64,000 nt of DNA. Source: Gordionus sp. m RMFG-2023. Its lineage: Eukaryota > Nematomorpha > Gordioida > Chordodea > Parachordodidae. Under the pieces are notes generated by a model that saw only the letters and a program-made list of their open reading frames with translations, was not told where the DNA came from and searched no databases. Below, piece by piece: positions 1 through 64,000 of the stretch (within the stretch, counting starts at the first letter, position 1; every line of letters starts with the position of its first letter). Made by a program: the position numbers and the translations under genes. The stretch covers positions 13,888,052 through 13,952,051 of the forward strand of contig NC_088776.1 in the NCBI RefSeq assembly GCF_954871325.1. Reading direction: 5' to 3'.

Positions 1-955
1 AAAAATACCCCCGGAAAAAACCCCCAGGAAATAAAACCCCGGAAAATAAACCCCCAGGGAAAAAAAACCCCGGATTTTTTTTTCATATTTATAGAATTTG
101 TCACAAGAAGCAATTCTCAATTCCAAACATGTCGAATTGAGCCTCGATTTCCTCCTAAAACTTGGAACGTGAATAGGAGTACTCTATCCAACGAAGAACG
201 CACAAATAATCAATGCGAAGGTTGGAATCATCGTTTTTCTAATCTGGTTGGGAATAAACACCAATCAATTTGGGTATTGATTAAAAAAAATGAAATGTGA
301 GGTGGCTACCGATTAAACTAAACTTGAACGATGGCATGTAGATAGTTGGACACCGAAAAAAATCGCAGAGTTATAATACCCAGATTCGGTTAAAGAAACT
401 TTGCGAGGAATACCGTGATGGGGTGCAAAGCCTTCCAGATTTTATAAGAGCGATTTCCTTCAATATTCGATGTCAATCAATATAAATTTTATTCTGAATG
501 ATTAAATTTGTATATATAATCATGATTTATCAATAAAATAAATATATTTTATTACAAAATTTTTTCAAATTTATTCTACTTAATATCGTAATTAAGGATG
601 GATATTGTATTTATTACTATAGCAAATGATCTTTACGAAAATAAGAAATACATGGGTTATTTTACTGGGGTATTTTTTCCCAGTACCAATTTGAACTTCA
701 GCATTTTATCTTGTATAAGCATTTTTTTATGGAGGGTATATGAGAAATCTTTAAATAATGAATTAGGGCCTAAAGAAATTTAGCTTATTAATATATTATA
801 ATATTTTTTTCTAAAATACTAATTTATCTATATTTTATAAATATGAGTATATCTATTATAATCCAAATAAAAATATACCTATATATTAGGTCTTAAGTAA
901 ATTCTATAAATATTGGAAAAAAATCCAGGGGTTTATTTTCCGGGGGTTTTTTAGA
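1..955. mobile_element. Element bounded by CCCCGG-type inverted repeats, left end cut by window
   Basis: The first 75 bases repeat short blocks of the type CCCCCGGAAAA and CCCCCAGG. The reverse complement of the same blocks (CCAGGGG...CCGGGGG) occurs at about 924-951, so the two ends pair as inverted repeats. The interior carries a transposase fragment related to MULE transposases (130-420). I infer a decayed cut-and-paste element of roughly 1 kb. No target duplication can be tested because the left edge is at the window boundary. The rest of the interior (420-920) is AT-rich with no recognisable gene. Confidence 0.45.
130..420 (+). pseudogene. MULE-type transposase C-terminal fragment
   Basis: Frame 1 reads about 57 codons from 130 to a TGA at about 298-300. 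It contains the motif RTNNQCEGWNHRF followed by a G-N-K-H-Q-S-I-W stretch. This closely resembles the C-terminal RTNN.vEGWH...vG..hp.iW signature of MULE transposases, often linked to FLYWCH zinc fingers in animals. Downstream of the stop, another frame still reads like the family tail (for example VDSWTPKKIAELY), which suggests a frameshift. The DDE catalytic part is absent. It is a dead fragment inside the element at 1-955. Confidence 0.55.
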
Positions 956-956
956 C

Positions 957-1923
957 TAAAATTGTTGCAATGTAACCCATGAGTATTAAGGGTAATAGAA
1001 ATATCAAAATTTAAATTTGTAATAAAAATTGGGTAAAATTAAAAATAGAGATTCTTCAAAATTTTTGAATTTTAAATATGGGCTAGACATTGGCCTCAAA
1101 ATTTTGTTTTGCAGACACAGCTACGCCTGATCAAAAAACCACGTCCCATGCAACTTTCCCAAAATTTTGCCATTTATTTCTATTGTAATTTAATAATAAT
1201 GTCTTAAATTTAATTTTATATTTAGAATAAAATTTAAATTTGTGATAGAAATCATATTGAATAAAATTTAAAATAGATATGCTTGAAAATTTTTTAATTT
1301 TAAATATGGACCAGACATTAGCCTGAATTTTTTTTTCTCAAACCTGGCCAATCCATAATAATTTTGTAATTTTTTTCCAAGCCTGGAGATAGGTAAATCT
1401 CTGAAAACTATATTGTTGGGAAAATTTTCTCAAGCCCGCTAAAGACCATAATAATTTTGTTGTTGAGAACTGAAATAAAATATATAAAAGTCATAATTCA
1501 TTTAAAAATAAAATCAGAATATGAAAGTTGCATGGGCTTGGTTTTTTAATCAGGCCTGGGGATTTCTGCAAAAAAAAATTTTCAGGCCAATGTCTAGCCC
1601 ATATTTAAAATTAAAAAATTTTCAAGCATTTCTATTTTATATTTTACACAATATGATTTCTATCACAAATCTAAATTTTATTCTAAATATAAAATTAAAT
1701 TTTAGACATTTTTTATTAAATTACAATAAAAATAAATGGCAAAATTTTATAAAAGTTACATGGGACTTGGTTTTTTGATCAGGCCTGGCTATGTCTGCAA
1801 AAATATAAAATTCAAAAATCTTAAAGCATCTCTATTATAAATTTTATCCAATATGATTTCCATCACAAATTTAAATTTTGATATTTCTAATACATGCTCA
1901 CGGTATACATTGCAACAATTTTA
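957..1923. repeat. Foldback (long inverted repeat) element, about 0.97 kb
   Basis: The sequence from about 957 to 1335 is repeated as its reverse complement at about 1545-1923. The outer ends share TAAAATTGTTGCAATGTA. Further paired blocks include the one around CTAGACATTGGCCT at 1083 and its counterpart AGGCCAATGTCTAG near 1585. The arms are about 380 bp, separated by a spacer of about 210 bp, with no convincing coding capacity. Related debris containing AAATCTCTGAAAA and a CCAGGCTTG-like block is seen near 22960-23010 and 32870-32935, so this is a dispersed family. I see no clear target duplication. Confidence 0.7.
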
Positions 1924-2155
1924 CCTCTTTCTCTCCTAAATTTTAATATTTATATAAAATTTATTAATAAAGTATATTCAGTACCTGTTGAATAATGATC
2001 TTAATATGAATTGTATTATGTAACGCGTATTCACTTAACATTTTTGTTCATGATATATTATATTTTTGCGTTATTTTATAAACTCTCTCTATATATAAAT
2101 TAATTACAGCTGATCTAGTTAGCAATGTATCTGGCTTGGGTTTCAACGGGTTCAA

Positions 2156-3148
2156 ATGGATATAAAATTACCTGATTTTACACCTTATAAGTTTCCGAAA
2201 CTTATTGGACCACTGACTGAGATTTACTTAGATAGGGTGTTAAGTTACTTTTCGACCAGCACAGTATCGGACTCCATTAAAATAAATACTTTACTTAATA
2301 ATTTATCTGATGATGTGTTTGATAATATTAAATCAATTTATTCAAGTACTGAGATTTTAGATCTTAAGATAGTGATTAAGAAATTAGGATACCTTTTACC
2401 AATACAGGATAAAAATATTTTAATCAACAAATTTAACTTATCATACTAAAATTATAATGAAAACTTTTTGGAATGGTACGTTAGAGTATCTAAATTAAAT
2501 AAAAAATGTGATTTTTCAGATGATAGTAGGATAAAAGAAAAATTAAGAACGTCTACCTTAAATGATAAAATAAAATATAAATTAAGTAAAAATACTAATT
2601 TAACCTTAAACGAAATGGTGGAGATAGGAAGTAGATTAGATAGCATTAATAATAAACCAGATAATATAAGTTATATGAATTACGATAAAAAGTCTGACAA
2701 AGATAAAAACTTTAACATTAGAAATAGAAATAACAATAATAATTTTAGACCTGATAATAATTTTAGAAATAATTTTAGACAAAATTATGATAATAGAGAT
2801 AATAATTATAATAGGAATAAAAATAGGAATTACGACAATAATAATTTTAGATAGTATGATAGGAATTACGGTAATAATAATTCTAGATACCACGACAATT
2901 ATAATAACTATAACTACACAACTATGCAAGTTGATACGGGATCCAAACACACCATCATACCTCATGGTCTGGCTAAAAAACTTGGTATTAGAGATGTTAA
3001 TAGATCCGAGTTACAACTTACCGCTTATGACGGAAATTTAATTAAGATCATCGGCATTACACAAGAAGTGACTTATGAAGTTATCTCAAAATATTTACAA
3101 GCGGTAGTCGATGAGTCTAGGAAAAATGCCTTGTTGGGACGTACATGA
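2156..3148 (+). pseudogene. gag-aspartic protease ORF with two in-frame stops
   Basis: One frame runs from ATG 2156 to a stop at 3146-3148, interrupted only by TAA at 2447-2449 and TAG at 2852-2854. The first part resembles the capsid of Gypsy-type Gag and aligns with the gag at 51068. The middle (about 2690-2900) is an N/R/D-rich basic tail like a nucleocapsid without CCHC knuckles. The last part has the protease motif MQVDTGSKHTIIP, with the catalytic DTG, followed later by ALLGRTW (GRT overlaps the point where the copy ends). The TAG falls exactly between the basic tail and the protease, the place where some retroelements use readthrough; it may equally be a mutation. The family is recognisable; activity is unlikely. 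Confidence 0.65.
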
Positions 3149-3300
3149 ATCAACGCTTTCAAAAATATTTTAATTAACACAAATTACCTAAAGATGAATT
3201 CTTAGGTATAATTAAAAATTTTTAATTTTTTTTAAAGAGAGGGAAATGTGCATAATATCTATTTGCATAAATACTAATATATAAATAAAAATAAATTTAA

Positions 3301-3381
3301 ACACTAAAACGCGAACAAATAAATCGGACACTAAAACGCGAAAAAATAAATTGGACACTAAAACGCGAAAAATTAAAACGC
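3301..3381 (+). repeat. 27-bp tandem repeat, three units
   Basis: Three adjacent copies of a 27-base unit beginning ACACTAAAACGCGAA lie at 3301-3327, 3328-3354 and 3355-3381, the last diverging at its end. They sit in the 3' untranslated part of LTR element copy 1, between the protease and the 3' LTR. The GC-containing ACGCGAA core stands out in this AT-rich background. No function is evident. Confidence 0.75.
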
Positions 3382-3769
3382 TGAAAATTTTATATAACAA
3401 TCTTATTGATTTATCATTCTTCACTTATTTTTATATCCAACTTGATGAATTATTATTTCTAATTATTCGTGACTGACGGATGATAATAACAATTTTGAAA
3501 AATGATAATAATAACGACTGAGCATTACCAAGCAACCTACATGATGAAATCATGATTTATAAAGACAACTTACGATAAGGATATCAAGCTTACGATATAA
3601 ACAAACCAACGTGCAAAATCGATTTAAACAAACCAACGATTGGGACAAACCATCGATTACGATGACTTATGAAACAACTTGATAACTAAAACAATAAACC
3701 ACTTAGACAACAAACATTCTATGACAGCTTGGAAGATTCTATGGGAGGCTTCTTTTAGAAGAAGGATAA

Positions 3770-3877
3770 TGTTGAATAATGATCTTAATATGATTTTAGT
3801 TTGTAAAAAATGTTATATAAACGATAAGAAAAAGAGAAAATAAACAGATTGAAAAATAATATTTTTACATTTCTTCA
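3770..3877 (+). repeat. 3' LTR of gag-protease element copy 1
   Basis: It begins TGTTGAATAATGATCTTAAT, the same as the 5' LTR start at 1986, and ends ...TTCA immediately before the target duplication GTACC. The length is about 108 bp. Its interior no longer matches the 5' LTR, so one or both were altered or are old. Confidence 0.5.
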
Positions 3878-3882
3878 GTACC

Positions 3883-4560
3883 ATACACACAAACTAAATA
3901 ATTACCCTTCAACCCCGTCAGCTAGTATGGTAATAAAGGGCAGAATTTTAAAAATATCAGCTATATTAATATATATACAATTAATATTTTAAATTTAATT
4001 ATATTCAAGTTGGTGCATGCTTAAAACATACGACTTTGAAACGGGAGGCTAAAGCAAAAAAATAACATTACACTATATAGTCTCCTTAAATTTTGAATAC
4101 ATTAGGAAGATACGAAAACGATCATGTTTTGATTATGGAGATTATATATATTAGATATATTTATATATATATACAAAATAAGTTTTAAGAAAATGTATTT
4201 TAAATACAAATACCTATATAAAAGTTTAAAAAATAAGTATTCAAATACAAATACTTTGACGAATACTTTTTGCACAAATAATTTAACGAATACTTTATGC
4301 AAGTCATTTATGCACCAATATAAAAATATTAATTCTTTTTTAAAATTTATGTATATATCATCATATCGAAAATGTTCCAATCATATTTTATCTGCAATGA
4401 TATAAATATATTTATTGCAACAGCATATCAGATAACTTATGTTATAATTATAATTGCAAATAAAATATCATTAATTGTACAGTTTTATAGAGAGTATAAA
4501 GCAAATAAAAAATTCAAATAAATCATTCCTCACTTGACATACTCCTTAAACTGGAGAACA
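3883..4560. other. AT-rich spacer with simple repeats
   Basis: It contains TA-rich simple sequence near 4140-4180 and a block of repeated AAATACAAATAC / GAATACTTT motifs at 4193-4300. A similar block occurs at about 6240-6360, so the two may be remnants of one repeat family. No gene was recognised. Confidence 0.4.
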
Positions 4561-4595
4561 TCTTTACACTTCTTCCATCACACAAGTCCTTTTTT

Positions 4596-5720
4596 TTGCT
4601 AAAAAATTTCTTTTTTATACCAAGGATTCTTTACGCACTTCGGTCAACACCAATTTTTAAATATCCTATTCCTCTCCAAACTTACGAAAAAGGAATAAAG
4701 GACTTAACCGAAAAAATAGTAAATATCAGATTCAACGAAACCGCTTGGGCCCAAGCAACTCTTCCAACCAAATTTGGTGGTCTCGGCATCAGATCTCCAC
4801 TTGACTTAGCAACAACTACTTTCATATCGAGTAGTCTCTTGACAAAGCCAATAACCACCGCCCATAATTCTAAAGAAGACCTTTCCTTAATCGTGGCTAT
4901 GGATATTTGGAAAACAAGGATCAATGCTGATTCTCATCCCCCCACAACAAATAAACAAAAAGACTGGGATGCACCAGTGGTTGCTCGCTGCGTTGAAACT
5001 CTCTTATCTAGCATGCAATCTACCGACCGCACCCTATTCTTTTCCTTGCTCAATGGTACGGGACATGAGTTTCTTGAGGCCATCCCATCTACCAATCTTC
5101 AGCTTCAACTATCCAACAATGAATTTACCCATGCCATCGGCATTCGTCTAAATTGTTCCATCACTCACCCCCACATCTGCTCAGGGTGCAACTCGCCAGT
5201 TGACTCGAAGGGTAGACATAGTTTACATTGTCGCTCCTGCAATGGACAATTCATCAGACACAAGCAATGTAATACAATCATCCAACATGCTCTGAAATCC
5301 GCCCAAATTCCTTCCACGTTAGAACCACAGGGTCTATTTAGATCTGACGGTAAACGTCCTGATGGGATCTCTCAAATCCCATGGAGGAGAGGCCAACTTT
5401 TGGTATGGGACTATTCCTGTATTGACCCCTTGGCCCCATCCAACCACGCCATCAACATCCTTGACCAGAAGGAACAACTTAAAATTTCTAAATACACAGA
5501 AATAATAAACGATCATTGCTTCATCCCAACCATATCAACCACTCTTGGCACCTTCGGCAAACTCGCCTTAGCATTTTTCAAAAAATTAGGATCACAAATC
5601 AGCAAACTCTCAGAAGAACCTCGAGAGGGTTTTTTTCTTCGTCAACGATTATCCATAGCGATTCACAAAGCTAATTATATCAGTTTCAATGGTAGCCTTC
5701 TAGCCAAAGAGCTATCATAG
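4596..5720 (+). CDS. Non-LTR retrotransposon ORF tail: RT thumb plus restriction-like endonuclease (5'-truncated)
   Basis: The frame is uninterrupted for 374 codons and ends at TAG 5718-5720. The N-terminal third matches the post-catalytic part of non-LTR reverse transcriptases common in invertebrates, with LPTKFGGLGIR near residue 57. The C-terminal half has a CCHC-like zinc cluster (CSGC...H.LHC, about residues 195-212), then RHKQCN, then the PD-(D/E)XK-like endonuclease signature KRPDG...LLVWDYSC (about residues 254-276). The RT palm with the YxDD motif is missing, as expected for 5' truncation during target-primed integration. Codons are markedly GC-richer than the surroundings, suggesting a fairly recent insertion. 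The ATG used is only the first in frame and is not a biological start. Confidence 0.75.
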   Translation: MLKNFFFIPRILYALRSTPIFKYPIPLQTYEKGIKDLTEKIVNIRFNETAWAQATLPTKFGGLGIRSPLDLATTTFISSSLLTKPITTAHNSKEDLSLIVAMDIWKTRINADSHPPTTNKQKDWDAPVVARCVETLLSSMQSTDRTLFFSLLNGTGHEFLEAIPSTNLQLQLSNNEFTHAIGIRLNCSITHPHICSGCNSPVDSKGRHSLHCRSCNGQFIRHKQCNTIIQHALKSAQIPSTLEPQGLFRSDGKRPDGISQIPWRRGQLLVWDYSCIDPLAPSNHAINILDQKEQLKISKYTEIINDHCFIPTISTTLGTFGKLALAFFKKLGSQISKLSEEPREGFFLRQRLSIAIHKANYISFNGSLLAKELS

Positions 5721-6356
5721 ACAACGCTTACGTCCCTTTTTCATTTTTGTTCCCCTGCGTCACACCATCTCCGTTCTTTTTTTTAATAGTATTATTATAT
5801 ATTTTTCAAATACAAAATAATTTAAAAATTACATTCATTATATAATATTTATAAAAATACTATATAACATTTTAGAACTTTATATAAATTTCAAAGATTT
5901 ACAAAAAAATGCCAAAATAAGAATATTAAATTTGAAAATAAAAGAAATATAATGTTCCCATGCGAGAGATTTGCTCAAAAATTTCTTATTTATCTATAAT
6001 TGCTAAATGGTATATAGAGGATAGGGGCATTGTTAGTGTTACAGATAATACATATCTTCCTTTAGTTCTATATCATTATCTTTGTTAAAAAAAATTATAT
6101 CGATTTCATTTTCGTAAATATTTATTTTAAAAATAAACGGATATGTTAATTCGCTAACTCTGATCACAAATATAATATTTTAATTAATAAATTGTGGATA
6201 ATTTAAAATTCAATTTGTAATAAAAATAAAAGTATTTGTTCTGAAATCGTAATTTATAAAATACTTTATTTTAGTATTTAAAATATAAATACTTTCTTAA
6301 ATATTCAATTAAATATAGAATACAAAAAATTATTTATATTTAGTATTTAAATACAA
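5721..6356. other. AT-rich region after the LINE tail
   Basis: The bases just after the stop (to about 5790) are probably the retrotransposon 3' UTR. Beyond that the sequence is AT-rich with repeated AAATACT/AGTATTT motifs at 6240-6360. No gene was found. Confidence 0.35.
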
Positions 6357-6381
6357 GTATTCACGTTATAGCCTAACCCTG
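6357..6381 (-). repeat. Solo hAT-like terminus CAGGGTTAGGCTATAACGTG
   Basis: On the minus strand the sequence starts CAGGGTTAGGCTATAACGTG, typical of hAT termini. It ends exactly where the homology between the three carboxypeptidase units begins (about 6383), which supports an insertion boundary. I could not find the partner terminus. Confidence 0.35.
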
Positions 6382-6399
6382 TCAACAGAAAATATTCTT

Positions 6400-6435
6400 A
6401 GAATTTTCAATTATCATTTCAAGTTATAAAAAATG
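6400..6435 (+). promoter_or_regulatory. Conserved upstream block of carboxypeptidase unit 1
   Basis: The block TCTTAGAATT...TTATCATTTCAAGTTATAAAAAATG occurs upstream of all three units (here, near 9168 and near 11457). The TATAAA lies 106 bases before the unit 1 ATG. Conservation among decayed copies reflects common origin, so promoter function is inference. The TATAAA core at constant spacing makes it the best candidate. Confidence 0.4.
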
Positions 6436-6547
6436 AAAATGTCATACTATTATATAATTTAATGTTACTTTTAATATTTTGTGCTTTCTTTATGTGTCAG
6501 CCTATTTAAGTAACTGAATGAATAAATATTATGATAATTATTTATAT

Positions 6548-8604
6548 CAGGGCCGTAATCAGAGGGCAACTACTTAGGGGGGAGGGCAATATCTTTTTGA
6601 AAGGTTAGACACTCATATAAATTTTTGCTATTTTTATTATAAATTTGTAAATGTAAATATGAATACAAAATAATACTCGACGATTTTTATTATTTTAACA
6701 TAAATGAATTAAATGCCAAATTTTGTGTTTTTTTTTCACAAACCATTAAATAAATTTTGTTTACGTCAATCTTTCATCGATTTTCTAGTGCTCGATAGAA
6801 CTCTTTTTAGTAAAGAGAATGAGGACTCACAATAAGCCCTTGATACCACAATGATCATGGCTGCTCATTATCATTAATACAATTCTTTTTTATACATAAA
6901 ATTTACGATATTTTTAAAATTATGTGTTTAACTTCTGTAGCTATTAATTCTTTTGCTATTTCTTTACATGATGTAACGTTTCCACATTTAAGTTTAATAA
7001 TGATTCTAACGAGGTCATTTTATAGGATATAAAATACTCAGGAATAAGGTGTGGGGGGGGGGGCAATGTGTTAAAACATGATAGAAGATTATTAACATCT
7101 TGTGTAAATCCATCTAAAAGACGATCTAAAATAATTTCATAATTTTTTAAAGAACTCTAATTGGAGTTCTTTCTCAATCAAATTGCAATTTGGCATCGCC
7201 GAAAGAATCTTAAAGATTTGTTGGCGTTTTAAGTACCCTTGATGATTTTTGAAGGATGAGATTAAATATTGATATACGCTTCAGCCATAGTTCTTATCAA
7301 ATCAAATTATCACTTTATTATTTTTTAATATATGTTAATACAATTTTTTATCATCCACTCTACTAGTAACTATTGACACTTATTTAGTGGGTCTATTATT
7401 ATTACTTCACAAATTATACTGTCCAATATAATACAATTCATATTAATGCATTTAGATAAAGGACCGGAGGTTTCAACTGAATCATGAGGTGATACCACTG
7501 AATTAAAAGTTCTATTAGAAGAGTAAAATAATATTTCACCAATGCCTCACAATTCTCATAAATAATACGAGATGTTTCTAAATAACCAGTCCACCTCTGG
7601 TCTATCTTAAGAGTATGACCTGCATATTTATAGGATAATTTAAAACGCCTAGAAAAATTATACAATGCATATAAAAAATATAATATTATTACACCAAGAT
7701 AATTTTTTATTAATTTTTTTGAGAAGCAGATTTGTACTCCTCTATTTCGATCATGACTTTTGCACCATCAATGCCTTGGAATTAATATGTTCATTAAGTT
7801 GCTTTAAAATACAATTCATATTGCCTTCAGCAGAAATTCCCATTAGATTTTCTTAAATCTCTCCACAAAAAATATAACGAAGTATGTTCAGGTTTAACCT
7901 AATGTATCTTTTGTCTCTTTGTTATATTTTTCTGAAATATATTCCAGCCATATCTATCATAGATTAAACTTCATTTTGAATTTGATGTGATGTATATTGT
8001 GCATTTTGGATATTCATTTCATAATTTTATTTAATTCAAGATCTTTTTAAATGGTGTAAGAAAACATTGCTATAAATAGTTCAGAAGAATAAATCATCAA
8101 AAGCTAACTCCTGTATGCTAAGAAGTAGCACCAAGTCAAATAATGATTTAAGATAATAATGATCGGTTAATTTTCTGGTTAACCAGAATTGTTGCCTCAG
8201 TGTCCTTATTTATATTAAGAATTTTATCATGCCATATCGTTATTGAATTTAAATGAGTTTGATTTTCATTTTATAGCAGTCCCTTCTTAACAGATAAGAC
8301 ATTTTTTCAATAGCTGAATCCCTTTTGTCTAAATTAATCATTTCAGCGACTAATGAGTGAATGGATATTTTATAACTAATATTTTTTAGGTATATTCATA
8401 TTTATTATTTTGTATAAATTAAATAATATATGTCTAAAAACTTTGTTGCATTCTTATTTAGATTTAATTGTTATTTAAAATTTAATAACTAATACATTTT
8501 TTATTTGTCGGCCATTTTTGAGGGCCAAAAATTTTTTCATGAGGCCAGATTTGGAGACCAAAAAAATTTCCCCTCGAGGATCTCTCCCCCCTCTCACGGT
8601 CCTG
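6548..8604. mobile_element. hAT element in carboxypeptidase unit 1 exon 1
   Basis: The terminal inverted repeats are CAGGGCCGT at 6548 and ACGGTCCTG ending at 8604. The flanking 8-mers ATTTATAT (6540-6547) and ATTCATAT (8605-8612) match in 7 of 8 positions, the size expected for hAT. Just inside both ends lie G- or C-rich stretches (GGGGGGAGGGC at the left, CCCCCC at the right), and a poly-G run of about ten lies at 7050-7065. The interior is mostly decayed; one minus-strand stretch (7438-7665) still resembles transposase. Confidence 0.75.
7438..7665 (-). pseudogene. hAT transposase internal fragment (tentative)
   Basis: The minus-strand frame contains RWTGYLETSRIIYENCEALV, similar to the TRW....D....i.eny.ai region that precedes the insertion domain in zf-MYM/DUF4371-type hAT transposases. 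The flanks are not readable as transposase. It lies inside a hAT element with clear termini, which supports the assignment. Confidence 0.35.
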
Positions 8605-9167
8605 ATTCATATATATATCATATATCCTACAATTTGTGATATCTCCGCCATAGTTTATAGAATTTTCGTATTCCTCATAAGCTTATATTGTATTAATGAG
8701 GGTGAATAAGACAAAGGATATAAATTATCGAAGTGGCTAACCATTAAATTATTTAATAGTTTCATTATTTAAGGATGAATGTTGTATTTTTAAGAAAACA
8801 GCTGAATGTTGGATAAAAGTTGAATTAGATAGTCGGGCCTGATACATTCAAAGGCATTGCTTAAGATTTCTATATCGATGTTAAAAGGAAGTGCCAAATT
8901 TTTAATATTCTCTTGTAGTTTCCCATAATAGTCAGATTTTTTCCCACCCATTTTTCACCAATCATGCTAACTAATTACCTTTGTTACTTATTGTATTTTA
9001 TACTACACTCTTTTTTTTATTACAAGTTCTATACCAATAAATCATTTTGTAGTTTTTTCTCGAGATAAGAATATATGATTTATATATTATAGTCCTTTCA
9101 CTATTATATCACATTTAATCTCTAGATTTATATTTTTCATATGTTCAGAAATTTAACAGTAAACATT

Positions 9168-9202
9168 CTTAGAATTCTCTATTATTTCAAGTTATAAAAA
9201 TG
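9168..9202 (+). promoter_or_regulatory. Candidate promoter of the intact carboxypeptidase
   Basis: TCTTAGAATTCTCTATTATT followed by TCAAGTTATAAAAATG is shared with units 1 and 3. TATAAAAA begins at 9193, 107 bases before the ATG at 9300; in units 1 and 3 the distances are 106 and 108. A TATA box with a short 5' leader would fit. This rests on comparison of paralogous copies only. Confidence 0.4.
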
Positions 9203-9299
9203 TTAAGATTATACAATGCTATTATTTAATGTTTATCTTAATATTTAATTCTTTTTTTATGTGTTAGTCTAGAATTAAATAGTGGAATGAGAAAATATT

Positions 9300-11024
9300 A
9301 TGACAACTATTCTTACTTCTAATATTCTACAATTCGTGATTTTTCTGCCATGGTTTTATAGAATTTTGAGATTCTCATTCGTCATACTCACAAGCTTATA
9401 TTGTATTAGCGGAGGTAAAGAATACAAAGGATATAAAATGATTGAAGTGACTATCCATGATAAATATGATTTAAATTATTTAGTAAAAATATATAAAAGA
9501 TCTATTTTGAAAGGGTAAGGTAAGTTATTTTAAATTGCATGATTTAAGTTTCATTATTTAAGGGAAGATGTTGAATTTTTGAGTAAACCACTGCATGTTG
9601 GACAAAAGTTGAATTTGATAGTCGGCCCTGATACATTCAATGACCTAGCTATAAATTTCTATAATTGCGATGTTAAAAAGAAGCGTCAAATTCAGCCTGA
9701 TGATTCAACGGAGGAATGGTATATGATGAATCATGAAAAAATGAAGATAATGATCCCTGAATTACAAACTCACTTTGACATAGAAAAGCAGAAAAACGTC
9801 GAAATTCTATTAAATCTACATGAGACCTTATCTACCCAGGCTTATAATAGGTTGGAAAATATTTATAATTGGTTACACGAACTCGAAAGGGACTATCCAA
9901 CAAAAGCAAAAGTATTAGATATAGGTTCTACTTGGGAAAATAGATCAATAAAAGGTCTACTTTTGAGTCAAGATCTCAGTATTCAAGACAAACCTAGCGT
10001 ATTGATAATCGCTGGAGAACATGCACGAGAATGGATAGCAACAGCAGTAGCTATTAATCTTATTCATTACTTGCTGAAAGACCCTACTAGCAATTATATG
10101 ACTTCTCAATTAGATTGGTTTATATTCCCGATTGTTAATCCAGATGGTTATGAGTATTCCTTTACTACTGCCAGGTTATGGAGAAAAAATAAAAGAAATG
10201 ATAGTACCATAGATATTGCTAGTTCTATTAAAAACATATTTACCAAAGTTAAAAAAAGGGAATCCAGAGATGATTCCATCCCATGCATAGGGGTTGATTT
10301 AAATCGAAATTGGGACATAGGTTGGGGTAAAGACATTCAAGTTTCTCTGGCTCAACAAATTGAATACACAAACACATGTTATGAGCAATTTTCGGGACCT
10401 CACCCTTTTTCTGAGCCAGAAACAGTAGCTGTAAGGGACTTTGCTCTAGAGCATAAAGATAAATTGGTTTTCTTTTTGAGCCTTCATTCATGCGGGCAGT
10501 TGATTTTGTTTCCAAATGCTTATACCAACGAAATAACTGAAGATCACGAAGAACATATGCAAATTGGAAAAGCCATTGTACAAACTATAGAGGCTATAAA
10601 TGGGACGATATACGAATATGGGCAAGCCAGTGTGATTTTATACATAGCTCCAGGCTCTAGTATGGATTGGATCTACAAATATGTCAAAGTTAAGTACTCT
10701 ATGGTGATTGAATTGAGAAACAAACATAAATATGCATTTTTGCTGCCCCAAGAACAAATCTCACCAACGTCGATAGAAATATTTACCGCTCTAAAAGTTT
10801 TGTTTCCTGAGCCAGGAAAAAATAATAGAAACTTTACTGGTCTAAATTTGTTAGATGATTTTATTAAATTAAAAGAAAATTATAAGAAACATGCATTCAT
10901 GAACAAAAGATCAAAGAGAACTAATAAAATGTTGATTAGCTATAAATATCAACAAATATTGAAAGGAATACTTTTTATTTCGGTAATATCTATCATTATA
11001 TCATTTTTATACTACAAACAGTAA
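9300..11024 (+). CDS. Secreted/membrane-anchored M14A metallocarboxypeptidase, two exons
   Basis: Exon 1 is 9300-9514. A 48-nt intron 9515-9562 (GTAAGG...TTTAAG) follows, and exon 2 is 9563-11024, giving 558 residues. The N-terminus has a hydrophobic segment (about residues 8-34) as a signal or anchor. Residues about 40-125 read like the M14 propeptide. The catalytic domain has the zinc ligands H225 and E228 (GEHAREW) and H380 (LSLHSCGQL), the DLNRNWD substrate-binding motif, the Tyr248 equivalent Y432, the Glu270 equivalent E455, and Met439 at the position of Ile255 of carboxypeptidase A. This predicts A/O-like preference for hydrophobic C-terminal residues. Unusual features are an insert of about 20 residues before the DLNRNW motif and a C-terminal basic stretch followed by a transmembrane segment (about 536-555). 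It is the only intact copy of a three-unit tandem array. Confidence 0.9.
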
Positions 11025-11440
11025 ATCATTTCTATAAAATATTGCAATTCCCTAATCTTCATTTTCTAAATTGTTGGAAATATTAGACCGGTTTGTATGA
11101 TTAATTTTTAATAAATAATGTTTTTTTAAACATCCCATGATTGTTTAGCCTGAATCTTTACCATCTATTTAATCTAGAATTACTATACCAAAATTATTCA
11201 TTTGGGCATATTATACTTTAATGTTCCTTAGCTTTTAAATATCCCAACATATTTAGGATTCTTCCTTAACCCCTCTTTAACCAAACATGCTAACTAATTA
11301 CCATCATTCCTTATTATATAACTTTCAAAAAACTCTACTCATAGTCATTTTCTACCGTTGCAGATCGTAAAATCTAAATATCACAATCCTTTTATATCAC
11401 GTACAATCTTATCGATATTTATTTTTAATACATTCAGAAA
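11025..11440. other. Spacer between carboxypeptidase units 2 and 3
   Basis: It contains CATGCTAACTAATTACC at 11286, also present at 8965 downstream of unit 1. This marks the 3' flank of the repeated unit. No other gene or element was recognised. Confidence 0.5.
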
Positions 11441-11451
11441 TTTTACATTAA

Positions 11452-11494
11452 ACCTTCTTAGAATTCGCTATTATCATTTCAAATTATAAAAAAT
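11452..11494 (+). promoter_or_regulatory. Conserved upstream block of carboxypeptidase unit 3
   Basis: CTTCTTAGAATTCGCTATTA followed by TCATTTCAAATTATAAAAAATG is homologous to 6400-6435 and 9168-9202. TATAAA lies at 11485, 108 bases before the decayed ATG at 11593. Confidence 0.35.
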
Positions 11495-11592
11495 GGTAAT
11501 ATCATACAATGATATTATTTAGTGCTACTTTTAATATTTCATGCGTTCTTTATGTGTCAGACTATATTTAAATAGCAAAATGTGAAGATATT

Positions 11593-13640
11593 ATGACAAT
11601 TATTCTTATATTTAATATTCTAAATTTTGAGTTTAGTATTCGTCATACTCACAAGTTTATATTGTAATAGCGAGGGTAAATAATACAAAGGATATAAAAT
11701 TATTTAAGTGGCTAACCATGATAAATATGATTTAAATTCTTTTAAAAAAATATAAAAACGAATTTGGAAAGGGTAAGTTTTATTAAATTGCCTGATTTTA
11801 ATTTCAATATTTAAGGGCAGATGTTGATTCAACGACCTTACTACAAATTTTTAAATTGAAGTGTTGAAAAAAATATACCAAATTCAGCCAGGTGAAAAGA
11901 GTGGTATATGATGGATCAGGAAAAAATAAAAATAATGATCCCCTAATTACAAACTTGACATCGAAAAAGAAAAAAAAGGTCTAAATCCCATTAAATCTCA
12001 ATTATACCTTATCTCTCCAAGTATATAGGTTAGAAAATATTTATAGTTTACAAGAACTTGGAAGAGACTATCCAGCAAGAGCGAAATTTTATGATATAGG
12101 TTATACTTGGGAAAATAGATCAACTAATGTCCTATTTTGAGTCAAGATCTCAGTATTTAAGACAAGCCTAGCGTATTGATAATTGCGTGTGAATATGTCC
12201 GTGAATGGATAACAATAGCAGTAGCGATTAATCTTATTGACTATTTGACAAAGGACCCTACTAGCAATTATATGACTCTCAATTCGTTTGGTTGTAATTC
12301 CCGAATGTTAATCCATATGGTCATGAGTATTCCTTTACTTACAACATATGGAGAAAAAAAGAAAAGAAATGAGAATAATATAAATTTTATTAGTTTTATT
12401 AAAAACTCATTTACGAAGAATAAAAAAAGGAGAATTAAAATTATTCCACTACATGCATATGTGTTGATTTAAATTAAAATTGGGATATAGGATGGGGGTA
12501 CGACATTCAAGCTTCGCTGCAACAAATTGGATTCACAAACTCGTGTGGCAATAATTTACGGGACGCTTTCCGAACCGGAAACTGTAGCTAAGGAACCCTG
12601 GAGTACACAGAATAATTGGTTTTCTTTTTGAGTTTTCATTTAATTGTTAATTTTGATTCCAAACTTTTATTCCAAAGAAATAACTGACTAAGAACCAAAT
12701 TAAATATGGAACAATCATACAAATATGGCGAGGCGATGAGATTCTATACACAGCTCCAGACACTAGTTGGATTAGTTAAATTCTGCGGAAATTATGGAGA
12801 AAAAAATATTTGAAATAAAAAAACTGTAGAAAAACAATCTCAAGGGGAAAAAAACTTAAGAATAGTTTTATAAAATATTTAAACACGTCATTTATTCATT
12901 ATTATATTTGAAAAAAAAAATCGAATATCGTCTGTGGCCTAATCGATGAGTGCGTTGATCCGCAGCAAGGGTCATGTTTTTTGCTGAAGCCAACTTGGTG
13001 GTACAGTAGATTGAACTCGACCACATGATTCCGTTAATGTATATTAAAAAAATAAGTGTGATTTATATTGACAAAATTTGATCGTTGTTTGGGAAATGGC
13101 ATGCATGCATTATCACTAGCCTTAAATATCGCACTATTTTTTTAAAAAATATATGCAGATTTATTTTCCGGAGACTTTTATTCTTATAGAGATTTTTCTC
13201 GTAATTTTTTATTTCAAAGTTTGTTGTTTTTTGTAATTATTTTTCCCAATTTAATATTCCTAAATTGTCCTTGAGATTTTTTTTCCTATTTTCTTCTAAA
13301 AGTTTCTTTTCCGCACTTTATTTTCCCGTAGGTTTTTTCTGCAAAGTTTTTTGGTCGAGTTTTTTTTTCTCAGACTTTTTGCCCATTACTCCCAAGAAGA
13401 GATTTCATCTAAGTCGATCGAAATATTTAAAGTTCCAAAGGTTATGTTTCCTAACCAGGGGAAAGGAATAGAAGTCTACCAGATATAAATTTAAAGAAAA
13501 TTATTGGAAACGTTTGCCAAAAAAGTACCAGTGAGAGGATTAAAAATGTTTACACTACAAGTATCAACAAATTATCTTAGTAATGTTTTTTTTCCTTTCG
13601 TTAACACTTATAATTTTATCATTTATATACTAAAAATAAT
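11593..13640 (+). pseudogene. Carboxypeptidase unit 3, decayed copy
   Basis: Homology to the intact gene begins at ATG 11593, passes through an exon 1 with frameshifts and a stop, continues at about 11820-12787, and resumes at 13378-13640 with the C-terminal membrane segment. The zinc-ligand motif is changed: at about 12179-12215 the frame reads CEYVREW, so the first His is Tyr. Many indels and stops break the frame. A 590-base foreign segment (12788-13377) interrupts it just before the catalytic Glu region. It is clearly a pseudogene that arose by tandem duplication. Confidence 0.8.
12788..13377. other. Insertion within carboxypeptidase unit 3, with a tRNA-like patch
   Basis: These bases have no counterpart in the intact gene. 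Around 12938-13025 there is a sequence resembling a tRNA A box (GTGGCCTAATCGATGAGTGC) and, about 75 bases later, a weak B-box-like GATTGAACTCGACC. A tRNA-derived SINE is possible. The remainder (13140-13377) is pyrimidine-rich. No terminal repeats or target duplication were identified. Confidence 0.35.
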
Positions 13641-13828
13641 TGAAAAGCTATTTTTCATTTAAACTAAATTGTAAATAACACTGGAAATCCCTTGAGATGG
13701 ACGGTTAAATCGATTCTAAATGAAGTATATTTGCTTTTATAAAACATATACTTCCCATTTCATTTTAAACCTTTAATTATAAAAAAATTATTAATAATCA
13801 TTATAATTTTTTATCCCAAAATAAATTA

Positions 13829-16800
13829 TCACGGTAAAGCCATATTCAATTTTTTCTTACTATTTTGTGATAACATCTCTGGGAATATGATGTCAAAGAT
13901 TACTATGATGTCACCTCTCTTATCTAGTTCCTTTTTAGAATTAGAATTAAAATTAGTAGTTGAATCGGTTGAGTAAGGTAGACCTTTGCCTGTTATTCTG
14001 ATCTCGGATTTGGTATGCAAGACTTTATTCGAAACCTCCAACCTATAAGTTTGTCCATTACCTTCCAACAAGGGTACACTAATTGCTACCCCACATAAGG
14101 CTTCTTTCAGGCTAACTTTAGCTACGTACTTTAAATCTTGTCCCCACGTGCCTTGTCTAATGAATAATGGGTGAGGTTTTTCGTGTAATATAAATATAAT
14201 GTCGGCTTGACAACTTTCACCCGGCATCTTATTTCCCGCTTTAGGAAACACAATTTGGGAATCATTTCTCACTCCTGGCCTAACCTTGATTTCCAGTATT
14301 CTTTCGTTTTCTCTTTTATTTTATTAAAAATTATTATTACGATTAAACTTCAGGTAACCAATAGATGGAGATTTTTTTTCGACATGTGGAATATATATAT
14401 AAGGGCTCAGTATTAATAGCTAGGAGAGTAAATGTTATAAAAGTTAATGTAATGTTATCAGGCACGTAGTTAGCGAAAAGGGGATAATCCTCCCTCTCCT
14501 TGTAGCAAAAATTTTGAAAAAATATATGATAGTTTCATAAGAATTGCAAAGTATTCTCAAATAGGCTATATTCTATTCTAAATATTAGCTAAAAGAAAAT
14601 TAATTAAATATTTATTCCTTGTATAGCAATATTTTATCTCACGAAAATTTAAATTATATTTTCTTACATTTTTTAAACCTTAAACACTGATGGATATTAT
14701 AAAATTTTATCAACCAAAAAAAAATTTATTAAAAAATTTCTTCCGTATATGAAATGTTCAGATATCCAAATAGACAGAATTTGCTGAATATAATTATTTA
14801 TGGATCTTCTTGTGTTACAGGAAGAAAGAAACTGCGAAAAGCAAACCCGACAAGATAGGGCCTTCGACCGCTATCAAGCTTTTACAGCATTTTATGTATC
14901 TTGATTAGTCTATTTGAAGTGCACTTGGGAAAATATCGGAATGGCCCGTATTATTGGATTTAATGTTAGTGGCAATTTTTTTCATTGGAATGTGTTAATA
15001 AATTATATATTACATAACAATTTTAAGCAATAATTTTCAAAAAAATGATATGTATTTGGCTGAAGGTATGAGAATTGCAAATATTATTATATTACAACTT
15101 AGAAAACTAAGAGATAATATCGACTAAGAATTTCTCGAGATTTATGTGATTGTTGAGGCGATGCGAAGTTATATGATACCGACAAACAAATCGTTCCAAT
15201 AATAACGTGGACTCAATTAAGATTTTTATAATATAACTGTTTTTATTCCCCTTTTGGATACATTTTTGACTCAAATCAATGAACTATTTGTGATTTAACA
15301 TATGGCACCATCCAATTTACGAATACTATATCTTTAAACTCCCTCTGATCTGAGGATATACTAAATCTTGATATGGATAAATTAAATATTTAGCTAATCT
15401 TATTCAGAGGATATAAATGTATCTGAAGGCCATTTAATTTCAGAATTTAAATGGTTTGAAAGATTAAATTTAATAGATAATCCTCCAAGAAATACACTGT
15501 AAGTATATTACATAGTTTAAAATAAATTTTATGAGTTTTTCCAAATATATTAAAATTCCTCTATATTTTGGCAATTATACAAGCACAAATGAGAGAACCT
15601 TTTCTTCATTACAGAGAATAAATACTTATCTCAAAAGTATGACATCTTAAAATCGATTGCTAGCTTTACTAATATACATATACATCGAGACCTAACCTAA
15701 CGCAGAATAAATTATTGAAAAATTGGCGCAATGGCAAAGAAGATGAAATTTTCATTTATATATACTATTATTTTGATTAACTTATTAAATTATAATATGT
15801 TAATTTGATTTGTATACCGCTTTATATAGCTATAATATTTTTTAACAGTATTATATTCGCTCTTAAATATTTTTCCCAATATTCTATTAATTGTGTTTGA
15901 AATTATCATATTTTCAAATATGATTGGTTCTAATAAATTTTATATGATTAGTTCTAATAAATTTTTAAAGCTCCAAAAAAACCATTATAATATAAAAAAA
16001 TTACCCCCCCCCCCCCCGCTTCTCGTATAAAAGTTAACATTTTTTAAATAATTTTTTTTTTCAATTGAAAAAACACCTTCTGTGTCAAAATCTGTTTTTG
16101 AAAAATTGAAAAAGTTTTAAAATTTTATAGAAATATATTTTGGACATGTTTTTATTTTTAGGATGCTTAATTCTTCTTTTATGATAAAGTTTCAAAAGTT
16201 TACGAATTTAACATTTTTTAATATTTTGGAAACAGCCATAAGAAAAAATAATCATTTTTTTTCTTTACTTCCCCACGCTTATTAGAATGACTTTGTATAA
16301 GCAATTATATATTTGGTTTCTCTATTTATTTTTTTTGAATGTAATAAAAAAAAACATACCAAAAATATCTATTGCATATTGCCCAATATTGGCATGATTT
16401 TTTCTTTCATTTATAAAAAAAAATAAGCAATATGGTCGTCTCCTGGTTTGATTTATTTTTGTTTAGCCTAGGCTAAACAACTTCTGAACTAGGACATCCT
16501 ATTATGATTTGTTTTAAGTGTTGGTGGCATTGCCATTTTTTGTAATTTATTTTCTGGCTTTTTTTGTTGTTTATTTGGGTTTTTTTAAATGTACTTCTTA
16601 GGCTATTTAATTAAAGCTGTATAGCCGTAAGCAGCCGGCTGTTTAGTAATAAGTCGAACTTGAACATGGCCTATTAACTTTAATTCCCGATAATATTTTA
16701 ACGCAATAAAAATAGATTTTTCTTATCATAGTAAAAATAATTTTTTTTAACGTAAATCGTAATAATTATATTAAATCATTTTTTAAAAAAAACAACAGAG

Positions 16801-19800
16801 CGCCGAAGCATGCGCAATTAGAGAAACCTATATTGTAAATATTTACAAAATATTTTGGTCGTTTGATTGTTATAATGATTGTCTCCTTTTTCATGTAAAA
16901 CTGAACGAGTTAGGAATATAATAATTTTCAGTATAGTGAGTCTCTATCTATCATAACATTAACATAAATTAAAATTTTTCAAAATTTATCTAGCAATGTT
17001 TTTTTTTGAAATATTATTTTAATTTCCATTCCGTCTTTTTCATCAGTTACATAATGTTTTGGATCAAATTTATACGATTTGAAAAAAAAAACGATTTTGA
17101 CACATTATGACCTTTTAAAACTCATAATATAGAAATAATATATAATACTATTAGTTTAAAAAAGCATATAAAGATATTTTTTGACTTGGTGGAAAATGGT
17201 TAGATAGTCACTCTTACAGTTTTGATTGTGTGAAAAGATAAAATATGTGATATCATAGTTTTTATTTGAGACAACCATCTTAAAGATGTTGTGTGGGGGG
17301 GGGGGGGGTTGCTTTCAATTTTGGATCTAATTTCTTTTGAAAAAATTTAAAATAGACATCATATTCTGAAAATACACCTCAAATAAATAGTTCTATTCTT
17401 ACTGACCCCTCTAACCTTCACTAATCCTATTCTATTTGAAATTCTATTTGAAATTCTATTTTTCAGTTTTTTTAGTGCTGTTTAGTAACACATTACTTTT
17501 AAAAAATAAAATAAATTCACGTGTTACTTTTTCATTAACTTTATATTTTATTAGTATTTTAATCATTTTTATTATTTTATGTGCATTTATTCTGAAAATT
17601 TTATCAATGTTAGTGTTTAAATATCATTTTAATCCGGTTGGTTTACAAAATAAAATTTATTAGTAAAATAAGTAAAAATTTCTAAAATTAGCATCATGCC
17701 AGAATGGAAAACATTGAAGAGCTAAATATCTCGTTTATGCTGATATTTATTGCCTGACTAGTACTTATTAATTTCTCAAACAGTTTAGGGAACCATAAGA
17801 AAAGAAACATAGTTATAAACAAAATGAATACTATTAGGTCACGCTTTAAGCATGAAGTGAACCAAGCTTTTGGAAACATTAATTCTGAAACTTACACCAA
17901 ATTATTAAGTAGCTCTTAGGTTAATATTTAATGCCTTATTTATTAATTCTTCAATCAATTTGGCAACCAAAAAAGGTAAAGGAATTATAAGCCAAATAAA
18001 AATTATGATTTCATGTTTTAAGCATTAAGTTAGCCAAACTTCTGATGGCCATAACTCTAAAACTTATATTAGTAGTTAGTGCGTATTTAGTATGTTTTAG
18101 TACTTCAAAAAGTTTAGTAGATTAGTAGTTTAAAGAAAAACGCATTCAAAATAAGTAAAAATTTCCAAAATTGGCATCATGATGGAAAATGTATAGAAAC
18201 ACTAAATGTTTGGGTGCATCAATATATAATGTTTGATTAGTACTTACTAATTCATCAATCAGGTTTTCCGCTTGACAGAAACTAGTTACAAGAGAAACAA
18301 AAACTATACGGCAACTTTAGGCTGAGTCTTAAATATCGGATTTTAAATTGCGATTCAAATAAATTACGGTTAACTACATTAAGATTCCTTTTTAACAAAC
18401 TCAAAATATTTTTGAATCTTGTGATTTTAAGATCTTTGTAGATATTTCTTGTCGGTAAATTTAACAGATAGAGAAGTAAAATAGTTAAAATCTCATTATA
18501 TTTTGATTGGAGTTATATGTTCAAATATTTCATATGAATCTGAATCTCTTACTAAGACGCCGTCCTAATCATTAAGACTGCTAAACTTTTGAAATAACTA
18601 ATTCTAAAGCTTAGGCTAATATATAATGCTAACTAAAATATACATTTTATTAATGAATCTATTTGGTAAAGAGTATAAATAAAAAAGGTTATTCAAATTA
18701 AGAAATTTCTAAGGTATCAAGATTTAAGATAGAATGAAAAATATAGACTCACTAAATCAATTTGAATAAAAAAATTGAATAAACGAAATATATATAATTT
18801 AAAAAAATTACTTTCGTAGTGTAAAAAAATCTATCTTTTTTAATTTGTATTTAAAAGATGAGACTTGATCTCTGACTGAAGTTTAAATTTCACGCGATAG
18901 CACAAAATTAATCTTTTATATTTATTGAAGAAATGATTGAGATGTATCACTATAACAACCAAGCAACAATATCTTAAATTTACTATATGGCGTAAGAATA
19001 TATAATTTTCAGAGTCCTACACAGTGGCGTCACTAGGGGGGGGGGGCGCAGGGGTTCGAGCCCCCTGAAAAATTTAAATAGCCCCCTGAAGCAAAAAAAT
19101 TTTTTTTTAATGGAATCTTAACTCCTTGAACTGAAAATAAATTTTTTTAATTGCCCCCTGAACGATTTCTTTTATAATTCTATTAAGTAATATATAGATT
19201 TAATTTTATTATTTAAAAATTAATAAGACTGTCTAAATATTTATTAAATGAATACTATTTTAAATATTAGATTAGATTAATACATATAAATTATATTTTC
19301 ACTATATCAGCTTGCAATCAAATTTTGTGTTAAAAATAGATTATCAATATCACTCACTAAATATTAATTTAGCATTATCAGTTGAAGCTTAATTGACTAT
19401 TATTATTAAAATTATTATTTAAATTATTATATATCGTAATTAAATAAATATAATCATTTATTGATTGAAAACTAAAAAATTTAATATTGTAATTAGCCGA
19501 ATTCCAAATGACTAATCAACGGTATATTTATTTTTAAATTTTATTATTATACCTGTTGTAATATGTAAATAAATTTTAGATTCGTTAAATTTGTACTTTA
19601 TATTTAATTTGCATAAAGAGTTCTTTTGGATTTATTATCATAACGCGTGATAAAAATATTATATTTGAATAGTGAGAACTGAAATTAATTTAAGTTATGA
19701 ATATTAGTTATAAAGAAGATTGAAAAGAGTATACTCCAATTTTTACAATTTCAGAATCTTTTATAATTATTAACTTTTTTGTATTTTATTTTTTATTTTA

Positions 19801-22800
19801 TTTTTATTAATCTTTTTTATTATTTTTACTTTTATAATTTTGTTAATTTAATAATGTTATAATTTTGAATAAAGGATTAAATTGATTTCATGATTTCGTG
19901 ATTCCTAATTATTATTAATTTCTTTTTTATATATATATTTGTTTTCTATTTTTATTTTTTAGGTTTCAAAAGTTCCACTTTCAACATTCCTAATTATTAT
20001 TAATTTCTTTTATATATATATTTCTTTTTATATTTAGGTTTTGATTCACAATGACAATCTCCTCATTGTGACAATACCTATTCCTAAAAATATTTTCTAG
20101 GTCCAAATAGTATAAGAGATTTATTTATAAAAAGTAAGTAATTAGACATATAGTTTATAATGCTCTATTATATACAGTTGTTTATAAAATATTAGATAAA
20201 ATACGGCTTTTATAGACGTATTTGACAGTTATATAATATATTACAGTTAATATGCAATCGGTTCATTTTTCAGACGCCTGATAGCTAAAATTATAGCAAA
20301 AAATATATAATCCGATACTCATTCCCTGCTTGGCAAATACCAATTAAGATGCGGAACTAAAGGAGGCGTAGATATAGGCTCTCACTGCCTACGAATCTAC
20401 CTCCAACATCCACCAATAAACTCAGTTTTATGTAAAATCAATTTTAAGAATGCTTTCAATACAATTTCACGTTCCACGACACTCGAATCTTTTTTCGATA
20501 ATTTCCCCCAATACTCGCGCTTCATAGACATCTGCTATAACAATAGCGCTCCCCTCATCTTTAATGGTAGCGTTATATACTCTGAAGAGGAGGTACAACA
20601 GGGCGACCTCCTCGGCCATATTCTTTTCTGCTTAGCTATCCATAATATGATGAAAGATCTTACATTTGATTTTGATCTCGACCTAAACCTATGGTACCTT
20701 GTTGATGGCAGCCTTTGCGGTAATCCACATCAAATAAGCAAAGCTCTTAACTACCCGGAAAGAGAATGCTCTAAAATAGGTTTAGAATTAAATAAAACTA
20801 AAACTGAAATTTGCTTCCTCAACCCCGAGATTCCCTTAGATTTATTTAAAGAATACACTATTATCGAAAAAGAAGATATCCAACTATTGTGCTCCCCATT
20901 ACTTAATAATAATATATCCGAAGAAATTATCGATATTTCTGAGATGCAAAACTTGGAAAAGTTTATCAACCACATTCCATCGCACCAGATTTTTTACTTA
21001 TTAAAAAAGTGTTTATATCTTCCCAAAATCTCATATCTCTTCTACTCATCCTCCTCATTCACCTCCTCAAAATTTTTCATTCAACACAATATTCGTTTAA
21101 AGACCTTTATAGAAAGGATCCTCAACCTTTCATTATCATACTTTAATTGGCACCTAGCCCAGTTACCCGCTAAACTAGGTGGTATCGACTTGATCCCTTT
21201 AGAACTACTTTCCCTTTTTCTATTTATATAAAATCGCCTATCGCTCAATTCTGTGATCTCATCATTCATAACTCCTCATGATGATCTTCTTTCAGCAGCA
21301 ATAGAAAGATGGAATCTCCTAACCCCAGGCGGTTATACATTTTCTACCTAAATCTCTAACAAATCTATCATCGAACCCCTAATAAAAAAATTACAAAATA
21401 GTCTTAACTCTACCGAAATCAGCGATATACAAATATTATAAAACAACAATAAATACGGTGATCATGAATGGCACTTCCAAGCCAAACCTTATATAATCTC
21501 TTAACCAATGACCAACTGTGAGTTACTATAGGCTTTAGACTTGGATGCTCGCTTACACATTCACATTCTTACCACCAATGCAGCCTACCCGTTCAACCTT
21601 ACGCCAGACACGGTCTAAACTGCACCCGCAGCCAAGGACGCCATCTCCAATTCATACATATCGCATTGTTCAGAGTTAACAAATTTTAAAAAAGAATAAT
21701 ATATAAATATAAAACGCGGCCGAAGGCCGGGCAAAATGGGCTGAAGTCCCGCAAATTGGGGGGCATGGGGGGCGAATCCTCCCATAAATTTTTTTTAGTT
21801 GAGCCCCCTGAGATTGTAAAGGTTAGCCAGCTCCTTGTCCTGCAAAGGTACTAATTATATGGCCCCGGCCCGGGTGTACAATTATTTTTTTCACTAACCA
21901 GTTTTAAAATAAAAAAATATATCAAACCGGCATTTTAGAGTTTCAACGAATATGAAATCATTTTATATCTAATAACTTTTAAAATTATCTTCTTTAATAT
22001 AAAATGAAGCTTGTGCTCATTTTTGACGAAATGAATTTTTCATTATTTTGTAATGTTATCAGTGGTGTTACTGCGGGTGGACACAGGGGCTCAAACCTAG
22101 AGGTCTGCAAAAGTAGGCCCGACCCGGGGCCTAATATTTTTTAAGAAAATTGGGGCCAGGTCGGGTCAATTTTTTAAAATATATCTAAATTTATCAATTT
22201 ATGTTGAATTTTTTATGTAAAATAAAAATATGTGATTTTATTTATAGAAAGTAGACGCCGGGGCAAAACTTTATAAAAAATTTCGAGCCGGCCGGGCTTG
22301 AAAAATTAGGCCGATGCAGATCACTGCTCAAGCCGACTGAAAAATTTAATAAAAAAGGTTCATTTTGAAATTGTTAGCTAAAAAAAGGTATTTTCAAAAA
22401 TATTAGCAAAAAAAAATTTATAAATTTAAAAAAATAATTTTTGAGCCCTTCTGCGATTGTAAAGGTTAGTGACGCTACAGAATATTATATGTTTGATTGA
22501 CTAAAAATCACATGAATTATATGTAAGAAAGAAATAGTTGCTATTTAAGTAATTACAATATAATTAATCAAATCCAACAAAATGATAATTAAATTTTATT
22601 AAATATTAGAAAATAACTTACAAAAAAAATATAAATTAGCAACCTAAATAATAATTATTTTTAAAAACAATTTTACTTTTCTTATATAAACTTGTTAAGT
22701 ATTTTCTAACGAGAGATATAAATTCCGTTGAAATAAGAAATATGAAAAGTTAATGAATATGACTGATACATCATTCTATGATATAACTTTTAAATATATG

Positions 22801-24912
22801 ATATATTTATTATTGTATATGATAATAGTCGAAAAATAATCGGCTCAGCCGAACCCGGGATTATAGAAAAATAATTTCTACCCGGCACGGTTTGTTAAAA
22901 AAAAAATTTTTTGACCCCTATTTATTTAAATTTTTAATTTTTTTTTATATGGCTTGGTTATTATAATTGGGCATAGATTTGGGGCATGCCTGTAAATCTC
23001 TGAAAATCATTTTTAAATTATAAAACATGTTACTTAAATTCCACTCCGTCGTCATCGTATACTTTACTTACAACTTTCATTTTTTTGGTAACTCCATTTA
23101 AAATATCCTCCAAAGTAATTTCCAGGGTTTTGTACGTAGGCGCCTGTTGTCTAAAGCGTCGTTTTTTGGATGTAGACGGGAAGGACGTAAAATGTAATTG
23201 AGGCGTATCAAATATCGAAATATGATTTTCTAATTCTGAATCAAAAGCTTGAAAAGGGTTATTAGTTCCAAAAAATCTTTCGAAAATCCTAAATGGATCG
23301 TCCGTTTCGAAACTAAAAGTCGATGAAGAGCTGGGGCCTGATCTACTGTTTTCCGTAAACCAAACCCTGGAATATCCTTTTGGATTTGAAAAGGCTGTAA
23401 ACGGATCGTAAAAATCCGCATGACGATTTTTAAAAGGCAATTTTTGTGATGATCCAATTCTGTCATAAGTTTTTCTTTTCTCGGGATCACTTAACACGTC
23501 ATAAGCTTCTGATACATTCTATAAATTTATATATTTTGAGTTTTTAATTATATACAACATGAATAAAGTTGAATTTTATTATAGGATTTTAGGAACTTCT
23601 ACCTCTTTAAGTCAATGACTCTTTCGCCCTCTACTCCCTCACCCTCTTCACCAAATTTATCACCTATTCCTCCTACCAAATTCAATTAGAAAAAAAAATA
23701 AATAAAAATTAGAAAGGAAAAACACCTAAATTAGCAAAAAAAATATTCATGACAACTAAAAGAAATTCAAATAAAACCTCCCCTAATTCCCTCCAAATTT
23801 TATTTATATGATGATGGCAACTTCATAACATGGCTTGAACGCTAATTGGGATTCAGGAATTTAAACTCCATTTAGCGGAAGTTTTGGTCCTTGCTTGGTC
23901 TGTGATCTCAAAATGTTCTGCCAAACAATTTTCAGCTTTCTGAATTTGTGAACCCTAATTATATATTCCCGACCTACCCACCCCCCTCTCTTAATAAAAA
24001 TTGTGCGCCATACCTCCCCCCCCTTCTCCAGAGTAGAAGTCCCTATATATTATTTGAAGTGTTTGATTTATTAACTTCTTTTCCTGGTCAGGGTTTAGGA
24101 CAACTTAGAAAATTAATATTTTCATAAAACAATATTTAAAGTTGATCCCTATATTTATCCTACGTGCCTCGGTCTGAAATGCTCCAGCAATCCTTACTCA
24201 CGACAAAACATGATAAAATAATACTTGGTTGCTCTAAGTTAAATATTTTTCTTCTAAAATTATGTCCTAAAATCTTTATCATCATTAGATGGAATGTTTC
24301 TATATCTAAATGTTGCAATTTGAGATAATTTCCCTTATGCCTGAAAATTTAAGACAATTGGTAAAAATTATATAATATATTAGTTTCGAATTCACCTCTG
24401 CATAGGAATAGCTAGGACATTTCTAAAGGGTGGGAGATAGCACTATTAAGTGAGGTTTTCCCCATTAATTTTATTATCTTTAGGTCCACTTATTGCAGGC
24501 CTTTGGTTATGTTACATTTTTTAAAAATAATTTTGGGTTTTCATTTCTTTCACATAAAATTCTTTTTCTGAAAATTTAAAATTATAGTCATTATTTCAAA
24601 AAATTGTTAACTATATTTTTTTATGGGGAGGGAGAGGAGTGTAGTGTAATTTTTTTTAAAATAGTTTGAAATGATATCTACTAAATTTCCTAAGGAGGAG
24701 GGGGGGGAGGATACTTAAAGTAAAAACTAATCTTAGCACTGATAATCTAATAAAGATATATTTAAAAAATTTACTTTAAATTTATCTTCCGCCCCGGGTT
24801 CTTTATTTTTATCCGGATGATATTGTAAAGCCATTTTTCTATATGCTTTTTTGATTTCATCCGGTGTTGCATTCTTGTTAAGACCCAAAACTTTGTAGAA
24901 ATCTTTTGACAT
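13829..24912 (-). CDS. Type II DnaJ / HSP40 co-chaperone (DNAJB family), three exons
   Basis: Exon 1 is 24912-24775, exon 2 is 23518-23034 and exon 3 is 14312-13829. Together they make 1107 nt, 368 residues. The joins keep phase, with GTAAAT/TATAG for intron 1 and GTAACA/AAAAG for intron 2. Exon 1 starts [20 protein letters not shown] and carries the J-domain HPD at residues 32-34. Exon 2 completes the J domain ([17 protein letters not shown]), then a G/F-like linker rich in F, S and P, and begins the C-terminal peptide-binding domain. Exon 3 contains the second barrel, with [15 protein letters not shown] and SLKEALCG, and the terminal [15 protein letters not shown]. No CXXCXGXG zinc finger is present, as in type II. 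It should stimulate Hsp70 ATPase in the cytosol or nucleus. Intron 1 is about 1.26 kb and intron 2 about 8.7 kb, against about 45 nt in neighbouring genes. Confidence 0.85.
14459..16035. mobile_element. Decayed hAT element (zf-MYM type), ends uncertain
   Basis: The left end reads CAGGCACGTAGTTAGCG followed by GGGG and C-rich sequence, like the CAG-GGG termini of other hAT elements in this window. A transposase dimerisation fragment lies at 15546-15720. The right end is probably near the C14 run at 16004-16017 and the following CGCTTCTCG, but no good terminal match or target duplication was found. Confidence 0.35.
15546..15720 (+). pseudogene. hAT transposase C-terminal dimerisation fragment
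   Basis: The frame reads [20 protein letters not shown] and continues with RINTYLKSM. This matches the TSA.aERsFS.Lk.IKtYLRStm signature of zf-MYM-type hAT transposases. A TAA follows and the frame continues with RLLALLI, as in the family. It is dead. Confidence 0.6.
16036..17659. other. AT-rich intron sequence
   Basis: No gene was recognised. It contains a short inverted repeat (TTTAGCCTAGGCTAAA, about 16464-16479), a G13-type run at about 17296-17309, and a run of hydrophobic codons on the plus strand at 17436-17663 that I do not regard as a gene. Confidence 0.4.
17660..18760 (+). repeat. Degenerate tandem repeat, unit about 480-550 bp
   Basis: A block reading AAGTAAAAATTTCTAAAATT followed by AGCATCATG and GGAAAA occurs at about 17668, recurs at about 18148 and more weakly at about 18697. 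Other shared blocks, such as TTAGTACTTACTAATTCATC and TTCTGAAACTTA/CTCTAAAACTTA/TTCTAAAGCTTA, recur in between, implying internal sub-duplication. There is no coding content. Confidence 0.5.
19022..21836. mobile_element. hAT-type element containing a LINE fragment
   Basis: The left terminus is CAGTGGCGTCACTAGGGGGG at 19022. The right end is GAGCCCCCTGAGATTGTAAA followed by GGTTAGCCAGCTCCTT, the family 3' end also seen at 22480 and 30460. The flanks GTCCTACA (19014-19021) and GTCCTGCA (21837-21844) match in 7 of 8 positions. The right TIR itself is poorly conserved. The interior at 19130-20260 is repeated at 26570-27240, and a non-LTR fragment occupies 20281-21690. Confidence 0.55.
20281..21690 (+). 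pseudogene. Dead non-LTR reverse transcriptase (same superfamily as 4596-5720)
   Basis: Conceptual translation gives RT palm motifs in order: GTKGG near 20355; [11 protein letters not shown] at about 20435, where the usual first catalytic Asp (KxDFxNAF) is Asn; [15 protein letters not shown] near 20597; and WYLVDGS at about 20692, replacing the YxDD box. The thumb motif [10 protein letters not shown] is at about 21157. Past the stop after 21229 other frames still show [13 protein letters not shown] and RHGLN, the start of the zinc/endonuclease region seen in the first copy. Both catalytic motifs are damaged and several stops occur. Confidence 0.7.
22060..22480. mobile_element. 421-bp hAT MITE
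   Basis: The ends are CAGTGGTGTTACTGC (22060) and GTTAGTGACGCTACAG (to 22480). Target duplications are AATGTTAT (22052-22059) and AATATTAT (22481-22488), 7 of 8. The right part (GAGCCC...GCGATTGTAAAGG) is the same family 3' end as at 21800 and 30423. It is interrupted by another MITE at 22098-22326. Confidence 0.75.
22098..22326. mobile_element. 229-bp MITE nested in the 22060-22480 MITE
   Basis: The ends TAGAGGTCTGC and GCAGATCACTG are imperfect inverted repeats, and GGCCCGAC...GCCGGGC-type blocks pair further in. The host sequence is duplicated as CTCAAACC (22090-22097) and CTCAAGCC (22327-22334), 7 of 8. Removing it restores the host family sequence GGGGCTCAAGCC-CTGAAAAATTTA, as seen near 19050. 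It is GC-rich relative to its surroundings. Confidence 0.7.
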
Positions 24913-26140
24913 TTAGTTAAACATTCATTATTTTAACAATCATTATAAAAAAAAATTTTTAATTTTCTTATCATTGATTATCAAACAAAACTCTTATTTT
25001 GATTGTCCTATTTATTTAAATTAAAGACAATCTTGTCATCATTTTTATTTACAACTTTTGTAATTGAACATCGACAAAAAAATAGTGTATTATTCTTAAT
25101 TCTATAACGCCTAGAGCACTTGGATTCAGTTGGTTAAATCGTGAATTGTTTGTAGTATATGCAAGTTATGCAATCTATACAGATATTATTAAATCGAAAA
25201 CCCGTTCTTAATATCATTGCCTCTAAGTTAAAATTTCGGCCCACTCGTTTTTCAATGTTCTGAAAAAACCTTATCGCTCTCCTTCATCCCTATTTTTGTT
25301 CTGGGATAATTTTATCGATTACGGGTTAAAATTAAAAATCGTTTGTGTAATCCTTCACACATATCTACCTTCAATGCAAACAAGAGGGTATAGGTTTTTA
25401 ATCTTTCATACAACTATTCATATTTATTTATTCAAACAATATGTTTTCAGGTGATATTAGTATTAATTCTCAAACACTAATTCCTTAAGATAATAAGATC
25501 CTTCAAGATTTTATAGGTCAACTTCCATTCTCAAAGAGATTTAGACTATCCTCTATTGACCCACTCCGTATAATAATTAATATCAAATGGCTCATTAGGC
25601 TAAATTCTAAAAAGCTATTAATGACTAGAAGCCACCTATAGTTCAAACCCAGGTCTATTGCTCTAAAAAAACACTTAGAATATCGATTTGTTCTACTTTT
25701 AGATTGTCGTGCCAATTTATGCAACAACTCTATTATAATATTTATAAGGTTATACGATTTCACTAAATGGGCCTACAGTTTCGTGGAAGTTTTATCTTTT
25801 AAATTGCGGTAGTCTCCTAATCATTGTGGGAACCTCATAACCCTGTCTTGATTATTACTGAGGGAAAAGACTCCCCAATTTTATTTTTAGCACTAAAGCT
25901 TCATTAAAAAGAGATTTAACAAATCTTCAAACTATAGATGCTCCTCATCTTAATTTATAATCAATATTTTACAATACAATTTTTCTTAAAATTCTATTAG
26001 TTCTTGGTAAAAAAATTTGAACATTCCAGCAATACGACGCCCTTTGAATTATATTTAAAAATATTAATTAGTATTCTTATTTTTTAGATACAATTTATTT
26101 TTATTCTTAGACTTCACACTAATGACTATTTATCACAAAT
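24913..26140. other. Region upstream of DNAJB
   Basis: It presumably contains the DNAJB promoter. A tRNA-like patch (CAGTTGGTTAAATCGTG at about 25127, and AAATCGAAAACCCG about 60 bases later) could be a SINE head. A minus-strand run of 81 codons at 25518-25763 has no recognised similarity. Nothing else can be supported. Confidence 0.3.
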
Positions 26141-26149
26141 ATTGTAAAC

Positions 26150-26290
26150 GAAAACGTTCAAATGCATTCGTGAACGAAGTTCGTTTTTTGAAAAATTAGT
26201 GAAGGACTTACTTTTTGACGAACTTTGAACGTGAACGCGTTCTTATTTTTTGAGGAACGCGTTCTTTTTTTTACGTTCGTTCAATTTGAA
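26150..26290. repeat. GAACG/CGTTC-rich inverted repeat patch
   Basis: Several copies of GAACG and CGTTC in both orientations occur, including the palindrome GAACGCGTTC twice and AACGTTC. It can fold into hairpins and resembles the terminus of a foldback or hAT MITE. Boundaries are not resolved. Confidence 0.4.
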
Positions 26291-26569
26291 AAAAGTATTA
26301 ATATTATATTAATCCAAATTTTTTAAGAAAAAAGGGTTATTTTTTAATCAGCTGTCCCCTTTATCACATTTGATTTTTTTTAACCAGCCACTATTTCTGT
26401 CCTATAGTAAGATTACTAATTTAAATATTATTTATAGATTAGCGTGAGCATGGTGTTATTTTGTTACCATCGTCTGATTCTGTAAATAGTAACATTATAT
26501 TCAATAAACTAATTCCTTCCTTACCAAATGTATAATGTGTCCAAAAAGTGTCTCCCTAATATCCCCCTA

Positions 26570-27240
26570 AACTAAAAAATAAATTTTTTGAACGCCCTCT
26601 GAACGATTTCTTTTATAATTGTATTAAGTATTATATATAGATTTATTATTTAAAAAGACTATCTAAATTTTTATTAAATGAGTTTTATTTTAATTATTAG
26701 ATTAGATTAATACATAAAAATTATATTTTATTATTTAAAAATTAATAAGACTATCTGAATTTTTATTAAATGAGTGCAATTTTATTTATTAGATTAGATT
26801 AATACATATAAATTATATATTTTCACTATGTAAGCTTTCAAATTCTGTGATAAAAATGGAATATCAATATCACTCATAATGTCTAAATAAATTTAGTATC
26901 AACAGTTAAAGCATAATTGTTTTTTATTATTTAAATTATTTTATAACCCTAATTAAATAAATATAATCATATATTAATTGAAAATTAACAAATTTAATAT
27001 TGTAATTAGCCGAGTGCAAAACTACTAATCAATTATATTATTTGTTTTTAAATTTAATACCATGCCTCTTCCTAAAAAAATTTTCAAGGTCCAAATAAGT
27101 ATAAGAGATTTATTTATAAAAAGTAAGTAGACATGTAGTTAATAATCCTCTATTATATAAAATTGGTTATAAAATATTAGGCAAAATATCACTTCTACAG
27201 TCGTATTTGACAGTTATAGAATATATTAGAGTTAATATTT
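26570..27240 (+). repeat. Second copy of the 19130-20260 element interior
   Basis: Long stretches match 19130-19550 (CTGAACGATTTCTTTTATAA, TTAGATTAGATTAATACATA) and 20085-20260 (AAGAGATTTATTTATAAAAA, GTCGTATTTGACAGTTATA). The first block contains an internal duplication here. About 530 bases present at 19550-20085 are absent from this copy. Neither terminus is preserved. Confidence 0.7.
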
Positions 27241-27515
27241 AAATAATTTTACTAATAAATGTTTTTGATAATATAAGTAACCATTTACATTCAATTCTTT
27301 AACGCTAGCTATTTAATTAAAAATATTATTAAAATTAAAGAATTTATTATTTCATCCAACAATGGATGTTATCTTATTAGATATTCTTTTTCATTCCCTT
27401 TTTGTGTTTTTAGGAAAGCTATTTTTCTTCTTCTTTGAAAATCAGTTTTAAGTAAAATTTTTAATACGAGTATATTTTTGATATTATTACAATTACTATT
27501 ATTTTAAGGTTTAAT

Positions 27516-27635
27516 ATGCCAACTCAAGGTGGTACAATAGTATATAAAATCTTAATTGCTTTCATCATTTTACTCTGGTCCTTTTATAGTTACAAAGTGT
27601 TTCTTTCTAATATAGCATCCTTGCCGTGTAAATAA
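27516..27635 (+). CDS. Small possible membrane protein or first exon, 39 codons
   Basis: It starts at ATG 27516 and ends at TAA 27633-27635. After MPTQGGTIVYK comes a hydrophobic stretch of about 20 residues (ILIAFIILLWSF) and then a basic/polar tail. It could be an independent small membrane protein, or the signal-anchor exon of a gene whose other exons I cannot see, since a GTGTAAAT donor-like sequence overlaps its end. No family was recognised. Confidence 0.25.
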   Translation: MPTQGGTIVYKILIAFIILLWSFYSYKVFLSNIASLPCK

Positions 27636-27746
27636 CTCAAGGCTTCAATATATTTACATAATTATTTCTTTTATATTTGTGTTTTTTTTATCAATTTATA
27701 TAACATAATAAATTCTGATAAGAGTTTACATAGTGAGTGTCATGGC

Positions 27747-27875
27747 TAGACTGCAAATTAACCATCATCTATTATTTGTGAGGCTAAAGGGCTATGTAGA
27801 TTGTTACTCCTGCGGCTGAGAGCCTTTTATTGCATAGTTTAGATGAGCAATAATGGTCAACTTTTTAGTCATTTA
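27747..27875. repeat. Imperfect small foldback, about 130 bp
   Basis: GACTGCAAATTAACCATCAT at the left pairs imperfectly with the reverse complement of AATGGTCAACTTTTTAGTC at the right, and GGCTAAAGGGC pairs with GAGAGCC-type sequence inside. It is probably a MITE remnant; no target duplication was assigned. Confidence 0.35.
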
Positions 27876-28183
27876 TATATCATTAAAAATGGATGATAAT
27901 CTTTTAGAAATTTAATATCTCACAATATTTTTCTCGATTACTTATCAACTTCATAATGTCTTCTAGGTCTAACCACCATATAGTCTTATGATTTGGTATA
28001 GTCGTTTATATTATCTCTATTTATTTGGTAAGGCCTACAAAATTTTCCTTATTAGTCAATTCTATAAAACATTGTCTAAAATGGTAACACAAAGCTATAT
28101 TAGTTTAATGACCTTTTGTCAATGTAGGTTGCTAAGAATTATATCGCCCTGTGTGGTTTTTAAAAGCCATTATCAATTTAGGT

Positions 28184-30196
28184 CAGTGGCCCCTACACTT
28201 TCTGAGTGATGGAAGCAGAATACCCCCCTTCCCCCCTAAAAAGTACTCCCCACCCCTTTCGAAAAAATGGTTAATTATTTTTTGACACTTCAAAAATAAT
28301 TTTTATTGCATCAATCTTTAATATAATATAAATAAAATGTAAAATAATATTTACTTCAAAAATATTATTTTTAAATTAATTCAGACAAATTAGGGAAATA
28401 GAAAGCAAAATAATTTATAATTTTATCAATATTTAATTGTTTAAATAAATTTTTTCTATTGATAAAATTGTTAAATTATTAAGAAATGGATCTTTCATGG
28501 TACTACGAAGTCTTGTTTTAATTAATTTAATTTTACTCATGACCCTTTGGGCAGTACATGAAGTAATAATAATGGTTAATAAATATTTATATAAAATTGT
28601 TAAATTAGGGAAAGCAGAAAATTTAAAAGTAGACGATAAGGTAAAATAAAAGAATAGTTTTTCCAAAGTGAATCATAAATTTCTGAATTATCATCATCAG
28701 AAGAAGAAATAGCTAAATAATGTATTAGTAAAAATATTTTAATTAAATAAATTTACAATCAGAATATGACAAATTTTTAGATTCTACTCTACGTCACGTG
28801 TAATAATTACACCCCCCGTTTGCATATTTTTGTAAGATAAGTATAAACAATTAAATATTTAATAAAAAATTTTTTTTGCTATTCGTCCAATTTTAAAAAA
28901 TAATCTTAAATGCTACAATTTAAAGGCTTATCTTTTAAAATTAAGCCTATTATGTCTTTTTCTAATATGGTCTGTCCATTTATTATATCTTATATTATGG
29001 TATGTGCAATTATTAATAAGAATTTATATTTTTTTTGATTATTTGGGCATATTTTGAAATCAGCGTACATGACAGGATTTTCACTGGAAGCAAACCCCCT
29101 TCAAAAACCTATGCCTACACCCCTAAAAAATTTCCGGCGGTGTCTGTCTATTATTATTTTCACCCTTTTAATTTATTGATACTCTTTTCTGAGAATTTAT
29201 CTAGGATAACTTAACTTAATCTATCTCTACTACCAACTATCGATATTTTGTAAATATAAAGAATATATTTTTTTAGATAATAAATTCAATTAAAACCTTC
29301 ATTATTTACAATGAATTAATTATTATGGCATTATGAGCTTGCTGAAACATCTAAACCTTTTAAATTACATTTAAAAGGATAGGAGAAAGATTTATTTGGA
29401 AAACAATTGTTATAGATTTGGTCGATGAATTGTATTATAATAATTCTATAATAAAAGTATTAATTTTTACAGCAATAAATTTTGTCCTATTTTATCTCAA
29501 AATTTAATAGACCCCCCCCCCCCCCCAAAAAAAAAAAATTTTTTTTTATCCTACCCCCATTAAAACAGTCTATTCTCTACCCCCCCCCCCCCCTCAAAAA
29601 AATAGGATGCAAACTGTTCCTACCCCTCCCGCTCATGTACACGCTGTTTGAAATTAACAAATTTTTTTTTGTAAATGTTTATTTACATAGTTTATAATAT
29701 TAAAATTAACATATCAAATATAAAATAAAATAAAATAAAACATTATTTTAAAAAAACGGAGGTGGGACTGCAAGTTCCCAAAAAACATGAATAGTTATAT
29801 TTTAAAATAGTTATTGGTAAGTTTTTATTTTAAAAAATAGTATTATTTTGGTTCTGATGTAAGGGCTCTTATCTTATTGCCTATATTTTTAAGAATCTTA
29901 AAGTTCCGCTTAATTTTATGACAAGAAATCTAGCAATATCACTTAATTTGCTAAATATCGACCAAAATATATTAAAATATAATAATAAAATCCCCCACTT
30001 TTTATATAATTTAATATGTACTAATGGAATCACGAAATTGAGTCCGATATTATAAACCTAAAATCATTTGGTTATGCATGGCTATAGTAAAACAATAAAC
30101 GAATTAAATTTAAATAATAATTTTTTAAAAAAGGTACCCACACTAAATTTTTTTAGAAGCAGTTGCTTCGGACCCCTGCCGTTGTAGAGGCCACTC
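28184..30196. mobile_element. Decayed hAT element with transposase remnant
   Basis: The termini are CAGTGGCCCCTACAC (28184) and GTTGTAGAGGCCACTC (ending 30196). The flanks ATTTAGGT (28176-28183) and ATTGAGGC (30197-30204) match in 6 of 8 positions. C-rich runs lie just inside the left end (28226-28240) and at 29512-29527 and 29581-29593. A transposase C-terminus is at 28433-28666, pointing toward the left end. Confidence 0.6.
28433..28666 (-). pseudogene. hAT transposase dimerisation domain (zf-MYM type)
   Basis: The minus-strand frame reads FPNLTILYKYLLTIIITSCT, then SKIKLIKTRLRSTM, then NNLTILSIEK. This is the standard hAT C-terminal signature (usually TSASAERSFSKLKLIKTRLRSTM...LSIE). The AERSF part is changed to AQRVM and the downstream region is short. 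It is a degenerate end of the transposase in the 28184-30196 element; the rest of the gene is not readable. Confidence 0.65.
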
Positions 30197-30422
30197 ATTG
30201 AGGCTAACCTTATTTATCACTTGTATTCTTTATACAAAATTTTTTTTATATTCTCAATCGAAAATATTTAATATTGTAATAAATGGATAAATATTTTGTA
30301 TTAAAAAATAATATATTTAGAAATGTCTTGTATTGTTTACTTTTATTATTTGTAAGTATAATATGAAATTCAGAATAATTGTTCAAAGTTTGGAAATTTC
30401 AATTAGAAAAGTAAAATAGGCG

Positions 30423-30460
30423 TTGAGCCCCTGAGATTGTAAAGGCTAATGACGCCCCTG
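30423..30460 (+). repeat. Solo hAT 3' terminus
   Basis: TTGAGCCCCTGAGATTGTAA followed by AGGCTAATGACGCCCCTG matches the right ends of the elements at 21836 and 22480. A matching left terminus was not found nearby. Confidence 0.5.
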
Positions 30461-30725
30461 GAAGCTAGATGGAAATCAGTCCGTCTAACTGGCTTCAGTA
30501 TTCAGCAGGGCCTCATAAAAAGGAATATAGATATCAATTCTTTACAATAAATAAATAAAGAAAGAAATATTCTAGTACAATTAATAATTAAGCATAATAA
30601 ATATTTTAATTATTTTCTTGATTTCTCTTTACATTTTATTTAAAATTAAATATAAGATGAAGCATTTAATATTGCAAGTCGATTAGTAAATTCCTTATTT
30701 TTTAAACGCACTCTTTCATAATTAT

Positions 30726-33700
30726 ATGGCAAAAGCAACTCAGCTCTTAATTTTAGAGCCGCCTAGTGATCTACTTTTTAAAGGTTTTGCTATAAATTTT
30801 AATTTTTTTAAGCTTATATATAATATTAGGTCCTTTTAATGAAGTGGCTACTTCGTGTCTAAAATTAACTAATATATCAGAACAGCCAGTATGTTTTAAG
30901 GTAAAAACTACAGCACCAAAAATGTACTGTGTTCGACCTAATAGTGGTAGAATTGATCCTAAAGCTGCTATAGATGTTGCAAGTGATACCTTTTATATTT
31001 GATGTTTGCCAATTAATTTTTAGTTATGCTGCAACCATTTGATTACAATACATTTGATAAAACAAAGCATAAATTTATGGTACAGTCTATAGTTGCCCCA
31101 TTACAGCCTATGGATATGGATAAATTAGTAATTGACTAATTTAATACATACATTTTAAATATTCTAGTGGAAAGAGGCAGATCCAAATGATATTATTAAT
31201 ACAAAACTTAAATGTATCTTTGAAATGCCATCTGATATTATAGATGTAAGATTAAATTATATATGTGTGAGTATATAAGTTTTATAGAATTCTGCATTTG
31301 ATCAATCACTAGTTAACAAAAGCAATATCACTTCTTCATCAAATACCAATATATCTCAACCAAAATCTATTCAACATGATGAAGTAATTCCATTTATGAA
31401 ATTATTAATTTACTCTTTCTTAAATACTTTATAATATAATAATTTTTTTGTTAACCATTATCTATAAATAAAAATTGCTTGGAGCATAGATAACATTTTC
31501 CTAAATCTAATAAATATTACCATAAAATTCTCAGAACACCTAATTTTTATTTAAAAGTTTTTAATGAGCTTATTGGACAAAAGGATTTAACTAATTTATA
31601 CATTATTACAAGTTCATATCAAATTTGAATTATTTAAATAGGGCTATGATTATTTGTCTACTTATCATATTGCTGAGAAATGGAAAGTGTTTTTTTGCTC
31701 GTATTTTATATTTTTTGCTATGTTAATACTGGATTTTTATGACATTGGTTCTAAGATACGTGGTATATAAAAATTAATCTAAATATTGAATTGGTGGAAA
31801 ATTTGTGAATCGGCACAGTCCTAGTTTTTTTAAAATTAGAATGAATATTTTTACATATAAAAATTTCTAATCAAGGTTGGAGCCTCGAATAAATTATCAA
31901 TTTTTTAAAATAATTAATGAGAAAAAATTGAAAATGGTTTTTCAAGATAGATAAATTCAGTGCACCAAAACTTTCCGATAGTTTAACTCTTAAGAATATT
32001 CATGAATTTCATATGGACCTAAGTTTTTAAACATTATCATTACTTAAAATCCTGTCATTATTATGGTCAGGATTTTTCAATAGGTATATATTTTTAGCTA
32101 AACAATTTATCAACCCCCCCCCCCCACCCTCCTAATCTTGAAAATTTAAAAATGCATCTTATAGAATTTAAAATAAATTTTAACACATCATTTGATGTGC
32201 TTGGAATTTTTTCTTACTTATGATAAAAATACTGAAAGATAAGATATTTATGCTTGTCTCAATTTAAAAAAAATCATAGATGATTTTGCTAAGTAAAAAT
32301 TTTTATTTTTTTTCTCTATCCGAATTAATTTTATTTGAATTTCTTTTTAATCATATTTCTTAATTATCCTTTTTTTTAAATCACTTATTTCCTCTAGAAA
32401 ATTGTTGTTTTATCTGAACTCCTAGAACTTAAAGCTGTTGCAGAGGACAAATTTTAAATTTTAATTATTCAAATAATAAAAACTTATGATGTAAATTATA
32501 ATTCTATTATAATGTCTAATATGATATATAACAAGTTTCATAGAGATTCACACCACATTTTCTACCTGTTTTCTAAATATATTTTATGCAAATTGCATAT
32601 TGATATAACCTTATGATATATATTGTGTGGGGGGGGGGTACAATAACCTTGTTTCAAGTAAAAAATTTATTGACCTATTCATTAGAAATTCCTCTAGATT
32701 TTCAACAGATCAATCTGGTGGTATGTGGGCCTGTTATAATATAACATCTTGACAATTGTCAAATTAAAGCTATTATAATTTGAAAATATTATATAAAAAT
32801 AAACTTGAATGACTTTATTTATCTTTTAAGTGAATAGCACCGTATATCCAGAATTTAGAAGAAAAAAATTCAGGCTTGGAAAATTAAATATGGCCCAGGC
32901 TGGGTTTAGGGCTGGACTTGCAGTTCTCTGATATTTATAAAATAATTTATTCAGTGTATACGTCCTAGTAACCAGTGATTTTTTTTAGAGAAAACCATAG
33001 GGGCCAATATTTTTTTTAAAATTTATAATCATACACAAATTCTTAAAATCAATAGTATATAATAAAAAATATTTCTTAGCCATTAAATGTTTGGTTCTGT
33101 GTGAACATATGTTTTTCTGAGTTTTCAATTTTATATCTGAGTAATTAATTTTTTCAGGACAATTTGGTATTTTATCTGAGCAATAGGAATAATTCTAAAC
33201 ATTTCAGTCTTAATTCTGAGAATTCTATTTTAATTCTGAACTATCAAGGTATCAAAAAAATTTCTTAATAAATAATAAATAAAAAAATATTTTCTTCACA
33301 TTTTTCAAAATTTTTATATATTTTTTGTTTTGTAGGTAAAATTTTATTTTAAATAATAATTTAATATGCTAATAATATAACAGGAATACATTTCTTATCT
33401 TGTTCTTATATTTATTTTTTAAAGTAAGATATTTGGACAAAAACACAAAACCGAGAAAGGAAAACAAACCAATATTCCTAGATATACAATTGTTGAATTT
33501 AATTTAAATATAAGCAATTATTTAAATATAATGTTTAGTTTTGGCTTGTTTAATTTGTTTGATGAGTGCCTTTTGGATTAAATAATATAAAAAATAAAAT
33601 AATTGTAAAATAAATTATTTTGATTTTTTTGCTAGTAAATGTTTATATGGAGTAGAATTAAAATTATATATTGAGTCAATATTTCTTTATGCTCTTCAAA

Positions 33701-36700
33701 ACCTCTAAATCTGAACATGTAAAATTTTAACTCTGAATAGACCCTGTTTTTTGTCGAATGTCTCAATTTATTTTTTAAAATATTATTGAATTAATATGGC
33801 CTTAGGAATAAATATTCTAAATAAATATTCTAAAATATAATCGACAATATTTATTTGCAATTATTGTGTTAATGTTTTTGTGAAATAGTTTTAGCTTTAT
33901 TAACTTCAATATAAAATTTTAATCTTGATATAATTTTTTTGGAATAGTTTTCGCTATAATAAATATTTGACATGGAACCCTTTTCAAGATATCTAGGATG
34001 AATTTTGATCAGCTTAAATTAAAATGCATTCTACAATAAAGATTTTGGGCTAGAAATCAGTTTAATTTGTTATTAATGATTAAAACAAGATAGTTATTTA
34101 TTTTTTTATTAATTTTAAAATGGAAATATTTTATGAATTTTTAAGGGATTATTAAAATAATTATAATATTCACCTCCAACAAATGCATTTATTATTATTT
34201 TTTATTGTAATCCATGATATAATGGTATTTTTTAGTTTTTTTTAAAATAATCATCTGCTGTTATAATAATATTTAAAAAAACTTCTATTTTTAAACAATT
34301 ACCCTCCATTTTCTAATGACTCGCAGATATTCATAGAAAAATTATGGATGTGAAGGGAAATCATGAAGAACTTAAAAAAATAATAGATCCATTGTTAGAG
34401 ATATTCAAAGATCAGATACATTGGTAAATATTGGAGAGTTACTAGGAAAAAGTAAAAGAAGCAGGGGAGAAATGATTACATTCTAGTTAAAAAAATAACA
34501 CAAAGACTATTAGATATCTCCAATGAGTGTAACTTGGCTCTTAGGAAAGTTGTTTTAAGATCCATTTGTTACTCATTTTATATATCTATATTCTACATTT
34601 ATATGATGAGTGGATTTACTGGAAATTGAATTGAATTATATGTAACATTTATTAATGAAAACCAAATTTAGATAGATAATATGGTAACAATCTTCAAATT
34701 ATCTGGATTTATATGATTGTAAGTTTTAAGGAGGCTCTGCTTTATTGAAGTACGGTAAATTCTCAAAATAGTAAGAAATATTCTCAGCATCTTATCCCAT
34801 AAAGCTATATGCTATTTCCTGAGGGAAAATATAATTTCAATAAGGATATAACCCTATGCCATTCATTCAGATCCACAAATTACATAAGATGAATATATTG
34901 TAAATACCATTAAGTTACGAGTTCAAACCAATGGAAATATAAGGAATAAAGCTGTGCCGATATTAAATATCGGATCGGCACCAATATTTAACGTTTTCCA
35001 AAAACATCGGATCGGACCAATACCTGTAAGAAAATTGATCCGATCCGATCTTTTTACTTTTCTTTTTTTGGTTATTTAGTGTTATGTATATTTATTTTAC
35101 ATTATTATAATATTTTATAAATGATTTTTTTTAAACAATGCAATGCAAATGCACAACACTCTAAATTTTATTTCTTTTTAAAAATAGATTTATAGTATTT
35201 TAAAAGTTTTTTTTATAAAAATAGAAAGGAACACTCAAAGTTTTATTTATTTTAAATCTTTTTAAATAATAACGCCAATTTTATTATTTACTTTAAATAA
35301 AACAATTTTTTAAATATGGTATCTGAATTATGGAAATATTTTACAATTTATTAATTATACTTTAAATAAAAGAATTTTTTTAAATATGATATCTGAATTA
35401 TGGAAATATTTTACAAAAGACAAAAATAATTTTGCAAAATGCATTATCTGTGGAATCATCTGAGTCTGCCTTCAGTACGGCATGGGATATAGATAGTCCA
35501 TATCGTAGAAGCTTATTGCCAGAAAATCTAGAGGCTCTCATATTTTAAAAAATCTAATATATTAAAATTTTATATATTAAATATTACAATTTTATAATTT
35601 ATACCAACATAAAATGAATTATATATTTTTTTAATTAGTCTTAATTGTAGAAATAAAAAAATTAAATTAAATGCATAATTCGATTTTTTGCATAAAAAAT
35701 ATTAATTTCTTTTACATTTGGTTCAATGGGGGGTGGGGAAAAATCAGTATAAATATCGGATCGGTATTGGGTGGTGAAAAATCAGTGTAAATATCGGATA
35801 GGTATTAGATTGGTGAAAAGTATGTGGATCAGCACAGCCCTAATAGGGAATTAGGATGACCATTCAACATTGTCCTGGTACAAAGGCATATTTTCAGAAA
35901 ACTAGTCAACAAATGATAGAATCACAACAGAAACTTGGCAACAGTTAATAACTTTTTTATTCTGAAATGGTATAATATATCAAATATCATAGTAAGTGAA
36001 AGTTAAATGGTAAAAATATACAGAATGTGCAAATTATTCTACATATTATTGATGATTTTTATTTGCTATACACAAAGCCATTTAAAAAAAATTAATTAAA
36101 CCATAAAATCTTACAAATAAAAGGAGGATTATTTAAATTTGAATTACAAAGAAATGGACAAGCTTTCTCAGTTAATAAATAAATTAAAGAAACTTTTAGA
36201 TTTATTAATTTTTTATGCGACATTTTGATTAAAGAGTAAGTATTAAATTACATTTTACTTTTAATAAATATTACAGAAAGAATATGATCAGAATTCATTT
36301 GCATAAGTGCATTTTCATTTCATATAGTAATATTTTTCTTTCAGGTAATTAATATTAGTTTTTGATTGTTTAAAATTATTTTTATAATTGGTTTTTTTTT
36401 AAAAATGGCATTGTAATTTGTATATTTATGGTTACAGGATTTTAGTTCTCTCGAAAATGCTTCCAGTACATTATACAAAAGACCTCAGAAACAAGAATTA
36501 GTTGCAGGTTCCCAACATGTCTCACTTACAGATAGATTTGATGATTTTAAAAAGGATGATAGATATCCCCGAGGTGCACACGATTTATCATCTAGAAATA
36601 AACCAATCACTTCTCTACACACAAAATCTCCTTCTCTCTTATCAAATGCTTGTGACATAATCACCAACGTTCCCGTATTAGTTTGCATATTAGTGGCTCT

Positions 36701-36737
36701 CATACTTGGCATGATTATAGCCAAAATATTTTTTTGA
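30726..36737 (+). CDS. VAP (VAMP-associated protein, MSP domain, tail-anchored)
   Basis: Five 5' exons join in phase: 30726-30783, 30830-30982, 31024-31127, 31168-31245 and 31288-31383, separated by introns of 40-46 nt. They encode the MSP domain: start [19 protein letters not shown], the VAP signature [25 protein letters not shown], and HKFMVQ, whose K and M line the FFAT-motif pocket. A linker follows. The last exon, 36438-36737, is phase-compatible and ends with a hydrophobic tail anchor ([20 protein letters not shown]) and TGA 36735-36737. Exons 1-5 give 163 codons and the last gives 99. The product should sit in the ER membrane and recruit FFAT proteins at contact sites. The coiled-coil exon expected between the MSP domain and the anchor is not identified in the 5-kb gap. 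A phase-0 candidate at 32398-32457, after a strong polypyrimidine tract, ends in a stop. Confidence 0.85.
31775..31823 (-). repeat. Solo terminus of the TAGGACTGTGCC hAT family
   Basis: GAATTGGTGGAAAATTTGTG followed by AATCGGCACAGTCCTA matches the right end of the element at 34947-35842 (GATTGGTGAAAAG...ATCAGCACAGCCCTA). The partner end was not found; it lies in a VAP intron. Confidence 0.5.
34947..35842 (+). mobile_element. 896-bp hAT deletion derivative in VAP intron
   Basis: The termini are TAAAGCTGTGCCGAT and ATCAGCACAGCCCTA, with target duplications ATAAGGAA (34939-34946) and ATAGGGAA (35843-35850), 7 of 8. Near both ends are repeated blocks AAATATCGGATCGG. The interior keeps only the beginning and the end of a hAT transposase (35389-35550), so it looks like an internally deleted autonomous copy. 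A local duplication (ATATGGTATCTGAATTATGG near 35315 and ATATGATATCTGAATTATGG near 35384) precedes the coding part. Confidence 0.8.
35389..35550 (+). pseudogene. BED finger start joined to hAT C-terminal domain
   Basis: From about 35389 the sequence reads [20 protein letters not shown], the first half of a BED zinc finger. Almost directly after it comes [12 protein letters not shown] followed by [14 protein letters not shown], the hATC dimerisation motif with its LLPENLEAL hallmark. In intact hAT transposases some 500 residues separate these, so the catalytic core has been removed. It cannot transpose by itself. Confidence 0.75.
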
Positions 36738-37534
36738 TCATATTTTAGTATATTTGTAATACATGGTAAGGCTTATGGAGTATGTTAAATTTATCAGTTT
36801 CATTAATATTATTCAATCATTATAGCATTAAATTATAATACAATATAGGTTTGTTGCCTAATGACTAAAAAACCCTTAATTAATTTTCATTGTAGAAAAG
36901 TTGTTTTTTTTTAAAAAAATCTTCATCTTTTTTACTATTTAAGTGTTTTAACGTTTACCAAATATTATGCTTTTTTTGTTGTAATTTAAATGTGTTAGGT
37001 AGGGATAAATTGTAATATATACTTTTTAGATATTTCAAAACGTCTCCATTCCTCATCACTTATTATTATGTGGATATACGACATTATTAAAAAGAACCAA
37101 AAAATTTATAGTTTTTTCTCTCTCGTTTGACATTATTTAAATGTGTTCTATAAAATTGATGTCGTTTTATAAAATATTTGCCATTTGTACAAAATAAATT
37201 TTATCTTAATAAGTAGAAAGTTACAATAAAAAATTAATATTTTCTTAATTAGAAATTTATAATAAAAAATAAATATTTTATTTGCTATGAATTTATTTTG
37301 GGTAAGAAATATAATAAACATTATTAATAAATTTGGTTCTCAACAAAAATCAGTTGTCTTTATTGGACATAGCTTGGTAGAGGCTTCCTGTTTTGTATAA
37401 CCTTTCCTTAGATACTTTATCAATCTCCTTGATGTTTATGAGATTTCGCAGGTAACTAGTTTAAAATATGTCCAAAATCTGAATACTGTTTTTGGTTAGA
37501 ATATAATATTTGTAACCATAAGATATAATCGGTA
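36738..37534. other. VAP 3' flank and AT-rich spacer
   Basis: AATAAA-type sequences occur (for example near 37192), so the VAP polyadenylation site is probably here. No other feature was recognised. Confidence 0.35.
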
Positions 37535-37718
37535 TAGTGTTGTTAAAAAGCCTGATTTGGGTCAATTTTTAAAAGCTGTCCGATTAAGATTTTAGCCAAA
37601 ATAATATTGTTTAAGCCTCAAGATTTGAGAAGTGTCTTACACAATATTATTATGGATATAATCTTAATTGGGATGTTTTTAAAAATCAACCCGAACCAGG
37701 CTACCGATTTTAATACTG
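37535..37718. repeat. MITE of the TAGTGTTG family, about 184 bp
   Basis: TAGTGTTGTTAAAAAGCCTG...TCAATTTTTAAAA at the left pairs with TTTTAAAAATCAACCCGAAC...ATTTTAATACTG at the right. The TAGTGTTGTTAAA start is shared with the MITE at 40900-41121 and resembles the end of the element at 39005. No convincing target duplication was seen. Confidence 0.55.
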
Positions 37719-38384
37719 AGATGATTTATGATTTTAAAACATATTTAAATGAATAAAAGAAGCTCAAACCTTACCTTTCTAGTTAAATCTTAGGGATATG
37801 GAGCATTGATATTTTTATGTTCCCGTTTCGGAAAAAAAAGTTCTGTTTAAGTAACCTTCCACATTTTAGAAACTTGCAGAACGCTTTCTTGAAAAAATAT
37901 ATAATTGTATTAAAGACAAGTTTTATTCGTTGATCTTTATAATATGAATCAAATATTACAATTATATTTATTAAATAAGTTAGAAAATCTAGAATTCTGG
38001 CTAATCCCTTTCGATTTTAATAAAAATTTGTAGGCACGTTATATATGTTGTACTAATATATGAAATAATATTTTTATCTCATTAGCAATTATTACCTGAG
38101 ATAATGAAGATTGAAAGAAACAAAAATCGGCTTTTTAAATTTTTTACTTATGTTAAATTTTATAGTTCAAATATTGAATCAAAGTCATTAATTGATAATT
38201 ATGTGGGAAACATCAAAATTAAATTATTTTAAATATTGGTAGTCTTATGTCCATTTCAAAATTAAAAATTAATATTCGAATATATTATGAGCATCAATTT
38301 TCATTTTCGAACAATTTCATTGACAAAAGTAAAATCTATATATATAATCACCGTAATCAAGAAATGAACGTTTTCGTATATCCT
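37719..38384. other. AT-rich spacer
   Basis: I see no gene, repeat or transposon terminus in this stretch. Confidence 0.3.
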
Positions 38385-38462
38385 TAATGTTAATTTTTAT
38401 TTTTCCAACTTTCCTATCTTCTTAATGTTAATTTTTATTTTTCCTATCTTCTTAATGTTAAA
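38385..38462 (+). repeat. Short tandem repeat, about 30 bp unit
   Basis: TTAATGTTAATTTTTATTTT followed by a TCC-rich stretch and TATCTTC occurs in tandem, with a third partial copy. It lies just before the tRNA-like sequence. Confidence 0.6.
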
Positions 38463-38506
38463 TAAATCGATGGAGACTATATCTTTCTAATGTTAAATTT
38501 TTTGTA

Positions 38507-38577
38507 AATAATGGGATTCGAACCCATGACTTAACGTTTTAAAGGCAAGCGTTCTTCCCACTCAGCCACCTTCTATA
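38507..38577 (-). tRNA. tRNA-like sequence, probably degenerate
   Basis: The minus strand has a good D-arm-like segment (GGTGGCTGAGTGGGAAGAAC) and a perfect T arm (ATGGG TTCGAAT CCCAT). Between them, CTTGCCTTTAAAACGTTAAG should form the anticodon arm. The stem does not pair properly and the seven-base loop CTTTAAA would place UUA as anticodon. Related functional tRNAs carry CTTGC-CTTTTAA-GCAAG (Lys-UUU), so this looks like a decayed tRNA-Lys-like gene or SINE head. The acceptor stem is also poor. Confidence 0.35.
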
Positions 38578-38810
38578 TGATATTTTGTAATATAATCTTT
38601 CTTATATACTTTATTATTTTGCTGTTATTTTTATTGGCTTATTAATGTCTTATTTCATTGGTTTAAATTTATTTTCTTTGTTTTATTAATTAATTAATCA
38701 AAATGATTTTTAAGAAGATCACAACCTTTTTAAATTTACCAATTTTTAATCAAAGTATAAATTATTTCTTACTCTGTCAATTAAAATTATTATATAAATA
38801 AAATTTAATA

Positions 38811-38996
38811 TTATAATTTATATAATAGAATTTTCCTACATATTTCAGGAAAAAACAGTAGGATGAATGAAATATTTGAATTTGAACAAGTTAAAAATCT
38901 AATAATATGATAAGAATGAATATTATTAAATTTAAAATCAATTAATGTTTATAAGTTAAATTAAACTAATTATGATTTGTGAGTGTTAATAATAAA
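38811..38996 (+). repeat. Left part of ACAGTAGGATGA tandem repeat, split by the 39005 element
   Basis: AATAGAATTTTCCTACATAT...AAACAGTAGGATGAATGAAA...AATTTAAAATCAATTAATGT matches the repeats at 48760-49060, on the other side of the 9.5-kb insertion. The original locus was a tandem repeat of roughly 150-200 bp units. Confidence 0.6.
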
Positions 38997-39503
38997 GTAG
39001 TAAGTAGTGTTGCGTAATCGGCTAAAAACTAAGCCTAAAAATCGGCTAAGCCTATATAAATCTGCTAAAATTAAATTAGTCAAAATTCTGCATCGATGCT
39101 TAATATTAATTATTATTTATTTATTTTAGTAAAATAATTTATTTTATTTATATTTTATTATTATCAACAAATAAACATGATATGATTTAATATTTTTTAT
39201 TTATATTATTATATTTTGAAATGAAAATAAATTTATTTATTTGATGTTATTTTAATAAAAAAAATAATATGCTGCTATATTGTAAAATTTTAATATAATT
39301 TATTAGTGATTTTCACAATCTTCTTTATAAATACATCTTTTATTGAGGAATTATATTGTAAAGTTTATTAGATAAATAAACAATCTTTTATGTGAAATAT
39401 TTTATAATTTTTTTAAAATTATCTATTTTTTTATTAAATGAGGTGGATTTTATGAAACTTTTTTTGATGATTTTATATGATCTTTTTAAGGTTAATATTT
39501 TAA

Positions 39504-40210
39504 TGTGACAATTGTCATAATCGTTATTTTATAAGTTTTTTGAATTTTTTTGAAGAAAATAGGTTAAAATAAGTATTAATAACATGTGTAAATATAAATT
39601 TAGTGAAGATGTACCAAAGAAAAGTGACAATTGTCATAATCGTTATTTTTAAAGTTTTTTGAATTTTTTTGACGACAATATGTTAAAATAAGTATTAATA
39701 ACATGTTTAAATAAAAATTTAGTGAAGATGTACTATAGAAAATTGACAATTGTCATAATCGTTATTTTTAAAGTTTTTTCAATTTTTTTGAAGAAAATAT
39801 GTTAAAATTAGTATTAAAAACATGTTTAAATAAAGATTTAGTGAAGATGTACCATAGAAAAGTGACAATTGTCATAATCGTTATTTTTAAAGTTTTTTGA
39901 TGAAAATATATTAAATTAAGTATTAATAACATGTGTAAATATAAATTTAGTGAAGATGTACCAATGAAAAGTGACAATTGTCATAATCGTTATTTTTAAA
40001 GTTTTTTGAATTTTTTTGACGAAAATATGTTAAAATAAGTATTAATAACATGTGTAAATATAAATTTAGTGAAGATGTACCAATGAAAAGTAACATTTGT
40101 CATAATCGTTATTTTTAAAGTTTTTTGAAGAAAATATGTTAAAATAAGTAGTAAAAACATGTTTAAATAAAAATTTAGTGAAGATGTACCATAGAAAAGT
40201 GATAATTATC
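39504..40210 (+). repeat. Left subterminal array: 118-bp repeats with TGACAATTGTCA core
   Basis: About six tandem units each begin GTGACAATTGTCATAATCGT, followed by a T-rich stretch, AAAATATGTTAAAATAAGTA, TTAATAACATGT and TTTAGTGAAGATGTACCATA. The core TGACAATTGTCA is a perfect 12-bp palindrome and is the best-conserved part. The last unit is cut by the MULE-like insertion at 40211. Confidence 0.85.
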
Positions 40211-40224
40211 GGTTCCATGTCAAT

Positions 40225-40541
40225 TCAGCGAAACTTTTATCGCGAATGGATTTTATAGCAAAACTTTTATCGCGAATACTATTCCGCGAATGCAATATCA
40301 CGAATTTTTTATAGCGAATACATTACCTCGAATACAATATCGCGAATTTTTTATAGCGAAACCTTTAATGCGAATACATTACCGCGAAACTTTTATCGCG
40401 AATCAATAATCGCGAAAATTTTATAGCGAAATCTTTATCGCGAAACCTTTAAAGCGAATACATTATCGCGAAAATTTTATAGAGAAGTTATTATCGCGAA
40501 ACATATATCGTGAAGATATTATAGAGAATTTAATATCGCGA
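40225..40541 (+). repeat. GCGAA minisatellite, left arm
   Basis: The pentamer GCGAA (often TCGCGAA or TAGCGAA) recurs every 14-16 bases, separated by AT-rich bridges such as TTTTAT and TACATTA. It is the left arm of the 40211-46316 element; the right arm is its reverse complement. Confidence 0.8.
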
Positions 40542-40899
40542 TAATTGCTAATAATGACTAATTTATTTTGAATCACTTTTTTATAATTAAATTATTTGAA
40601 TAATATTTTTTTAAAATAGGTTGAAGATTGATTCACAATGATAGTTTGTAATTTTCTTTTAACCTTAAAAAATTTATATAATGATTAATAAACTTAGATC
40701 TTGTTTATGAAATTTGTTATTGAAATACACTTTTTCGCTATCCTATCCTTTTCTTCGAAGTTCTTATTTTATAATAATCGCGCACAATGAACTCAGCTTT
40801 ATCAATATATTAATCATTGAGTTTATTAGTTAAATCTTGATATTTACTGGCGAAATAGATATCTGGGTAGCATTCCTATTTAATGTCTGATGACCTAAT

Positions 40900-41121
40900 T
40901 AGTGTTGTTAAACGGCTCTTTTTGAGCCGATTTTTAAAAACGACTAACTCAATATTTCATCCTGAATAATATTAAGCAAGACTGAAGATTTTGTTTGTAG
41001 AAGGAACAAAGGTTTGAACATCTATTAAAAAATCTCAAGGCTTAGGCAATATTTTTCTGGCTAAAATATTGAGTTAGCCGTTTTTAAAAATCGGCTCAAA
41101 ATAAGCCGTTTAACAACACTA
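40900..41121. mobile_element. 222-bp MITE nested inside the MULE-like element
   Basis: The TIRs are TAGTGTTGTTAAACGGCT and AGCCGTTTAACAACACTA, and the inverted repeat extends inward through GAGCCGATTTTTAAAAACG. Target duplication is GACCTAAT at 40892-40899 and 41122-41129, exact. The first bases match the terminus of the 39005-48500 element (TAGTGTTG...CGGCT), so it may be mobilised by the same transposase. Confidence 0.85.
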
Positions 41122-41129
41122 GACCTAAT

Positions 41130-44100
41130 ATTTATAAATTTATCAATCAATTTTGGCGAGGGTTAGCAGTCAGTCAATTAACCAGTCAAATGACTAGATT
41201 TTGACGGGTCAATTAAACGGGGGAATATTTGACCTGGTCATATAGTCAAATATTCTATAAGATCTGAATATAAAAATATGTTTGAAAAAGAAAAAACGAT
41301 ATAAATACATGTGATCACAATACTGCTATTTATTGAGTTCTTAATATTAAGAAGAGCATTTTACTCATAGTGAATTTAATGAAGTATGTAATATAATAAG
41401 AGAATTAGGCATACTACAGGTGGTGATCAAAATATTTCAAGTTATATTTTACGATCTTTAAAGATATCTTTTTATCTTTTCTGTTTATTTGGGAAGGGGG
41501 GGGGGTGCGTGATTTAGTATAATATCTCAGCATGAATCTCAATTAATTTAAATATAATATTTTGATTTGGGTTCTTATTGAATAAATAATTTTAAAATAT
41601 AATAAAAATATAGCCACACTTATAAAAATTAACAAATAATTAATGACATAATTGATAAATTATAACTATTAAAAAAAAAGTATAGCCGAAATTTAAAAAA
41701 AAAAATTTCTCGTCTGGCTGGTGCCATTCCCTTGGTTATAAATTATAAATATTTTCGCCATTCTTTCCTCTTTATTTCAGAACCTTATAAAATACAATAA
41801 TAAAAATTTTGTTTGTTTTTATATTATAGGCTCAAATTTTTTATATTTGCATTATTTTTTGTGACAAAAATATAGGAAGGTCTACTTTGGTATAAAATTT
41901 AGCAAGCTACATACCGACTCATTCGTCAAGATACAGATTTTATGAGGATATTTACAAATTCTATTATATGTGATCTTTCTCTACCACATCAATCCTACGA
42001 TTAATATTTCAAAAATAACTACCTTTCGTCATACATTATAAAATTATTTTAAATTTCATATTCCTACCCCTTGAGTCATATAGTTGTTTTCCCTTACAAA
42101 TATGATCACTTTTGATGAGCAACATTATTAGTAAAATATTATTATAAATACTCAAGTATTACACTAAAGGGCAAAGTTTAAAATGAGGATTACATTTTCC
42201 TTTTATTCATTAAAGCATGTAAATTTTTTTATATTGGGATGTTTTTGTCCGATGTTTTTTCCCATGGTTATTTTTAACCAGTCTTTGTCCAAATCAGTGA
42301 TTCTTTTAAAATTTTACACTTCAGTTATATATTAAACAAACAAACTATTGGCTTAGACGATATGATATGACAATGCTCTACTTTTTCCTTCACATATTCA
42401 ATAAATAAAAAAATAATTTTTTAAAAAACTTTTTATAATTAAATTTTTTTTGTAAGGATATTTATTCTAAATGTGAATTAGATATCAAAAAATATGGCCT
42501 AAAGGGATCTATTAAAATAAGATAATACGCTATACCATTTCCTATTTTAACTTAAGAAAAGGACTGTGGAGAATATAATCAGGGGTTTGTTACATATCTA
42601 TAAATGATATCAACCCTCTCAAAACTAACCACCTACCAAATAAAAATAATTAAAAAAAGAAAATACAATTCATCCCTTTCCAATTTTATTCAAATAATGA
42701 TAATTATTTCATAACTAACTATCCCCCCTCTAATTTCAATGATGCTCCTCTTATGAGTTCGCAGTTCAAGTTACGATGGAAAAAAAATTGCTTGAATTAA
42801 TTTTGTTATATTATAGCTCTAAAATTCCTTAAGGTTCATAATTATTTAAATATTGGCATTTTGTTAACTTTTTTAAATATACTATATTCTCATTTGATTT
42901 GATAACAATGTAATTGAGCTTAGGTGGCTTCATGTGCATGTCATTGAATAATAAAACTAAAATTAAAATACATCATTTTTTTGGTTATATTTTTTTAAAA
43001 AATATTTTTATTTACCCGCGAAGAGTGGCATTAAAAATTAAAAAATCTCGCTGAATAATAATAAATCTAAATTTTTTTATGAAAACTAGATTTAAGAAAT
43101 TTACGTAAGAAATGTATATGAGATGTCTTACCTTTTCACTTATTACAAAGAACTTATAGGAATATTGAGTTATTTTCTCTAAAACATCCACCAATAATTT
43201 TAAAATCATTCTTCGCTAGGCTTTATTTTAATTGTATGCGGTTTTAGATGAAATAATTAAAATGCTAATGTAATTATAAACGATTTATTATTAATTATGG
43301 AGAATATGGTAAGAATAACTATTATCAGCTTGGATTTTACAGTTTATAAAATCGTTTTTAAATAAGTGTTCTAAACATTGGCGTAGACAAAGGGGAAGAG
43401 CTAAACCTCCCTCACTGGGAAATATGATTAATGACAACTTTCTTGTAAATTGATAAAACTCCTTCCATAGTCTAAAGAAAATTCTTATTTAAAAAACAAC
43501 ATAAAAAAATCTTACAAATCTAGGAATAAACAATACCATCATTTTATTTTATAATCCATTTTCACAATTTTTTTTACAAATTATAATTATAAAACGGAAC
43601 GCTTCTCAGAGAGGTTAAGCGCACTTAATATTACGTTATTAAACAATAGCTCAACCTATTCACTTGATGAAAATAATTAGCTATCCTAATTGTTTTAAAT
43701 TTTACCATAACCAATCCTTCTCATTTTGATATAACATTTTCCAAAGTTGCCGCAAGTTATGTCATCTGTCGGAAAAGTTTCCAAGCTTAATTTTCTTTTG
43801 GCTAAAATATCGAGTATCTTTAAATCCTCATATTTTGAAATAGGAAAAAAGTTGATTTTATAAATAAATATAGTAATATTTTTTTAAGATATTTCATTTA
43901 ATTTTTTTTATTATAATTGCCTTCTTTAGATTCTTTGTTTAATCTTATAATGTTTCAAATTTTTGAAATTCTAATACTTTTTGGTTCATACTTAAAGGTT
44001 TGCTATTGTCTATTTCGCTTATTAAAACTAGTTTTTGTTTATTGACTGGAAAAACTGATTGATGTAATACTAAGTAATAATCTGGCATTTCATATAGTAG

Positions 44101-45764
44101 AGCTTACCTAAAAATATTTGTTTGTTTTCGCATGTTGTTAATCTTGGCAATTTTATCTTATTTTGTCAGTAAAAACTATCTACCAAATGAATTGAAGAAT
44201 CAATGTAATAATTATTGATTTAAGTTCCAGATTTATTGCTTCCGGAAATTTGGTTGATTTTACGCTTTAATGGGTGATATAGATTTTATTTTTCTTATAG
44301 CACGGTTGCCTTTTTGTGTGTGAAAAAAATGACTGAAGAATTAATAAATATTAGCGCAAACCAGCTATTTTCCATTCTATCAATAATGCCTGAATTAGGC
44401 AATTTTTCTTATTTTGCTAATAAACTTTTTCTTTATACTGTCTAAACGAATTAAATTATAATTAATAAGGAACATCGATGAAATTTTCGGAATAAATTAT
44501 TTAAGTTGCTTAAATCATAGATTTGCCAAAATTTTATTACTAATAGTTTTTTCCTTTTACTAGCTATTATACTCGTTTAAGTACTCAATTGGTACTAATA
44601 AAGCAAGAAATATTGATATAATTTACAATTAGTTCGTAGAACTATACAGTCGCCAAATTTAACGGCGATGATATTAAGTATATAAATCCTGTCTATGCCA
44701 CTGTTCTGATACACAAGTTGAAGCGATAAAGAAATTTCTCAGAATTATCAAATTATTATGGTAATTATAGATATAAATATCTTAAACATGATATTTAAAG
44801 AAGTTCGAATATTATGAAAGAATTAAATAAAAATGTAAATATAAGCCTTCCTGATATTGGAATATCTTTATTTTCTTGATTTGGAACATTTTCTATTTAT
44901 TTTCAAAAAATCCTAATTTATTTTAATTCCATTTTATTAGAAAAAATGAGTAAAAGTGCTTACAAATTGAGAAAGAGCGTTTAGCGGTGTTTTCATAAAA
45001 ACGCCTGATTTAAATTGAACTGGTATTATTTTATAAAATGATGAAAACTATTATACGTTTTTTTAATTTTTATATTGTTTAGTTAGACTTGTGAAATCAG
45101 CAAAAATAAAAAACTAAAATAACTGAAGATCGAATGATTTATTTCCATAATTTATTCTTCATAAATATTACAATGTAATCCAATAGAATATTTTGAATTT
45201 TTTTTTTGATAATCATAACTTTGCAGTTATTTCTATTTATTAAAATGCGATAAGAAGAAAAAGGAGAGGTCAAAATATTCAAATAAATTAGTTACTATTA
45301 TATCAGAAAGTTATATCGATGTGCATTATCTAAAAATTATAATTAGGAGGCATTAATTATCAGTAAAATCTTCTATAATTTTTAAAAATAATCTGAGAAA
45401 ATCAATAAAAAATTCTTAGCTTTCCATATAATTTTTCATCTAGATTGGAAAAAAGGTATATCAGGAAATTTTCTTTAAATGACATAAAGCACATGGGGGG
45501 GGGGAAGGGGTTAACTTATTCTGGTAAAAACTTAACCCAAAATGTCCCCTCCATACTTACAACCATGAGTGAGTGAGACCAGAAAGAGTAATGTATTTTG
45601 TATCACATCAGATAAATGTTACATGCTTATTAAATAAACAATACGTAATAAAATATTCTTAAAACATTCGCGTTTATGATTTAAGAAACTTCGGTTGGTA
45701 AATTGATATTGAATATATCAATTTCACTTAAAATGAATTCGTAATTTTCGAAGTCATGCGCTCG
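41130..45764. other. Interior of the MULE-like element, no gene recognised
   Basis: It is AT-rich with G runs at 41496-41505 and 45494-45501. A GGCGTAGACAAAGGGG patch at 43380 resembles a hAT terminus. The longest minus-strand run (43012-43209, 65 codons) has no recognisable motif. Decayed or captured sequence is likely. Confidence 0.35.
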
Positions 45765-46311
45765 CTATAATAATTTCGCGCACATACATTCGCGGTAGAA
45801 AATTCGCTATAAAGAGTTGGCGATTAAAGTTTTGCTATAAGTTTCGCTAAATTTTATTCGCTCTAAAGTATTTGCGGTTTAGGTTTCGCGGAAATAAATT
45901 CGCGATAATGAGTTCGCGATCAAAGTTTCGCTATAATGTATTCGCTATAAAGTATTCGCGGTTAAAGTTTCGCGGAAATAAATTCGCTATAACGAGTTCG
46001 CGATCAAAGTTTCGCTAAAATGTATTCGCTATAAAGTATTCGTGGTTAAGGTTTCGCGGAAATAAATTCGCTATAACGAGTTCGCGATCAAAGTTTCGCT
46101 ATAATGTATTCGCGGTCAAGGTTTCGCAGAAATAAATTCGCGATAATAAGTTCGCGATATTGTCTTCGCTATAAAAGTTTCGCGGAAAAAAATTCGCGGA
46201 ATTGGTTTCGCGATATTGCCTTCGCTATAAAATTCCTTCGCGATAAACGACATTCGCGATAAAAGTTTCGCGAAAAAGTGTTTCGCGATAAAAGTTTCGC
46301 TGAATTGACCT
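45765..46311 (-). repeat. GCGAA minisatellite, right arm
   Basis: TTCGC in various spacers (TTTCGCTATAA, TTCGCGATAA, TTCGCGGTTA) recurs every 12-16 bases. It is the inverse of 40225-40541 but longer. Some sub-blocks of about 100 bases are themselves repeated (for example around 45940 and 46030). Confidence 0.8.
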
Positions 46312-46316
46312 GATAC

Positions 46317-47820
46317 GACAATTATCATAATCGTTATTTTATAAGTTTTTGGAATTTTTTTGAAGAAAATATGTTAAAATAAGTATTAAAAACATGTTTA
46401 AATAAAAATTTAGTGAAGATGTACCATAGAAAAGTGACAATTAGTCATGATCGTTATTTTATAAGTTTTTTGAATTTTTTTGAAGAAAATATGTTAAAAT
46501 TAGTATTGATAACATGTTTAAATAAAATTTAGTGAAGATGTACCATAGAAAATTGACATTGTCATAATGGTTATTTTTAAAGTTTTTTGAATTTTTTGAC
46601 GAAAATATGTTAAAATAAGTATTAATAACATGTGTAAATATAAATTTAGTGAAGACAATGACAAGTGACAATGACAATTGTCATAATCGTTATTTTTAAA
46701 GATTTTGAATTTTTTGACGAAAATATGTTAAAATAAGTATTATTAACATGTGTAAATATAAATTTAGTGAAGATGTACCAATGAAAAGTGACAATTGTCA
46801 TAATCGTTATTCTTAAAGTTTTTTGAATTTTTTTGACGAAAATATTTTAAAATAAGTATATATAACATGTTTAAATAAAAATTTAGTGAAGATACACTCT
46901 AGATAAGCGACAATTGTCATAATCATTATTTTTTAAGTTTTTTGATTTTTGTTGACGAAAATATTTTAAAATGAGTAATAATAACATGTTTAAATAAAAA
47001 TTTAGTGAAGATGTACTATAGAAAAGTGACAATTGTCATAATCGTTATTTTTAAAATTTCTTTAAAAAACTTTAAAAATAACAATTATGACAATTGTCAC
47101 TTTTCATTGATACATCTTCACTAAATTTTTATTTACACATGTTATTAATACTTATTTTAACATATTTTCGTCAAAAAATTCAAAAACTTTAAAAATAACG
47201 ATTATGACAATTGTCACTTTTCTATGGTACATCTTCACTAAATTTTTATTTAAACATGTTTTTAATATTTATTTTAACATATTTTCTTCAAAATAATTAA
47301 AAAAACTTTAAAAATAACGATTATGACAATTGTCACTTTTCTATGGTGCATCTTCACTAAATTTATATTTACACATGTTATTAATACTTATTTTAACAAA
47401 TTTTCGTCAAAAAAATTCAAAAAACTTTAAAAATAACGATTATGACAATTGTCACTTTTCTATGGTGCATCTTCACTAAATTTATATTTTCACATGTTAT
47501 TAATACTTATTTTAACAAATTTTCGTCAAAAAATTCAAAAAACTTTAAAATTAACTATTATGATAATTGTCACTTTTCATTGGTACATCTTCACTAAATT
47601 TATATTTACACATGTTATTAATTCTTATTTTAACATATTTTCGTCAAAAAAATTCGAAAAACTTTAAAAATAACGATTATGACAATTATCACTTTTCATT
47701 GGTACATCTTCACTAAATTTGTATTTACACATGTTATTAATACTTATTTTAACATACTTTCTTCAAAAAAATTTAAAAAACTTATAAAAGAACGATGATG
47801 ACAATTGTCACATTAAAATA
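46317..47820. repeat. Head-to-head arrays of the 118-bp repeat
   Basis: From 46317 to about 47060 the units run in the plus orientation (continuing the array broken at 40210). From about 47060 to 47820 they run in the minus orientation, each ending GACAATTGTCAC. At the turning point the sequence is TTTTTAAAATTTC TTTAAAAAACTTTAAAAA. This is the centre of the foldback. Short frames seen in the array are artefacts of the repeat. Confidence 0.85.
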
Positions 47821-48239
47821 TTATCCTTAAAAAGATCATATAAAATAACATAAAAAAGTTTCATAAAATCCACCTCATTTAATAATAAATAGATAATTTT
47901 AAAAAAATGATAAAAGATTTCACCTAAAAGATTGTTTATTTATCTAATAAAATTTACAATATAATTCCTCAATAAAAGATGTATTTACAAAGAAGATTGT
48001 GAAAATCACTAATAAATTATATTATAAAGAATATTACATTTTTACAATATAGCAGCATATTATTTTTTTTATTAAAAAAACATCAAATAAATAAATTTAT
48101 TTTCATTTCAAAATATAATAATATAAATAAAAAATATTAAATCATATCATGTTTATTTGTTGATAATAATAAAATATTTACATTAAATATAAATAAAATA
48201 AATTATTTTACTAAAATAAATAAATAATATTTTGACTAA

Positions 48240-48480
48240 TTTATTTTTAGCCAATTTTTAGGCTTAGCCAATTTTTAGGCTTAGCCGATTTTTAAGCTTA
48301 GCCAATTTTTAGGCTTAGCCGATTTTTAGGCTTAGCCTAATTAGGTTTAGCCGATTTTTACGCTTAGCCTAATTAGGTTTAGCCGTTTTAGGCTTAGCCG
48401 ATTTTTAGGCTATACCTAATTAAGCTTAGCCGATTTTTCCACCTAAAATCTCGGCTAAGCTGTTTTTAGTCGGCTAAAAT
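48240..48480 (-). repeat. Subterminal minisatellite TTTTTAGGCTTAGCC
   Basis: About ten copies of a 15-24 base unit, (A)ATTTTTAGGCTTAGCCG, lie just inside the right terminus of the 39005-48500 element. The left terminus has only two to three copies (39015-39060). A related motif (GGCTAAG.CTAAG) appears at 63050-63200, outside this element. Confidence 0.75.
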
Positions 48481-48759
48481 TAGCCGATTACGCAACATTA
48501 GTAGTAAGTATTAAATCGATTAAAGTTTAAAAAACGATAATGAATTTTATTTTTAATTCTTTTGTATATATACATTTATATAATTATCTAATTTAACTTC
48601 TAATAATATGCAATTTGATTAACCTCGATAATATAATATTACATGTCGGAAAGTTATAATATAATATACAAATAACGTCCTTTTAAAATATATAACGTGA
48701 CCTTTTAAAATATATCTTACAATAATAAATATTCAAATGTAACAGTAAGTTAAATTTAT

Positions 48760-49060
48760 TAATAAAATTTGCCTCCATATTTCAGAAAAAAACAGTAGGA
48801 TGAGTGAAATATTTTTAAAATTTAATATTATTTTAGCATTTAAATGAAATTTATTTAATAGAATTTCTCCATATTTTAGAAAAAACAGTAGGATGAAATA
48901 TTTGAATTTGAACAAATTAAAAATCTAATAATATGGTAAGAATGAATATTATTAAATTTAAAATCAATTAATGTAAAAAAACAGTAGGATGAGTTAAATA
49001 TTTTTAAAATTTAATATTATTTTATCATTTAAGTCAAATTTATTTAATAGAATTTTCCTA
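48760..49060 (+). repeat. ACAGTAGGATGA tandem repeat, right part
   Basis: Three blocks with AAAAACAGTAGGATGA followed by (G/A)AAATATTT... and TTTATTTAATAGAATTT occur at about 48788, 48880 and 48975. The same unit is at 38811-38996, left of the insertion. Confidence 0.6.
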
Positions 49061-49383
49061 GATATTGATAAATTGGTATTGTATGTCATTTCCAGAGTTC
49101 AATGAGATAAAAATTTTATACTGACATATTTTGGGGTGGTAATATGAGATAAATTATTGGCTAAATATAATTTAAATTTATTTGTTAAATCTAATTTATA
49201 AGTACTTAGGATTAGTGAGGGAGGTTATTTTTCTGGCATGGGAAGATATTGTTAAATAGGTATTTTTAACTATTTGCAAAGTTCCCATATTGTGGTTGAA
49301 ACAAAAAAAATTTTTACTATCATATTTTGTGGTGGTGAACGTATATTTTTTCATAAAATCTTTATGTAAGAAATCCTGTTAAT

Positions 49384-49795
49384 GTTTTACAGCGACATGC
49401 ATTTGATCAGGTTATCAAGGCTATTGCCGATACCTCAATTACTACCAGATTTTTCTATATAGATACTCCTGGTGTATCAGGTAAGACGACATATCTTTAT
49501 AATACTCTACTACACAATCTTAGAGGACAACAAAAAATGTCTTACCCTTTGCTACCACAGGAATATCCTCTATACTTCTAACCTGTGCAGATTGTCCTGG
49601 GTTCAATTGCAACGATTTTAATCTTCCATCTCCTGACCCTATCACTCAATCTAATTTATATGACCCAATAATAGAAGCAGATATCGCAATGGTAATGTTA
49701 GCCAATTGAAATGTTTTACAGCGACATGCGTTTGATCAGGTTATCCAGGCTATTAACGATTCCTCAATTACTACCAGTTATTTCTATATAGATAA
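49384..49795 (+). pseudogene. Helitron/PIF1-like helicase fragment with internal duplication
   Basis: From 49394 the frame reads QRHAFDQVIKAIADTS, then FFYIDTPGVSGKTTYLYNTL. This is the PIF1/Helitron helicase motif I (normally GPGGSGKT with YLYNTLL following). After a frameshift, TTGISSILL and SNLYDPIIEADIAM follow, matching the next helicase segments (ASSGIAA.LL ... i.eADlii). At 49707-49792 the first 85 bases are repeated (ATGTTTTACAGCGACATGCG...), so the fragment is partly duplicated. The second Walker A glycine is Val and the DEAP motif is not reached. It is a dead fragment. Confidence 0.65.
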
Positions 49796-50627
49796 TGGAA
49801 AAAAGAATACTTTCAATCTCCTTATTTAATGGAATTAACCTCCAAATTTTAGAAAATTCACTGAATGTTCTCCTTTATTTAATAAAAAAAAAATTCCTAT
49901 AATAGTTCATGATTTGTTTATTCCTGTCATTCTTGATGGGTTATCAACTAGTATCTTGGATAATGTATAAAAAACGTATAAATGGCACTATATCTGAACA
50001 TTATCTTTAATTATCATTTAAGGTAGTGTAATTGATTTACGAGTGCTATCATTGTAAAAACATTTTTTTTATAAAATTTATTTATTCTTAAAATATGGCT
50101 AAAAAATTTGATATAAATTTTTTTTCCTATATACATATTTACTCTTAAATCAATTTTAATGCGTTGAAATGATTTTAAACGATAAAAAAGCCTTTTATTG
50201 CATTAAAATGTTCATATATAGAGCCATCTATACGTTTTATATGTTATTAGCTATATACCCAGCCACGCTAATTATTGAGGAAATTATTTTTAAATAGAAA
50301 ATGAATAATAGAAATATTTTTAAATTTTCTACTGGACATAAGATGACCAATGTTTACAAAAATTATTTTTGATGTTTCCCCATAATTATCTGTTACAGAC
50401 TAATTAATATTAAATTATTCAATATTCGAACTATTTTTGATTTAAAAATAATGATTTTATATTAGTAAAATTTTAATAATGCCTAATATCTTAGGTAATA
50501 TAATTGATAGTGAGCTAAAATTTCTTTTGATATATTATTAGAACATATATAACATGCCTACATCATTTTCAAAAATAAAACTTTTGTAAAAAGAAAAAAA
50601 TAGTGTTATATTTATAGATGTATTTAA
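49796..50627. other. AT-rich spacer
   Basis: I see no gene or recognisable repeat here. Confidence 0.3.
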
Positions 50628-50632
50628 TAAAG

Positions 50633-50954
50633 TGTTGAATATGATCGATGTTATTTTATTATTTATTTTGGCAATTGATTTATTTTATATTATATCAATT
50701 TGTATTTAAATTTAATCGGTCAAAATTTTATATTAGCATTTTATTTTGATAGATCAATTTGTATTAGTTATTCTTTTTTATTATTGTTTAAAAAAAAGAT
50801 ATATAAAGAGATAAAAAAATGTAATTGAGCTTTTGAAAAATAAAAATGCAATATATCATATAATAAAATTTAAATTATGATTTAAAATAAAATGATAATC
50901 AATGAAATATGTAATATAATTATCTATCAAAGTAGAAATAATACAATTCCAACA
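50633..50954 (+). repeat. 5' LTR of copy 2
   Basis: It is 322 bp, TGTTGAATATGATCGATGTT to CCAACA, very AT-rich. Relative to the 3' LTR it has an extra AT-rich stretch of about 28 bases near 50867-50895. Confidence 0.85.
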
Positions 50955-51067
50955 TGGAGGCCAATCTACGTCTGAACTCTGCGTAAGTATTATCTCAAAA
51001 CTTGATCTTGATTTTGCAATGTACATTTATTCTATTTCACGCCTTTATCGATTATAATCCTCTTACG

Positions 51068-52310
51068 ATGGATGCTTTGAACATTTCCACATATATGACT
51101 GAATTTGTCAAGCTGGATTTCCCCAAATTTAGTAGCGATGGCAGCGCCTACATAGGGAAATTGCAGAATTTCTTCAACACCAGCAAGATCTCCAACGGAG
51201 AGACCGTTTTATTTCTCCAAAGTCTTCCTGATGACGAATTCAATAATATTGGGGCAATTTGCAGTGAGGAAGACTTCCAGGACGCAATCGCCCTGCTTGG
51301 CAAATTCAAGTTACAACATCCATCGAAGACCGAGAACGCTAAACTATCATTATTTTATACTGCAACTCAAGGCAAGGATGAGACATTCTCGGCTTGGGTC
51401 ACGCGTATAGCACGACTCAATAAAGAATGTGATTACGTTATGATTTATGCTGCGACTATTGCCGTGACAAACTATTTCATGAACGTTACGATATACGTTA
51501 CGACAACGACCGCGATAAATTATTCAACGGACGGCACAGCAACTTCCACGACAATCGTTTTGATCAAAGTTACGATAATTGTCACTATAACCGTAACCGT
51601 TTGGATAATCGCAACGATAACTACCACGACGATCGATACATCAATAGTGGGTACAACGTCCATGGCAATCGCCACGACTATCATTGTGACCATCATCAAA
51701 GCCCTGATCAACGGGATGACTGCTATAGAGGTGATAACCGAACCAACTATCCCCGTCGTGATCAGCACAGACACAACCCTCAAAATATTAATGGTTTTCC
51801 CAAATATTCGTCGAGGCCCAACCAGTACAAAAATGACAATAATACTTACAATAGATCTTCTGATTACAAAGATCGTGATTGTCAATTGAATACGAACCAT
51901 GCTATGAACATCGAAGTAATCGATGATGACGACGACTCAAACACAGACCTTAAAGAATATAATCTGCAGAATTTGGAAGTGTCCATATGGGGGTCAAGGA
52001 TAACACATATGACGCGTACAACGTGACAGTGAGCATCAACAACATACCCACGTTGATGCAAGTTGACACCGGTACCAGGTAGAGTATATTTCCGAAGCTG
52101 ACACTGTAGGCATAACCGCAATACGTAAGACGGACATGAGACTCACTGGTTATGACGGCAGCGCTATCAAGATATTAGGTCTTGCCAATGTGAACGTTAA
52201 GTATGAAGGAAACTCACATGGAAGCCATTGTAGTGGATTGTGATAAGATCCCCCTGCTAGGACGTATATGGCTCAACACCTTCAACAACATTTTAAAAAC
52301 GTTCTAAGTG
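51068..52310 (+). pseudogene. gag-aspartic protease of copy 2, frameshifted
   Basis: ATG 51068 starts the capsid-like part, homologous to copy 1 (LDFPKF, FFNTSKISNGETVLFL, LPDDEFNNI, ARLNKECDY). It is readable to about 51440. The basic, D/N/R/H-rich nucleocapsid-like part continues in a different frame (51601-52026). The protease is in the third frame, with MQVDTGTR at 52056 followed at once by TAG, then LTGYDGSAIKILG at about 52141. At least two frameshifts and a stop in the protease make it non-functional. Whether one frameshift was originally programmed cannot be told. Confidence 0.75.
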
Positions 52311-52703
52311 GGTAATGTAGAGAATTATCTCGAGAAGATAATCTCGACAACAAAAAAAGACCTCGAATCAACTTACTCCTACAAACCCAAGATGGTCACA
52401 TACCATCAAGGAGAATTCCGTGCGCCAAGATCGATGCAACGACTCAGAAATTAGATTGCTGGCTGAAGCACGATGAAATAAACCTTGCTCGAAAGGAATC
52501 TAGATGTCCGATGCCATGCACAAGCGACCCGGTTTGGAAATTAGCTAGGGGTTGTCTTTACTTTGCCAAGCCATCGTTCGGTTTGAAAAGAAAACTGAAC
52601 CATGAACATGGGTGGCGTATTGCGTGGTGATCATGAATGTTAATGACGTTACCACTCAACCTATCCAAGGAAATCATAAGCCGAATTTCTTTGGAGGGTG
52701 GAA

Positions 52704-53006
52704 TGTTGAATATGTTGATCGATGTTATTTTATTATTTATTTGGGCAATTGGTTTATTTTATATTATATCAATTTGTATTTAAATTTAATCGGTCAAAAT
52801 TTTATATTAACATTTTTTTTGATAGATCAATTTGTATTAGTTATTTTTTATTGTTTTTAAAAAAAAGATATATAAAGAGATAAAAAAATGTAATTGAGCT
52901 TTTGAAAAATAAAAATGTAATATATCATATAATAAAATGATAATCAATGAAATATGTAATATAATTATCTATCAAATGATAATAGTGGAAATAATACAAT
53001 TCAACA
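52704..53006 (+). repeat. 3' LTR of copy 2
   Basis: It is 303 bp, starting TGTTGAATATGTTGATCGAT and ending TTCAACA, directly followed by the target duplication TAAAG. Confidence 0.85.
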
Positions 53007-53011
53007 TAAAG

Positions 53012-55728
53012 TTTCTTTACTTTTTATGATTTTTTACTATGAAAGGAATTGTAAATATGTAATTATTATTTATAAGTAGCTGTAATTAGGAATTAGTTAT
53101 AGTTTTTATGACTAATGAAAAAAGTAAACCAATTTGCATTTTATTAAAAGTTTCTAACGCCAAGCGATAATTTAACAAAACGATACCGTTGAAATGCATT
53201 ATTTGTGCTTGAAACACTCAATTTATGCACCTAAATAAATTTGCTTTAATTTTTTGGAATGTTTTACAACCACCGTATGTTATCGTTCCAAAATTTTTTT
53301 CGAGTTCCTTGTCAATAAATAAGAAATACATTAATAAATTCCTAGAAATTAAATTATGAAGATAATCATAAATTAATGATGTGGATATCAAATGTTGGGA
53401 TCCAATATGTGAAAATATAAATTTATATAAAGCTTTTGATTTATATTTTAAAACTAATAACGATTTTTTGCATGATTCCAATGTTATCAAATACGCTTAT
53501 TAATAATACTAAAATGAAATTTCTGTTACATCTTTTACTGCTTTTACAATTGATATTCAATAGTTTTATTTCCATGATAAAAAAAGTCGTAGAAAGTTTT
53601 TATTAACAATGCTAAAGGGCAGAAGAGAAAAAATATGCGCATTTAATTAAGTCTGATCTTTTTTAAGAATTTCATTTATAAAAGACTTTTCTCCCCTTGT
53701 TTTAATGGGATTTATGCAAAATAGAACCAACCTAAATATGTGGTTCGACCACCACATGTCTTGGGTTATATAGATTGCCTTTTAGTTTTATTTAAAAAAT
53801 GTCTTTTGTACTGATCGTCATAGTTTTTGTAAAAATACAAATGAAGACAAGAAGACTCTTAATATATCGGATAACGAGGAATATTTAATTCTAAATTTAG
53901 GATATCGCTGCTGATGACGATATTCCTTAAATAATTTACTATGATACTCTTTTTAATGTAATAAATTTAATCGAATCACTATTTCGAAATTAATACATTT
54001 GTTGAAATAAATCACTTTATAAAATAAAATATTAAAAAATGTAAATTACAACAATGAAATCTCCCTAAAAAAAAATTTCATAAAAAGAGAATAAGCATGA
54101 GAAAGATTTTACATAAAGAATGTTTAGAAATGTGCTATAGGAAAATTTGCTACAACGCCATCGAGCTTGCTAATATATTTTTCTTAGGTCATTTTCATAT
54201 AGAATCCCTTTTCAAAACGTTGAATTTTTCCTTATCTCAATGAGATTCCTTTTTTGCCCCCACCCCCCTATTTTTTTTTAAATCTTTTTTTAAAAATTGT
54301 TTACTTATGTTTTTTTAGACGTATTTTAATTTTTTTAAATGTAATTTTAATATAGATATAAATATGCTGTTTTTTAATATTTATTTATTACTTATATGAA
54401 TAATTATGATATAATGTATTTTGCTTTAGTAAGGTTTGAATAAAATATTATTTGCTCTTTAAAAAAGTTTTTATTTAGTTTTTAAAATTAAATAAATTAT
54501 AAAATATTGTAGCGGTTTGACTTATGTTCATTCACCTGAATCGAGCCATGTTCACGATTTTAATCGGGAACCTAAATCTAGCAAAAATTGGCAGTTTTGA
54601 AAGCCCTGGTTTTCTATAATTTAATATATGTTAATGATATCCAAAAAATTCCGAATTTATTATAAAATTAGGAAATTATATCAGCACTCAGGTGCTTAAA
54701 GCCAATAATTAGATTGGGAAATACCATGTATCCCTGCAGTCAGTATACTACTATATACATGATGATAGGATGAGAATTTTGATATTGCTCATATTTACAA
54801 TCCTGCAAATCATTATATAAATGCATTAAAATTGAATCACCCTTTTCACTGGCAAAGCATACTTAAGCTAGAAAGTATTACTGGCACACATGTAAAATAA
54901 TACAGGGCTTTATAGAACAGAGAAATTATCCTTAAACCTTTTGGGGGTTTTATTTGAACTACGAAAATGATTAATTAAATTTCGATATAATTCCTTTTCA
55001 TTCTTATCCAAAGACTTTAATATCAACCTAGATTGATAATTTATTAAAAGTAAACATATATTGAACTCAGATGCAATCAATATCACCGGCTGTAGCAGGC
55101 GCCATTGTAAGATATTTTCAATGACATATTATATATCATTGGGTATTTTATCTAAATGCTATTCACATTTCATTGATTGTATGAAACAATATCGGGTGAA
55201 AGTTAGTTACCTAATCCTCATTTAGTTTTTAGAATTATCCATATAATTATTATTGTTTCCGTCAAATTGTGTTTATGGATGTTTTATCTATGGATATATG
55301 ATGTTGTAGAAATATATTATACAATAAAATATTATGTGAATTTTCAATATTTATATATTATTGGATTATTATTATAATAAGAACAGATTTTTTTATTCCC
55401 ATATCTGTCTTAATAATTTTTTTAACCTAAATAAACTTTCCTAACATTTAAAATATTGAATGATTTCATATTATATATAATATGTCATATAACATCGAAT
55501 TTCAAAAATTAATAATTTATCATATTGAATATATAATTTTATAAATAATTATAGATATATATATATATTATTTATACAATATTATACTCGGAATAGGACT
55601 AGACGATTAATGTCATTAAATATTTTTTCCCAATTTCATAATAATTTGGCGTGCATTCATTCTTTTTAAGATCTCAAATCGAAATAAGTTTTCGTAAAAC
55701 TTAGGAAATTTTGGAAATATCATATCTT
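53012..55728. other. AT-rich region upstream of CTP synthase
   Basis: A minus-strand frame of 90 codons at 53218-53490 has normal-looking composition but no recognisable motif; it may be chance. A C-rich patch (CCCCCACCCCCC) lies at 54257-54269 and TA repeats at 55553-55570. The CTP synthase promoter should be near the right end. Confidence 0.3.
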
Positions 55729-56879
55729 ATGAAATATATATTGGTTACTGGAGGTGTTATTAGTGGGATAGGAAAGGGAGTTGTAGCTAGTAGTATTGGA
55801 ACTCTATTAAGATGCTATGGTATAAAAATAACATCTATCAAAATAGATCCTTATATAAATATTGATGCTGGTACATTCTCACCATATGAGCATGGTTATT
55901 TACATTTTAAAATTTTTTGAAATAGTTTATATATAGGAGAGGTATTTGTATTAAATGATGGAGGAGAGGTCGATTTAGACTTGGGAAATTATGAGAGATT
56001 TTTGGATATAACATTAACTAGTGATAATAATATAACTACAGGTAAGATATATCTGGATGTTATAACAAATGAGCGTAAAGGAAATTATTTAGGCAAAACA
56101 GTGCAAGGTTTTTTATTTAAAAAGAAATAAATTAAATATTGAATAGTTGTTCCTCACATAACAAATGCAATACAAATGTGGATTGAAAAAGTATCAAAAA
56201 TTCCTGTAGATGATAGTGAAACTGAGCCTGAAATTTGCATTATAGAGGTAAATTATAATTTATAATTTGCAAAAAATATAATTATTAGTTAGGAGGCACT
56301 ATTGGTGATATTGAAAGCATGCCATTTGTTGAAGCTTTTAGACAATTTCAATTTAAAGTTGGAAAAGATAATTTTTGTGTTGTTCATGTTAGTCTTGTAC
56401 CTCAAGTATATTTAAATTACTTATTTTTATATATAATTTAATCTAATAAAGTTATCTAGTGGTGAACAAAAAACAAAACCCACACAAGCAAGTATAAGAG
56501 ATCTAAGAGGTTTAGGATTGACTCCAGATTTTGTAAAAATTATTTAATAAATATGATTTTATAAAACTTTTATTATTAGATTGTGGCAAGGTGCATTGAT
56601 AAATTAATGCCCTCAGTTATTGACAAAATTGCACATTTTTGCCATGTTAGCTCAGATCAAGTAATTTTTATATTGATATTTAATGAGTTAATTTATTTTG
56701 TATATAAGGTGTTTGCTCTTCCAGACATATCAAATATATATCAAGTGCCAGTGATAATTCATGAACAAAATTTTATCAAACAATTATTTAATAAACTCTC
56801 TATGTCTTCCTCATTATCTAATTTGAACACCAAATATTTTTCAAAGTGGAAATCTATAGCAGAAAAGTTTGATTTATAA
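55729..56879 (+). CDS. CTP synthase, synthetase (amidoligase) domain only, seven exons
   Basis: Exons are 55729-55894, 55937-56107, 56147-56247, 56289-56405, 56452-56532, 56580-56660 and 56709-56879. All introns are GT...AG and 39-48 nt, and the joined frame has 295 codons before TAA. The start [17 protein letters not shown] carries the ATP-binding loop. [58 protein letters not shown] and GEQKTKPTQ are CTPS hallmarks. The enzyme normally converts UTP to CTP using ammonia from a C-terminal glutaminase domain; full proteins are about 550-600 residues. Here the frame ends at [11 protein letters not shown], the interdomain linker. A weak out-of-frame trace of the next segment (NIAHITK) follows at 56910. 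No GVCLGMQ glutaminase motif is present. Either the gene is truncated, or the rest lies elsewhere after rearrangement. Confidence 0.85.
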
Positions 56880-57589
56880 AACATAAAATTTAGAAGATTT
56901 AATATTGCGCATATCACAAAGTAACATTGTATTTTTTTTTAAAAAATGCAGACAATAGTGTTACTGTTTAGGGTCATGCAAAAACTTTTGGTGGCCCAGG
57001 GCATATATTAGTTCAGCAGTCCTGCTAAAAGAATGCTTACTTATGTGAATGAATTTTTCGGTATGCAAACTTTCATATGGGAAAAGCTCGTAGGTACTTC
57101 CTATCGGTGTTGATAGCAGGGTTTAACATTTGCTCAAAATTCAAAAATCTTCACAGATCGTTGCTCTTTTGAAGATCAAAAAATGCGAAGATTTTTTCGC
57201 TAAAAAAAATTTTGAGCTTGCTCAAAGAAGATTTTTGAGCAAAATAAAAAATATTTTTTGTAAAAAAATCTTCTATAATTTTGAGAAAATATTTTGAGAA
57301 TTTTATAATAAAATAAAATCTTTTGTAAGGAAATCTTTATTAAAATATTTTTGAAATTTTGATCTTAAAATTTTTTGGTAAATTCTTTAAAAATAAAATT
57401 TTTGATATATATTTTTTTTTATTTTATTATGTTAATGAAAATATTTTTTTTGAATAGGTTGTGAATGTGAGAATTGGTCATAATACCGACTGCATTTTTT
57501 TTAATATTTGGAATAAGTAATAATGATTATTTTAAAAATGTAATGTCATAATTTTAATGTTTTATATTTAATGTAAACTATAAAAGTGA

Positions 57590-58820
57590 CAATTGTCATA
57601 ATACTCATCTCAGAACCTTTAAAAATAATTATAATTAAAAAAGGCTAGTTGAGCATGTTTTGAGATGGTTTCAGTGATTGTAAAGCATATAAAGGTGACA
57701 ATTGTCATAATACTTATTTCACATATGTTTTAATTGGAAATAGAGAAAAATGATTATTTCAACATGAATTAATATAATGTGTAAACTATAAAAGTGACAA
57801 TTGTCATAATATTCATAACAGAACCTATAAAAATAATTTTATTTTTAGGTATTAAATAGGCGAGAAAAAATTTTTTGAGCATGTTTCGAGATGGTTTTAA
57901 TGATTGTAAAAATTGTCACAATCGTTATTTTTGAACTTTTTTAAAGCAAGTAGATAAAAATTTATTAAATATAAAATTAAATGTGGATGTACCATAGAGC
58001 AGTGACAATTGTCATAATCGTTATTTTTGAACTTTTTTGAATTTTTTTGAAGCAACAGAGTAAAATAATAAATTGTAAACATGTTAAATTGAAATTTAAA
58101 TGTGGATGTACCATAGAAAAGTGACAATTGTCATAATCGTTATTTTTAATCTTTTTTGATTTTTTTTGAAGCAAAAGGGTAAAATTATATATTGTAAACA
58201 TGTTAAATAAAAATTTCAGTGAAGATGTACCATAGAAATGTGACAATTATCATAATTGTTATTTTTGAACTTTTTTGAATTTTTTTAAAGCAAATAGGTA
58301 AAAATATATATTGTAAACCTGTTAAATTAAAATTTCAGTGAATATGTACCATAGAAAAGTGACAATTGTCATAATCGTTATTTTTAATCTTTTTTGATTT
58401 TTTTTGAAGAAACTATATATTGTAAACTTATTAAATTAAAATTTCACTGAAGATCTACCATAGAAAAGTGAAAATTGTCTTAATTGTCATTTTTAATCCC
58501 TTTTAAATTTTTTTGAACTTACATGGTAAAATAATAAATTGTAAACTTGTTAAATTTAAATGTGGATGTACTATAGAAATGTGACAATTGTCATAAACGT
58601 TTATTTTAATCTTTTTTGAATTTTTTTTAAGCAAAAGGGTAAAATTATATATTGTAAACATGTTAAATTAAAATTTCAGTGGAGATCTACCATAGAAAAG
58701 TGACAATTATCATTTTTAATTTTTTATTTAATTTTTTTGAACTTAAAGGGTAAAATAATAAATTGTACACATGTTAAATTAAAATTTCAGTGAATATGTA
58801 CCATAGATAAGTGACATATC
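57590..58820 (+). repeat. Left subterminal array of the 57117 hAT element
   Basis: The outer units (57590-57920) carry AAAGTGACAATTGTCATAAT with longer spacers. The inner units of about 119 bp (57910-58820) read GTGACAATTGTCATAATCGT, then ...AAATTGTAAACATGTTAAAT... and GATGTACCATAGAAAA. At least seven palindromic cores are intact or nearly so. The array ends at about 58820, before the transposase region. Confidence 0.85.
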
Positions 58821-59177
58821 TAATTCTCAACTCCCTTTTAAAATTATTTTAATATATATATTTTGAAATTATCACATTACTCATAGTCATATCCATTATT
58901 TTTAAATTAGGTTAATATGATCTTGTTGGGAAACACTTAAACCTCTGGGCAGATGATAATAGTATCATATATGTTAAATTTTTAGAGCCAACCGGAACGG
59001 AGTTGAACTAGAAAGATGCATCAATATAAACATGATATTTTTGGGATCAACAAATTTAAAAATATTTTTTCTTTAATCTTTTAAATCAATTTTAGATCTT
59101 AGAAACTACTATTTGGATATATCTAGTAAAATACGCCCCCCTCTGATTATACTATTCATACAAAAAATCTAAATCAG

Positions 59178-60075
59178 TTATATATATGAATTTTTATTTA
59201 TTAAAATTTCAATGTAAACAATAACTTTATAATGAAATAGGTTATATAAATAATTATTTAACAATGTACGATTAAGCTTTATAATTAAAATATCATCAAG
59301 TATATCTTTGTCTAATCTTGTCCTTAGAGAGGTTACAGTTAGTGCCAATGCACTAAATGCTCTCTCAACTGAGACCTGGGTGCAAGGAGCAGCAAGAATT
59401 ATTTGAGATAATTTAAATAATTCTGCATCTTGGTGTTTTCTTGAAACCCAATATTGCAAAATATCTTGTGAGGATGGCAATCTTTTGTTGTATAATAACG
59501 ATTTTATTTTTAGCTTGATATCGCTATTACATAATTCATAAAATATAGGTCCCTTCTTGCAATCACGCTCAATGTAAAGGTCAAGTTTTGTTTTTTTATA
59601 ATCACTAGTGGAAGGCATAACTAGAGTTGTATTTTCTTCATGAGGGTCAATAGCTTGCAATTGTTTCCAAGTTGCAAATATATGTTCCTAAAATAAAAAG
59701 ATGTATATTATAAATTTATTAATTTACCCTGGCCAATATTTTATCTTCTTCCAAAGGATATTTTCCATTTTCATAATGGAATCTAGGATCCATATATATC
59801 GCACTACGAAATGCGTCATTTTGAAAAAGATAGCTTTCTATAATGTTTAAACATTCCAACATACTTTTAGATAAATTATTATCCATTTCCTCCAGCTCCA
59901 TTTTGCATTCTAGCCATGAAGCAAAAAAATCACCTATTACAATATTACTTTTTTGTAATTTCATTGTGAATTTGTATAATGGGAAAAGGACTGATGTACC
60001 TAATAGGATAATATCAGAAGAATCGATTAAAAAATGCTCCTTTAGTAATATCTTTGAGATTTTTTTTATTTTGCA
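59178..60075 (-). CDS. hAT transposase C-terminal exons (N-terminus not found)
   Basis: The exon at 60075-59728 reads open and contains SVLFPLYKFTMKLQKSNIVI, then GDFFASWLECKMELEE and AIYMDPRFHYE, the hAT region upstream of the dimerisation domain. A 40-nt intron (59727-59688, GTAAAT...TTTTAG) is removed in phase. The exon 59687-59178 gives DILQYWVSRKHQDAELFKLS, then CTQVSVERAFSALAL and RTRLDKDILDDILIIKLN, the complete hATC domain, ending at TAA. Neither exon has internal stops, so this part may still be expressed. The upstream exons with the BED finger and first catalytic Asp were not recognised in 60076-61140. Its own C-terminal part looks better preserved than any other transposase in the window. 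Confidence 0.75.
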
Positions 60076-61140
60076 TTATATATAAAAAAAAAATTTTGTA
60101 ATTTTTAATTTTAACTTTCTTGTTTTTTCCTTTTATTTTTATTTTCACTTGTTTATTATATTTTGAAATAAAAAATCAGGAATTAATGTTATATAAAATA
60201 AAAAAAATGAATAAAATAATTGTTTTATTGAGGCCAAATAAAACCCCCATTTATAAATTTGGATGGGATACATTTATTTAATGTTTTTTTTATTTATATT
60301 TATAAAAAATCAAATGTTAAATGAAGATATAAAAAATGCATTTTCTTTTCTTTTCGTTTTTCCCATTGTCTCTCTCTCTCCCTCCTTTATTTATTTTTAT
60401 TTAATGTTTTGCCTTATGAATTAAAGAAAATAAAAATCTCAAAAAAATGAAATTTGCTGGTGCCAGCGAGGCGGCACCAGATTGAAAAAAAGTATTATAT
60501 AATTTTTTTTTATAAAATTGAATTCAAATTTTTTTTTAATTTTCATTGCTGTAATGGTACCCAAAACCGATACGTTTTCCCCCTTGAAGGAGGGAGTTTG
60601 ACGGATGGCCTCTTATTCTGTTTATGGCTATTTATATTTTTTCCTGACTCCAATTGCTATATTTCTTTTGTGGTTTATGATAGGTATCAGAGTTTATTGT
60701 AGAAAAATTTATTTGATTGGGTTAAGAATTATTTGTTATACCAAATAAAACTGAATTTGAAATATTTTGAGAATAAGATGGTTCTTCCTGTGAGGAAAAA
60801 TCTAAAAGATTATATATAATAAACAATATAATGTTAATTGGTACCAACATGTAGATGTAGAAAGATTTAAGAGACCTGGAGATAGTGACTATTTTACTAA
60901 TTTTGTAATTTTTAATATCTTAAAAAATGGGAATTTTATTTCCTGGGAATTATATTCATAGATTCTTTTTAATGTTTACCTAATAGATTTTAAATAATAA
61001 ACTAAAGTTAAAATTTTTTAGCCCGCTAATTGTTAAAATTTTGTAACCGATTCGCTCGCACTTTTTAAAATTATTAAGCTAGGCCGCCCAGGGACGGGCT
61101 TCAGCTAAAAACCTGCTAGTTTCAGCAAATAAATTCTAAA
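60076..61140. other. Central part of the 57117 element upstream of the transposase exons
   Basis: The N-terminal transposase exons are expected here but were not identified. There is a short perfect-stem hairpin CTGGTGCC...GGCACCAG at 60457-60480. CT-rich simple sequence lies at 60369-60386. Some GC-richer sequence at 60550-60620 could be a coding remnant on either strand. Confidence 0.35.
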
Positions 61141-62520
61141 ATGATCATAATGATTATGACAATTGTCATTTTTCTATGGTACATCCTCATTTAAATTTTA
61201 ATTTAACATGTTTACAATATATAATTTTATATTTTTGCTTCAAAATAATTCAAAAAAGATTAAAAATAACGATTATGACAATTGTCACTTTTCTATGGTA
61301 GATCTCCACTGAAATTTTAATTTAACATGTTTACAATATATAATTTTACCCTTTTGCTTAAAAAAAATTCAAAAAAGATTAAAATAAACGTTTATGACAA
61401 TTGTCACATTTCTATAGTACATCCTCATTTAAATTTTAATTTTACATGTTTATAATTTATTATTTTACCCTTTTGCTTCAAAAAAATTCCAAAAAGATTA
61501 AAAATGGCCATTATGACAATTGTCACTTATCTATGGTACATCCACATTTAAATTTAACAAGTTTACAATTTATTATTTTACCCTGTAAGTTCAAAAAAAA
61601 TTAAAAAAGATTAAAAATGACGATTAAGACAATTTTACTTTTCTATGGTAGATCTTCAGTGAAATTTTAATTTAATAAGTTTACAATATATAGTTTCTTC
61701 AAAAAAAATCAAAAAAGATTAAAAATAACGATTATGACAATTGTCACTTTTCTATGGTACATATTCACTGAAATTTTAATTTAACAGGTTTACAATATAT
61801 ATTTTTACCTATTTGCTTATAAAAAAAGTTCAAAGATAACAATTATGATAATTGTCACATTTCTATGGTACATCTTCACTGAAATTTTTATTTAACATGT
61901 TTACAATATATAATTTTACCCTTTTGCTTCAAAAAAATTCAAAAAAGATTAAAAATAACGATTATGACAATTGTCACTTTTCTATGGTACATCCACATTT
62001 AAATTTCAATTTAACATGTTTACAATTTATTATTTTACTCTGTTGCTTCAAAAAAATTCAAAAAAGTTCAAAAATAACGATTATGACAATTGTCACTGCT
62101 CTATGGTACATCCACATTTAATTTTATATTTAATTAATTTTTATCTACTTGCTTTAAAAAAGTTCAAAAATAACATTGTGACAATTTTTACAATCATTAA
62201 AACCATCTCGAAACATGCTCAAAAAATTTTTTCTCGCCTATTTAATACCTAAAAATAAAATTATTTTTATAGGTTCTGTTATGAATATTATGACAATTGT
62301 CACTTTTATAGTTTACACATTATATTAATTCATGTTTGAAATAATCATTTTTCTCTATTTCCAATTAAAACATATGTGAAATAAATATTATGACAATTGT
62401 CACCTTTATATGCTTTACAATCACTGAAACCATCTCAAAACATGCTCAACTAGCCTTTTTTAATTATAATTATTTTTAAAGGTTCTGAGATGAGTATTAT
62501 GACAATTGTCACTTTTATAG
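61140..62520 (-). repeat. Right subterminal array of the 57117 hAT element
   Basis: It is the reverse-complement counterpart of 57590-58820, with about ten TGACAATTGTCA-type cores (for example near 61157, 61275, 61394, 61513, 61737, 61972, 62084, 62290, 62391 and 62499) and one extra unit relative to the left. Reading frames across it are repetitive artefacts. Confidence 0.85.
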
Positions 62521-63000
62521 TTTACATTAAATATAAAACATTAAAATTATGACATTACATTTTTAAAATAATCATTATTACTTATTCCAAATATTAAAAA
62601 AAATGCAGTCGTATTATGACCAATTCTCACATTTACAACCTATTCAAAAAAAATATTTTCATTAACATAATAAAATAAAAAAAAATATATATCAAAAATT
62701 TTATTTTCAAAGAATTTACCAAAAAATTTTAAGATCAAAATTTCAAAAATATTTTAATAAAGATTTCCTTACAAAAGATTTTATTTTATTATAAAATTCT
62801 CAAAATATTTTCTCAAAATTATAGAAGATTTTTTTACAAAAAATATTTTTTATTTTACTCAAAAATCTTCTTTGAGCAAGCTCAAAATTTTTTTTAGCGA
62901 AAAAATCTTCGCAAAAAATTGATCTTCAAAGATTTTTTCCTCAAAATTTTGGGCGAAAAAAATCTTCAAATTTTTATTTGAAGATTTTTGTAAAACCCTG

Positions 63001-63729
63001 GTTGATAGTGAAACTATGGTTAAAATTTTTGGCTTGGATAGATGTATAGGTGGGTAATCGATTTAGCCTGGTCGATTTTTTTAGCTAAGGCTAAGTGCAT
63101 TTTTCTTGGCTAAGAATAAGCCTAAGCCTATTTAAGCACATTTATTTTGGCTAAAACTAAGCCTTAACCGATTTTTTTGGCTAAGCCTAAGCTAAGTGAC
63201 AAAATAACTTCATTTGGTTTCTAAACTCAATTTAAATTAGAGATCTGCAATGTCCAGTCCATGAAAATAATTTATGGCAGACATGATAGAGAATACCCTG
63301 CACCAAATTGACATTTAACTCATATCCTTCACAATAAATTAAAATTAAAAAAAATTTTTAAGTACCACCCACTCCCCATTATCATGGTGGTACAATATAG
63401 AGAAAAACCCGCCCATTCAATTAAAAATAACCTGCCCACCCAGCCCACCCATTTATCTAAAACTCCTTGCCCGTCCGCCCATTAGTCTAAAAATTTTTAC
63501 CCGCCCACCCATTATTTATAAAAAATTTTTAACCCAAGCCCGCTTATATAAAATTTAATTATGGTCATTCTTTCATTTTTTAAATATCTAATAAAAATAT
63601 TTCAGAATTACACCTCTACAAAAATTTTATAATTTATGAAATTAATATAAGTATAAAAATAATCAATGTAAATTATGGACAATTTATTTGATCAAATTGA
63701 ATATTTATGAAAAAAATATAAATGTAAAA
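63001..63729. other. Repeat-rich flank with GGCTAAG and CCCGCCCA motifs
   Basis: GTGGGTAATCGATTTAGCCTGG at 63050, followed by many GGCTAAG/AAGCCTAAG units to 63200, resembles the terminus and minisatellite of the 39005 element, so another member may begin here. At 63360-63550 several CCCGCCCACCC blocks occur, as in hAT elements with C-rich ends. No complete element could be delimited. Confidence 0.4.
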
Positions 63730-63856
63730 TTAATATTTTATGTAATTATAATGCAAAAATAATAATGAATCGACATTTTCTGGATTCAAACACGTTCTTC
63801 TTTGTTCTAAAAATCTTCCAGCAATGCTAATACCGCGTTCGGAAAAGGCACTAGAA
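63730..63856 (-). pseudogene. hAT transposase C-terminal fragment at window end
   Basis: The minus-strand frame reads SSAFSERGISIAGRFLEQRR followed by TCLNPENVDSLLFLHYN and a TAA at 63730-63732. This is the hATC motif (S.SERvFS.aG.i...RR..L.PenvdaLlfL.yN). Immediately upstream on the minus strand there are stops, so it is a degenerate end or the last exon of a copy continuing beyond 64000. It is a different hAT subfamily from the 57117 element. Confidence 0.65.
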
Positions 63857-64000
63857 AATTTTTATTATATTCCCATAAAAGGAAATTTTTAATAGACAAA
63901 AATGTTTATTTATTCTAAGAATAAGAAAAAAGTTTTATTGTTGTGTGTATTACATAATATAGTTAAGTATATGTTCTTCACTTAAAAAAAACGATTCATA

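What the first reader, a model, noticed from the sequence alone, without database searches (positions are those of the whole stretch)
57117..63000. hAT transposon with kilobase arms made of palindromic-core repeats
hAT elements normally have short TIRs (10-30 bp) and scattered short subterminal motifs. Here each arm of about 1.8 kb carries an ordered array of units of about 119 bp with the perfect palindrome TGACAATTGTCA, and the centre encodes a hAT transposase with an intron. This resembles an amplified transposase-binding array and could be an undescribed hAT architecture.
Basis: partly seen in the sequence, partly recalled or inferred. Interest (0 to 1): 0.85.

Follow-up and report, generated by a model that had tools for sequence, protein, structure and literature searches.

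The report
hAT transposon with foldback repeat arms
A jumping gene of the hAT kind in a horsehair worm carries kilobase-long mirror-image arms built from a repeated 119-base unit, an architecture known from other classes of jumping genes.

Summary
The finding is real. Window 57117-63000 is one copy of a repeated element in Gordionus (Nematomorpha): CAGGG ends, an exact 8-bp target duplication, and inverted arms of 1.70 and 1.85 kb with 23 palindromes (17 exact). Of 20 copies with both ends (window plus 19), 20 carry arrays and 17 have matching 8-bp duplications. Long copies encode a hAT transposase with a Hermes-like core. The window copy is a deletion derivative keeping the last 244 of 612 residues. 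The array is not specific to this element: two further families with hAT-type ends, one encoding a transposase 56% identical, carry the same 119-bp unit in inverted arms, and its 27-bp core occurs 16,576 times in the genome. I read it as a foldback-type hAT lineage whose arrays most likely serve as multi-site transposase landing platforms. Anatomy is shown; binding is inferred. Against it: when units were located by their flanks alone, the palindrome was not the best-conserved stretch, and in Hermes inner binding sites seemed dispensable. Six library searches listed no foldback hAT. Verdict: new variant of a known kind.

The parts
57109..57116 (.). left target-site duplication GTTGATAG
57117..58816 (+). 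left arm: terminus CAGGGTTTAACA, about 450 bp subterminal region, then palindromic-core array
57587..58712 (+). left array, 11 palindromes (7 exact, 4 with 1-2 mismatches)
59178..59687 (-). last exon of the truncated hAT transposase gene, with hATC dimerisation domain PF05699
   Evidence: (E=9.3e-12)
59688..59727 (-). 40-bp intron, GT...AG
   Evidence: read; exon ends
59728..60076 (-). remnant: start of exon 1 (frame broken) fused to residues 369-464
61147..63000 (-). right arm, inverted copy of the left; terminus TGTAAAACCCTG
61157..62511 (-). right array, 12 palindromes (10 exact, 2 with 1-2 mismatches)
63001..63008 (.). right target-site duplication GTTGATAG
39005..48500 (.). family 2 element with related 119-bp arrays (39505-40207, 46317-47059 and, inverted, 47064-47811); ends TA[GA]TGTTGCGTAATCGG; GTAGTAAG on both sides (38997-39004 and 48501-48508)

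Best explanation
It is a non-autonomous, internally deleted copy of a recently active hAT transposon family with foldback arms, in a horsehair worm. Shown: ends, 8-bp duplications, arms, arrays, many near-identical copies, long partner copies with a BED-finger and Hermes-fold transposase gene, and the same 119-bp array in two further families with hAT-type ends. Inferred: the arrays are subterminal platforms for the transposase. Each unit offers a two-fold symmetric site (TGACAATTGTCA within a conserved 27-bp core) to paired BED fingers; many sites per arm concentrate a multimeric transposase, which then cuts at the short CAGGG terminus. Deleted copies like this one are moved in trans. Unit number drifts by unequal exchange, and recombination between arms flips the centre.
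For: 17 of 20 two-ended copies have matching 8-bp duplications, one left-type and one right-type end each; 20 of 20 carry arrays. Hermes is found at E=3.1e-31 with a profile of 29 relatives, and the model of P0003 matches only Hermes chains at E<=0.001 (12 of 12); zf-BED exceeds its cut-off in P0003 and P0004. Family 3, with a transposase 56% identical, has the same array in both arms. The three unit consensuses agree over a 27-column run that contains the palindrome. The BED finger is 24 of 29 identical between families 1 and 3, higher than any 29-residue window of the rest. In C1:1-18.09 Mb, 6 of 9 relatives with 49% identity or more lie within 9 kb of a core, against 3% of random points. 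Precedents: Galileo arms hold repeated THAP sites (PMC3688188, abstract and discussion); Hermes BED fingers bind a quasi-palindromic pair cooperatively (PMC10368747, passages).
Against: No binding or transposition data. Units located by flanks alone: the palindrome ranks 15, 36 and 8 of 65 twelve-column stretches in families 1, 3 and 2. The outer units of family 3 have imperfect palindromes. Unit number varies widely (18 to 38 palindromes per copy), and L056 keeps an array on one side only. 3 of 9 close relatives have no core within 9 kb, and 1 of 5 distant hATs does (the last compared by eye). PMC10368747 judges binding of auxiliary transposases at inner Hermes sites unlikely (passage), which speaks against the analogy.
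Confidence: 0.55

Rival explanations
1. Passive arms: the array is a satellite-like repeat that expands in hAT arms by unequal exchange and spreads with them, with no role in transposition.
For: Unit number varies from copy to copy; 16,576 cores genome-wide; the palindrome is not specially conserved; L056 retains units on one side only; satellite DNA arose from the arm repeats of Tetris (PMC4079207, passages).
Against: The same core is kept in three families behind different ends and the BED finger is the best-kept part of two diverged transposases.
Confidence: 0.3
2. The array is bound by a host protein, for example a TALE homeodomain factor (TGACA half-sites, recalled, from no call), and controls expression or chromatin of the element.
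For: Two-fold symmetric TGACA half-sites in each unit; the conserved core is longer than the palindrome.
Against: Non-coding family 2 copies keep the arrays although no gene is there to regulate. Not tested further.
Confidence: 0.1
3. A hAT element with ordinary short ends inserted into a pre-existing satellite array.
For: The core is abundant in the genome.
Against: The termini lie outside the arrays, with matching duplications in 17 of 20 copies; four partly matching sites (72-77%) run through the joined window flanks without an insert.
Confidence: 0.02
4. The arms are kept because a read-through transcript folds into double-stranded RNA that feeds host silencing, so their length reflects host control rather than transposition.
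For: Arms are near-identical inverted copies; such transcripts are proposed for inverted-repeat elements in a mosquito (PMC3259105, passages).
Against: It does not explain a conserved core or the shared finger. No small-RNA data were at hand.
Confidence: 0.03

Closest known systems
Galileo (P superfamily, Drosophila)
   Same: Long inverted arms with internal tandem repeats; several transposase-binding sites in the arms; structurally fluid, with deleted copies (PMC3688188 abstract and discussion, PMC3573991 abstract).
   Different: P-type transposase with a THAP domain; here a hAT transposase with a BED finger and no THAP match in Pfam.
Hermes (hAT, housefly)
   Same: Transposase fold and dimerisation domain, BED finger, subterminal repeats including a quasi-palindromic pair (PMC10368747, passages).
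   Different: Its binding motifs are short and crowd the first tens of bases; it has no kilobase arms or 119-bp units.
Tm1 and other Mutator-type foldbacks
   Same: Composite long inverted repeats; coding and non-coding members (PMC3169594, abstract).
   Different: 9-bp duplications and a Phantom/Mutator transposase; here 8 bp and hAT.
Tetris (Drosophila virilis foldback)
   Same: Arms up to 1,735 bp with tandem repeats (PMC4079207, passages).
   Different: Non-coding, suggested by its authors to be Mutator-type; its repeats gave rise to satellite arrays.
TU elements (sea urchin foldbacks)
   Same: Foldback arms with tandem repeats and, as I recall, 8-bp duplications: a possible earlier foldback hAT.
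   Different: Recalled only; the library search listed no TU paper, and Tetris mentions sea urchin foldbacks in passing. No comparison was possible.

Membership tests
hAT superfamily | 8-bp target-site duplication | tested here: met
   17 of 20 two-ended copies match exactly; L012 and L015 do not, L030 is masked
hAT superfamily | termini of the CAGNG/TAGNG kind (rule recalled) | tested here: met
   CAGGG, CAGAG and TAGTG in families 1, 3 and 2
hAT superfamily | hATC dimerisation domain | tested here: met
   PF05699, E=9.3e-12 in the window copy
hAT superfamily | RNase H-like DDE core of the Hermes type | tested here: met
   Met for long copies and relatives. In one search, D248 and E572 of Hermes (by my count) face D and E; D180 faces S, with a D four residues on. 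The window copy lacks the two D regions
hAT superfamily | BED-type zinc finger | tested here: met
   P0003 22.4 and P0004 21.2 bits, cut-off 20.6; P0001 as annotated starts too late to score
hAT superfamily | short terminal inverted repeats (usual, not strictly defining; recalled) | tested here: not met
   inverted arms of 1.70 and 1.85 kb
hAT group (Ac, Buster or Tip) | place in a transposase tree | not tested
   no reference set at hand; duplications favour T at 2 and A at 7, 22 of 34, a pattern that I recall for Ac-type hATs
Foldback (structural class) | long inverted arms with internal tandem repeats | tested here: met
Galileo / P superfamily | THAP domain and P-type transposase | tested here: not met
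   Pfam scans list no THAP; Hermes is the match
Mutator-type foldback | 9-11-bp duplication and MULE transposase | tested here: not met
   8-bp duplications; hAT transposase
transposase-binding array | unit bound by the element's transposase | not testable with these tools
   needs a binding assay

The most novel reading that the evidence does not exclude
In this worm the recognition signal of a hAT lineage has moved from short family-specific ends into a shared, portable array of palindromic 119-bp units. Families with different termini keep the same array because their BED fingers read the same core, so transposases and non-coding copies of different families can cross-activate or compete. 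The genome carries this signal at 16,576 places (by arithmetic about 2 Mb, 0.7% of the assembly).
Probability: 0.3. Interest if true: 0.75.

Novelty: new variant of a known kind. Interest (0 to 1): 0.58.

Why it matters
Foldback arms are known from Mutator-type and P-type elements, and what their repeats do remains uncertain (PMC3688188 discussion). A foldback hAT with coding partners, several related families and a structurally understood relative, Hermes, makes the question testable: do arm repeats feed a multimeric transposase or are they passive? If confirmed, foldback arms arose in a further superfamily. It also explains a genome-wide repeat in a phylum for which the listings of two library searches showed no transposon study.

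Tried and rejected
Short hAT inserted in a satellite: rejected, since the ends lie outside the arrays. Family 2 as a Mutator-type foldback: suspected at first from a long shared flank; placing the terminus at TAGTGTTGCG gave exact 8-bp duplications in the window, L049 and L056 and 7 of 8 in L050. Concerted evolution within copies: not seen, left and right arms of one copy 98.6% identical on average against 98.5% between copies. Palindrome as the one constrained site: tested without anchoring on it, not supported. Array-free copies: the closest pair of family-2 ends among those listed (1,221 bp) was fetched because it looked array-free; it has four units, on one side. Control with a distant hAT (P0017): places obtained, but the flanks of a copy could not be fetched, so the control rests on few loci.

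Rows dropped and limits: L019 (one end only in the stretch) is left out of the 20 elements. Searches scored 40, 150, 40, 40 and 86 of 420, 3282, 1254, 1663 and 6220 candidates. One search used the 100 listed of 16,576 core places (exact ones, C1:9191 to 18,087,509) and the 12 hATC places in that stretch. The unit consensuses were built from units that contain a 17-base anchor around the palindrome (5, 11 and 19 units for families 1, 3 and 2), so those 17 columns agree by construction there; in units located by flanks alone the same base still holds the majority in each core column (lowest 0.72, 0.60 and 0.85 in families 1, 3 and 2).

That no foldback hAT is in print rests on the listings in the held open-licence library and on passages of PMC4079207, PMC1952172, PMC3942097, PMC8504770, PMC3259105 and PMC9659126. 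Repbase reports and subscription journals were not searched.
Full report
OBSERVATION. The stretch 57117-63000 is a discrete element. It begins CAGGGTTTAACA, ends TGTAAAACCCTG and is flanked by GTTGATAG on both sides. Its arms are inverted copies (57168-58816 against 62930-61283, 95.5%), with one outer stretch of 276 nt 100% complementary. Tandem Repeats Finder reports a 119-bp period in both arms. TGACAATTGTCA with up to two mismatches occurs 46 times in the window (4.26 expected, at most 11 in 100 shuffles); 23 lie in the element, 11 left and 12 right, 17 exact. The centre carries two exons on the minus strand, the last with the hAT dimerisation domain (PF05699, E=9.3e-12).

ORGANISM. The window lies in a 287-Mb assembly. 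The best protein matches, up to 100% identity and from contigs of the same lengths as those of the assembly, bear the name Gordionus sp. m RMFG-2023, a horsehair worm, phylum Nematomorpha.

THE FAMILY. The left end is found at 153 places with up to two mismatches, 56 of them exact, reversed control 0. I fetched 20 copies besides the window one; 19 had both ends in the stretch, L019 did not. Of the resulting 20 elements (window plus 19), 17 have matching 8-bp duplications, L012 and L015 do not, and L030 is masked there. Each has one left-type and one right-type end; the copies were found by the left end, so right-right elements would have been missed. All 20 have arrays, with 18 to 38 palindromes (up to two mismatches) and lengths of 5.4 to 8.8 kb. 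The duplications favour T at position 2 and A at position 7 (22 of 34 symmetrised positions, p=0.001 for an assumed background of 0.37), a pattern that I recall for Ac-type hATs. Four partly matching sites (72-77%) run through the joined window flanks without an insert.

CODING COPIES AND THE WINDOW COPY. Long copies carry the gene of P0001, a 612-aa protein in NCBI. The main 411-aa exon is open in 5 of 20 elements (L011, L013, L014, L015, L020). Eleven of 20, the window included, share one internal deletion that fuses the first 20 or so residues to residue 369. These copies lack the BED finger and the regions of the first two catalytic aspartates, so they must be moved in trans if at all (inference). 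The gene lies on the minus strand relative to the left end in 13 of 20 and on the plus strand in 7 of 20; within the shared-deletion class the split is 6 and 5. The centre has therefore flipped more than once, as expected from recombination between inverted arms (inference).

THE TRANSPOSASE. A profile of 29 relatives finds Hermes at E=3.1e-31. In the alignment of P0003 with Hermes, D248 and E572 (by my count) face D and E, while D180 faces S with a D four residues on. The model of P0003 (mean pLDDT 74.8, pTM 0.67) has 12 PDB matches at E<=0.001, all Hermes chains, with target-normalised TM-scores of 0.56-0.74. zf-BED exceeds its curated cut-off in P0003 and P0004.

SAME ARRAY, OTHER FAMILIES. 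The window holds a second element, 39005-48500, with arrays 76-79% identical to the first in the pieces over 700 bp, ends TA[GA]TGTTGCGTAATCGG and GTAGTAAG on both sides (the right end read from that output). Copies L049 and L056 have exact 8-bp duplications and L050 matches at 7 of 8. The one frame of 80 aa or more in that stretch is an 85-aa frame in other repeats, so this family-2 copy looks non-coding. The family-2 end occurs at 448 places with up to one mismatch. A third family, ends CAGAGTTGTACA (219 places with up to three mismatches), encodes P0003, 56% identical to the family-1 protein outside the N-terminus. Its copy at C1:62880497-62890235 is 9,739 bp, with CTTTCAAC on both sides and the array in both arms.

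GENOME-WIDE. The 27-bp core occurs 16,576 times with up to one mismatch, reversed control 0. In C1 up to 18.09 Mb the 100 listed exact cores form 28 clusters: 9 in convergent order, 0 divergent, 19 in one orientation only. In that stretch 6 of 9 hATC relatives of 49% identity or more and 0 of 3 below 40% have a core within 9 kb (3% of random points do). Two further distant hAT loci lie there, and one of them is 4 kb from a core (compared by eye), so distant hATs stand at 1 of 5. The association with one clade is suggestive, not clean.

IS THE PALINDROME CONSTRAINED? For: the unit consensuses of the three families agree at 89 of 119 columns; the longest agreeing run, 27 columns, begins one base before the palindrome and contains it (p=0.004 in column shuffles). 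Those units were picked with a 17-base anchor on the palindrome, but in units located by flanks alone the same bases hold the majority in each core column. The three outermost left-arm units keep all 12 bases while their surroundings have drifted (22-24 of 40 and 23-34 of 67 bases kept); these too were picked by the palindrome. The BED finger is 24 of 29 identical between families 1 and 3, higher than any 29-residue window in residues 85-680 (best 0.79), between stretches of 39% and 29%. Against: with units located by flanks alone the palindrome is only one of several well-kept stretches (ranks 15, 36 and 8 of 65 in families 1, 3 and 2), and outer family-3 units have imperfect palindromes. I conclude that a core of about 27 bp or more that includes the palindrome is conserved, not the palindrome alone. 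Left and right arms of one copy are no more alike (98.6%) than left and right arms of different copies (98.5%), so there is no sign of conversion within copies.

MECHANISM. Known elsewhere: Hermes uses several BED fingers of an octamer on subterminal sites, with cooperative binding to a quasi-palindromic pair; the same paper judges binding of auxiliary transposases at inner sites unlikely (PMC10368747, passages). Galileo's THAP domain binds sites that recur in its long arms, proposed to add specificity and to offset length (PMC3688188, abstract and discussion). By analogy I propose that each arm is a many-site platform for BED-finger pairs. Binding, synapsis and cutting are inferred; none is shown here. 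The main rival is passive expansion of a repeat in the arms, as satellite DNA arose from Tetris arms (PMC4079207, passages).

COMPARISON AND NOVELTY. By ends, duplication and protein this is a hAT; by architecture it is a foldback. PMC4079207 says that most foldbacks seem to be Mutator-type, with exceptions (passage). Six searches of the held library listed no foldback hAT. Sea urchin TU elements, recalled to have 8-bp duplications, could be a precedent that I could not check. Hence a new variant of a known kind.

VERDICT. Its interpretation is partly supported: an amplified binding array is the best but untested reading, and the array is a shared feature of several hAT-type families rather than of this element alone.

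Noticed in passing
window 40220-46308: A further inverted structure with arms of about 14-bp TTCGCGATAAAAGT repeats lies inside the array of the family-2 element; its ends read TCAATTCAGCGAAAC. Possibly an unrelated foldback inserted at a palindrome; its duplication is unclear.
   Followed up: partly
L012 and L015: Family-1 copies whose flanking 8 bp do not match: candidates for ectopic recombination or deletion at element ends.
   Followed up: no
window copy, L016, L017, L021-L023, L025-L029: The shared internal deletion keeps an open frame across its junction in 11 of 11, 9 of them starting MQNKKNLKD, so it could make a short protein without finger and catalytic aspartates, perhaps inhibitory; 5 of 11 have stops in the last exon.
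   Followed up: partly
window 39005-39080, 48240-48500, 63040-63210; L049, L050, L056: Runs of a TTAGCC/GGCTAA-type short repeat form the outer arms of family 2 and also lie just right of the family-1 element.
   Followed up: no
P0039 (Gordionus protein record): A gene model joins a piece of this hAT transposase to a retrotransposon-like polyprotein.
   Followed up: no
window 56580-56879, + strand: Frame of 99 aa with a match to the CTP synthase N-terminus (PF06418, E=1.7e-7, above cut-off), a gene piece left of the element.
   Followed up: no
literature, PMC6649704 abstract: Nematomorph mitochondrial genes are also rich in long inverted repeats; any link with nuclear foldback abundance is unknown.
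   Followed up: no
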